Positions 1 to 42,209 of a DNA stretch of 42,209 bases are shown here, in pieces; the first letter of the stretch is position 1, and each line of letters begins with the position of its first letter. This stretch comes from Pseudomonadota bacterium (lineage in GTDB: Bacteria; Pseudomonadota; Gammaproteobacteria; Burkholderiales; Sulfuriferulaceae), in assembly GCA_021795395.1 (NCBI GenBank), contig JAJYPN010000023.1, positions 1 through 42,209 of the forward strand. Reading direction: 5' to 3'. Made by a program: the position numbers and the translations under genes. The notes below the pieces were generated by a model that saw only the letters and a list, made by a program, of their open reading frames with translations, was not told where the DNA came from and did no database searches.

Positions 1-375
1 TGCGACGTGATGATTCTTGCCGTGGACATCATTGGCGATACCACCACCCAGGGTAACGTCGCGCGTACCTGGGGTTACTGCAAGAAACCAGCCTTGCGGA
101 ACAGTCAGTGCCAAAATTTCGCGCAGGCTTACGCCGGCTTCGCAACGCAACACTCCCTTGGCGCGGTCGAAGCTGATGAAACGGTGCAAACCGGCGGTAT
201 GCAGGAGCGTGCCGCCGTGATTTAAGCACACGTCGCCATAACTGCGCCCGCGGCCGTGGGCGAGCAGCCCAACCTGCGTGACGTCTGCAGGTAAATTTGA
301 AAAACGGTCACTTAATCTCAGCACATGGGCAGCACGGCTATGTCCCACTCCCCCCCAAGCTTTCAGCACGCTCAT
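1..375 (-). CDS. DprE1-like FAD-dependent oxidase (N-terminal part, cut by window edge)
   Basis: An open frame of 125 codons runs from an ATG at 375 off the left edge without a stop. The predicted product contains a PP-loop-like FAD-binding segment (RGRSYGDVCLNHGG), then PGTRDVTLGGGIANDVHGKNHH. These match the FAD-binding N-terminus of DprE1, decaprenylphosphoryl-beta-D-ribose 2'-epimerase subunit 1, including its HGKNHH active-site region. In the known family this enzyme oxidises C2' of polyprenyl-phospho-ribose, and an SDR partner (DprE2) then reduces it to the arabinose form. The start codon overlaps the stop of the flippase-like gene by 4 nt (ATGA), so the two are translationally coupled and it is the fourth gene of the operon. 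The missing C-terminus lies outside the window. A general FAD-linked sugar oxidase is the alternative. Confidence 0.8.
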   Translation of the reverse strand, partial: MSVLKAWGGVGHSRAAHVLRLSDRFSNLPADVTQVGLLAHGRGRSYGDVCLNHGGTLLHTAGLHRFISFDRAKGVLRCEAGVSLREILALTVPQGWFLAVTPGTRDVTLGGGIANDVHGKNHHVA

Positions 376-1322
376 GCGGACGCCTCATGGCGGACTAATC
401 CTAACGCCGCGATTCCCAAGCCTACAGCAAACCATAAAGTGCTAAGACGAATAATGACGGTTGCCGCTACCGCATCGGGCATGGAGACGCCCTTAATCAA
501 TAGCAGTGCGACCATTGCGGCTTCGGCACCCCCTAATCCACCGGGCATCACGCTGATTGCTCCGGCCAACATGGATAAGGCATATACAAATACAGCGTAA
601 CGCAGTGGCAGATCAACCCCCATCCAGACGAGTATCCAGTGGAATGCGAAGGCTTCGGCGCTCCAGGCCGCCAAACTGAGTAGCGTGGCGAGCACGATGA
701 GGCGGAAACTCAGGCACAGACGTGCCTGGTACAATAGCTGCAAGGAGTGACGGATCAAGCGGCCAAGTCGCCCAGTAGGGTGTGCAGTGCGATGCAACAG
801 AGCTTGCATCCAGCTTTCGTTAGCCAATAACACAAGTCCAAGCAGGATAACCAATGCAGCGATCAGGACTGCGCTACGGGCTTGCGGATAGAAATGGAGT
901 CCGAAACCAGCCAGTAGCAAGACGCCGATCAGATCCGACAATCGTTCGCTAAACAAGGCGGCTAAGCTGCCCGCATAGGGCACATCAAACCGCTTCAGCA
1001 GAACGGATCTCACTGCTTCTCCAGTTTTGCCAGGCGTGGTAGTGAGCGCGAAACCGGCGAGATAGATGCGTAAGTGTATCCAGATGGGTAAGCGATGTCC
1101 CAAAACGAATAAATACATTTGCCAACGCAAAAAGCGGAGAGTGTAATTGACCAGGGATAAGCCTAGCGCAATGCTTAAACCGCCCAGGCCCACACGAACG
1201 ATTCCGTGCGTTACCGCTTGCCACCCACTGTACACGGATACCAGCAAATAGCCGCCCGCTGCGAACAACACTGAAATAAGCAGAGCCTTGAAGCGCCAGT
1301 CCGAGATCAGGGGATCATTCAT
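372..1322 (-). CDS. Flippase-like multi-pass membrane protein (LPG_synthase_TM / UPF0104 family)
   Basis: The 316-residue product has about eight hydrophobic segments. Its family-typical signatures include GFALTTTPGKTGEAVRSVLL around residues 90-110 and AGAISVMPGGLGGAEAAMVALL around residues 255-275. These belong to the integral membrane domain shared with lysylphosphatidylglycerol synthases (PF03706), which lacks the cytosolic synthase part here. Family members have been proposed or shown to move lipid-linked substrates across membranes. The gene overlaps both neighbours by 4 nt, between the UbiA-type prenyltransferase and the DprE1-like oxidase. By inference it could flip the lipid-linked pentose made by those enzymes; nothing in the sequence proves the substrate. 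Confidence 0.8.
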   Translation of the reverse strand: MNDPLISDWRFKALLISVLFAAGGYLLVSVYSGWQAVTHGIVRVGLGGLSIALGLSLVNYTLRFLRWQMYLFVLGHRLPIWIHLRIYLAGFALTTTPGKTGEAVRSVLLKRFDVPYAGSLAALFSERLSDLIGVLLLAGFGLHFYPQARSAVLIAALVILLGLVLLANESWMQALLHRTAHPTGRLGRLIRHSLQLLYQARLCLSFRLIVLATLLSLAAWSAEAFAFHWILVWMGVDLPLRYAVFVYALSMLAGAISVMPGGLGGAEAAMVALLLIKGVSMPDAVAATVIIRLSTLWFAVGLGIAALGLVRHEASA

Positions 1323-2197
1323 GCCAGTACCGCCAGGGTGACGATCAGCCAGCCTAGACCGGTAGCGATGAGATGCGGATCTGCGATTAAATCTTTTGCG
1401 GTATCATTGCCGCGGGAATGATGGTGTAACAAAAACAGATATCGAAACACGCCGTAAATAACAAACGGAAGGGTATAAAACAAAGCGTTCGTACCGTGTA
1501 TTCTGACCGTCTCCTGACTGACGGTATAGAGACCGTAGCTCAGTACCGTGCAGGCTGCTGTGATGCTGGTCAGCTGGTCCAGCACAACGGGGCTGTAATC
1601 GTTCAAAACCCGGCGAACGTTCGTTCGATCTGTCAGGTGAGAGTTTTCCAGCATCAGCAGTTCCGCGCGACGTTTGGCAAAACCCAGGAACAGAGTCAAC
1701 ATCAGGCCGGTAAGCAGCAACCACTGCGAAGGGGGGATGCCCACGCCTAGCGTTCCCGCGAGTATACGTAGCATAAAGCCCGCCGCTATGATAAAAACGT
1801 CCAGTATGACTACATGCTTGAGCCCGAGCGAATAAGCCAGGTTAAGCAGTAAGTATAGACCAATCAGGGATATGGCCTGCCAGCCGATGGAGATCGCCAG
1901 GCTCAAGGCGAGTAGCGCCAGACCTGCTGCCCATTGCCAGGCGCTGCGAACAGGAATGGTACCGCTAGCGATCGGACGGTTACGTTTCGTCGGGTGCAGA
2001 CGGTCTGCCTCGACATCAAAAATGTCGTTAAAAATGTATACGCAACTGGCCGCAGCGCAGAAAGCAATAAACAAAAGACTGACTTGCGTAAAGGTGTACC
2101 AATTGAAGTGTTGAGTAAAAATCAAACCCAGCCAGACAAAGCCGTTTTTGAGATACTGATGTGGTCTTAAAAGTTTCCAGTATTTTTTCATTGTCAT
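1319..2197 (-). CDS. UbiA-family decaprenyl-phosphate phosphoribosyltransferase-like enzyme
   Basis: The 292-residue polytopic membrane protein of the UbiA prenyltransferase superfamily carries NDIFDVEADRLHPTKRNRP from residue 57. Its Asp-rich NDxxDxxxD motif (N57, D58, D61, D65) is followed directly by HPTKxxRP. This is the signature of Rv3806c-type 5-phospho-ribosyl-1-pyrophosphate : decaprenyl-phosphate transferases rather than of 4-hydroxybenzoate or heme O prenyltransferases. The family makes polyprenyl-phospho-5-phosphoribose, the precursor that DprE1/DprE2 epimerise to the arabinose donor. It overlaps both neighbours by 4 nt. The co-localised DprE1-like gene strengthens the substrate call. 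The expected phosphatase and DprE2 are not in view and may lie left of the window. Confidence 0.85.
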   Translation of the reverse strand: MTMKKYWKLLRPHQYLKNGFVWLGLIFTQHFNWYTFTQVSLLFIAFCAAASCVYIFNDIFDVEADRLHPTKRNRPIASGTIPVRSAWQWAAGLALLALSLAISIGWQAISLIGLYLLLNLAYSLGLKHVVILDVFIIAAGFMLRILAGTLGVGIPPSQWLLLTGLMLTLFLGFAKRRAELLMLENSHLTDRTNVRRVLNDYSPVVLDQLTSITAACTVLSYGLYTVSQETVRIHGTNALFYTLPFVIYGVFRYLFLLHHHSRGNDTAKDLIADPHLIATGLGWLIVTLAVLA

Positions 2198-3555
2198 CCA
2201 ATTTGCTTGTTTTTTATTGCAAATTCGTGCAGTAACAAGTAACTGAGAGCGGGAAGCAACATGAAGTATGCCTCCATATGTTTTTCAAATTCGAAAAAAC
2301 CGTCGCCCATCACACAAACTATCGGTGCGCCCAGAAAAATATATGCCGCAAGCATCCCTTTTTTAAAATTTGGCCGAATCGCTATCACAACGAAAGCAAA
2401 AATAAAGTAAATATAGCCTATCCTTGTCAAGGCAAAATCATCCAGCCTTACGATTTCTTTGGGTAAAACACTCAGGCTGCTTTGAGTGCGCAAATAATTC
2501 AATCTATAGTCCGATACCATTGTGGTCAGGTAGATATTTTTGAGGTATTGGCCGAGGAATAACGGATGGGCAATAAAGAAACCGATGAAATTGGTTAATT
2601 TTCCTTGATCGACGATGTCTTGAAATTCCTTTTTTTGTTCGCTTGTATTCGTTAAACCTTGAGAAATAGTAGCGAGTTTGTGGCCAGTAGGCCAATAGGA
2701 TGTCCCCAGCAGGGGGCGATTCGGATTGTTTTCAAAAGGCGCGGTTTTTTGCTGGAAGAAAGCCTGATTTTTTTCAAAATAGCTGCGCCTAGCATTAAAG
2801 TCGTGCACAGGCCATTGATAGACGTCTGATTTCGACCAGCCTATGCCATTATAATATCTGTTATAGACATTGTCATAAACTGACACCCAGGCTTCCCTCT
2901 TCATGGACAAAAAAGAAGCTAATATTATTAGCATACAGGTAAACAATACCTTTTTCCGGTCTTTGTTCATATCGCCATAAAATAATATAAATCCCAATAA
3001 AAACGGAGCCATAATGATCATTTGGACTTTAGCCAGTAGCACCGCAACCGATGCCACGTTAAAAAGCAGATAATGTCTTTTCGAGACATTTTGCATGCCG
3101 CCGTAAAGCCAGGGTGTAATAGCCAGGATCGCTGCTTCTTCATAAAATGATTTGAAATAAAAGCCAAAAACCGCATAAAATGCAAGAAATATAAAGACTG
3201 CTATTGCGTTTTTGAGACTAAAACTTGATCGTTTGACTAAGTTGAAAACACCAACAAAAAAGATTAAATTCAAGGTGATAAATATCAAGGGCGTGTAAAA
3301 TCCGCTAGAGCCCAAGTCGACTAATATAACTGCCCAAGCTAGCGCGATAACGCCTAGCGTAGTGTAGTTGTAATGATAGGAATGGCTGAAAGGATAAAAG
3401 TCTTTGAGTTGGGTTGTCCGAGCTGGAATTTCAAAACCTTCTGAAGCAGTCACTCTCCAATAATCGCCGTTATTGATCATTGGCCCGAACGTGGAAGAAA
3501 CTACCAAAAAAAACAAGAACAGGGCGATAGGAAGCAATACTTTATTGTTCATCAT
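2194..3555 (-). CDS. AT-rich multi-pass membrane protein of unknown function, possible GT-C-type glycosyltransferase
   Basis: I do not recognise a specific family. The 453-residue product has roughly ten or eleven hydrophobic segments. A short extracytoplasmic-type loop with acidic residues (NNGDYWR, about residues 28-34) follows the first segment, and a larger soluble loop spans about residues 215-320. One acidic loop after TM1 plus many TM helices is the general plan of lipid-linked-sugar-dependent GT-C transferases. Its place as first gene of the polyprenyl-phospho-pentose operon, overlapping the next gene by 4 nt, fits such a role; this is inference. Base composition is visibly more AT-rich than every neighbour, which suggests separate acquisition. 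The ATG at 3555 is preceded by another ATG-like codon context, so the exact N-terminus is moderately sure. Confidence 0.65.
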   Translation of the reverse strand: MMNNKVLLPIALFLFFLVVSSTFGPMINNGDYWRVTASEGFEIPARTTQLKDFYPFSHSYHYNYTTLGVIALAWAVILVDLGSSGFYTPLIFITLNLIFFVGVFNLVKRSSFSLKNAIAVFIFLAFYAVFGFYFKSFYEEAAILAITPWLYGGMQNVSKRHYLLFNVASVAVLLAKVQMIIMAPFLLGFILFYGDMNKDRKKVLFTCMLIILASFLSMKREAWVSVYDNVYNRYYNGIGWSKSDVYQWPVHDFNARRSYFEKNQAFFQQKTAPFENNPNRPLLGTSYWPTGHKLATISQGLTNTSEQKKEFQDIVDQGKLTNFIGFFIAHPLFLGQYLKNIYLTTMVSDYRLNYLRTQSSLSVLPKEIVRLDDFALTRIGYIYFIFAFVVIAIRPNFKKGMLAAYIFLGAPIVCVMGDGFFEFEKHMEAYFMLLPALSYLLLHEFAIKNKQIG

Positions 3556-3665
3556 AAATCTATCGACACCAAAGATAATTTAAAAATTTTACCTATAGAT
3601 ATTCAAGCAAGTAACGCGCCACCCAAGCGTACCCTTCTGATTAATGGTGAGGCCCAACGACTACG

Positions 3666-3685
3666 ATTACATAATCGAATGTAAT
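3666..3685. repeat. Perfect 7-bp inverted repeat (operator-like dyad or small hairpin)
   Basis: ATTACAT (3666-3672) and ATGTAAT (3679-3685) are perfect inverted copies separated by 6 nt. The dyad lies between the AT-rich membrane protein gene and the end of mntH, both on the minus strand. It could be an operator for the downstream operon or a weak hairpin at the mntH 3' end. There is no T-run, so an intrinsic terminator is unlikely. Confidence 0.4.
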
Positions 3686-3766
3686 TCAGAGGCTTAAGTT
3701 ATTATAAGAGGAGAATTTATGAATCTCCAACAAAAATGAATTATTTTCATACGATGTAATGATGAC

Positions 3767-5104
3767 CTAATGTAAACCCGCAAGTGTCGACCAAAGCATA
3801 TATAAATTCAGGCCAATAATAATGCCGACCACCAGCCAGGCCAGCCAGGTAATTACTTTTCGATTGACAAAACATCCCATTTTTTTGCTATTTGAGGTGA
3901 ACAGAACCAGGGGGATGGCGGCAAAAGGAAGCTGCAGACTAAGGACAACCTGGCTGAATATCAATAAGCTGGCAATGCTTTTTTCGCCATAGTAGGCTAT
4001 CGCGATAATTGCCGGAACGATAGCGATCAGTCGCGTGATTAAGCGGCGTAGCCAAGGTTGCATTTTCAGGTTTAAAAAACCCTCCATGGCGATCTGTCCG
4101 GCGAGAGTGCCGGTGATGGTTGAGCTTTGACCCGCTGCGAGCAGAGCCAGCGCGAAGAGCAAGCCCGCTATGGCGCTACCCAATAAGGGGGTGAGCAACT
4201 GGTAGGCCTGAGATAAATCAGCTACATTCTGATGACCGCTGTAGTGAAAGGTAGCCGCAGCCAGCATCAGGATTGCGGCATTTATAAAAAAGGCAAACGT
4301 CAATGCGAGCGTGGAGTCAATAGTTGCAAAGCGTACCGCATCCTGGCGTACCTCAAGGGAACCTGCGATATGACGGCTGCGCACTATGGAAGAATGCAGA
4401 TATAGATTATGCGGCATGACGGTTGCGCCAATAATGCCTACCGCCAGATAGAGCGCGTCGGGATTGGTCATGATACGTCGATTGGGAAGCAAGGCGTGGA
4501 TGCTCGCGCCCAGATTGGGTTGCGCGAGCGCCAATTGTAAGGTAAAACATATCCCTATCAGGACTATGAGGGAAATGACCACCGCTTCCAGTAGACGGAA
4601 TCCTTTCTGCTGCAATAACAGCACCAGCATGACATCGCCAGCAGTCAGGCATACGCCAACAATGAGCGGGATGGCGAACAGCAATTGCAAGGCGATGGCC
4701 GAGCCGATCACTTCCGCCAGATCGCAGGCGACGATGGCGAATTCGCATGACACCCAGAATAGCAGCGCAATAGATGGCGAATAATGATCGCGACAGTTTT
4801 GTGCCAAATCCCTGCCGGTGGCGATACCGAGTTTTGCCGCCAAGGCTTGCAACAATATCGCCATCAAATTCGACAGCAATACCATGGATAATAAAAGATA
4901 GCCAAAATGTGACCCCCCGGCCAAGTCGGTAGCCCAGTTACCTGGATCGATATACCCCACCGAGACCAGATATCCGGGGCCGCTGAATGCCAGCAGTTTT
5001 CGTAAAAACGCAGCCTTTTTCGGCACCGCCACCTGCAAGGGAATGGCAGGCAAATTCGCATTTGCAACCGCCGGATTTTCAAGGCCGAACGAATTTTTCA
5101 GCAT
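3767..5104 (-). CDS. mntH: NRAMP-family divalent metal (Mn2+/Fe2+) transporter MntH
   Basis: The 445-residue product of about 11 TM segments carries the NRAMP TM1 signature DPGNW (residues 53-57), whose Asp and Asn coordinate the metal. The TM6 signature is ATVMPHNLYLHS, with the metal-contacting Met and His. The family is a proton-coupled Mn2+/Fe2+ importer of the inner membrane. It starts 24 nt after the manganese catalase stop, so both genes are probably cotranscribed, with transport supplying the metal for the catalase. No strong ribosome binding site is visible just before the ATG. Length is normal for the family (400-450). Confidence 0.93.
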   Translation of the reverse strand: MLKNSFGLENPAVANANLPAIPLQVAVPKKAAFLRKLLAFSGPGYLVSVGYIDPGNWATDLAGGSHFGYLLLSMVLLSNLMAILLQALAAKLGIATGRDLAQNCRDHYSPSIALLFWVSCEFAIVACDLAEVIGSAIALQLLFAIPLIVGVCLTAGDVMLVLLLQQKGFRLLEAVVISLIVLIGICFTLQLALAQPNLGASIHALLPNRRIMTNPDALYLAVGIIGATVMPHNLYLHSSIVRSRHIAGSLEVRQDAVRFATIDSTLALTFAFFINAAILMLAAATFHYSGHQNVADLSQAYQLLTPLLGSAIAGLLFALALLAAGQSSTITGTLAGQIAMEGFLNLKMQPWLRRLITRLIAIVPAIIAIAYYGEKSIASLLIFSQVVLSLQLPFAAIPLVLFTSNSKKMGCFVNRKVITWLAWLVVGIIIGLNLYMLWSTLAGLH

Positions 5105-5128
5105 ACTCGCAATGGGGTCGGGTGGGGA

Positions 5129-6016
5129 TTAACCGTGGCTGGGCGATTTTCCGTTCTTCATCCCCAACATGGCGCCGGTCAAGGGGTCGCTATCAGGATC
5201 GGATTGCAGGCGGGCGGCAGAATTCTGCAGTAGCGTCGCATCGGCAGAGCTTACCTTCACTTCGGCCAATCCGCTGCCGCCGTCGACTGCCGGTTCCGCT
5301 TCGCGGTATTCGAAATCGGGTTCCTTGTTCCACGGGCCGCGGACCTCGTGCCCCTCTTTGCCAGACATATTAAAATAGACGCTGTCGAATTCGGCCATGC
5401 CGGGTAATTTACCGGGAGGGAAATTCGGTTCGATGGAATACAGCGCTTTTTCGAACGATTTTTGATGCGAAATTTCTCGCGTCATCAAAAACCCGAGGGC
5501 CTCCTTTACGCCGGGATCGTCGGTCATATTGATCAGGCGTTCGTAGATGATCTTGGCGCGTGCTTCGGCAGCAATGTTGGAACGCAGATCGCATGTCGGG
5601 TCGCCGATGGTGTCGACATAAGACGAAGAAAAAGGCACGCCGCCGGAATTGGTGAAAGCGGCACCGCCGCCGTATAACAGTTGGGTGACATGCGAGGAAT
5701 TGCCGCCGCCGGATATCTGCCGATATAACTCCGCTTCGCTATCGGTGCCTTCGGCAATATGGCCTTTCGCCGATTTATTGAGCATGGCCACGATATTTCC
5801 TATGACTTCCAGGTGGCTTAATTCTTCGGTAGCGATATCGATCAGCATATCCTTGCGGCCTGGATCGTCTTCGGCAAGATACTGGGTGAAGTACCGGCAC
5901 GCTGCAGCCAATTCTCCCTGCGGGCCGCCGAACTGTTCGAGCATAAGATTGGCAAGGCCGGGATTGCACTCGCTGACCCGGACGGTATATTGCAAACGCT
6001 TGTTATGAACAAACAT
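5129..6016 (-). CDS. Manganese (non-heme) catalase
   Basis: The 295-residue protein belongs to the dimanganese catalase family (PF05067, KatN-like), which converts 2 H2O2 to water and oxygen without heme. Ligand residues fall where the family has them: E35, then EELSH with E65 and H68, then E151 (EARAKIIYERL), and EISH with H184. These correspond to the Glu35, Glu66, His69, Glu148 and His181 ligands known from the Lactobacillus plantarum enzyme. A good Shine-Dalgarno (GGAGAT) precedes the ATG by about 7 nt. mntH follows 24 nt downstream on the same strand. The acidic, flexible C-terminus after about residue 225 is typical of the longer members. Confidence 0.95.
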   Translation of the reverse strand: MFVHNKRLQYTVRVSECNPGLANLMLEQFGGPQGELAAACRYFTQYLAEDDPGRKDMLIDIATEELSHLEVIGNIVAMLNKSAKGHIAEGTDSEAELYRQISGGGNSSHVTQLLYGGGAAFTNSGGVPFSSSYVDTIGDPTCDLRSNIAAEARAKIIYERLINMTDDPGVKEALGFLMTREISHQKSFEKALYSIEPNFPPGKLPGMAEFDSVYFNMSGKEGHEVRGPWNKEPDFEYREAEPAVDGGSGLAEVKVSSADATLLQNSAARLQSDPDSDPLTGAMLGMKNGKSPSHG

Positions 6017-6136
6017 GGCTGATCTCCCTGATTAAGGCGGTAAAAGTAATTGGCTGAGCATCATATTTCGTCGAATGAGTCACTGGAATTCTCCTGTAGA
6101 TCAAAAACAAATTTGAGTGTCGAGCATGCAAGAGGA

Positions 6137-6178
6137 CCGGTATCGTGCAGAAGCGAGCGATACGGTTGTTTCACGATA
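6137..6178. repeat. Overlapping inverted repeats that can form two alternative hairpins
   Basis: GTATCG (6140-6145) can pair with CGATAC (6158-6163). The overlapping TATCGTG (6141-6147) can instead pair with CACGATA (6172-6178). The two stems are mutually exclusive, as in attenuator-like leaders. They sit about 120-160 nt upstream of the manganese catalase start, on the side of its promoter. Function is unproven. Confidence 0.35.
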
Positions 6179-6415
6179 GCCAGATTATTTTCCTCGATCT
6201 GTGCGACTACATACCGTAATCTCAATCAATCGAAAGCGGGCAATGCCGATAGCGGCAAAATGACTATCCCGAATCCGCAACAAGCAGAAAGATAATCTAC
6301 AGTACAGATATCGAAAAACTGGCTATTTCAGTGAGCGGGGAGTAAGGGCGAGAGGGGAACAAGTATAACCGAAACCGGCAATATCACGCGCGATCAGACT
6401 GTGCGCAGGCTTTTA

Positions 6416-6438
6416 GTCCCGGCCGGCTCAGCCGGGAC
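6416..6438. terminator. GC-rich hairpin after the PEP-CTERM-like gene
   Basis: GTCCCGGC (6416-6423) and GCCGGGAC (6431-6438) form an 8-bp perfect stem with a 7-nt loop, beginning 12 nt after the stop of the gene at 6450-6731. Read on the minus strand it is not followed by a clear T-run (TAAAAG instead). It may be a weak terminator or an mRNA 3' stabiliser. Confidence 0.4.
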
Positions 6439-6449
6439 AAGTTTAGCGA

Positions 6450-6731
6450 TTACTTGCTTTTACGACGTAAGCGCAGACCGATCAAGCCCAGACCAACCGC
6501 CATCATGGATAACGTGCCGGTTTCTGGCAGAACTGGATCAGGAGTGTAGCAGTTTGGGCCATCATCGGAGTCGATGGCTTCTATCGTGTTATGCTTGATG
6601 ACGCCGCCGATAACGGTTTCGTCACTGGCCGACGCGCCGGTTTCGTTATCGACGTGCATGCTGGCTTGAGCGCCGGTGGCGGCAACCAGCAATACGAAAG
6701 CCAGGGTAGCGGGTTTCAAAAATTTGCTCAT
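6450..6731 (-). CDS. Small secreted PEP-CTERM-like protein with a C-terminal LPETG variant
   Basis: The 93-residue product has an N-terminal signal peptide (about residues 1-23, ending AQA) and a short polar acidic middle with a single Cys at 61. Its C-terminal sorting tail is LPETG (68-72), a hydrophobic helix (about 73-86) and a basic end RLRRKSK. This three-part tail is the PEP-CTERM architecture recognised by exosortase in Gram-negative bacteria, usually VPEPGTL. Here the second Pro is Thr, so it also mimics the LPXTG motif of Gram-positive sortases. GGAGT lies 5-8 nt before the ATG. Such proteins are exported and anchored or released at the cell surface, often with exopolysaccharide; the specific role is unknown. 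No exosortase lies in the window. Confidence 0.8.
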   Translation of the reverse strand: MSKFLKPATLAFVLLVAATGAQASMHVDNETGASASDETVIGGVIKHNTIEAIDSDDGPNCYTPDPVLPETGTLSMMAVGLGLIGLRLRRKSK

Positions 6732-7147
6732 TTTATACTCCTTTTAATTGATTGAATTAAACTGCTTTTTTGTTGCCGACCCGCACATGACCTCTGATGT
6801 TCTAAAAAACGGTAGCGATTAAAGCGTTACAAATCATGCGTTGGCATGCCTGTTAACGTGCTCTTTAACGACGTCATGCTGTAAGTGCAACACCTACATT
6901 ATAAGCAGATAACATGCCATATGTGCAACTATTTTTTAAAAAATAATCCGCTGTTTTTTCCCGGTCTGGATTCATTGAATCTATTGGATATTTTTCGTAA
7001 TTGACATTTCCCTCCCAAAATCCCAGGTAAGCAATTCAACGACAGCGAAAGATCGGGATGGTGCGGAATGCACAGTATCCGGGCAAACGGCGTGATACCG
7101 CGAGCGGTTTTGATAGGTTTGAACCGGGATGAAACTATCCGGAGCCG
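6732..7147. other. Gene-free 416-nt stretch between the PEP-CTERM-like gene and the nitroreductase gene
   Basis: No convincing coding region is present. The stretch is AT-rich in its middle, with a self-complementary run near 6930-6945. It holds a candidate sigma-54 promoter for the PEP-CTERM-like gene (6904-6919). Both flanking genes are on the minus strand, so it also carries the 3' end region of the nitroreductase transcript. Confidence 0.6.
6904..6919 (-). promoter_or_regulatory. Candidate sigma-54 (-24/-12) promoter of the PEP-CTERM-like gene
   Basis: On the minus strand the sequence is TGGCATG-TTAT-CTGCT. It matches the sigma-54 consensus TGGCAYG-N4-TTGCW at all but one position, with the essential GG and GC doublets correctly spaced. 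Transcription would start near 6892, giving a leader of about 160 nt before the ATG at 6731. PEP-CTERM genes in related bacteria have been linked to RpoN with the PrsK/PrsR two-component system, which makes the match plausible. Confidence 0.5.
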
Positions 7148-7756
7148 TCAGCGAACAAATTTATCAGTGATCAGCACTTCGTTCAGCGGCAATTGGCCTC
7201 CGCGTGGCCAAGGTTCCTTGATACCCTTGCCGATAGCGAGCATCATCGCGATTACGTGATCGGCGGGCAGATTGATGAGCTTGCCTACGGCGTCAAAATC
7301 GAATCCGTCCATCGGGCTGGAATCGTAGCCCATTTCCTTGGCTTGCAGCATCAACGTCATGGCGGCGATACCGCACGAACGCATGGCTTCGTCCTGTTGG
7401 GCGCGATCGCGACCGTTATAATAATCGTGGATTGCGGGCACCATGAAATCCCGGACAGGCTGAGCGGCGTTGCGCCAGTATCGTGCCGGTTCCTTTTCCC
7501 ATGCCTTCAGGTCCGCGCACAGTACCAGCAACAGTGACGCATCCGTTACCTGCGCCTGATCCCATGCTGCCTTGCGGATTTCCTGGCGTAACGCCTTATC
7601 GCGTACCTGGACGAAGCGCCAGTTCTGGATATTGAATGCAGTAGGCGACAGCACGGCGAGCGACATCAGAGTATCGATTTCTGTTTCGCTCAAGCGATGT
7701 TCGGGATCGTAGCTTTTGATGGAACGGCGTAATTTGATGGCATCGGCGACATTCAT
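7148..7756 (-). CDS. Nitroreductase family FMN-dependent oxidoreductase
   Basis: The 202-residue product starts with the family pattern AIKLRRSIKSYDPEHRLSE, whose RRSxRxY-like segment binds FMN phosphate. SPTAFNIQNWRFVQV follows (about 37-51). The C-terminal half has IPADHV-like and GKGIKEPWPRGGQLPL segments seen in the nitroreductase fold (PF00881). Members reduce nitro compounds, quinones or related substrates with NAD(P)H; the physiological substrate cannot be told here. GGAGA lies 7 nt before the ATG. The gene stands alone, with a dyad about 50-70 nt upstream that may be its operator. Confidence 0.88.
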   Translation of the reverse strand: MNVADAIKLRRSIKSYDPEHRLSETEIDTLMSLAVLSPTAFNIQNWRFVQVRDKALRQEIRKAAWDQAQVTDASLLLVLCADLKAWEKEPARYWRNAAQPVRDFMVPAIHDYYNGRDRAQQDEAMRSCGIAAMTLMLQAKEMGYDSSPMDGFDFDAVGKLINLPADHVIAMMLAIGKGIKEPWPRGGQLPLNEVLITDKFVR

Positions 7757-7804
7757 CGGTTTTCTCCTTATAGATTAAAGCAAAAAAACAGCGTATTTTT
7801 GTAG

Positions 7805-7825
7805 GATAAACTATTACAGTTTGTC
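7805..7825. promoter_or_regulatory. Operator-like inverted repeat upstream of the nitroreductase gene
   Basis: GATAAACT (7805-7812) and AGTTTGTC (7818-7825) are inverted copies with 7 of 8 positions paired, separated by 5 nt. The 21-bp dyad is 49 nt upstream of the start codon at 7756. That position fits a repressor operator, but no regulator gene is adjacent. Confidence 0.4.
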
Positions 7826-7933
7826 TTCCTATCAAAATCACATGTTCTTGCGTAAGGATAAATCCGTGAAACGAAAGATTACCGAACAGCGGATGCAATC
7901 AGACAGCGCACAGAGCCTCCGCGCAGCAAGCGC

Positions 7934-9019
7934 TTATTGCTGCCGCTCGCCGGTGTAGCCCGGAGGGCGTAACAAGCCATGGCGTTCCAGGGATAGTGTG
8001 AAATCATCCGAGAGCAGAAGTTGCAACAGGATGTCGCGCGCCTGAGCTTGCGTGGACGACCAATGTCCCTTGATCGCCGCGACGTAACGCACGTCGGTTC
8101 TGTTGCCGGGCAATGGCTGCGGATCTTCGGTCGTACCGCCTAGCGGCACGATCTCGAAGAGATCGGGAAACGTTTCAACAGTGTAGCGACCGAGGTGGTA
8201 CAAAATGATCGCTGCATCGGCTTTGCCGTAAGCGACCGACCACGGCTCGTCCCGATGATGGATACGATAGCCCGTCAACCATTTGTCGGGATCGCCGCTG
8301 GCGCCGTTAAAAATCGTATTAATCAGTTTTTTGGCTGTCCAGCCGGGCGGCGGGTGTTTATCGGCTTTGGCGATGTTATAGATGGCATTTCGATAACTGA
8401 TATAGGCTCCCGGTTCGCCTTCTGGATTGGGGGTGACCAGGTGTACGCCCGTTCTGCCCAGATCCCAGACCGATACGATGTGTTTGGGATTGCCTTTTTT
8501 GACCAGGATGACATCGCCGCGATCCTCGTATAGCGGTATCGGTCGGCCGTCGGCGTAACCCTGGGCTACCAGTTTGTCGATTGCCGCCTTCGATCCGACC
8601 GCAACACTGGGCCGGCAATTCATGTTCAGGTTGTCAAATCGGACGGTTCCGCTTTTCAGTTGCGGGATAAAAATGGGAGGGCTGGTGGTATAAAGCACAT
8701 TATGCCAGGCGATATGATGGGCTGACAGGCTGCGCAGCAGCAGCGGCCATATATCGCGCAACACCATGTGATAATTGCCTTCGGTCGACAGCACGAGATC
8801 GCAGCTCGTGACCTGGCCGTGCAAATCGTAGAGCACGTTCGAATCGGGGTCATGCAAATCGGGTCCGGCAGGGGACGTATCCACGGGCCAGGCCAGCAAT
8901 TGCGGCGTATCGACCACAGGTTTGCCGGCGATCGGCGGCATTTCGGCGTGCGCTGACACAACTGAAACCAGTAAAACAAGCCACGTCAAACTGGCGCCGG
9001 GCATCATTCGAACGCTCAT
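7934..9019 (-). CDS. Solitary periplasmic substrate-binding protein (type 2 fold)
   Basis: The 361-residue product begins with a clear signal peptide (MSVRMMPGASLTWLVLLVSV, cleaved after about AHA). I chose this ATG at 9019 over an upstream in-frame start at 9067 because AGGAAG precedes it at the right distance and the hydrophobic core then sits at the N-terminus. The mature part has the pattern of ModA/PhnD-like binding proteins: DVILVKKGNPKHI, a WDLG segment and a LVTPNPEGEPGAY ligand-loop-like stretch. No ABC permease or ATPase gene is adjacent. The ligand is unknown; an oxyanion is one possibility. It may work as a stand-alone sensor or serve a transporter encoded elsewhere. Confidence 0.7.
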   Translation of the reverse strand: MSVRMMPGASLTWLVLLVSVVSAHAEMPPIAGKPVVDTPQLLAWPVDTSPAGPDLHDPDSNVLYDLHGQVTSCDLVLSTEGNYHMVLRDIWPLLLRSLSAHHIAWHNVLYTTSPPIFIPQLKSGTVRFDNLNMNCRPSVAVGSKAAIDKLVAQGYADGRPIPLYEDRGDVILVKKGNPKHIVSVWDLGRTGVHLVTPNPEGEPGAYISYRNAIYNIAKADKHPPPGWTAKKLINTIFNGASGDPDKWLTGYRIHHRDEPWSVAYGKADAAIILYHLGRYTVETFPDLFEIVPLGGTTEDPQPLPGNRTDVRYVAAIKGHWSSTQAQARDILLQLLLSDDFTLSLERHGLLRPPGYTGERQQ

Positions 9020-9178
9020 GCTATCTTCCTTCTGGTCCTTGGGAAGGACGACCGATGCCGTCCGCACTCTATGTTAAGTTCATAGGCGATGTGTGGCAAG
9101 GGATTACAGGTCGGCCATGTAAAAAATATTACGGAGGCCAGGTAAAGCGATTGCAATGACAAGACGTAAGGCATGCAA

Positions 9179-9207
9179 TTGCTATTCAAAAGGTGCTTTG
9201 TTACTAT
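9179..9207 (+). promoter_or_regulatory. Candidate sigma-70 promoter of the TPP enzyme-kinase-glcDEF operon
   Basis: TTGCTA (9179-9184) and TACTAT (9202-9207) are separated by 17 nt, each matching the consensus hexamer at 4 of 6 positions. It lies about 90 nt upstream of the GTG start at 9296. The match is moderate and was found by eye. Confidence 0.35.
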
Positions 9208-9295
9208 GCTACGTCAACCGGGTTGCCTCGGATTTCGATGCCTCACGGCATTTCATGTCAAAATACCCGTCAACGGAAACAGTTAAAGGATTATA

Positions 9296-11518
9296 GTGAG
9301 TACCAGTCATAAGGTAATTGAACCCAGTCATGATCTTCCCGAATTTTGCCGGGGCATCCAGTATTTTGCCGAATCCATGCCGGATTTCGAGCGTTACGCG
9401 GCGCAGCCGTGTTTGTCGGCAAAGGTTCCGGGGGTAACGGCGGCCGACGATGAAACTGCGGCTTACCAGACCTTATTGATGGCGGACGCGCTGCGTTATT
9501 TGACCTTGCAGGTCACCGGGGCGAAATCGTCGGGGCATCCCGGCGGTTTCGCCAGCAGCGCTGAAGCATACGCCGCGATGGTAATGCTCGGGCATACCAA
9601 TATCGTGACCGAGGTCGGACATCACGCGCCCGGATTCTACAGCGCGATGTTCCTCGATACCTCGCTGGAAAGCATGGGCATCGATACCGTACAAACCATG
9701 CGCGAACGGTTCCGTGAAACGCACGGCCTGCTCGGCCATCTATCAGGCGCCATACCGGGGCTGCTCGCACCTGCCGGCCCGCTGGGGCAAGGCCAGCATT
9801 TCGCGATGGCCGGTGCATTGCTGCATCCGGGCAAGCTGTTTCCGGTGACGATAGGTGACGGGGGCCTGGGCGAACCCTACATCATGAGCGCGATGGGGCA
9901 TTTCAATACCGCTTATCCGCAGGCGACGAATTTCCTGCCGATACTGGTGTGGAACGGTTATTCGCAGGAACATCACAGCATGGTGTCGACCTGGGATAAC
10001 GACCGTATGGTCGCCTATTGGAAGGCGCATGGCTTCAAACATGTCTATCTGGTTGACGCCAAGGAATTCGACGACCGGAACCAGCCCGGCGCGTATGTCG
10101 ATAGTTCCCTGTTTGACTGGAAACAGCGTGTGACGTTCGCCGGCGCGGTGCTCAAAGCGTCAGCGGCGGCGGCGCAACATGCGCTAAACGGCGAGTTGTC
10201 CGTATTGATTCTAAAGCAGCTGAAGGGTACCGGCGTCCATGCGACCGGCTCCAAGTCGCATAATTTGTACGCTCATCACACGCTGGAGAGCGACGACGTC
10301 AAAGCCGGCTTGCAGCGGCGCGCTCTGTCGACCGCAGCCTGGCAACTGGTGCGCGAGAATTTCCGCCACGCCGGTGGCGGCCCTGCAGCCAAAACCGTGG
10401 TGACGGAATTCGAGCTGGCGATCCCCGAGTTGGGACCATTGCCGCTGACCGAATTCGAAATCGGCAAGGAAAATAAAATCCCGACCACCGCATTCGGCGA
10501 AGTGGTCGGTGTGGTCGGCAAGCGCGACCCGCGTTTCATTGTCACCAATGCCGACGGCAACGAAGCGTCGGCGATGGCGAACATCAACAAGGCGCTGACG
10601 ATACGTCATCCCACCGCCGACGAACTGTACTTCCAGGGCCCGAACGGGCAAGTGTATGAACCGCTCAACGAAGACGCCTGTGCGGGTCTGGCTGCGGCGG
10701 TTTCCCTGTTCGGCGGACGGTCGTTGTGGTGCTCGTACGAATCCTTTGTCATCAACGGATTGCCGATCTGGCAGACGGTAATTCAGGCGATGGCCGAGCT
10801 GCGCCGCAAAACGCCGAGCACGATCACACTGTTTACCGCCGGCGCACTGGAACAGGGACGCAACGGCTGGACGCACCAGCGCCCGGAGGTCGAGGCCTAT
10901 TTCGCCGCCATGATGCGTAACGGCAACGTCTTTCCGCTATTCCCGACCGATGCCAACTCGATACAGGTCGCGTACGACTGGGCGTTGCAGACGTATAACA
11001 AGGGCATAGTCATTACCGCTTCCAAATCCCCGCTGCCGGTACGCACCACGCTCGCTCAAAGCCGTCAGGCCGTCGAGGACGGCGCGATCAGCCTGCTCGA
11101 TAGCGAAGGCAAAGGTAAAGTCGTATTTGCCGTAACCGGCGACTTGGTGTTGCTGCCGGTATTCGAAGCGGCAGAACAACTGGCCAAGCAAGGTATCGGC
11201 GTACGCATCGTCTCCGTTGTCAACCCGCGTCGCCTGTATCGTCCCGGCGACATTGCCTGGAATACGGTATCGCAACCGGACGGCAGATTCATGAGCGATG
11301 CCGGTTTCGACGCGCTGTTTCATGGCGACGTCGTGCTGGCGGTATCGGGCGGCCCGTCGGCGATGCTCGAACCTGTACTGTTGCGCTCGCGTGCCGCTCG
11401 ACGCGAAACATTTTGCTGGCAGCGCGGCGAAACTACCGCCAGCGCGGGGCAATTGTTCGATCTCAACGGCATGAATGCGAAGACCATGCAACAACGTGCA
11501 TTGGCGTTGCTGGGCTGA
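9296..11518 (+). CDS. Transketolase/phosphoketolase-superfamily thiamine-diphosphate enzyme
   Basis: The 740-residue product starts at GTG 9296, with AAAGGA 5 nt before it. The N-terminal half is transketolase-like: SSGHPGG (78-84), GPLGQG (161-166), and the ThDP-binding motif GDG (187-189) with its Asn at 220. The middle domain is closer to phosphoketolases: YESF (481-484) and NGWTHQ (523-528), followed by FPTDANS. It is therefore neither a standard transketolase (about 660 residues) nor a standard phosphoketolase (about 800). Related proteins have been annotated as phosphoketolase-like or as xylulose 5-phosphate 3-epimerase. It is the first gene of an operon with a four-carbon acid sugar kinase and glycolate oxidase. 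By inference it transfers a two-carbon ketol unit from a sugar phosphate, perhaps to glyoxylate. Confidence 0.75.
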   Translation: MSTSHKVIEPSHDLPEFCRGIQYFAESMPDFERYAAQPCLSAKVPGVTAADDETAAYQTLLMADALRYLTLQVTGAKSSGHPGGFASSAEAYAAMVMLGHTNIVTEVGHHAPGFYSAMFLDTSLESMGIDTVQTMRERFRETHGLLGHLSGAIPGLLAPAGPLGQGQHFAMAGALLHPGKLFPVTIGDGGLGEPYIMSAMGHFNTAYPQATNFLPILVWNGYSQEHHSMVSTWDNDRMVAYWKAHGFKHVYLVDAKEFDDRNQPGAYVDSSLFDWKQRVTFAGAVLKASAAAAQHALNGELSVLILKQLKGTGVHATGSKSHNLYAHHTLESDDVKAGLQRRALSTAAWQLVRENFRHAGGGPAAKTVVTEFELAIPELGPLPLTEFEIGKENKIPTTAFGEVVGVVGKRDPRFIVTNADGNEASAMANINKALTIRHPTADELYFQGPNGQVYEPLNEDACAGLAAAVSLFGGRSLWCSYESFVINGLPIWQTVIQAMAELRRKTPSTITLFTAGALEQGRNGWTHQRPEVEAYFAAMMRNGNVFPLFPTDANSIQVAYDWALQTYNKGIVITASKSPLPVRTTLAQSRQAVEDGAISLLDSEGKGKVVFAVTGDLVLLPVFEAAEQLAKQGIGVRIVSVVNPRRLYRPGDIAWNTVSQPDGRFMSDAGFDALFHGDVVLAVSGGPSAMLEPVLLRSRAARRETFCWQRGETTASAGQLFDLNGMNAKTMQQRALALLG

Positions 11519-11582
11519 AAGCAAGAGTAAGACCGGCGGCTTTGGCGGCTGCAGGTGAATCTTGATGGATAAGGTGTAAACG

Positions 11583-12911
11583 ATGTCGCCAAAAATTATC
11601 GTATTCGATGACGATCCCACGGGCTCGCAGACTGTGCACGGTTGCTTGCTGCTGAGCCGTTGGGACGTTGACACTTTGAAAATCGGCTTGAGCGACGCCT
11701 CGCAGCTGATGTTCGTGTTGACCAATACGCGCGGCATGAGTGCTAAGGATGCGGAACGAATCACGCGAGAGGCCTGCCGCAATCTGAAAACGGCGATGCA
11801 GGGTTTCGATCGCCCGGCACTGTTCGTCAGCCGTTCCGATTCGACGCTGCGCGGCCATTATCCGGTGGAAACCGATGTGATGGCGGAAGAGCTCGGTCCT
11901 TTCGATGCGCATTTCCTGGTGCCGGCGTTTTTCGAGGGCGGTCGCACGACGATAGATAGCGTGCATTATCTGCGGGTGGACGGCAAACCGGTACCGGTGC
12001 ACGAAACCGAATTTGCACGCGACTCCGTATTCGGTTACCGCCACAGCTATTTACCCGATTATGTCGAAGAGAAGACCCGCGGCAGGATTAAAGCCGATAG
12101 CGTGCAACGGTTTACGCTGGCCGATATCCGCAGCGGTACGCTTGAGCGGCTGATAGCGCTGCACGGCAATGCCTGTTGCGTGGTCGATGCCGAGCGGCAA
12201 GCGGATCTCGGCCGTTTTGCCGACGATCTCGAGCGCGCCGCAGCTCAGGGCAAGCGCTTTCTGTTCCGCAGCGCGGCGAGCTTGCTCACGGCGCTGGCCA
12301 AACTTCCGCCGCAGCCGGTTCCGGCCGAAGACATGCACCGTTATGTAACCGATCATCGCCCCGGAATCTTTGTGGTCGGCTCGCATGTTAAAAAAACCAC
12401 CGAGCAGTTGCAGTTTTTGCTGCGGCAGCCGGGTATCGAGGCGGTGGAAGTGGATGTCGGCCGGATGCCCGGGCATAGTGCGGAGTTATTGCAGGAAGTT
12501 TCGACCAAGGTATTGCAGGCGCATCGGAGCGGTCTGACGCCGGTAATCTATACCAGCAGGACCGAACGGCAATTTGCCGATCAGGCGGAGCGTCTGGCGT
12601 TCGGCGAGCATGTCTCTGGCTTCCTAATGGACGTTGTGCGCCGCTTGCCCGCAACGATCGGCTTTATCGTCAGCAAAGGCGGCATTACTTCCAACGACAT
12701 GCTAAGCACCGGACTGGCGTTACCGGCAGCGCGACTGGCGGGACAGATCCTCGCCGGTTGCAGCGTCGTGCTGACGCCTGACGATCATGTTTTTCCGCGG
12801 ATACCGGTGGTCATTTTCCCCGGTAACGTTGGCGATGCGAGCGCGCTGACCGAAGTCTGGCAACGTCTGACCGGCGTATCGGCCGGGCAGCAGGTTCGCG
12901 GCGATTCATGA
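11583..12911 (+). CDS. Four-carbon acid sugar kinase family protein (OtnK/DUF1537)
   Basis: The 442-residue product begins IIVFDDDPTGSQTVHG, the hallmark of the N-terminal substrate-binding domain (PF07005). Its C-terminal nucleotide-binding domain (PF17042) shows FIVSKGGITSNDML and FPGNVGDASAL. Characterised members phosphorylate four-carbon acid sugars such as 3-oxo-tetronate (OtnK), D-erythronate or D-threonate, at O4 using ATP. It lies 64 nt after the TPP enzyme gene, and its stop overlaps the glcD start by 4 nt (ATGA), so it is tied to glycolate oxidation. No dehydrogenase, aldolase-type decarboxylase (OtnC) or isomerase of the usual tetronate pathways is next to it. That suggests its substrate is made another way. 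Confidence 0.85.
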   Translation: MSPKIIVFDDDPTGSQTVHGCLLLSRWDVDTLKIGLSDASQLMFVLTNTRGMSAKDAERITREACRNLKTAMQGFDRPALFVSRSDSTLRGHYPVETDVMAEELGPFDAHFLVPAFFEGGRTTIDSVHYLRVDGKPVPVHETEFARDSVFGYRHSYLPDYVEEKTRGRIKADSVQRFTLADIRSGTLERLIALHGNACCVVDAERQADLGRFADDLERAAAQGKRFLFRSAASLLTALAKLPPQPVPAEDMHRYVTDHRPGIFVVGSHVKKTTEQLQFLLRQPGIEAVEVDVGRMPGHSAELLQEVSTKVLQAHRSGLTPVIYTSRTERQFADQAERLAFGEHVSGFLMDVVRRLPATIGFIVSKGGITSNDMLSTGLALPAARLAGQILAGCSVVLTPDDHVFPRIPVVIFPGNVGDASALTEVWQRLTGVSAGQQVRGDS

Positions 12912-14362
12912 TTGCGGATTCGGTTATCCGCGATTTACGGGCGTTATTGCCGTCAGCTGCGGTATTAACCGCCGACGAAGATACTGCGGTGTACGAATCG
13001 GACGGATTGTCGGCGTACCGGTGTCGGCCGGGCGCCGTCGTTTTGCCGGAAACCGAGACGCAGGTGATTGCGATTCTGCGGCTCTGCCATGCCGCCGGTG
13101 TGCCGGTTATCGCCCGCGGATCGGGCACCGGCTTGTCGGGCGGCGCATTGCCGCGCGAGGACAGCGTCCTGCTCGGGCTGGCGAAGCTGAATAAAATACT
13201 GCACCTCGATCCTCTGGCGCGCAGCGCACGCGTCCAGCCGGGCGTGCGCAATCTGGCGATCTCTGGTGAGGCTGCGGCTTACGGACTGTATTATGCCCCC
13301 GATCCGTCGTCGCAGATTGCGTGTTCGATAGGCGGCAATGTGGCTGAAAATTCCGGCGGCGTGCATTGCCTTAAATACGGTTTGACGGTACACAATGTGC
13401 TCGGTGTGCGGGCGGTGACGATAGACGGCGAAATACTGCAACTCGGCGGCGATTGCCTCGACAGCCCCGGTTACGATTTGCTGGCGTTGCTGCACGGTTC
13501 GGAAGGCATGCTGGCGGTCATTACCGAAATCACCGTCAAGCTGCTACCCAAGCCGGAACATGCGCAGGTGATCCTGGCCGCGTTCGATTCGGTCGAAACG
13601 GCGGGCGCGGCGGTGGGCGCAATCATTGCCGGCGGTATTTTACCGGCGGGACTGGAAATGATGGACCGTCCGGCGATACACGCGGCCGAAGCGTTCATTC
13701 ACGCCAATTATCCGCTCGATGCGGCGGCGATACTACTGGTCGAAGTCGACGGCACGACGGAAGAGATGGCGGAAGATCTGCGCTGCGTGCACGATATATT
13801 GGCCGCTAACGGCGCGACTTCTGCGCGTACCGCCGTTGACGACACCGAACGCCTGCGTTTCTGGGCGGGACGCAAGAACGCGTTCCCGGCGGTAGGCCGT
13901 TTGTCGCCGGATTATTATTGTATGGACGGCACGATTCCGCGTCGCGCTTTGCCCGCGGTATTGTACGGAATCGAAGTGCTGTCCGAGGAATACGGTCTGC
14001 GCGTCGCCAATGTGTTTCATGCCGGCGACGGCAATCTGCACCCATTGATTCTTTACGACGCCAATATTCCCGGCGAGTTGCATAAAACCGAGCAACTGGG
14101 CGCACGCATCCTCGAACTGTGCGTGCAGTACGGCGGCACCATTACCGGCGAACACGGTGTGGGAATGGAAAAAATCGACCAGATGTGCGTGCAATTCCGT
14201 GCGCTGGAATTGGCCGCGTTTCACGGCATAAAGGCCGCGTTCGATCCGGCCGGTTTGCTCAACCCCGGCAAAGCGGTGCCGACCTTGCAGCGTTGCGCTG
14301 AACTGGGAGCGATGCACGTGCACGCCGGGCAACTCAGCCATCCGCATTTGCCGAGGTTCTGA
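12908..14362 (+). CDS. glcD: Glycolate oxidase FAD-binding subunit GlcD
   Basis: The 484-residue FAD-linked oxidase has the PCMH-type FAD domain at its N-terminus (VPVIARGSGTGLSGGALP, about 65-82). The family's C-terminal signatures are FHAGDGNLHPLILYD and GGTITGEHGVGMEK. GlcD is the catalytic subunit of the GlcDEF complex, oxidising glycolate (or D-lactate) to glyoxylate and passing electrons through GlcF to the quinone pool. The start overlaps the kinase stop (ATGA) and its stop overlaps the glcE start by one base (TGATG). The gene set argues for glycolate over D-lactate as substrate, though the sequence alone does not exclude lactate. Confidence 0.93.
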   Translation: MIADSVIRDLRALLPSAAVLTADEDTAVYESDGLSAYRCRPGAVVLPETETQVIAILRLCHAAGVPVIARGSGTGLSGGALPREDSVLLGLAKLNKILHLDPLARSARVQPGVRNLAISGEAAAYGLYYAPDPSSQIACSIGGNVAENSGGVHCLKYGLTVHNVLGVRAVTIDGEILQLGGDCLDSPGYDLLALLHGSEGMLAVITEITVKLLPKPEHAQVILAAFDSVETAGAAVGAIIAGGILPAGLEMMDRPAIHAAEAFIHANYPLDAAAILLVEVDGTTEEMAEDLRCVHDILAANGATSARTAVDDTERLRFWAGRKNAFPAVGRLSPDYYCMDGTIPRRALPAVLYGIEVLSEEYGLRVANVFHAGDGNLHPLILYDANIPGELHKTEQLGARILELCVQYGGTITGEHGVGMEKIDQMCVQFRALELAAFHGIKAAFDPAGLLNPGKAVPTLQRCAELGAMHVHAGQLSHPHLPRF

Positions 14363-15408
14363 TGCAAACGCTGGTCGATCAGGTGAAGGACGCTTATCTC
14401 GCGCGAAGAATGTTGCAAATTCGCGGCGGCGGCAGCAAGGACTGGTACGGCAATGCCGCGCAAGGATCGGTCATCGACGTGTCAGGTCACAGCGGTATCG
14501 TCGAATACGCACCCGCCGAACTGGTATTGACCGCCAAAGCGGGGACGAGGCTGGCGGAAATCGAAACGGTGCTCGCCGCCAATAACCAGATGCTGAGCTT
14601 CGAGCCGCCGCATTACGGCGACAGCGCCACCTTGGGGGGTACGCTGGCGTGCGGCTTCTCCGGAGCGCGCCGGCCTTACAGCGGCAGCGCCCGCGACGCC
14701 GTGCTGGGCGTGCAAATTCTCGACGGCCGCGGCGACCTGCTCAATTTCGGCGGCAAGGTCATCAAAAATGTGGCGGGCTACGATATCTCGCGTCTGACGG
14801 TCGGCGCGCTGGGTACGCTGGGTATCATTTTACAGGCGTCGGTCAAAGTGGTGCCGCGACCGGCGGCGACCGTGACTTTGCAATACGAACTCGACCAGGC
14901 GGCGAGCATCGTGCGCATGAACGAATTGGCCGGCCAGCCGCTGCCGCTCACTGCGGCGGCGTGGATAAACGGGGTGCTGAGCCTGCGGCTGGAAGGCAAT
15001 GCGGCTGCGGTTCTTGCCGCGCAAGCCAAACTGGGCGGTGACATTTTGGATCATGCTGCGGATTTCTGGCTGGCGGCGCGCGAGCACACCGCGCCTTTTT
15101 TTGCCGGTGAGACGCCGCTGTGGCGCTTATCGGTGCCGCCGACAGTACCGCCGCTGGACTTGCCCGGCAAACAGGCCGTGACCTGGGGCGGCGCGCAACG
15201 CTGGCTCAAATCGGCAACGCCGGCGGCATCGATATACGCCGCTGCCGCCCGAATCGGCGGCCATGCCGCTCTGTATCGCGGCGCTCGCCCGCAAACCGGC
15301 GTATTCCACGCGTTGCCCGCCGCCGTCATGGCTTTGCACCGGCGGCTGAAAACGCAATTCGATCCGCACGGCATTTTAAACCGCGGCCGGCTCTATTCGG
15401 ACTTCTAA
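14362..15408 (+). CDS. glcE: Glycolate oxidase FAD-binding subunit GlcE
   Basis: The 348-residue second FAD-binding subunit is shorter than GlcD, as usual. RGGGSKDWYG sits at about residues 20-29, and the FAD loop FEPPHYGDSATLGGTLACGFSG is followed by GKVIKNVAGYDISRLTVGALGTLG. GlcE associates with GlcD and GlcF at the inner membrane and is required for activity of the complex. Coupling is tight: a one-base overlap with glcD, and glcF begins 2 nt after its stop. Length and motifs are normal. Confidence 0.92.
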   Translation: MQTLVDQVKDAYLARRMLQIRGGGSKDWYGNAAQGSVIDVSGHSGIVEYAPAELVLTAKAGTRLAEIETVLAANNQMLSFEPPHYGDSATLGGTLACGFSGARRPYSGSARDAVLGVQILDGRGDLLNFGGKVIKNVAGYDISRLTVGALGTLGIILQASVKVVPRPAATVTLQYELDQAASIVRMNELAGQPLPLTAAAWINGVLSLRLEGNAAAVLAAQAKLGGDILDHAADFWLAAREHTAPFFAGETPLWRLSVPPTVPPLDLPGKQAVTWGGAQRWLKSATPAASIYAAAARIGGHAALYRGARPQTGVFHALPAAVMALHRRLKTQFDPHGILNRGRLYSDF

Positions 15409-15410
15409 AC

Positions 15411-16670
15411 ATGCAAACGCATCTTGCCGACTTTATACGCGATAGCGACACCGGAGCTGAAGCGGAAAAAATCCTCCGCAGTTGCGTGCATTGCGGTTTC
15501 TGTCTGGCGACGTGCCCGACCTATCAACTTTTAGGCGACGAGCTCGATTCGCCGCGCGGGCGGATTTTTCTGATCAAGCAATATCTGGAAAGCGGTGTCG
15601 CGACAGCCAAAACCCAGTTGCATCTCGACCGCTGCCTGACCTGCCGCAACTGCGAAACCACCTGTCCGTCGGGGGTGCAGTATGCGCGTTTGCTCGATAT
15701 CGGCCGGGACTTGATAGAACGCCAGGTTCCACGCAGCGCACAGGCTAACCTGCAACGCTATTTGCTGCGCCGGGTGTTGCCGAACAAACCCTTGTTTACC
15801 GGGCTGACCGCACTGGGCCGTGCCGCGAGACCGTTATTGAATGCAAAACTGCAGGCTAAATTACCTGCCACGCCAACGACTTCCGCACTTCCCCCACCGC
15901 GTCATAACCGCCGCATGCTGCTGCTCGAAGGCTGCGTACAGCCTGCGCTGGCGCCGAATATTAATGCGGCGGCGGCTCGCGTGCTGGACCGGATCGGCAT
16001 TTCGCTGGTCGTTGCCGACCGGGCAGGCTGTTGCGGAGCAGTAAGCTATCATCTCAACGCGCAGGACGAAGGACTCGATTACATGCGCCGCAATATCGAC
16101 GCCTGGTGGCCGCACGTCGAAGCGGGTGCCGAAGCGGTGGTGATGACGGCTTCCGGATGCGGCGTTACGGTAAAAGAATACGGTCATTATTTGCGGCATG
16201 ATCCAGCGTATGCCGAAAAGGCGGCACGGATTTCGGCTTTGACGCGCGATCTCGTCGAAATCGTGCTGGCGGAAGCCGAGGCGCATCTGCCAGAATTCGT
16301 TCGGTCGGATACGGCTTCGGTCAGAGTGGCTTTTCATGCGCCATGTACCTTGCAGCATGGGCAAAAGATTGTCGGGGTGGCGGAAACCTTGCTGCGCCGG
16401 GCGGGGTTTACCGTATTGCCGGTGAGCGAATCGCATCTATGTTGTGGTTCCGCGGGCACCTATTCGATTTTGCAAGCGGAATTGGCGACGCAACTGCGCG
16501 ACCGCAAATTGATGCATTTGCAAACGGACGCCCCGGAAATGATTGCGACGGCCAATATCGGCTGTTTGCTGCATTTGCAATCGGGCTCGGCTACGCCGGT
16601 GCGCCACTGGATAGAATTGCTCGATAGCGTATACGTCAATTGCGAGAAAACGGCAGACCGGCGACCTTAA
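15411..16670 (+). CDS. glcF: Glycolate oxidase iron-sulfur subunit GlcF
   Basis: The 419-residue product carries two [4Fe-4S] cluster motifs, CVHCGFCLATCP and CLTCRNCETTCPSG. Two CCG domains follow, each with a paired-Cys CCG motif (AGCCGAV and LCCGSAG). This is the electron-transfer subunit of GlcDEF. I place the start at ATG 15411, 2 nt after the glcE stop. The frame stays open upstream to 15120, but that part lies inside glcE and has no family similarity. The gene ends 7 nt before the stop of the convergent hemY, with no terminator visible between them. Confidence 0.93.
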   Translation: MQTHLADFIRDSDTGAEAEKILRSCVHCGFCLATCPTYQLLGDELDSPRGRIFLIKQYLESGVATAKTQLHLDRCLTCRNCETTCPSGVQYARLLDIGRDLIERQVPRSAQANLQRYLLRRVLPNKPLFTGLTALGRAARPLLNAKLQAKLPATPTTSALPPPRHNRRMLLLEGCVQPALAPNINAAAARVLDRIGISLVVADRAGCCGAVSYHLNAQDEGLDYMRRNIDAWWPHVEAGAEAVVMTASGCGVTVKEYGHYLRHDPAYAEKAARISALTRDLVEIVLAEAEAHLPEFVRSDTASVRVAFHAPCTLQHGQKIVGVAETLLRRAGFTVLPVSESHLCCGSAGTYSILQAELATQLRDRKLMHLQTDAPEMIATANIGCLLHLQSGSATPVRHWIELLDSVYVNCEKTADRRP

Positions 16671-16677
16671 GTGTGTC

Positions 16678-17142
16678 TTACTTTTGTTCTGGCGCTGCGG
16701 TTTGGCGCGCCGCCAAAACCAGATATTCATCGCGCCGGTCATGAGCGTTTTGCGCCTCGGCGGCCGCTGCGGCGATCAATATAGCCAGATAAGGTGAATT
16801 ATTCAGTGCGTGTGCGCGTAACGCTGCCGCTTCCGCCGGTTTATAGCGATGTTCCAGATAATCTGTCAACGCCGACATCAAAGCGCCGTTGCCCTGAAGC
16901 TGTCGCTGCCGCTGGCGGAATGCGCGAGCGCGTTTCGGCAGGCTGAGAGTGGCGGCGGCGACGCGCACCAGCCAGTTTCCGAGCACGATAATCAGCAGCA
17001 GTAAAATGATCAGTAGCACCAGCGAGAGTTCGATCCGATACGGCGGATAGACCAGTATCGCGTACCCCGGATCGAATTTGCCTGCCAGAGTAAAGCCGAC
17101 TGCGAGAGCGAAAATCAGCAAAATCCAGATCAGTACGCGCAT
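16678..17142 (-). CDS. hemY: HemY-like protein, C-terminally truncated
   Basis: The 154-residue product holds two N-terminal TM segments (about 1-20 and 38-62) and the HemY_N domain, then the start of the TPR region (ALTDYLEHRYKPAEAAALRA, and the typical AHDRRDEYLVLAA). Full HemY proteins of proteobacteria are around 390-430 residues, with TPR repeats filling the C-terminal two thirds. Here the frame stops right after the family's RRDEYL segment, and the convergent glcF ends 7 nt away. It follows hemX by 2 nt and is the last gene of the hemC-hemD-hemX-hemY operon. The true function of this TPR protein (distinct from protoporphyrinogen oxidase) in heme synthesis is not well defined. Whether the short form works is uncertain. 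Confidence 0.8.
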   Translation of the reverse strand: MRVLIWILLIFALAVGFTLAGKFDPGYAILVYPPYRIELSLVLLIILLLLIIVLGNWLVRVAAATLSLPKRARAFRQRQRQLQGNGALMSALTDYLEHRYKPAEAAALRAHALNNSPYLAILIAAAAAEAQNAHDRRDEYLVLAARQTAAPEQK

Positions 17143-17144
17143 GG

Positions 17145-18164
17145 TTACTGGTCGCGCGCCAAACGGCTGGCGCGCAGGGCGTTCAAGCTTTGCTCCAGCC
17201 CGGGCAAGCGGATACTGACCGGACTGCTTATCAGCTTGTCTATCTGCGCAATGCTGTTTTGGGTGCGCGCATCGTTCACATTGAAATACTGACTCAGCCA
17301 GGTTTTGGCAGCGATCAAATCGGCTTTATAGCTGACTTCGTCGTGTGCGAACAGAGCGATACGCGCCGTCAGCAAACGCAGTTTCAGGTTTTGGCGCAAA
17401 AAATAGCTTTGTTCCGGAGCGAGCAGAGCATTGTCCGGTGTATCGAGTCTGCGGATTTGCACCAGGCTTTTGAGTTCCTGCCACATTTCAGCGGAAAAAC
17501 GGGTCGCCTCGTCGGTGCGTACGGGCGTGGAGCGCTTCGTCATCTTGATGGGGATTTCCTGATCGCTGGCCAGGGGCAGATGATCGACCTCGGCGATAAG
17601 ATCGTCCAGGCGCAGCGTGATGCCGACGGTATCGACTTGCGGCAATAATTGCAGACGATGTATATCGGCATTCAGGGTGCGCCGCAGATTGGTGAACTGA
17701 GGCTTGTCTATCGATTGCAGGCGTGCATCGGCGGTCTGCAGGGCGATGATCGCGCCCTTGACGTTGCCATCCAGTTGCAACTGCTGGTTGGCGATCAGGA
17801 CGATTTGTTCGATATCGGCCAGCGTCCAGTCGTCGCGGCTTTTGGCCATATCGCGATACAGGGCTTCGAGCGCAAGCTGCTGGTTCTGCGAATCGGCCAG
17901 CTTCGCCTGGATTTCGGCGACGCGCAGCGTCAGGTCCCGATTATTGTAGGCGGTTTGCTGGCTTAATATCCGGCTTTCCTGTGCGGCTTCATTGGCAGCG
18001 GTCAGATGTTCGCTCAATTCATGCCGGATTGCGGTCAGCTCCAGCCGTGTCTGCCACCAGCCCCACCCTGCCAGAACCAGTGCCAGCAGAGCAAAAATCA
18101 AAGCCGGGTTGAGATAGGCACCCAATTTATCGAGCAGGTCGGGTTTTTCCTGGATATCAGCCAT
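17145..18164 (-). CDS. hemX: HemX, uroporphyrinogen-III C-methyltransferase-like membrane protein
   Basis: The 339-residue product has one TM segment near the N-terminus (about 19-39, ALIFALLALVLAGWGWW). A long coiled coil follows (about 40-115), then the conserved HemX domain (PF04375) with DWTLADIEQIVLIANQQLQL and DIHRLQLLP. Despite its frequent name it lacks a methyltransferase fold; family members are membrane-anchored proteins of the heme operon. Its start overlaps the hemD end by 8 nt and hemY follows after 2 nt. Confidence 0.9.
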   Translation of the reverse strand: MADIQEKPDLLDKLGAYLNPALIFALLALVLAGWGWWQTRLELTAIRHELSEHLTAANEAAQESRILSQQTAYNNRDLTLRVAEIQAKLADSQNQQLALEALYRDMAKSRDDWTLADIEQIVLIANQQLQLDGNVKGAIIALQTADARLQSIDKPQFTNLRRTLNADIHRLQLLPQVDTVGITLRLDDLIAEVDHLPLASDQEIPIKMTKRSTPVRTDEATRFSAEMWQELKSLVQIRRLDTPDNALLAPEQSYFLRQNLKLRLLTARIALFAHDEVSYKADLIAAKTWLSQYFNVNDARTQNSIAQIDKLISSPVSIRLPGLEQSLNALRASRLARDQ

Positions 18165-18933
18165 GATGCCGCTCGAACCATTCGATCATGCCCGCGATCA
18201 GACCTTCATCGCCGGATGAGGTAAGTATGCCGTGCGATAGCCCAAGTTCCTGCGCCACCAGTAAAATCCGTTCGTGTGGGACAAAAATCGGCGTCGATTT
18301 GAGCCACTGCCGACCGAGTTTGCCGAGTATGTCGTAAAGATTACGCAAGCCCTCGGAACTGGTGATGGTGACCGCATTGATTTCGTTGCGCGACCAGCGC
18401 CGCAGCAGATTGCCCGCATTTACATCGGGGCGGCTACGTCGGTAACATTCGGCGTAAACGATTTTCGCACCGCGTTCGGTCAGCTTGTCGCCGAGAATTT
18501 CGCGACCGCCATCGCCCCGGAAAACGACGATGCGGCGACCAGCAACATTTTGCAATTCAGGCAGCGCCAGCAGGTTTTCGCTGTCAAAACGCTCCTTGGG
18601 CGCAATAATCCTGTCGATGCCGAAATGTTTGAGCTCGCGGCTGCTGCCGCGCCCTATCGCCGCGATCTGCAAAGACGCCGGCAGCGCTCTCCTGGACTTG
18701 ATGAGGTTCATCGCTTTATTGACCGCATTGGGGCTGATGAAGATCGCCATATCGAATTCGTCCAGCGTATCGATCAGCGCATACAGCGGCTCCAGATCTT
18801 CGGCATCGAGGATTTCCAGTACCGGAAACAGGACGGGTTTGCCGTTGGCGGCGGTGATGAGCGCCGCCAGTTCGGTGGCTTGATGGGCGGGACGTGTCAC
18901 CAGTATGCCTTGTCCGTATAACTGTTTGCTCAT
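18157..18933 (-). CDS. hemD: Uroporphyrinogen-III synthase HemD
   Basis: The 258-residue product starts [18 protein letters not shown] and shows [11 protein letters not shown] (about 86-96), [15 protein letters not shown] and the [15 protein letters not shown] segment. These are the usual signatures of HemD, which closes and isomerises hydroxymethylbilane to uroporphyrinogen III. It overlaps hemC by 4 nt upstream and hemX by 8 nt downstream, so the operon is translationally coupled. Length is normal. Confidence 0.93.
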
Positions 18934-19877
18934 AACGCGAGTGCCGCCAGAATCTTGTCTGCGCCCTGCGCGATCAATCGTTGCGCCAGTTCGGCGCCCA
19001 GGGCTTCGGCATCGTCTCGCGTACCGCTGACCTGATCGCTGAGGATGCGGCTGCCGTCGATCTCGGCAACGAAACCGCGCAGCGTGATCGTTTCGCCGCT
19101 AATCTGGGCGTACCCGCCCAGCGGCACCTGGCAACTACCGCCCAAATGGCGGCTCATGCTGCGTTCGGCGCGGATGCATGCCGCGCTGTCGGCGTGGTTC
19201 AAGGGTGCGAGTAATTGGATCAAATCCGAACGTTCGGCCAGGCATTCTATTCCCAGTGCGCCCTGGCCTACGGCGGGCAAGCTAAGTTCCGGTGGCAATT
19301 GCTGGCGGATACGTTTCTCCAGCCCCAGTCGCTTCAATCCTGCCGCCGCCAGAATAATGGCGTCGTAACGGCCTTCGTCCAGCTTGCGTAAACGGGTTTG
19401 AACATTGCCGCGTAACGCTTCGATCACAAGATGCGGAAAACGTGCGCGCAACTGGCACTCGCGGCGCAGGCTCGATGTCCCGACCCGGGCGCCTTGCGGC
19501 AGATCGCCAAGGCTGGAATAGTGATTGGATACGAGCGCATCGTGCGGATCTTCGCGCTCTCCGATCGCTGCCAAAGTGAATTCATCGGCCGGATTCATCG
19601 GCACATCCTTGATGGAATGTACCGCGATATCGGCGCGCCGCTCCAGCAGGGCGGTCTCAAGTTCTTTCACAAACAGGCCCTTGCCGCCGATTTTGCTTAA
19701 TGCGGTATCGAGGATACGGTCGCCTTGCGTGGTCATACCGAGTATGCGTATATCTATCGACGGGTACAGTTCCTTCAGACGCGCCGCTATGTGCTCGGAT
19801 TGCCATAGTGCCAGCGCGCTTTCGCGCGAGGCGATAACCAAATGCGCTGGTAGCAATGAATCGATAGGAGTTGGCAA
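18930..19877 (-). CDS. hemC: Porphobilinogen deaminase (hydroxymethylbilane synthase) HemC
   Basis: The 315-residue enzyme joins four porphobilinogens into hydroxymethylbilane. VGTSSLRR (132-139) and the catalytic Asp in HSIKDVP (about 91) are present. Cys249 in [12 protein letters not shown] is the attachment site of the dipyrromethane cofactor. The start is assigned to a TTG at 19877; no ATG or GTG exists nearby in frame, and no clear Shine-Dalgarno is visible, so the N-terminus is uncertain by a few codons. The start region overlaps a plus-strand promoter for the divergent thioredoxin-like gene. It is the first gene of the heme operon. Confidence 0.94.
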
Positions 19878-19898
19878 AGGATAACCTGCGAGTATAAT
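19871..19898 (+). promoter_or_regulatory. Strong sigma-70 promoter of the thioredoxin-like gene, overlapping the hemC start
   Basis: TTGGCA (19871-19876) and a perfect TATAAT (19893-19898) are 16 nt apart. Transcription would begin near 19905, giving a leader of about 60 nt before the ATG at 19966. The -35 box covers the hemC TTG start codon on the other strand, so transcription of the two genes may interfere. Confidence 0.6.
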
Positions 19899-19965
19899 TA
19901 AAGATTGTTTGCGTATTTTAACCTAAAAACAAGTTTAACCGGCGGCATTCATTCAAGGGTGGTTC

Positions 19966-20475
19966 ATGGTGATTAAAAATCTGCATGTGTGGGGTTTCAG
20001 TTTGTTTTTGTTGCTCGTTTCAACGTGGGTCTGGTCTGCTCCCAACCAGATAATGTTTACCCATGATCTACCGCACGATGCAAGTCTGGCGCAAAGCAAG
20101 GGTGTACCCTTGTTAGTCATATTCACCAGCTCGGATTGCGTCTATTGCGAACGGTCCATGCAGGATTATCTTATTCCCATGCAACAGAACCCGCAATATG
20201 CGCATAAGATTTTGATACGCCGTATACAAATTACCGACGAAACACGACTGACAGGTTGGGACGGCAAACCGACAACCGGCAAAGCTTATGCAGCCAGTCT
20301 CAATATCAAACTGACGCCCACCATCATCGTCTTTACCCCTGACGGCAAGCAGGCATCCGATCCCATAGTTGGCGTCGACTCGGAGGATTATTACGGCGGC
20401 TATCTGGATAATGCGATCGATGCCGGACTGGCGAAGATGCATCCGGCGATACATTCACCGAGTCAAGCCAATTAA
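19966..20475 (+). CDS. Periplasmic thioredoxin-fold protein (SoxW/DsbC-like)
   Basis: The 169-residue product has a signal peptide (1-25, ending WSA). A thioredoxin fold follows with the redox motif CVYC (Cys58, Cys61) and the cis-Pro segment LTPTIIVF. The insert between these parts is typical of SoxW-like thioredoxins of betaproteobacteria. It would act in the periplasm as a thiol reductant or disulfide exchanger; its partner is unknown. It is a single gene, divergent from hemC, with AAGGGTGG before the ATG. A role in cytochrome or heme-protein maturation is suggested only by the neighbourhood. Confidence 0.8.
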   Translation: MVIKNLHVWGFSLFLLLVSTWVWSAPNQIMFTHDLPHDASLAQSKGVPLLVIFTSSDCVYCERSMQDYLIPMQQNPQYAHKILIRRIQITDETRLTGWDGKPTTGKAYAASLNIKLTPTIIVFTPDGKQASDPIVGVDSEDYYGGYLDNAIDAGLAKMHPAIHSPSQAN

Positions 20476-20517
20476 CGGGGCGAGCAAAACCGCCGCTCCC
20501 GCCGGAGCAAGTCACTG

Positions 20518-22164
20518 TCAGTCAAAGTAGCGAATATTCATATTGTTTTTGCCGCTTTTTTTGACGTCATACATGAGTTCGTCCGCTATTTTCATGATGG
20601 CGGAGAAGGTTTTGGTCACCTTGGCAAAGTGAATGGCACCTATGCTTACGGTTACAGGCGGATAATCCTCTAATGCGCTGCTTGCCGCCAGGAAAATCTT
20701 GCGGCAGGCGTCGGCAGCCGCCAGATTGCCGATTTCCGGTAACAGAATGGCGAATTCGTCCCCGCCCAGTCGCGCCAGCAAATCGTTGGAACGCAACACG
20801 GAGCGCAACTTCCTGGCGGTTGCCCGCAATGCGCCATCGCCGATATCGTGGCCGCGCGCATCGTTCAGTTGCTTGAAATTGTCCAGATCGAGAAAGATGA
20901 TCGATAAGGAGTGGCCGTAGCGTTTGGAGCGCTCGAGTTCGGCTATGCCGGACTCGAAGTAACCGCGGCGGTTCAGCAGGCCGGTGAGCGCATCCTCGGT
21001 GGCATGGGCATGGGCATGTTCGAACTGTATACGCAACTGGGAGAATTGCTGGGCGAGTACCAGAGCGAGCAGCAGGGCTTCCATAGTGACCGCGAGCAAT
21101 CCCAGATGTTCGATATAAATGGTATGCACGCCGGTTAACTTTCCCAGCGAGATCGACAGTATGCCCAAGGCGAAAAAGAACAGGACGGCAGCGAGATACC
21201 ATGGTGCGGAAAATTGCTTTTGCCGGGTCCGCACGATACCTGCTATCAGACCGAACAACAGAAACAGCGCCACCCCGGTTCGATCGAGTTCGAGCGACCA
21301 CTCCGGTCTGGCGAGAGCCAAAAGCAGAAAAGCGGTAAATAATCCGATTAGCGCTATGCCGATGCGGTAAAGCGATGGATTGCTTTCGCGGCTGATATTG
21401 AGCAGATTCAGGACGAATAGAATATAAATTTCATTGGAAAATAAAATGGGGAAGCTGATCAGATAGAACCAGTGCCAATCGAACAGCTCCCGAAATACGA
21501 GCAGGGCCGTTCCGTTATATAACAGGTTGCCCAGGAGGAATAATGCGTAAAATCCGTCGGTTGCATTGCGCCGGATGCCGGCCAGCATGGCATAATAGAA
21601 CATCAGCCCGAATAGAATACCCATGGACAATAGGGTGATGGCATCCCCTGTTTTGGTTGCGTGTTCGTAATGCGCCAGCGTATCCAGATAAGGTATGGGT
21701 TGCGCGAGTAAAAATGGCGAGGAGAGTTCGGTCAGCAGGCGATATTGACCGGCGGGCAAAGTGAATTCGCGGCCATGGCGCAGGAAAAACGGATCGGGCA
21801 TATCGCTTTCGATGCCACCACTGGCCAGGCCGACGCGATGTCCGTGGCTATCGAAAATCTGGTGTTCAAAGCGGCCGATGACGCTGGAATTCTTGAAATC
21901 CAATACCAGTTGTGCGGAACGGTCCAGTGTGAATGCACCTTGCCAGATGAAGCGTCCGCCAGTCCGGTTCAGGTTTTGGACAGGTAGCATGCCCGCGCAC
22001 CGTTGGGCCGGCGCGGTCGCGCAGCTGATATTTTTCGGCACGGAATACCATTGGCCCACCAATGCTATGGTCTGAGCTTGACATGGCGGCCCGACGAGCA
22101 TCAACACGGTCATCAAAATGAGCCAACGCCGGGTTCGAACGAAATTGATCAGCGAAGCACGCAT
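20518..22164 (-). CDS. Membrane diguanylate cyclase with 7TMR-DISM sensor
   Basis: The product of about 548 residues has an N-terminal signal sequence (WLILMTVLMLVG), a periplasmic 7TMR-DISMED2-like sensory domain (about 40-170), seven TM helices (about 180-385) and a C-terminal GGDEF domain. The active site is an intact GGDEF (ARLGGDEFAILLP), and an RxxD inhibitory site (RSND) lies five residues before it. It should therefore make c-di-GMP with product inhibition. The frame is also open from a TTG at 22200. I prefer the ATG at 22164, since it puts the signal sequence at the N-terminus, but neither has a good ribosome site. The ligand sensed is unknown. Confidence 0.9.
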   Translation of the reverse strand: MRASLINFVRTRRWLILMTVLMLVGPPCQAQTIALVGQWYSVPKNISCATAPAQRCAGMLPVQNLNRTGGRFIWQGAFTLDRSAQLVLDFKNSSVIGRFEHQIFDSHGHRVGLASGGIESDMPDPFFLRHGREFTLPAGQYRLLTELSSPFLLAQPIPYLDTLAHYEHATKTGDAITLLSMGILFGLMFYYAMLAGIRRNATDGFYALFLLGNLLYNGTALLVFRELFDWHWFYLISFPILFSNEIYILFVLNLLNISRESNPSLYRIGIALIGLFTAFLLLALARPEWSLELDRTGVALFLLFGLIAGIVRTRQKQFSAPWYLAAVLFFFALGILSISLGKLTGVHTIYIEHLGLLAVTMEALLLALVLAQQFSQLRIQFEHAHAHATEDALTGLLNRRGYFESGIAELERSKRYGHSLSIIFLDLDNFKQLNDARGHDIGDGALRATARKLRSVLRSNDLLARLGGDEFAILLPEIGNLAAADACRKIFLAASSALEDYPPVTVSIGAIHFAKVTKTFSAIMKIADELMYDVKKSGKNNMNIRYFD

Positions 22165-22384
22165 GCGCAGGCGAGTATCAGGAGGCAGAATGCCGATCAA
22201 CGAGATAGAGTGGATTGCGGTATACGCTGCCTGATTTGCCGCCGGTAGCAGGGGTCATGTTTTGCTTTCTTATAATCGTTATTTCCGGTGCTTAGTCTAT
22301 CATTACCAGGAGGGATGATAATAGCCGTCTTTTTGCAGTCTGCAAGAATCAGTGCAAAATCATGGTTCGTCGCATCGGTCAGCA

Positions 22385-22990
22385 TTAGCGACTTTTATAG
22401 AATGCACGCTGCCGGCGAATCACGCGCCAGCCCAATAAAATGGTCAGAATTCCGGCATAAATCAGCGGTTGCCGGATATCTTTTTTTACCAGCCACCAAT
22501 AATGTATGACTCCCAATATCGCGATGACATACACCAACCGATGCAAGCTTTGCCACCGTTTCGCGCTTAACCGCCGTATCATGGCATTGCTGGAAGTGAC
22601 GGCGAGCGGAATCAGCAATAGGTAAGCGATGAAGCCGACAGTAATAAAGGGGCGTTTGTATACGTCTTTAATGATCGCGTGCAGATCGAAAAATTGATCC
22701 AGCCAGATATAAGTGATGAAGTGCAGGCTTGCATAAAAAAACGTGAACAGGCCTAGCATTCGTCGTATGCGGAGCAGATGGGCATAACCTGTCAATTGCC
22801 GTAGCGGCGTTACTGTCAAGGTAAGCATTAAACCGACTAAAGTCCACGTGCCGGTAAAATGGGTAATAAATTCGACTGGGTTGGCTCCAAGCTGGCTGTT
22901 TATAGCCAGAACCACTAACCATGCCAGAGGGAAACCGGCTAGCAGGAAAACCAGAATTTTCAGGCGTGTAACCGGATCGTTTAACGCCAT
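22385..22990 (-). CDS. msrQ: MsrQ, heme-binding membrane subunit of the MsrPQ methionine sulfoxide reductase
   Basis: The 201-residue integral membrane protein of the ferric reductase-like TM family (YedZ) has about six TM helices. His residues suited to bind heme lie in YASLHFITY and WQSLHRLVY and in GVIHYWW. MsrQ takes electrons from the quinone pool and passes them to periplasmic MsrP. The ATG overlaps the msrP stop by one base (TAATG), so translation is coupled. Confidence 0.93.
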   Translation of the reverse strand: MALNDPVTRLKILVFLLAGFPLAWLVVLAINSQLGANPVEFITHFTGTWTLVGLMLTLTVTPLRQLTGYAHLLRIRRMLGLFTFFYASLHFITYIWLDQFFDLHAIIKDVYKRPFITVGFIAYLLLIPLAVTSSNAMIRRLSAKRWQSLHRLVYVIAILGVIHYWWLVKKDIRQPLIYAGILTILLGWRVIRRQRAFYKSR

Positions 22991-23913
22991 TAAAAGTATT
23001 TCCGCAGATCCATGCCGCGATACAGGCCGGCGACTTGCTCTGCGTAGCCGTTGAAGGGTAAGGTATTGCGTTTGAAAAATTCACCGATGCGACGTTCCTT
23101 GGCCTGACTCCAGCGCGGATGATCGACCGCCGGATTGACGTTGGAATAAAAGCCGTATTCGCTGGGGACGCTGCGCGCCCACGCGGTCAGCGGCTGCTGG
23201 TCCGTAAAGCGGATGCGGACTATGGCTTTTGCGCTTTTGAAACCGTATTTCCAGGGCACCACCAGGCGAACCGGCGCGCCGTTCTGGTTCGGCAGCGTTT
23301 CGCCGTACAAACCTACCGCCAGCAGGGTCAGCGAATGCATCGCTTCATCCATGCGCAAGCCTTCGACGTAAGGCCAATCGAGTACGGCGCGACGCTGACC
23401 CGGCATTTGCGCGGGATCGTACAGTGTGGTGAATTCCACGTATTTTGCTTTGCCGGTCGGTTCAGCCTGGTGAATCAGACTGGCGAGCGGAAAACCCAGC
23501 CACGGAATGACCATCGACCAGCCTTCCACGCAACGCATGCGATAAATGCGCTCTTCCAGGGGAAAAGTGTTGATCAAGGCGTCGATATCCCATACCCTGG
23601 GACGGTTTACTTCACCGCTTATACTGATTGTCCAAGGTCGCGTTTTCAGGCTGGGGGCATAATCCGCCGGATCCGATTTATCTGTGCCGAATTCATAATA
23701 ATTATTATAGCTCGTCACCTCCTTATAACCGGTTGCCACCTCCGTGGTGCTATAGCGGCTATAGGCCGCATGCAGCCGAGCGGCTGTACCGATTTCCGGC
23801 AACATGGCTGACGATATCCCTAACGCGGAGTTCCGTATGAATTTGCGGCGTTGCAGATAGAGGTTCTGCTCGGTGATTTCGGAAGAAGGGATCGGCGGAT
23901 AACGGATAGGCAT
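22990..23913 (-). CDS. msrP: MsrP, periplasmic molybdopterin methionine sulfoxide reductase
   Basis: The 307-residue product has a twin-arginine signal ([12 protein letters not shown], residues 21-32) and the oxidoreductase molybdopterin domain. Cys128 in RMRCVEGW ligates the molybdenum. MsrP repairs oxidised methionines in periplasmic proteins, using electrons from MsrQ. A good Shine-Dalgarno (GGAG) lies 7 nt before the ATG. Length and motifs are normal. With the manganese catalase and thioredoxin-like protein it adds to the oxidative-stress gene content of this segment. Confidence 0.94.
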
Positions 23914-24011
23914 AATACGCTCCTGAAAACAGACTTTGATGACAGCAAGCTACCATAGTTCACGTAACCGGCGATATCCTTTTCATGGATTTACCCTGCG
24001 TCAATTTCGTA

Positions 24012-24794
24012 TCAGTGCAGGATGCGACGTCGTGTCAGGCTGACGGCCAGCCAGTAGCTGATGCCCCCCCAGGCCAGCATTGCGGCGATATGTAACGGGA
24101 TATGGGCGGGCCGGTAACCCAATATCAATGGGCGCACCAGATCGATGGCGTGCGACAGCGGCAGCAATGCCGCCGCAATCTGCAGGAACTGCGGCATGCG
24201 GTCGACCGGATAAAATACGCCGCAGAGCAGCACCATGGGCGTGATGACCAGCGTGAAGTAGTAAATAAAAAAATCGTAGCTCGGGGACAGCGCGGTCATC
24301 ACCAATCCCATTCCTGAAAAAGTCAGTCCTATCAACAGGATAACTGGAAGCGTCCAGAGGCTCAACAGCCAGCTGTGTTCCAATCCCAGCCCCCAGATGA
24401 CGGCTAGGATAGCGAGCCCCGAAAGCAGACTTTTCGACGCTCCCCAAGTGAGTTCGGCAAGCATGATATCGTCCAGGGTCAAGGGCGTGTTGAGAATGGC
24501 TTCCCAGGTTTTTTGCACGTGCATGCGCGAAAATCCGGAATAGAGCACTTCAAACGTCGAGCTGTTCATGGTCGAATAACAGATCGTGCCTGCCGACAGG
24601 AAAGTCAGGTACGCCGCGCCGCCAACCTGCGGCATCAGGCTGCCCAGTCCGTAACCGAAACCGAGCATGTAAAACATCGGGTCGGCCAGATTGCCGAGTA
24701 TGCTGGAGGCGGCCAGCTTTTTCCAGACCAGAAAATGCCGGCGCCATACCGGTGCGAAACGCAAGGAAAATTGGGGCAGGCTGAAATCCTTCAT
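24012..24794 (-). CDS. ABC-2 type transporter permease (NodJ-like)
   Basis: The 260-residue product has six TM helices. The family signature is GLVMTALSPSYDFFIYYFTL, followed by MVLLCGVFYPVDRMP and an amphipathic LPLSHAIDLVRPL. This belongs to the NodJ/ABC-2 permease family. Its ATG overlaps the ATPase stop by 4 nt, so the pair forms one exporter. No nodulation genes are present and the rhizobial role is not implied. The substrate is unknown; lipid or polysaccharide-type substrates are common in the family. Confidence 0.9.
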   Translation of the reverse strand: MKDFSLPQFSLRFAPVWRRHFLVWKKLAASSILGNLADPMFYMLGFGYGLGSLMPQVGGAAYLTFLSAGTICYSTMNSSTFEVLYSGFSRMHVQKTWEAILNTPLTLDDIMLAELTWGASKSLLSGLAILAVIWGLGLEHSWLLSLWTLPVILLIGLTFSGMGLVMTALSPSYDFFIYYFTLVITPMVLLCGVFYPVDRMPQFLQIAAALLPLSHAIDLVRPLILGYRPAHIPLHIAAMLAWGGISYWLAVSLTRRRILH

Positions 24795-25705
24795 GCGTCG
24801 CGCAGTTCCCGTCCGGTAAATTTGAGAAAAACGTCTTCCAGATTGGACGGACGTTGCACGTAGCGTAGAACATCCTGTTCGCGTAAATGCGCGATCAATG
24901 CGGCACCGTCATGCGTATAGCAAAATAAGGTTTCGCCGGTGATTTCATGTCGCTTGCAGTAGTAGGATGCATGCTTTTGCGCCCAGCGGCCGACCGTCTC
25001 GCCGTAGATTTCGACGACGGCAGGTTCGATCTCGGCTGCGATCAAATCGCGCGGGTTGCCGGAGGCGATGGCCCGGCCGTGATCCATGATGATCAGCCGG
25101 TCGCACAGCCGTTCCGCTTCTTCCATGAAATGCGTGGTCAGCAGGATGGTTTTGCCCTGATGGGTAAGACGCCGCAATCCCTGCCAGATGACGTGGCGCG
25201 CTTGCGGATCGAGGCCGGTAGTCGGTTCGTCGAGGAATAGGAGTTCAGGGTCGTTGATCAGCGCACGGGCCAGCGTAAGCCGGCGTTTCATGCCGCCGGA
25301 AAGCGTGGTGATCTTGCTGTCGGCCTTGCTGGTCAAGGCTGCGAATTCGAGTAGCCCGGGTATACGGCTATTGATGAGTGCGTCGGACAAGCCGAAATAG
25401 CGACCATAGATCAGCAGATTCTCGGTGACGGTAAAATCGGGATCGAGATTATCCATTTGCGGGACGACGCCGATATTCTGCCGCGCATTTCTGGCCAGCT
25501 GCGGGATAGCCGTATCGAAGATGCGTATCTCTCCTGCATCGGGCTCGATCAATCCCAGCAGCATTTTCAGTGTTGTGGTTTTCCCGGCGCCGTTGGGGCC
25601 CAGCAAACCGAAGCATACGCCGCGTTCGATGGCGAGATCGAGGCCGCGTACGACGTGTGCCGCGCCGTAATGTTTTGCCAGCCGGCTTACCGTTACGATA
25701 GGCAT
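24791..25705 (-). CDS. ABC transporter ATP-binding protein (NodI/DrrA-like)
   Basis: The 304-residue ATPase has Walker A GPNGAGKTT (about 36-44), the signature motif LSGGMKRRLTLARAL, Walker B ELLFLDEPTTGLDP and the switch His in LLTTHF. A C-terminal domain of about 80 residues is typical of the NodI/DrrA group. It energises the permease encoded next to it. Its first 13 nt overlap the end of the upstream alpha/beta hydrolase gene, so expression is linked. Confidence 0.92.
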   Translation of the reverse strand: MPIVTVSRLAKHYGAAHVVRGLDLAIERGVCFGLLGPNGAGKTTTLKMLLGLIEPDAGEIRIFDTAIPQLARNARQNIGVVPQMDNLDPDFTVTENLLIYGRYFGLSDALINSRIPGLLEFAALTSKADSKITTLSGGMKRRLTLARALINDPELLFLDEPTTGLDPQARHVIWQGLRRLTHQGKTILLTTHFMEEAERLCDRLIIMDHGRAIASGNPRDLIAAEIEPAVVEIYGETVGRWAQKHASYYCKRHEITGETLFCYTHDGAALIAHLREQDVLRYVQRPSNLEDVFLKFTGRELRDA

Positions 25706-26298
25706 ATGGACAAAGCCGCTTCTTTCAGTTCGGTCAGTTTGCCATGAAAAAAATGACCGGCGCCGGCTATGCCGTAAAATGCGATGTCATTCGCCTGTGC
25801 CCAGGCCTGAGCCGCACGATACGGCACGACTTCGTCGCTTTCGCCATGGATGATAGCCGTGTTGACCGATATGCTGCCGAATTCGTAGAGGTTCACCGCC
25901 GGCGCGATCAATAGCAACTTGCTGGCCGGTATCTGTCGGGCGACGCAGTGCTGGACATAACTGCCGAAAGAAAACCCCACCAGCACTACGGGCAAGGTCG
26001 ATTCATAATGGCTGCGGACAAAAGCGATCACCGCCAGCATGTCTTCGGTTTCGCCGCTGCCGCCGGTATAGACGCCATCGCTGCGGCCGACGCCCCGAAA
26101 ATTGGGCCGGACGGCGACATATGCCTGATCGTGGCAAAGCTGAGCGATGCTCTGGACGACCTTGTTATCAAGCGTGCCGCCGTGCAGCGGATGCGGATGC
26201 GCGATAAAAGCCAGGCCGCGCCGGTTGTCGCCGGGATCGTTGAGCAAGGTTTCGATGTGCCCGACTGCACAAGGTATGCGTAATTTGGAGCGTTTCAT
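25693..26298 (-). CDS. Alpha/beta hydrolase (short, dienelactone-hydrolase-like)
   Basis: The 201-residue product has the oxyanion segment HPHPLHGGTLDNKVV (about 34-48), the nucleophile elbow GFSFGS, and an Asp/His pair in IIHGESDEVVP and GAGHFFHG. This is the COG2945 type of small alpha/beta hydrolase. The substrate is not predictable. It lies 8 nt after the ferredoxin gene and overlaps the ABC ATPase by 13 nt. The four genes ferredoxin, hydrolase, ATPase and permease likely form one transcript. Confidence 0.85.
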   Translation of the reverse strand: MKRSKLRIPCAVGHIETLLNDPGDNRRGLAFIAHPHPLHGGTLDNKVVQSIAQLCHDQAYVAVRPNFRGVGRSDGVYTGGSGETEDMLAVIAFVRSHYESTLPVVLVGFSFGSYVQHCVARQIPASKLLLIAPAVNLYEFGSISVNTAIIHGESDEVVPYRAAQAWAQANDIAFYGIAGAGHFFHGKLTELKEAALSICLS

Positions 26299-26306
26299 GG
26301 CGCCGC

Positions 26307-26618
26307 TTATTTGAGTTGCAGGCGCTCGACGATGCGTCCGTGCTGCAAGTGTTCCTCGATAATCTCGTCGATATCGTGTTCGTCGACATAGGTATACCAG
26401 ACCGCGTCGGGATAGATCGCCAACAGCGGGCCTTCATCGCATCGGTCCATGCAGCCGGCAGTATTGATGCGGCACCGGCCTTCACCGTTCAGGTCGAGGT
26501 TTTTGATTTTCCGTTTGGCGTAGTCGCGCATTGCCTGACCGCCGGAAGCGCCGCAGCATTTGGCGCCGTCTTCGCGCTGGTTGGTGCAGAAGAATACATG
26601 GTATTTATAATAGCTCAT
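26307..26618 (-). CDS. Thioredoxin-like [2Fe-2S] ferredoxin
   Basis: The 103-residue product (start at ATG 26618, MSYYKYHVFFC) has the thioredoxin-fold ferredoxin pattern: a first Cys in FFCTNQ, then AKCCG, and later RCRINTAGCMDRCDEGP, which supply the cluster ligands. The frame is open to an upstream ATG at 26657, but those 13 residues are not conserved-looking and GAG precedes the inner ATG. It probably transfers electrons in the cytoplasm, or is a cluster-carrying accessory protein. It is the first gene of the operon with the hydrolase and ABC exporter. Confidence 0.88.
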   Translation of the reverse strand: MSYYKYHVFFCTNQREDGAKCCGASGGQAMRDYAKRKIKNLDLNGEGRCRINTAGCMDRCDEGPLLAIYPDAVWYTYVDEHDIDEIIEEHLQHGRIVERLQLK

Positions 26619-26725
26619 AAGCGGGTCTCTACTGAAAGCGAATACGCAGTTTAGCATCGGACACCCAAATCGTTCTACTGCTGGGTATAATTAGATGACT
26701 TTACTTTTATTTAAACTTACAGCAG

Positions 26726-27814
26726 ATGCAAACATTAACTGTAGACCTCGGTAAGCGCAGCTATCCGATTCATATCGGTCCGGATTTGCTTGCGCAGCCT
26801 CATCTTATCGCAGAACATTTGCCGCAACCCAGAGTGGCAGTGATTACCAATACCACGGTTGCGCCCTTGTATCTGGACGGATTGGTCAACGGCCTGGCGA
26901 AAGTCGGCGTGTCTGCGTTGCCTGTCGTCTTGCCCGATGGCGAACAGTACAAAAACTGGGAAACGCTCAATACCTTGTTCGATGCTCTGCTGACGCATCG
27001 CTGCGAACGCAAGACCACGCTGATTGCGCTGGGCGGTGGCGTAATCGGCGATTTGACCGGATTTGCCGCGGCGAGTTATCTGCGCGGCGTGCCGTTTATC
27101 CAGGTGCCCACCACTTTGCTGGCGCAGGTCGACTCGTCGGTCGGCGGTAAAACCGGCATCAACCATCCGCTGGGTAAAAACATGATAGGCGCTTTTTATC
27201 AGCCGCAACTCGTATTGGCCGATACCAGTACTTTACGCACCTTGCCGGCGCGAGAATTATCCGCTGGTCTCGCCGAAGTGATCAAGTACGGCCTGATTTA
27301 CGATGCGGCGTTTTTTTCGTGGCTGGAAGCGAATATGGATAACTTGCGCGCATTGGATGAAACCTGCATCGCTCATGCAATATATCGCGCATGCGAAATC
27401 AAGGCTGAAGTGGTAGCGCAGGACGAACGCGAAACCGGCTTGCGCGCCTTGCTCAATCTCGGGCACACGTTTGGACACGCGATAGAGTCCGGTATGGGTT
27501 ACGGCAACTGGTTGCACGGCGAGGCGGTGGCGGCGGGGACGGTACTGGCGGCAGACCTGTCGCGGCGCTTGGGCTTGCTGACTGCATCCGAAGTCGAACG
27601 CATCCGCACCCTGTACCGCTGGGCGGGTTTGCCCGATACGGCGCCCGACCTGGGAGCGGAAAGCTATAAACGATATATGGGGCTGGATAAAAAAGTGGAA
27701 GGCGGCCGCATCCGTTTTGTATTGATGCGCGGCATAGGGTCGGCATTGCTTGGTTCGGATGTGCTCGATACCGATTTGAATGCTACCTTGGAGCACTATG
27801 TTCACGCCATCTAA
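26726..27814 (+). CDS. aroB: 3-dehydroquinate synthase AroB
   Basis: The 362-residue NAD-dependent enzyme forms 3-dehydroquinate from DAHP, the second shikimate-pathway step. The NAD-binding [13 protein letters not shown] is present, with [19 protein letters not shown] and the zinc ligands in [12 protein letters not shown] and WLHGEAVA. A perfect TATAAT lies at 26686-26691, about 35 nt upstream, without a clear -35 box. The usual partner aroK is not upstream here. Its 3' end overlaps the start of dgt. Confidence 0.95.
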
Positions 27815-28934
27815 ACTCGCGCCCTATGCTTCCGCCGACGCGATCTCGCGTGGTCGCCGCCATGTCGAAGCCATCGATCCTTCCCGTGGCCAGTTTCAGC
27901 GCGATCGCGACCGCATTATCCATTCCGGAGCGTTTCGTCGGCTTGAATATAAAACGCAGGTTTTCGTTAATCACGAAGGCGATTTGTTTCGAACGCGCCT
28001 CACGCATAGTCTGGAAGTCGCGCAAATCGGCCGTTCCATCGCCCGCGTGTTGGGTTTGAACGAGGATCTGGTTGAAGCGATCTGTCTCGCGCACGATCTG
28101 GGACATACTCCGTTCGGCCATGCCGGCCAGGATGCGCTCAATGCCTGTATGAAAGACTGGGGTGGCTTCGAGCATAATCTGCAAAGCTTGCGGGTGGTGG
28201 ACAAGCTCGAACAGCGCTATGCCGAATTCGACGGTTTGAATTTATGCTTCGAAACGCGCGAAGGCATACTCAAGCACTGTTCATTGGACAATGCGCGTCA
28301 ACTGGGGGATGTCGGCGTGCGCTTCACGCAAAAACTGCAACCGAGTCTCGAAGCGCAGATTGCCAATCTGGCGGATGAAATTGCGTACAATAATCACGAT
28401 ATCGACGATGGTTTGCGTTCCGGTCTGATCACGCTGGCGCAGCTGGAAGACGTAGAATTGTTTGCAAATCATCTTGCGCAAGTCCGGGAGCAATATCCCG
28501 CTCTCAATGAACGTCGCACGATACATGAAACCGTGCGGCGCATGATCAATACACTGGTGCTGGATCTGACCGCGTATACTCAGGCGGCGATCGCGGCGGC
28601 GCAGATCGCACACCCCGACGAGGTTCGAGCGACATTGCCGCTGGCGGGATTCAGCGCGGAAATCACCCGGCAAAATCAGGCGCTCAAACAATTTTTGCGC
28701 AGGAATCTTTATCGGCATTATCGTGTCGTGCGTATGAGTACCAAGGCGGCGCGGGTAGTCACCGATTTATTTTCCGCTTTCCTGCAAATGCCGGCGCTTT
28801 TGCCCGATGAATACAGACTTAAAGTCGATTCCGTGGCCCCTCGAGTCATTGCCGATTATATCGCGGGCATGACCGACCGTTACGCCATGCGCGAGCACAG
28901 AAGGCTGTTTGCGATAGACGATATCTTGTTGTGA
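27798..28934 (+). CDS. dgt: Deoxyguanosinetriphosphate triphosphohydrolase-like protein (Dgt, HD domain)
   Basis: The 378-residue HD-domain phosphohydrolase has metal-ligand motifs [13 protein letters not shown] and [24 protein letters not shown] lies near the N-terminus. The family hydrolyses dNTPs to nucleoside and triphosphate. I chose the ATG at 27798, preceded by GGAG, over an ATG at 27780. The start lies inside aroB (17 nt overlap), consistent with an aroB-dgt operon seen in other betaproteobacteria. Confidence 0.92.
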
Positions 28935-29038
28935 GTTTGCGCCATTGCCAGCGCGGGCGCACGGAACCCATGTGCGCTCGGAACGGACGTATGCACTCGA
29001 GGAAATTGAGACGTTTACCGTGTCACGCGGTTTCATTA

Positions 29039-30745
29039 TCAGCCGTGTTGCAAGCCTGGCTGGCCCACCGATGTAATCGGCGCTTTCGATAAAATTTTCT
29101 GCGGTACGATTTCAGGAGACGGAAATAACACGCTCGCATAGCGCAGGCATTGCTTGTTATGCCAGGCTACCCATTCGGGCACTGCCTGTACCGGCATCGG
29201 CTTGCTGAAATAATAGCCCTGCGCGACATCGCAGCCCAGAATATGCAACAATTCCAGCGTTTCTGCGTTCTCGACGCCTTCCGCTACCACTCTGTAACCC
29301 ATATTGTGCGCCATGACGATGGTGGCATGAACGATAATGGCGTCATTTTCGTTGGTGGTCATGTCGGTCACAAATGATTTGTCGATTTTGATTTCCCTGG
29401 CCGGCAGATTTTTTAAATAGGCCAGGGAAGAATAGCCGGTACCGAAATCGTCAATGGAGCATTGTATGCCCAGTGAACTCAAGGTCGTCAGCGTAGCGTT
29501 GGCAAGAGAGGGATTGAGCATGATGCTGCTTTCGGTGATTTCCAGAATCAGGCTCGACGGCTGGATATGATACGAAGCCAGCGCCTGCGCGATATCGTTG
29601 GGCAAATTCTTGTCGCTGAGATTGCGCATGGAAAGATTGATGGCTATTTTAAGATCGTGACCGGCTGAATTCCAGATTTCCAATTGCGCCAAAACCTTGT
29701 GCAGAACCGTGAAGGTGATCTGCTTCATATTGTCCGAGCATTCGGCGACGGCAATGAACTCTTCCGGCGGAATATCGCCCAGTACGGGATGCTTCCAGCG
29801 TACCAGCGCTTCCAGGCCGCACACCGTTCCGGTGCGCAAATTGATTTTGGGTTGGTAATGGATATTTATCTGGGCGGGGAATTCGGGATGCTTGAGCAAG
29901 CCGACCAACGTCAGTTTGGTCAGACACGACTGATTCATTTCTTCGACATACATGGCATAACTGTCGCCGGTACGTTTCGCGGAATACATTGCGACATCGG
30001 CATGCTGCAACAATTGTTGGGACTGGCTGCCGTGCTCCGGATACATGGCTATACCGATACTGCCGTTGACACTGATTTGGTGACCATCGATGACAAACGG
30101 TTCGTCAAGTACGGCAATGATCCGTTTACACATAAGTATGGCTGTTTGCTTATCCGCCGATTCCAGCAGGAAACAGAATTCATCGCCACCCATTCTCGCA
30201 GCCATGCACGTGTCGGTGATCCTATTTTGCAAGCGTTGGGCAAGTTGGGTCAGCAGCTCGTCGCCGAATTGATGCCCGAGCGTATCATTGATTTCCTTGA
30301 AACGGTCAAGATCCAGCATCATGATAGCCAGCGATTTTTTTTCGGGCTGCCAGAGAAAGATCGCTTCTTCTATCCGGTCCATCGCCAGACGGCGATTCGG
30401 CAAATCGGTCAGGTTGTCGTAAAGCCAGCCATGCCGTTCGCGCTGCATGATTTCGCGCATATGCCTTAACGTCAGTACGCTGACATGCGTGATGATGAGG
30501 ACGAATAATCCGCCGACGCAAAATACTACGGCAACGATAATATCGGTCAGGTTCGCCGTTTGATTGAGCGATTGCCAGCCGTAAACCAGATAACTGCAGA
30601 GGAAAATGATGACAAAGCCCATCAATAATCGCCATCCGGCGAGATTTCGGGTATGTTGATCCTGCAGCAATATACGGAGGTAAATGAGCGAGCGCAGCAA
30701 AAACAAGGTTCCTGCCAGGATTAATAGTGCACTCAAAGTCGTCAT
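29039..30745 (-). CDS. GGDEF-EAL domain c-di-GMP signalling protein
   Basis: The 568-residue product has two or three N-terminal TM segments (about 4-90). The GGDEF domain has an intact active site (ARMGGDEFCFLLE). The EAL domain has GLEALVRW, the metal-binding DDFGTGYSS, KIDKSFV and VVAEGVE. All key catalytic residues of both domains appear present, so it could make and degrade c-di-GMP. No RxxD inhibitory site sits at the canonical five-residue spacing. The gene stands alone, divergent from pbpG. The sensory input of the short membrane part is unknown. Confidence 0.92.
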   Translation of the reverse strand: MTTLSALLILAGTLFLLRSLIYLRILLQDQHTRNLAGWRLLMGFVIIFLCSYLVYGWQSLNQTANLTDIIVAVVFCVGGLFVLIITHVSVLTLRHMREIMQRERHGWLYDNLTDLPNRRLAMDRIEEAIFLWQPEKKSLAIMMLDLDRFKEINDTLGHQFGDELLTQLAQRLQNRITDTCMAARMGGDEFCFLLESADKQTAILMCKRIIAVLDEPFVIDGHQISVNGSIGIAMYPEHGSQSQQLLQHADVAMYSAKRTGDSYAMYVEEMNQSCLTKLTLVGLLKHPEFPAQINIHYQPKINLRTGTVCGLEALVRWKHPVLGDIPPEEFIAVAECSDNMKQITFTVLHKVLAQLEIWNSAGHDLKIAINLSMRNLSDKNLPNDIAQALASYHIQPSSLILEITESSIMLNPSLANATLTTLSSLGIQCSIDDFGTGYSSLAYLKNLPAREIKIDKSFVTDMTTNENDAIIVHATIVMAHNMGYRVVAEGVENAETLELLHILGCDVAQGYYFSKPMPVQAVPEWVAWHNKQCLRYASVLFPSPEIVPQKILSKAPITSVGQPGLQHG

Positions 30746-30769
30746 TTATTGCTATCGTTCCGCGGAATT

Positions 30770-30787
30770 GTCCTGCAATGTCAGGAC
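30770..30787. repeat. Small inverted repeat in the divergent GGDEF-EAL / pbpG intergenic region
   Basis: GTCCTG (30770-30775) and CAGGAC (30782-30787) are perfect inverted copies with a 6-nt gap, 25 nt upstream of the GGDEF-EAL start. It may be an operator or the base of an mRNA hairpin. Confidence 0.3.
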
Positions 30788-30882
30788 TGAATTAAAAATT
30801 TATCGAAGATTATTAACTAATCGCGCCAACTTGTTATATTTTTGCTATATTTGTACTTAAACCCCAAGACGATAAAACTTCC

Positions 30883-31830
30883 ATGAAAACTTTATTGCGA
30901 TACCTGACGATGTTTGCTGTTCTGACTGTCGTTACTGCCACCGATGCCAGTGCAAGCAATCATCACAGGCTAGCGCATCGTATCAGATATGATGCCGTGA
31001 TCTCTCCTGGAGTCAGCGCCATGTCAGTGCTGGTTTTAAACCAGAAAGATGGTCTCCCTTTATATCAGAAAAACGCTAATATGGAAACGCCTATCGCTTC
31101 GATCAGCAAGCTGATGACGGCGATGGTGGTATTGGACGCGCATCAGGATATGGGAGAAACGCTCAAGGTGACGCAAGCCGATGTTGATATGCTGCGCCAT
31201 TCGAGTTCACGTCTGGCGGTGGGTACCGAATTGACGCGAGGGGAATTGCTGCATTTGGCGTTGATCGCATCGGAAAATCGGGCGGCATATGCGCTGGCGC
31301 GAAATTATCCCGGCGGCTTGCCGAAATTTATCGTTGCCATGAATGCCAAAGCCCGCCAATTGGGAATGGAGCATACCTCGTTCGAGGATCCTACCGGCCT
31401 GTCCAGCCATAATCAGTCTACTGCTGCCGATCTGGCGAAAATGGTACAGGCGGCCATACGTTATCCGGTAATTCATCAGATTACGACGACTGCCGACTAC
31501 GAAGTCACGCGTACTGTCATGGCACGGGTTCGCGGCAGGCATCACAGCTGGCATACCATCACGCAGACCGTGGAATTTCACAATACCAATCAGTTGCTGC
31601 GCGACGAATCCTGGCAAATCGGCCTGTCCAAAACGGGATTTATCAACGAAGCCGGGCATTGCCTGGTCATGCAGGCAAAGATAGCGAAAAACCCGGTTAT
31701 CATCGTATTGCTCGATTCCAGCGGAAAATACGGTCGTATAAATGATGCCCGCCGCATTCGCAGCTGGCTGGAACATCAGACCGATAACAACAGGCTCGCG
31801 GCGCATATGCAACCCATGGCGAGCAATTAA
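30883..31830 (+). CDS. pbpG: D-alanyl-D-alanine endopeptidase (PBP7/PbpG-like)
   Basis: The 315-residue serine peptidase of the S11 family has a signal peptide (1-25, ending ASA). The three active-site motifs are SISK (Ser73, Lys76), SEN (130-132) and KTG (in LSKTGF). It cuts D-Ala-meso-DAP crosslinks in peptidoglycan in the periplasm. The stop codon directly abuts the GTG start of the next gene, so the two are cotranscribed. Confidence 0.9.
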   Translation: MKTLLRYLTMFAVLTVVTATDASASNHHRLAHRIRYDAVISPGVSAMSVLVLNQKDGLPLYQKNANMETPIASISKLMTAMVVLDAHQDMGETLKVTQADVDMLRHSSSRLAVGTELTRGELLHLALIASENRAAYALARNYPGGLPKFIVAMNAKARQLGMEHTSFEDPTGLSSHNQSTAADLAKMVQAAIRYPVIHQITTTADYEVTRTVMARVRGRHHSWHTITQTVEFHNTNQLLRDESWQIGLSKTGFINEAGHCLVMQAKIAKNPVIIVLLDSSGKYGRINDARRIRSWLEHQTDNNRLAAHMQPMASN

Positions 31831-32391
31831 GTGCTGATTTATCTGCACGGTTTTAACAGTAGTAGTGCATCTGCGAAAGCGAACCAGTTACGGCATTATT
31901 TTGCCGAAACAGGGCCAGAAGAGGTTGCATGCCCCACATTGCATCATCGGCCGCGACTGGCGATGGAATGGTTGACGGGGCTTGTTCAGGCGCGGTTGCG
32001 GAAGGGCGGCGAGGTTAAGCTGGTGGGAAGTTCGCTGGGCGGTTTTTATGCCACGTGGCTCGCTCATCAATTCGATGTCAAGGCGGTAGTGGTTAATCCC
32101 GCCGTACACGCCCAGCATTTGCTGATCGGCGCTGTGGGTGAGCATAAAAATTTCAGCAGCGGCGAAGTATATGAATTTACCCGGCAACATCTGGACGAAT
32201 TGGCCGAATTCGACATGCCGCAGATAACGAAGCCGGAAAATATATTGCTGATGGTCGAAACGGGCGATGAAGTTCTGGACTACAGACAGGCAGTTGACTA
32301 CTATGCCGGGAGTCGCCAAATTATCGTTCCGGGAGGCAATCACGGATTCAGTTCCTTTATGCAGCATATACCAACAATTTTGGCGTTTTAA
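31831..32391 (+). CDS. YqiA/YcfP-type small esterase
   Basis: The 186-residue alpha/beta hydrolase starts with LIYLHGFNSS, has the nucleophile elbow GSSLGG (Ser about 70), and ends with the catalytic His in GGNHGFSSF. These patterns define the UPF0227/YqiA esterase family. The start is GTG at 31831, immediately after the pbpG stop. The natural substrate is unknown. Confidence 0.88.
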   Translation: MLIYLHGFNSSSASAKANQLRHYFAETGPEEVACPTLHHRPRLAMEWLTGLVQARLRKGGEVKLVGSSLGGFYATWLAHQFDVKAVVVNPAVHAQHLLIGAVGEHKNFSSGEVYEFTRQHLDELAEFDMPQITKPENILLMVETGDEVLDYRQAVDYYAGSRQIIVPGGNHGFSSFMQHIPTILAF

Positions 32392-32426
32392 CAACGCGTT
32401 TCAGGGTATCGACCCGGTTACTCATC

Positions 32427-34298
32427 ATGTATCTATTTTATGAAGAAGACGGCCAGTTCAAGGCCGGCAGCATCATCAGCGACAACGATAGCTCTTTGCA
32501 GGTCGATACCCAGCACGGCAAGCGCGTCAAAATCAAGGCTGTCAGCGTGATGATGCGATTTGCGGCACCTGCTCCAGCCGAGTTCATGGCGGCGGCGCAG
32601 GCATTGCGGGAGGAAATCGAGATAGATTTTCTGTGGGAAGTCGCCGGGCAGGAAGAATTCGGTTTCGCCGATCTTGCAAACGAGTATTTCGGGCATGCGC
32701 CAACTCCCATCGAATCGGCAGCTATCCTGATGGGATTGCATGATTCGCCCATGCATTTTTACAAGAAAGGACGCGGGCGCTATAAGCCCGCCCCGGTCGA
32801 AGCCCTGACGGCGGCCAAGGCAAGCGTCATTCGCAAACAGCGCGAAGCCGAGCTACTGGCGGCCTATGTCGCCGAGTTGACCGCATTTCATTTACCGGTT
32901 GCGCTACGCGAATCGCTCGATCAATTATTGTATGCACCGGATAAAAATACCGTAGTGTGGAAAGCGCTGGACACGGCATGCAAGCAAACCGGGTTGTCAG
33001 CAATCCGTTTGCTGGACCGCTGCGGGGCGATTGCTTCCAGCCACGACTATCATTTGCAGTTGTTCTTGCGCGAACATTTTGCTCGCGGCACGGGCTTCGA
33101 TGAGGTTGAGGCCCCCGCTTTGTTGCCGGATCTGCCGCTTGCCGAAGTCAGCGCTTTCAGCATAGATGACGCCTCGACCACCGAAATCGACGACGCCTTT
33201 TCGGTGCGGCGATTGGCCAACGGCAATTGGCAGGTGGGCGTGCATATTGCTGCGCCTGCTCTGGGCATTACCCCGGGTTGCGAGTTGGACCGGATCGCCG
33301 CCCAACGTTTATCGACGGTATATTATCCCGGCGGCAAGATTACGATGCTGCCCCATAGCGCGATTGCGGACTTTACGCTTATCGAAGGCAGCGTATGCCC
33401 TGCGCTCTCGATGTACATTGAAATCGCCGATGAAACTTTCCAGACGATCGGGCACGTTACCCGTTTGGATAAGGTGGCGATTGCGGCGAATCTGCGTCAT
33501 GAAACCCTGGAAATCGATTTTAACCGCAACAAGCTGTTGCAAGGCGGCCAACCCTATGCATTTCAGAATGAATTGAATCTGTTGTGGCATTTTTCAGGTG
33601 TGCTGGAAGCAGCGCGCGGTAAAACCCCGGACCCGAAATTGCCGCCCAAGGTCGATTACAATTTCCGGATCGAAAACGATCGGGTCGAGATTATCGATCG
33701 ATTGCGCGGCAATCCCATCGACCGCCTGGTGTCGGAATTGATGATATTCGTCAATACCGAATGGGGGAAATGGCTGGCGGAAAGCGATACCATGGCTTTT
33801 TACCGTACCCAGCAGAACGGCAAGGTCAAAATGAGCACCAAACCCGCACCGCACGTCGGCTTGGGTGTCGCCCAATACGCCTGGTCCAGTTCGCCCTTGC
33901 GGCGCTATGTGGATCTGGTCAACCAGCGTCAACTGCTCGCTCTGGTTCAGAACGTGCCGCCGCCGTATCTTCCCCGATCCGACGTGCTTTATACCGTGTT
34001 GAGGGATTTTGAGCTGGCTTACGACGCCTACAGCGATTTTCAGCGCAAGATGGAGCGATACTGGTGTTTGCGCTGGTTGCAGCAAGAACGAATGAGCAGC
34101 GTGTCCGGTGGCGTTATCAAGGAAAATCTGGTGCGCCTGCAGGGTTTGCCGATGGTCGTGCATGTTCCTTCTCTGCCTGAATTGGCAATCGGGACTGAAG
34201 TCCGGTTGACGATAGAGGAAATCGATCTGCTCGGCGTAGAACTGAGTTGCAGTTTTCAGAGCAGGATCGAGTCGATCGATAATGCGCTGACGGAGTAA
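32427..34298 (+). CDS. RNB-domain exoribonuclease (RNase II family)
   Basis: The 623-residue product has an RNB catalytic domain (about 235-510) containing SIDDASTTEIDDAFSV, the Asp cluster that binds Mg2+. YAWSSSPLRRYVDLVNQRQL follows, carrying the typical C-terminal arginines. The C-terminal part resembles an S1-like region (VVHVPSLPELAIGTEVRLTI). It degrades RNA 3' to 5'. It is a shorter betaproteobacterial variant without the full cold-shock domains of RNase R. It begins 35 nt after the esterase gene. Confidence 0.9.
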   Translation: MYLFYEEDGQFKAGSIISDNDSSLQVDTQHGKRVKIKAVSVMMRFAAPAPAEFMAAAQALREEIEIDFLWEVAGQEEFGFADLANEYFGHAPTPIESAAILMGLHDSPMHFYKKGRGRYKPAPVEALTAAKASVIRKQREAELLAAYVAELTAFHLPVALRESLDQLLYAPDKNTVVWKALDTACKQTGLSAIRLLDRCGAIASSHDYHLQLFLREHFARGTGFDEVEAPALLPDLPLAEVSAFSIDDASTTEIDDAFSVRRLANGNWQVGVHIAAPALGITPGCELDRIAAQRLSTVYYPGGKITMLPHSAIADFTLIEGSVCPALSMYIEIADETFQTIGHVTRLDKVAIAANLRHETLEIDFNRNKLLQGGQPYAFQNELNLLWHFSGVLEAARGKTPDPKLPPKVDYNFRIENDRVEIIDRLRGNPIDRLVSELMIFVNTEWGKWLAESDTMAFYRTQQNGKVKMSTKPAPHVGLGVAQYAWSSSPLRRYVDLVNQRQLLALVQNVPPPYLPRSDVLYTVLRDFELAYDAYSDFQRKMERYWCLRWLQQERMSSVSGGVIKENLVRLQGLPMVVHVPSLPELAIGTEVRLTIEEIDLLGVELSCSFQSRIESIDNALTE

Positions 34299-34315
34299 TG
34301 CAGAGCGAATATAAT
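34287..34315 (+). promoter_or_regulatory. Sigma-70 promoter candidate for tonB
   Basis: CTGACG (34287-34292) and a perfect TATAAT (34310-34315) are 17 nt apart, just 20 nt upstream of the ATG at 34335. It spans the end of the RNB nuclease gene. Confidence 0.5.
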
Positions 34316-34334
34316 ACATGCAGACTGGTGCCCC

Positions 34335-35234
34335 ATGTACATACTCAGACCCATAGACGATTTTGCCAAAGCGCTAAGAATCCCGGACGCATTTTTGGCC
34401 GCATTGTTGTTGTCGTTCATGTTGCATGTCGTACTTTTGGGACTGGCATTTGAAATTCCTCCGGTCACGGCTAAAAATTTCTTTTCGCCGCCTTTGGAAC
34501 TGGTGCTGGTTAACAGCAAGTCCGTCCGGCCGCCTCGTCACGCGGATGCGCTGGCGCAAAGCAATCTGGACGGCGGCGGCAATACCGACGCCGACAGGCG
34601 GGCGAAAAGTCCTTTGCCGGCGGCGTTGCGCGAGCAACGCCAAATTCAGATGGAAGCCGCTCAGCAGCAAGTGAAGGCGCTGGAAGCGGAAAACCGCAAA
34701 ATCATGGCGCAGCTGAAATCCACTTACGCCTTATCTGAGACGCCGCCGCAGCCCAAGCCTGCGGATGTCTCGCGTCCTCAAGGTAAGAATGCCGATAATC
34801 CGGTTGCCAGAAGCCTGGAAATGGCAAAACTGGAAGCGCAGATTTCGCAGGATTACGAAGCGTATCAGAAGCGTCCGCACAAGGTCTTTATCGGCGCTCG
34901 CACTCGCGAATATGTATTTGCCCGGTATATCGAAGACTGGCGCATCAAGGTTGAACGTATCGGCAACCAGAATTACCCCGACGCCGCCAAACAGCAAAAA
35001 ATTTACGGTACCTTACAACTGACGGTTTCCATCAAGGCGGACGGCAGTCTTGACGATGTCGAAGTGACGCAACATTCAGGTTCGGCGATACTCGACAATG
35101 CCGCCGTCAATATTGTGCGCGAAGCCGCGCCGTATTCGCCATTTCCACCCGACATGCGAAAAAAAGCCGATGTGATCAGTATTACCCGGACCTGGACGTT
35201 TGCTCCCGGCGACCAATTGAGCACCAAAGAGTGA
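34335..35234 (+). CDS. TonB-family energy transducer protein
   Basis: The 299-residue product has one N-terminal TM anchor (about 16-36), a Pro/Gln-rich and coiled middle (about 85-175) and a C-terminal TonB domain. The latter includes YGTLQLTVSIKADGSLDDVEVTQHSG and AAPYSPFPPDMRKKADVISITRTW. TonB links the proton-motive force to outer-membrane receptors. No exbB or exbD is adjacent, so the motor must be encoded elsewhere. The two-residue RP pairs of classic long TonB proteins are few here. Confidence 0.88.
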   Translation: MYILRPIDDFAKALRIPDAFLAALLLSFMLHVVLLGLAFEIPPVTAKNFFSPPLELVLVNSKSVRPPRHADALAQSNLDGGGNTDADRRAKSPLPAALREQRQIQMEAAQQQVKALEAENRKIMAQLKSTYALSETPPQPKPADVSRPQGKNADNPVARSLEMAKLEAQISQDYEAYQKRPHKVFIGARTREYVFARYIEDWRIKVERIGNQNYPDAAKQQKIYGTLQLTVSIKADGSLDDVEVTQHSGSAILDNAAVNIVREAAPYSPFPPDMRKKADVISITRTWTFAPGDQLSTKE

Positions 35235-35263
35235 ATTCGGCTGTCCCCGTGGCAGATCAGGTC

Positions 35264-35272
35264 TGTTATAAT
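35264..35272 (+). promoter_or_regulatory. Extended -10 promoter candidate of fbp
   Basis: TGTTATAAT (35264-35272) is an extended -10 element (TGn plus perfect TATAAT) about 40 nt upstream of the fbp ATG. No clear -35 box is seen, as is common for extended -10 promoters. Confidence 0.45.
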
Positions 35273-35310
35273 TTTCCTGTTCAATTATTAATTCAACTGA
35301 AAGCCAAACC

Positions 35311-36318
35311 ATGCAGATTGCTACTACCATAACTCAATTTCTGGCCGATGAACAATCGGCCTCCCAGAGACAAGATCGTGATTTGCCGGTTTTGCTCGGT
35401 CAGGTAATCACCGCCTGCAAGATCATTTCCAACGCGGTGAATAAAGGGGCCTTATCAGGAGTGATGGGAAGTCTGGAATCTGAAAACATACAGGGCGAAA
35501 CGCAAAAAAAACTCGATGTGATCACCAATGAAATTTTCACCCAGACGATAGAACGCGGCGGCCAGCTCGCAGGCATGGCGTCCGAGGAAATGGACGATGT
35601 ATATCAAATACCGGCTCAATATCCGCGTGGCAAGTATTTGCTGGTATTCGATCCGCTGGACGGTTCGTCGAATGTCGACGTGAACATATCCGTTGGTACT
35701 ATTTTTTCCGTATTGCGTTACCAAGGCAATTCGGCGCAACCGGCTGCTGGCGAGTTCCTGCAGCCCGGCACCAAACAGGTCGCCGCTGGTTATGCTTTGT
35801 ACGGTTCTTCGACCATGCTTGTCATCACCACCGGCAACGGGGTTAACGGTTTTACCCTGGACACCAATATCGGCGAGTTTGTTCTGACGCATCCCGGTAT
35901 GACGATTCCTGCCGATACGAAGGAATTCGCGATCAATGCGTCCAATCAGCGTTTTTGGGAAGCGCCCGTGCAGCGTTACGTCACCGAATGCGTGGCCGGT
36001 AAAACCGGTCCGCGCGGACGCGATTTCAATATGCGCTGGGTTGCGTCAATGGTGGCGGAAGTGCATCGCATTCTGATTCGCGGCGGCATCTTCATGTATC
36101 CCAAGGATAACAAGGACCCGACCAAAGCGGGGAAATTGCGCTTGATGTACGAAGCCAATCCGATGAGTTTCATCGTCGAACAAGCGGGCGGCTTATCCAG
36201 CACGGGACGGCAGCGTATTCTGGATGTTCAGCCTGAAGGTTTGCACCAGCGCGTGCCAGTGATACTGGGCTCGAAAAATGAAGTCGAGGTGGTACTGTCT
36301 TATCACGCGGAGCATTGA
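35311..36318 (+). CDS. fbp: Class 1 fructose-1,6-bisphosphatase
   Basis: The 335-residue enzyme hydrolyses fructose 1,6-bisphosphate to fructose 6-phosphate in gluconeogenesis and in the Calvin cycle of autotrophs. The metal-binding signature [13 protein letters not shown] is present, with ASEEMDD (about 91-97). The C-terminal [20 protein letters not shown] is typical. The length is normal. It ends 42 nt before the convergent tilS end. Confidence 0.96.
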
Positions 36319-36360
36319 AATCTAACGATATCCGTTCTGGTTCGCGTCTCGCCTTGGGTC

Positions 36361-37722
36361 TCAACCCGGTTCGATGACCGCAGCGTCGGGCTGCCACTCG
36401 ATTCGAATGGCGGCTTTTGCAGCCCCTGTCTGCCAGTTGCAGGCGGTTCCGATGCCGGGGATGTGAATGAGTTCGTCGCCGCTGTAAATCAGCGGCAATC
36501 GCTCGCGTTCCCACGGCGGCAGTTGCGCTAATTGAAGCAGATCCTTTACTCGCCGCACAGGTCGTTTGCAATCGGGACGTAAGCGCTCGCCGCCCTGACG
36601 CAGCCGGATGTTGATGTGCTGCAACCTGGCCGGGTCCAGACCGCCATCGCTGCTTTGTCTGAAATACAGCGTGCCATGCAATTCGGGCAGTTTCAGTTCG
36701 TCTTCGCCCTGCCACAGCCAGCGCCGGCCATGCGGCGGTTCGGCCATTTGCCGGAGCAGATATGCGTATCCCCGATAACGTCGCAGACAGGCATCGCCGT
36801 GATCGATGGCGATGCAAGCGTCGTCAGCAGCTCCGATAAGCTGATCGAGCATATCGGATAGCCGCAATTGGCCGGGCATGGGCAATTGTCGTTGTGCAAA
36901 ATAATAACGCAGTAGATTGCGCGCCCGGGCGGAATTGAGGCTTGCCAGATATCTACAGTCGAGACGGTTTTCATCGATACCGGTCTGCGCGTCCAATTCA
37001 GCGAGTTGGTCCAGGAGCCCGGCGGCCTCGGCCATATGCCCGGCGGTTCGCGCAATGGCAGTGCGCCATCCGGAGTAATGGCGCTGAAGTAAGGGCAAAA
37101 CCGATAGGCGTAAAAAATTTCGGGTGAATCGCGTGTCCTGATTGCTTTCGTCTTCTACCCAACTTAACTTGTTTTGCACCGCCCAATCGAGAATCGCGCT
37201 TCGGTCGATGTCGAGTAGCGGTCGCAGATAAGCTGGGCCGCCGGCATCGCGCCGTAGCGTCGGCATGGCCGACAGCCCTTTCACGCCGGCGCCCCGCAAT
37301 AACTGTAAAAATACGGTTTCAGCCTGATCGTCGCGATGATGCGCCAACGCAATAAAATCCGCATCGAGCTTTCTGAAGATTGCGTAGCGTGCATTCCTCG
37401 CGGTCGCCTCCAGCCCCGATTTGCTCGCAGGGTCGAGATTTACCGTGTGAATCTGCAAGGGAATATCGAGCTGGCGACAGATCCGGCAACAGGCGTCGGC
37501 CCAGGCATCCGCATTTGTGCTGATGCCGTGATGAATATGCACGGCCGATAGATGCAAACGGAATTCCTGACTGATCCGGGCAAGCAAATGCAGCAAAACG
37601 ACCGAATCGACACCGCCGCTCAAACCTACGCTGACTGCATTGCCTGGCGCCAGATAGTGAATGGCGCACTTTTTCAGAACATCGACCAGATTATTTGACG
37701 GGGAGGTTTTTGTAGCGTCCAT
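36361..37722 (-). CDS. tilS: tRNA(Ile)-lysidine synthase TilS
   Basis: The 453-residue product has the PP-loop SGGVDS (35-40) that binds ATP, the [19 protein letters not shown] segment and two C-terminal substrate-binding domains (about 220-440). It modifies C34 of the tRNA-Ile CAU anticodon to lysidine so that it reads AUA. The ATG at 37722 lies 32 nt inside the upstream accA; no other in-frame ATG is available nearby. accA-tilS linkage is common in betaproteobacteria. Confidence 0.93.
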
Positions 37723-38665
37723 AACTCATGAGACGCTGATAGCGGGTTTTCAGCAGCGTATCGACGGATTCCTTTTGAAGACTGGTCAATGTTTCTTCGA
37801 GCGCGGTTTTCAGGATATGCATCAAAGCCGCCGGATCTCGATGCGCCCCGCCTAGCGGTTCCGCAACGATTTTGTCGATAAGATCCAGCGATTTCAGGCG
37901 CGGCGCGGTAATATTCAGCGTTTCGGCAGCGGTAGGCGCCATTTCAGCGTTTTTCCAGAGGATGGAAGCGCACCCTTCCGGAGAAATGACGGAATAAGTG
38001 GAATATTGCAGCATCAGGGTCTGGTCTCCGATACCGATGGCAAGCGCACCGCCCGAGCCGCCTTCGCCTATGATGGTGCAGATTATCGGCGTGCGCAATT
38101 CTGCCATGACGAACAGATTGCGGGCGATTGCTTCCGACTGGCCGCGTTCTTCGGCGCCGATCCCCGGATAAGCCCCAGGCGTATCGATGAATGTCATTAT
38201 CGGTATGCCGAATTTTTCGGCCAGGCGCATCAGACGCAAGGCTTTACGGTAGCCTTCGGGTCTCGGCATACCGAAGTTGCGATAGATTTTTTCCTTGGTA
38301 TCCCGGCCTTTCTGGTGGCCGATGATCATGACGCTTTGTTCATTGAAGCGAGCGATGCCGCCGACGATAGCAGGATCGTCGCCATAGGTGCGATCGCCGT
38401 GCAATTCTTCAAAATCGGAAAATAATGCCCCGATATAATCCAGACTGTAGGGACGTTGAGGATGCCGCGCTACCTGCGAGATCTGCCAGGCGTTCAGCTT
38501 TGCATAGATATCGTGGGTCAGCTTTTCGCTCTTTTTTTGCAATAAGAAGAGTTCCTTGGAAATGTCCACGGAAGAATCGTCTTGCACGTTACGTAATTCT
38601 TCGATTTTTACTTCCAGTTCGGCTATGGGCTGTTCAAAGTCCAAAAAGGGGGTTTTCATGGGCAA
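37691..38665 (-). CDS. accA: Acetyl-CoA carboxylase carboxyltransferase subunit alpha AccA
   Basis: The 324-residue product has the AccA N-terminal domain ([18 protein letters not shown]), the [12 protein letters not shown] and ELHGDR segments, and the oxyanion loops [13 protein letters not shown] and [11 protein letters not shown]. With AccD it transfers carboxyl from biotin to acetyl-CoA in fatty acid synthesis. Length is normal. tilS is translated from within its 3' end. Confidence 0.96.
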
Positions 38666-38752
38666 CTTAAACGGAGATGGGCGACAACGCAGGTGCCTTG
38701 CTGGATGAAATCCGGCGTAAATGCAGTGGCATAAGGAGGAAGATTTTCTTTA

Positions 38753-39241
38753 TCAATGATGATGATCGTGATCGCCATGAGCATGCCCGTGAGCAATTTC
38801 ATCTGCAGTAGCAGAACGTACATCCAATACCGTGCAGTTGAATTCCAGCGTTTGCCCGGCCAGCGGATGATTGCCGTCGACTACGACGGTGTCGTCGGTC
38901 AGTTCGGTTACGGTATACAGCATAAATTCCTCGGTACCTTCCGCCGCGCCTTCGAATTGCATGCCGACCTCGATTTCGGCAGGAAATAAATGACGGGGTT
39001 CTACCCGCAGCAGATCGGCTTCGTATTCTCCGAAAGCGTACTCCGGTTCCATGGTCACCTCGACCCTGTCGCCAATACTCTTGCCTTCCAATGCTTCTTC
39101 AACGGTAGGAAATATGCCGTCGTAACCGCCATGCAGATAGCTGATTGCATCATTGTTTTCACCGGCGTTCTCTAGTGTTTCGCCAGCCTGATTGCAAAGT
39201 TGGTAGGCAATGGTAACAATGGTATTCTTGGCTATTTGCAT
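38753..39241 (-). CDS. slyD: FKBP-type peptidyl-prolyl isomerase SlyD
   Basis: The 162-residue product has an FKBP fold with the inserted IF chaperone domain typical of SlyD (about 68-120). The C-terminal tail is His-rich (HGHAHGDHDHHH), suited to bind nickel or other divalent metals. YLHGGYDGIFPTVEEALEG near residue 34 is characteristic. It assists folding and metal delivery in the cytoplasm. The gene stands alone, divergent from roxA. Confidence 0.94.
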   Translation of the reverse strand: MQIAKNTIVTIAYQLCNQAGETLENAGENNDAISYLHGGYDGIFPTVEEALEGKSIGDRVEVTMEPEYAFGEYEADLLRVEPRHLFPAEIEVGMQFEGAAEGTEEFMLYTVTELTDDTVVVDGNHPLAGQTLEFNCTVLDVRSATADEIAHGHAHGDHDHHH

Positions 39242-39376
39242 AATGACCTCGTCGGGCGAAAATAATACTCGGTAACGATTATTTTAGCGTATTTTGCAAC
39301 TAAATCCTAGAATCGGCAGAGGAAGTCATGTTATATGTTTATCTGGTTGATATCAAATAAAAAATATTGGTAAATT

Positions 39377-40501
39377 ATGAATGATGATTTGCTCGGCGGT
39401 CTGGATTATGAGACTTTTTTTCGCGACTATTGGCAAAAACGGCCTTTGCTCGTGCGTAATGCCTTGCCCGGTTTCAGCGGTTTGATCGACCCCGAAGCCT
39501 TATTCAAGCTATCGACCAGCGAAGAAGCGTTATCGCGGCTGGTATTTCAGCAAGATCGGATATGGCGATTGGAACATGGTCCATTCAAACGCAAGCGATT
39601 TCAATTGGCCGACCTCGACAATGCCTGGACGCTCCTCGTGCAGGAGTTGAACCACCATTTGCATGGTGCCGAGCAATTTTTGCAGAGGTTCGATTTTATA
39701 CCGCACGCTCGACTCGACGATCTGATGGTCAGTTATGCACCGGCGGGCGGCGGGGTAGGGCCTCATTTCGATTCCTACGACGTATTTTTGATTCAGGGAA
39801 TGGGGAGCAGGCGCTGGCAAATCAGCGCGCAAAAGGACCTTGAATTGATGGATGGGCTGCCGCTCAAAATCCTGCGAAATTTCATTCCCGAAATGGAATG
39901 GATTTTAACGCCAGGCGACCTGCTTTATCTGCCCCCGCATTATGCGCATAACGGCATTGCCATGGATGAGTGCATGACCTATTCGGTTGGGTTCAGAGCG
40001 CCTTCTACCCAGGAAATGGCAACACAATTCCTGGTTTACATGCAGGATAAGCTGGATTTGCCTGGGCAATATCAGGATCCTGATTTGGCTTGGCAAACGC
40101 ATTCCGGGGAAATAGCCGAAGGGATGATTACAAAAATTGCCGGAATGATAGGGCAAATTCAATGGGATCGTGCCGATATAGCCGATTTTATCGGGCGTTA
40201 TCTTACTGAACCCAAAGCGCATGTCTTTTTTCGACCGCCCGTGCGCCCATTAAGCATGGCCGCCTTCTGCAAGCAGGTAGCGTCTTGCGGCTTGCGGCTG
40301 GCGCCCCAATCGCAATTGCTATTTCATGGAGAGCGGTACTATTTAAACGGCATGCCATTTGATGTGCCTATGCGTGAGCGTTTGCAGATCATGGCGGATA
40401 CACGAAAAATAGCGCCGGAGCAATTTGACGTAGCCTCTATTTCCCAATTTTATCAGGGCTATCTTGACGGCTATTTTTTGATTGACAAGAAAAATATTTA
40501 A
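39377..40501 (+). CDS. roxA: JmjC-type ribosomal protein uL16 arginine hydroxylase (RoxA/YcfD-like)
   Basis: The 374-residue 2-oxoglutarate/Fe(II) oxygenase of the Cupin_4 family has iron ligands in PHFDSYD (His130, Asp132) and the later His191 in PPHYAHNG. FFRDYWQKRPLLVRNA near residue 14 is the usual N-terminal motif. The E. coli relative hydroxylates an arginine of ribosomal protein L16. A winged-helix-like C-terminal part (about 270-374) is present as in the family. The Shine-Dalgarno is weak. Confidence 0.9.
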   Translation: MNDDLLGGLDYETFFRDYWQKRPLLVRNALPGFSGLIDPEALFKLSTSEEALSRLVFQQDRIWRLEHGPFKRKRFQLADLDNAWTLLVQELNHHLHGAEQFLQRFDFIPHARLDDLMVSYAPAGGGVGPHFDSYDVFLIQGMGSRRWQISAQKDLELMDGLPLKILRNFIPEMEWILTPGDLLYLPPHYAHNGIAMDECMTYSVGFRAPSTQEMATQFLVYMQDKLDLPGQYQDPDLAWQTHSGEIAEGMITKIAGMIGQIQWDRADIADFIGRYLTEPKAHVFFRPPVRPLSMAAFCKQVASCGLRLAPQSQLLFHGERYYLNGMPFDVPMRERLQIMADTRKIAPEQFDVASISQFYQGYLDGYFLIDKKNI

Positions 40502-40528
40502 AAAATTGCGAACATAATAAAAAAACAG

Positions 40529-40557
40529 TTGACAGAAATGTTCTAATATTAGAAAAT
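40529..40557 (+). promoter_or_regulatory. Promoter of the probable small RNA
   Basis: A perfect TTGACA (40529-40534) is followed after 17 nt by GAAAAT (40552-40557, 4 of 6 matches to TATAAT). Transcription should begin near 40564. It lies 28 nt after the roxA stop. Confidence 0.55.
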
Positions 40558-40563
40558 TCTAAC

Positions 40564-40660
40564 TAACGCTGGTTCAGTCCTATGGGCTGCAGTGTTGTCT
40601 CCTCCATCCTCCTTTAAACAAGAGGATTTGAAGCTCGGGTTAATGCCCGGGCTTTTTTTT
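40564..40660 (+). ncRNA. Probable small regulatory RNA with exposed anti-Shine-Dalgarno segment
   Basis: The predicted transcript of about 97 nt begins after the promoter at 40529-40557 and ends in an intrinsic terminator (40632-40660). A 5' hairpin pairs CAGTCC with GGGCTG (40575-40589). An unpaired TCTCCTCC (40598-40605) follows, complementary to purine-rich ribosome binding sites. A second hairpin pairs ATCCTC (40606-40611) with GAGGAT (40622-40627), and the terminator comes last. Alternating hairpins with CCUCC-containing loops are the design of trans-acting RNAs that block translation starts. I do not recognise a named family. A roxA 3'-UTR-derived RNA is an alternative. Confidence 0.55.
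40632..40660 (+). terminator. Intrinsic terminator of the small RNA / roxA
   Basis: AGCTCGGG (40632-40639) pairs with CCCGGGCT (40646-40653), 8 bp with one G-U, around a 6-nt loop. The run of eight T at 40653-40660 follows directly. Confidence 0.85.
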
Positions 40661-40944
40661 GTTTTTGAAATTCTCGTTGCTCGTGCTATCCGGAAATGTA
40701 GCTACGATCAAGTCAAGGGCCTCTGCTGCAAATACGCTGAAACAAGATATTTGCCTGATTTGCCGTTATGCCATCAAATAAAATGCTAAACTTTATCAAG
40801 CATATCAAGTAGAGATTTGCGGGTAAGGCGAAGTTAAAATCCCTTTGCTAACACGCTTGCTGCATATATTCACCGTTTTGTCATATTGCAGGGTTAAATC
40901 TCGGATAATATGTTTACATTTGTTGACTATCGTGGGGTGGTTGT

Positions 40945-41790
40945 ATGATTTATCCAGAAGCGTTTGCGAGTTTGGAAAAAGTACGATGGGAGTTATCCAA
41001 GGATATACCGTGGAGCAACTACCGGTCGGATTTATTGACGGACGAGCAGGCTGCCACCATCAAAATGAACGCAATTACCGAATGGGCCGCATTGCCTGCT
41101 ACGGAAATGTTCTTGCGCGATTATCGGCACGACAGCGATTTTTCCGCCTTTATGTCGGTTTGGTTCTACGAAGAGCAGAAACATGCTTTGGTCATGATGG
41201 AATATTTGCGGCGATTCCGTCCGGAAATGATGCCCGCCGAGGCGGAATTGCATGCTGTGCGTTTTGAGTTTGATAGCGCGCCACCGATGGAAACGCTAAT
41301 GCTGCATTTTTGCGGCGAAATTCGCTTGACGCAATGGTATCGCTGCGCAGGATTATGGCATACCGAACCCGTTATCAAGCATATATACAATTTGATCTCC
41401 GGGGACGAAGCCCGGCATGGCGGCATCTATTTTCGTTATATGCAACAGGCGATAGAGCGTATGGGTGACGAAGCCCGAGCGGCCTTTGCCAAAGTCGGAG
41501 TGTTGATGACGAGTTCTGCGCGTAGCGCTCAGGCATTACACCCGACCAATCTTCATGTGAGCGCCGCACTCTTTCCCAAAGATACGATACAGAGCCATTT
41601 GCCAGACCCCGCATGGCTGGAGCGATGGCTGGACGAACAAATACATTTCGATGCGGTATGGGAAAACAAGGTAGTGGGAACGATATTGACGAAACTGTCC
41701 AATCTGTTCGGCCAAAGTCTGACCAATACCCGAGAACTCAATCGCTACCGCAAAGAAATCACTCGCAACCTGTCTGCCGTTACTGCTTGA
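40945..41790 (+). CDS. Ferritin-like di-iron protein of unknown role
   Basis: The 281-residue, mostly helical product has di-iron ligand positions E46 (in TEWAAL), E77 and H80 (EEQKH), E125 (FCGEIRL), and E155 and H158 (DEARH). Two ExxH motifs plus two further Glu residues are the pattern of acyl-ACP desaturases, rubrerythrin-like and other ferritin-like oxygenases. It is shorter than plant-type acyl-ACP desaturases (about 350). The gene stands alone, with GGGGTGG before the ATG. Function could be a fatty-acyl desaturase or another O2-activating enzyme; I cannot tell which. Confidence 0.78.
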   Translation: MIYPEAFASLEKVRWELSKDIPWSNYRSDLLTDEQAATIKMNAITEWAALPATEMFLRDYRHDSDFSAFMSVWFYEEQKHALVMMEYLRRFRPEMMPAEAELHAVRFEFDSAPPMETLMLHFCGEIRLTQWYRCAGLWHTEPVIKHIYNLISGDEARHGGIYFRYMQQAIERMGDEARAAFAKVGVLMTSSARSAQALHPTNLHVSAALFPKDTIQSHLPDPAWLERWLDEQIHFDAVWENKVVGTILTKLSNLFGQSLTNTRELNRYRKEITRNLSAVTA

Positions 41791-41849
41791 TTGTCAACTT
41801 CAACTGCTGTCGATATCTCTTCGCATTCATACCGCCAATCAAATAATTC

Positions 41850-41879
41850 TTGACGACGACTCCTGTCATTTGCTATAGT
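41850..41879 (+). promoter_or_regulatory. Promoter of the tRNA-fMet transcription unit
   Basis: TTGACG (41850-41855) and TATAGT (41874-41879) lie 18 nt apart, and TGC before the -10 makes it an extended element. The GC-containing stretch after the -10 is the kind of discriminator linked to stringent control of stable RNA genes. The start would be near 41886. Confidence 0.6.
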
Positions 41880-41932
41880 TTCGCCTCTCGACGATACATG
41901 TATGTCATGTAAGCGCAGAGGTGACAATCGGA

Positions 41933-42009
41933 CGCGGGGTGGAGCAGTCTGGCAGCTCGTCGGGCTCATAACCCGAAGGTCACAGGTTCAAATCCTGTCC
42001 CCGCAACCA
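41933..42009 (+). tRNA. Initiator tRNA-fMet (anticodon CAT)
   Basis: The 77-nt cloverleaf begins CGCGGGGTGGAGCAG and ends CCCCGCAACCA with an encoded CCA. The anticodon CAT is at 41967-41969. It has the initiator hallmarks: C1 opposite A72 unpaired at the acceptor end, and three consecutive G-C pairs in the anticodon stem (GGG/CCC). It differs from E. coli tRNA-fMet at only a few positions. Confidence 0.97.
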
Positions 42010-42023
42010 AGAATACGAATTAC

Positions 42024-42209
42024 GCTCTTTAACAACACGACAATCGATAGATGTGGGTATTTACGGTAGCAAGCGAACTTGTCTATGGAGGCGACTCTGT
42101 AGGTGAGGGAGCAGGCTAAAAGTAAATAGCAGCATAAGTAGTATAGCGCTCTGTGCTAAGCGGAGTGCGACGGCGAAAGCGGCCATTTGGTTGTGAGTAG
42201 CGCACAGGA
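42024..42209 (+). promoter_or_regulatory. rRNA-operon leader-like sequence with boxA, continuing past the edge
   Basis: GCTCTTTAACAA (42024-42035) matches the boxA antitermination element of rRNA operons. GACAATC (42039-42045) and ATGTGGG (42051-42057) follow, in the same order and close spacing as in the E. coli 16S leader. Further on, GCGCTCTG (42146-42153) and CGGAGTGC (42161-42168) form an 8-bp stem with a 7-nt loop. No coding region is seen in 42010-42209. No 16S start is visible before the edge, so the rRNA gene itself is an inference. Confidence 0.55.

Follow-up and report, generated by a model that had tools for sequence, protein, structure and literature searches.

A conserved pair of a divergent ThDP enzyme and an acid-sugar kinase beside glycolate oxidase genes, a candidate module for glyoxylate salvage in Calvin-cycle bacteria

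Described routes for glyoxylate and four-carbon sugar acids

The known routes of glyoxylate salvage (C2 cycle, Gcl glycerate pathway, malate cycle, and beta-hydroxyaspartate cycle) begin at GlcDEF and glyoxylate, as would the operon analyzed in this study. Catabolism of L-threonate and D-erythronate (LtnD-OtnI-OtnK-OtnC) is alike in another respect, with a DUF1537 kinase acting on a four-carbon acid and DHAP and CO2 as predicted products, but LtnD, OtnI, and OtnC are missing among the window proteins scanned and a ThDP enzyme takes their place. A third likeness is offered by the designed erythrulose shunt, which, as outlined in the accessible part of PMC6298115, uses transketolase for the ketol condensation between a C2 compound of photorespiration and a sugar phosphate of the Calvin cycle. 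That shunt is carbon-conserving, with glycolate being reduced to glycolaldehyde, whereas the route proposed here would use glyoxylate as the acceptor, lose one CO2, and consist of natural parts.

In the available portion of a survey (PMC7895386), photorespiration outside cyanobacteria did not appear specifically adapted to the Calvin cycle and few Calvin-cycle genomes had an annotated glycolate oxidase, which was even depleted among them; a smaller need in these bacteria is also raised by its authors as a possibility. In our reading, the disposal of 2-phosphoglycolate in non-cyanobacterial Calvin-cycle bacteria is unsettled. Among the listed matches in CC-licensed PMC papers (titles and abstract beginnings; subscription papers lie outside this set), we found no description of the present cluster or of natural ketol transfer to glyoxylate. 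From what is accessible of these papers, transketolase, glyoxylate, and DUF1537 appear together in one paper, on a synthetic pathway (PMC10079672), while PMC12655727 deals with glyoxylate and pyruvate dehydrogenase, not transketolase.

Organization and conservation of the operon

The window, i.e., the whole stretch of 42,209 nucleotides analyzed, contains five plus-strand genes that the preliminary description had read as one operon, and the open reading frame coordinates agree with this layout. The first gene (TK-like; 9296–11518) starts with GTG and encodes a ThDP enzyme of 740 aa, a divergent member of the transketolase/phosphoketolase superfamily that forms a conserved family of its own. 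It is followed after 64 nt by the gene of a 442 aa kinase (KIN; 11583–12911) of the four-carbon acid-sugar kinase family. The next genes encode the FAD subunit of glycolate oxidase/dehydrogenase (GlcD; 12908–14362, 484 aa), an FAD-binding subunit (GlcE; 14362–15408, 348 aa), and an iron-sulfur subunit (GlcF; 15411–16670, 419 aa when the ATG at 15411 is taken as the start; the mechanical open reading frame begins earlier, at 15120). KIN and GlcD overlap by 4 nt, GlcD and GlcE by 1 nt, and a gap of 2 nt separates GlcE and GlcF. The assignment of all three glycolate oxidase subunits holds for GlcE (490.7 bits; PRK11282 cut-off 284) and GlcF (669.3 bits; PRK11274 cut-off 333), which exceed the NCBIfam equivalog cut-offs; GlcD scores strongly yet just below them (PRK11230, 800.5 vs. 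897; TIGR00387, 535.5 vs. 567.9).

Linkage in this genome only would have spoken against the proposed route, and this possibility is refuted: the gene order is kept far beyond the window's genome and is therefore not due to chance. In a sample of 150 genomes from the window's order, 14 encode TK-like; KIN adjoins it in all 14 and GlcDEF lies nearby in 13. Outside this order, a genome with TK-like (G253) likewise carries KIN immediately behind it. In one genome (G091; completeness 85%, contamination 6%), TK-like occurs on two contigs. We further examined a named set comprising the closest 80 of 453 loci, 51 of them non-cyanobacterial and 29 cyanobacterial by record title; as it overlaps partly with the 14 order genomes (e.g., L036 and L020), the counts are not summed. 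Among these 51 non-cyanobacterial loci, KIN is found directly downstream of TK-like in 50, and GlcD, GlcE, and GlcF follow downstream in 32, with a partial set in six more; six others lack GlcDEF despite 10 kb of downstream DNA. Distances of TK-like and KIN correlate with r = 0.88 over 89 pairs, a value raised by duplicates between named loci and order genomes, and with r = 0.69 over 29 cyanobacterial pairs.

Cyanobacteria present a different organization. In 28 of the 29 cyanobacterial loci of the closest 80, TK-like is linked neither to KIN nor to glycolate genes; on an Acaryochloris MAG contig (L089), KIN, TK-like, and a GlcF-like gene are consecutive. Each of the 29 genomes nonetheless encodes one KIN, nine of these matches having one or two internal stop codons with open frames of at least 442 aa alongside. 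Across 194 genomes of the cyanobacterial phylum, a close KIN occurs in 69 of 70 genomes with TK-like vs. 3 of 124 without it (close, at least 57% identity; distant, at most 47%; the threshold was chosen after viewing the lists). Co-occurrence is thus near-perfect also where the genes are unlinked. When all 88 KIN genomes are counted, 69 genomes have both genes, one has TK-like only, 19 have KIN only, and 105 have neither; 15 genomes without TK-like have a distant KIN only (38–47% identity).

The link to carbon fixation, which the preliminary description had proposed to survey, is borne out in the order sample: RuBisCO is present in 14/14 TK-like genomes vs. 43/136 others (scores under 240 bits were taken as RuBisCO-like, a split set after viewing the lists). 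These 43 RuBisCO genomes lack TK-like. Since the linkage and co-occurrence of TK-like and KIN recur across genomes, the two genes form a conserved functional module, tied in the order sample to RuBisCO and glycolate oxidation.

Evidence against a new route, as named beforehand, would be a full standard glyoxylate pathway conserved in the same genomes; here the outcome is mixed. The P-protein of glycine cleavage (GcvP) is encoded in 14/14 TK-like genomes, and therefore glyoxylate could pass through glycine. On the other hand, Gcl (glyoxylate carboligase) was found in 0/14, the window's own genome included, and malate synthase in 4/14, with none found in the window's genome (a 2.54-Mb, 93%-complete assembly). 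In this the TK-like genomes depart from the known salvage routes and have a new ThDP enzyme and kinase instead. A loss of Gcl and malate synthase as a signature of TK-like was rejected, since the difference from the other RuBisCO genomes is not significant (Gcl, 7/43, P = 0.18; malate synthase, 22/43, P = 0.22; Fisher tests that ignore shared ancestry).

Two further genes of the surroundings recall known glyoxylate salvage. In two of 13 fetched neighborhoods (L019 and L022), the gene immediately upstream of TK-like encodes malate synthase, which gives these clusters another glyoxylate enzyme. Of the 51 non-cyanobacterial loci (closest 80 of 453), 42 have a divergent IclR-type regulator ahead of TK-like, the window and its nearest kin being without it; for the one regulator scanned, the nearest NCBIfam model is BhcR (170 bits; cut-off 350). 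The accessible part of PMC11323563 lists five oxygen-binding residues for IclR. In an alignment of linked regulators only (30 of 36 cluster ORFs, six being excluded by length), D212, S239, and S241 are invariant (30/30), and positions 160 and 161 differ from IclR, as do hydrophobic-patch positions 146, 154, and 220. Because of these differences and the low BhcR score, we rejected the linked regulator as proven to be glyoxylate-responsive.

The ThDP enzyme and the kinase

TK-like passes the Pfam cut-offs for XFP (43.6 bits; cut-off 22), XFP_N (33.6; 23.7), and Transket_pyr (33.8; 27). It fits neither the transketolase nor the phosphoketolase equivalog or subfamily cut-offs: it reaches 45.6 bits on TIGR00232 (cut-off 682) and at best 89.5 bits (vs. 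962) on the six NCBIfam phosphoketolase models listed, of which the lowest cut-off is 777 and none was passed. Its AlphaFold model (pLDDT 80.7, pTM 0.84) resembles phosphoketolases and transketolases at 17–19% identity; among the 50 matches listed the closest is a phosphoketolase (TM up to 0.73), and XFP phosphoketolases such as PDB 3ahc range from 0.68 to 0.73. TK-like gave no match at E ≤ 1e-30 in plasmid records. An identity with the cyanobacterial ‘phosphoketolase 2’ (sll0529) was dropped, since sll0529 groups with Nostoc and fungal phosphoketolases according to the accessible part of PMC7744508 (sll0529 is also treated in PMC9034593 and PMC11257934, likewise seen in part) and TK-like is distant from the phosphoketolase models.

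Thirty TK-like sequences were aligned to Escherichia coli TktA by MAFFT. His81, His109, His148, Glu459, and His527 are invariant (30/30) and occupy the places of TktA H26, H66, H100, E411, and H473, which we take to be catalytic or cofactor residues, with E411 presumably activating ThDP. The enzyme thus shares fold and these residues with TktA, but differs at the places of R358, S385, H461, and R520, which we assume to bind the sugar phosphate: they are T/A/S397, A424, A515, and K577 in all 30 sequences (for S385, hhalign gives N418 rather than the A424 of MAFFT). The places of E468 and D469 are also replaced in all 30. A ketose-phosphate donor for TK-like is therefore uncertain. At H258 and H261, which like the GDG...N motif are presumably cofactor-related, MAFFT gives K320 and N323, while hhalign places H322 at H261; the motif itself is misplaced in the MAFFT alignment to TktA and appears as G187-D188-G189 and N220 in an alignment to phosphoketolases. 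Lys577, at the place of what we take to be the phosphate-binding Lys of phosphoketolases, and Asn523 agree with phosphoketolase and not with transketolase. The place of phosphoketolase His548, presumably an active-site residue, is instead occupied by Arg522, invariant in the 30 sequences, and TK-like is genomically tied to a sugar-acid kinase.

KIN contains the Pfam domains SBD_N (200 bits) and NBD_C (131 bits), formerly DUF1537. Its model (pLDDT 87.3) has eight structural hits at E ≤ 0.001; six are titled DUF1537, the best being 5dmh, and the remaining two come from chains of 3dqq, an entry with the title putative tRNA synthase that we assume to belong to the same family. KIN is a remote homologue of E. 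coli YgbK (OtnK; 27% identity over 181 aa, E = 4e-5; profile alignment probability 92.7 over 266 columns) and reaches 75 bits on the D-threonate kinase model (cut-off 450). No other PF07005 gene was found in the window's assembly.

The preliminary description had stressed that the usual tetronate dehydrogenase and OtnC are missing beside the kinase, and we confirm this: neither these nor OtnI occur among the seven window proteins scanned (the operon and two upstream genes), and no OtnC-family gene (PF00596) was found in the window's genome. This fits a substrate that does not come from the classical tetronate route. OtnC was rejected as a conserved partner of TK-like and KIN, PF00596 being absent from 5/14 TK-like genomes of the order; with none found in the window's genome, this leaves the decarboxylation step discussed below without a conserved gene.

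Proposed route and alternative explanations

TK-like and KIN almost certainly work in one pathway, and this pathway is probably one of glycolate/glyoxylate salvage. Judged by homology, GlcDEF would oxidize glycolate, derived from the 2-phosphoglycolate of RuBisCO, to glyoxylate. TK-like may then transfer a two-carbon ketol unit to glyoxylate, with a Calvin-cycle ketose phosphate as the simplest donor; the products would be 3-oxo-tetronate and an aldose phosphate shorter than the donor. KIN would phosphorylate 3-oxo-tetronate at O4, and the 4-phosphate would yield DHAP and CO2, either spontaneously or by an unlinked enzyme. In sum, glyoxylate, xylulose 5-phosphate, and ATP would give glyceraldehyde 3-phosphate, DHAP, CO2, and ADP, and the route would need neither ammonia nor tartronate semialdehyde. 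Ketol transfer to glyoxylate yields exactly the known substrate of OtnK (for the pathway, see the accessible part of PMC12540250), and this chemistry appears to be the best fit. That glyoxylate is the acceptor and 3-oxo-tetronate the kinase substrate, taken jointly, has even odds in our judgment; for the full scheme, from glyoxylate to triose phosphates in Calvin-cycle bacteria, we estimate a probability of roughly 0.45. Overall, the interpretation of the operon in the preliminary description is partly supported.

The pair might instead handle another acid, such as a tetronate/erythronate, or a side product of RuBisCO or the Calvin cycle, with the glycolate link being co-regulation only: GlcDEF, or nothing, would oxidize a related hydroxy acid, KIN would phosphorylate it, and the ThDP enzyme would cleave or rearrange it. 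The family of KIN, the GlcD scores just under the glycolate oxidase cut-offs, the six loci (closest 80 of 453) with room for GlcDEF but without it, and the 15 cyanobacterial-phylum genomes with a distant KIN and no TK-like are in line with such a function. GlcE and GlcF, however, exceed the glycolate oxidase cut-offs, malate synthase and a BhcR-like regulator accompany the cluster in some genomes, and the window proteins scanned include no tetronate dehydrogenase or isomerase. A reductase at one locus without GlcDEF (L080) matches the L-threonate dehydrogenase model (196 bits; cut-off 350), but scores best, and above cut-off, as tartronate semialdehyde reductase. We consider this explanation unlikely.

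The donor of the ketol unit is another point of divergence. With four presumed phosphate-binding residues of TktA replaced and the five catalytic His/Glu residues kept, glyoxylate could accept the unit from a donor that is not a sugar phosphate, e.g., hydroxypyruvate, in an irreversible reaction with loss of CO2, the kinase step being unchanged. No donor-making gene stands out, however, because no gene family other than the five operon genes and the regulator was seen to recur in most loci (the larger clusters were annotated), and Lys577 retains the place of the presumed phosphate-binding Lys of phosphoketolases; such a donor is quite improbable. The same Lys577, together with Asn523, the XFP domains, and the top structural match among those listed, would also suit a genuine phosphoketolase that converts xylulose 5-phosphate to acetyl phosphate and hence acetyl-CoA, which would meet the glyoxylate from GlcDEF at malate synthase, whose gene directly precedes TK-like at L019 and L022. 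Yet the scarcity of malate synthase among TK-like genomes, the invariant Arg522, and the scores far below the cut-offs of all six phosphoketolase models listed argue against it, and it leaves the constant partner KIN without a role, which makes it very unlikely.

Returning to ketol transfer onto glyoxylate, we propose, slightly more tentatively than the scheme itself, that cyanobacteria and many chemolithoautotrophs possess an unrecognized natural photorespiratory route in which a ThDP transferase and a kinase, each dedicated to this task, would carry glyoxylate by way of 3-oxo-tetronate back into the Calvin cycle as triose phosphate and CO2, with no need for nitrogen or tartronate semialdehyde. 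If true, a module shared by cyanobacteria and chemolithoautotrophs would partly close the 2-phosphoglycolate gap, functions would be assigned to two uncharacterized families in primary producers, and a natural two-enzyme part would become available for photorespiration engineering.

The five-gene operon and its conservation in proteobacteria

The genes at 9296-16670 of the window lie on the plus strand with the overlaps and gaps reported in the preliminary description. Profile searches assign their products as a divergent ThDP enzyme of 740 aa (TK-like, 9296..11518), a former-DUF1537 kinase of 442 aa (KIN, 11583..12911) and the glycolate oxidase subunits GlcD (12908..14362), GlcE (14362..15408) and GlcF (15411..16670). 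GlcE and GlcF exceed their NCBIfam equivalog cut-offs, while GlcD falls slightly under. The window corresponds to contig C48 in a 2.54 Mb assembly (93% complete), in which one DUF1537 gene and one RuBisCO large-subunit gene were found. A Sulfuriferula multivorans record (L032) has the identical five-gene order, with proteins 71-89% identical to those of the window.

TK-like is uncommon: it was found in 14 of the 150 genomes that make up the order sample, counting the window's own, and in 3 of the 398 in the phylum sample. The linkage proposed from a single genome extends well beyond it: KIN adjoins TK-like in 14/14 order-sample genomes, and GlcD, GlcE and GlcF all occur in the TK-like neighbourhood in 13 of the 14, window counted. 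In the order-sample locus L027 the Glc genes lie upstream of TK-like, and in L026 none were seen within the 19.9 kb taken. The third phylum-sample match, G253, is outside the order and has KIN 15 nt behind TK-like, with a flank too short to reveal Glc genes. Scanning a GTDB-based contig collection with TK-like gave 453 relatives; the closest 80 were kept and split by record title into 51 non-cyanobacterial and 29 cyanobacterial loci. The former belong to Thiobacillus, Sulfuriferula, Candidatus Nitrotoga, Gallionella and other, mostly uncultured proteobacteria. KIN is directly downstream of TK-like in 50 of these 51 loci (median gap 112 nt, matched part to matched part); in the sole exception, L064, the contig ends there and no KIN was found elsewhere in the assembly. 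All three Glc genes follow downstream in 32 loci and an incomplete set in 6. The other 13 loci show none: the DNA available for inspection extended for 10 kb in 6 of them and for no more than 5.2 kb in 7.

Some loci without GlcDEF show, by eye, an aldehyde dehydrogenase and an ABC transporter of the branched-chain-amino-acid type next to TK-like and KIN, with similar genes seen by eye in L033 and L103. In L080 (4585-5865 and 18414-21798) the neighbours also include a protein resembling tartronate semialdehyde reductase (382.9 bits against a cut-off of 340.75), together with a 2-hydroxyacid dehydrogenase and a glycerate kinase of the MOFRL type. Two Candidatus Nitrotoga loci (L076:12332-17120 and L092:12269-15369) each contain two nearby KIN copies, the second with DDGPAGSQ as its first motif versus DDDPTGSQ. 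In L076 the two copies are separated by a GlcF and by what looks, by eye, like a short piece of a GlcD-like gene; at the TK-like/KIN locus of L092 no Glc gene was matched. The cluster may have undergone erosion and duplication in these loci. The TK-like proteins of two genomes of the window's genus (G079, G121) are 66-68% identical to that of the window, those of other families reach 80%, and a third genome assigned to the genus (G034) is without TK-like, a pattern that makes exchange of the cluster between lineages probable.

Divergently upstream of TK-like, the window has a SBP_bac_11 solute-binding-protein gene (7934-9067, minus strand), where many relatives have an IclR-type regulator. This regulator is present at 42/51 non-cyanobacterial loci and in 8/13 order neighbourhoods, and absent at the window, its close kin and the 29 cyanobacterial loci. 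The one regulator scanned matched BhcR best (170 bits, cut-off 350). IclR and AllR are outlined as glyoxylate-responsive, and glyoxylate assimilation as under BhcR control, in PMC11323563. The positions of IclR D212, S239 and S241 are invariant in 30/30 aligned regulators and 160 and 161 are changed. As a sign of a link to glyoxylate, the regulator is suggestive only.

Co-occurrence of TK-like and KIN in cyanobacteria

KIN adjoins TK-like in 1 of the 29 named cyanobacterial loci and in 0 of 30 further ones with 1.5-kb flanks (one of these belongs to a genome counted before). When the 29 genomes of the named loci were searched in full, a single KIN, 60-67% identical, was found in each. Among 194 genomes of the cyanobacterial phylum, 70 have TK-like and 88 have KIN, the latter comprising 72 close (at least 57% identical) and 16 distant KINs (47% or less, including a broken one). 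Close KIN and TK-like occur together in 69 of the 194 genomes, TK-like only in 1, close KIN only in 3 and neither in 121. We rely on these counts rather than on the Fisher P of 1e-47, because the close/distant threshold was picked after the list was seen and P ignores ancestry. In fifteen genomes of 1.6-3.4 Mb, TK-like is absent and the sole KIN is a distant one (38-47% identical); in the sixteenth distant-KIN genome, G705, the match is in pieces with several stops.

The exception to non-linkage, an Acaryochloris MAG contig, is informative: it has KIN, TK-like and a GlcF-like gene in order, the last scoring 309.5 bits against the GlcF model (cut-off 333). Pairwise distances of TK-like and KIN correlate with r 0.88 over 89 pairs, which include duplicate genomes, and with r 0.69 over 29 cyanobacterial pairs; none of 2,000 permutations attained either value, and such a correlation is expected from vertical descent alone. 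The similarly high between-phylum identity of both proteins (66% and 62%) suggests that they were transferred together.

Putative activities of the ThDP enzyme and the kinase

TK-like falls in phosphoketolase domains of Pfam with modest scores and far under the cut-off of every matching NCBIfam transketolase and phosphoketolase model. Its predicted structure (pLDDT 80.7) matches both groups at 17-19% identity. Like E. coli transketolase TktA, TK-like keeps, in 30/30 sequences, the counterparts of H26, H66, H100, H473 and E411, the last being the ThDP-activating residue of TktA, but those of the residues that bind its sugar phosphate are substituted in every one of the 30; the place of H261 varies with the alignment used. 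An invariant Arg522 occupies the place of TktA E468 and, in contrast to phosphoketolases, that of their His548, and adjoins the acceptor-side Asp469 place, which is Asn in TK-like. We read TK-like as a putative enzyme of the ketol-transfer or ketolase type whose substrate pocket is remodelled and might accommodate a small carboxylated acceptor. Segments under pLDDT 50 include 142-159 and 516-526, and since the model is unreliable at the latter, the pocket geometry is inferred.

Both DUF1537 domains were found in KIN. Eight structural matches of its predicted model reach E <= 0.001, six titled DUF1537 and two being chains of 3dqq, presumably of the same family. With 27% identity to YgbK over 181 residues and 75 bits against the D-threonate kinase model (cut-off 450), KIN is by sequence a remote subfamily of DUF1537, and its substrate cannot be deduced from homology.

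Searches for the OtnC family (PF00596) found no member in the window's assembly and none in 4 more of the 14 order TK-like genomes, so that the module is without a conserved decarboxylase. Some member of this family occurs in 26/29 cyanobacterial genomes. An acid with this 3-oxo group may lose its CO2 spontaneously, by analogy with the product of PdxA. Beside the IclR regulator of one TK-like/KIN locus (L090:7779-8957, minus strand) lies the gene for a protein that resembles class II fructose-bisphosphate aldolases and carries a Dabb domain, a possible decarboxylase or aldolase partner.

Glyoxylate routes and the proposed ketol transfer

In the order sample, true RuBisCO occurs in 14/14 TK-like genomes versus 43/136 without TK-like, with 10 more genomes having RuBisCO-like matches only (< 240 bits; split made after seeing the list). 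As 43 genomes have true RuBisCO without TK-like, many RuBisCO genomes manage without it. The idea of a salvage independent of tartronate semialdehyde and glycine fared unevenly. Glyoxylate carboligase (Gcl), above cut-off in 9/150 genomes and matched in 11, is found in none with TK-like (0/14 versus 7/43 other RuBisCO genomes, a difference that is not significant), in agreement with the first part; against the second, the glycine cleavage P-protein (GcvP) is present in 14/14 and in 33/43 other RuBisCO genomes. Neither Gcl nor malate synthase was found in the window's genome, which, given GcvP, can have the glycine route.

In the scheme under consideration, ketol transfer by TK-like onto glyoxylate would give 3-oxo-tetronate in one step, KIN would phosphorylate it, and decarboxylation would yield DHAP and CO2. 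A known pathway, outlined in PMC12540250, oxidises L-threonate and ends with a 3-oxo-tetronate kinase and a decarboxylase giving DHAP. TK-like could instead be a phosphoketolase supplying malate synthase, whose gene lies immediately upstream on the same strand in L019 and L022; malate synthase is present in 4/14 TK-like genomes versus 22/43 other RuBisCO genomes, a difference that is not significant. The two-carbon donor could also be non-phosphorylated, or another acid could be the substrate of the pair. No other short route that we can see would link what GlcDEF makes to an enzyme of ketol transfer and a kinase for acid sugars with equal simplicity, and for this reason ketol transfer to glyoxylate is retained as the best explanation, with a probability for the whole scheme of about 0.45, slightly short of even odds.

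Each of the parts belongs to a superfamily already described, and salvage by way of GlcDEF is likewise a known setting. Among the matches listed from the open PMC literature, the titles and opening lines of abstracts describe neither the cluster nor a natural ketol transfer to glyoxylate. A designed bypass is outlined in which transketolase acts on glycolaldehyde (PMC6298115), whereas the acceptor proposed here is glyoxylate.

If the scheme is true, one CO2 would, by arithmetic, be lost per glyoxylate, and neither amino-group transfer nor NADH would be required. The C2 and glycerate routes lose one CO2 per two glyoxylate, so that the proposed route would lose more CO2 per glyoxylate: it would be short, but of lower carbon efficiency.
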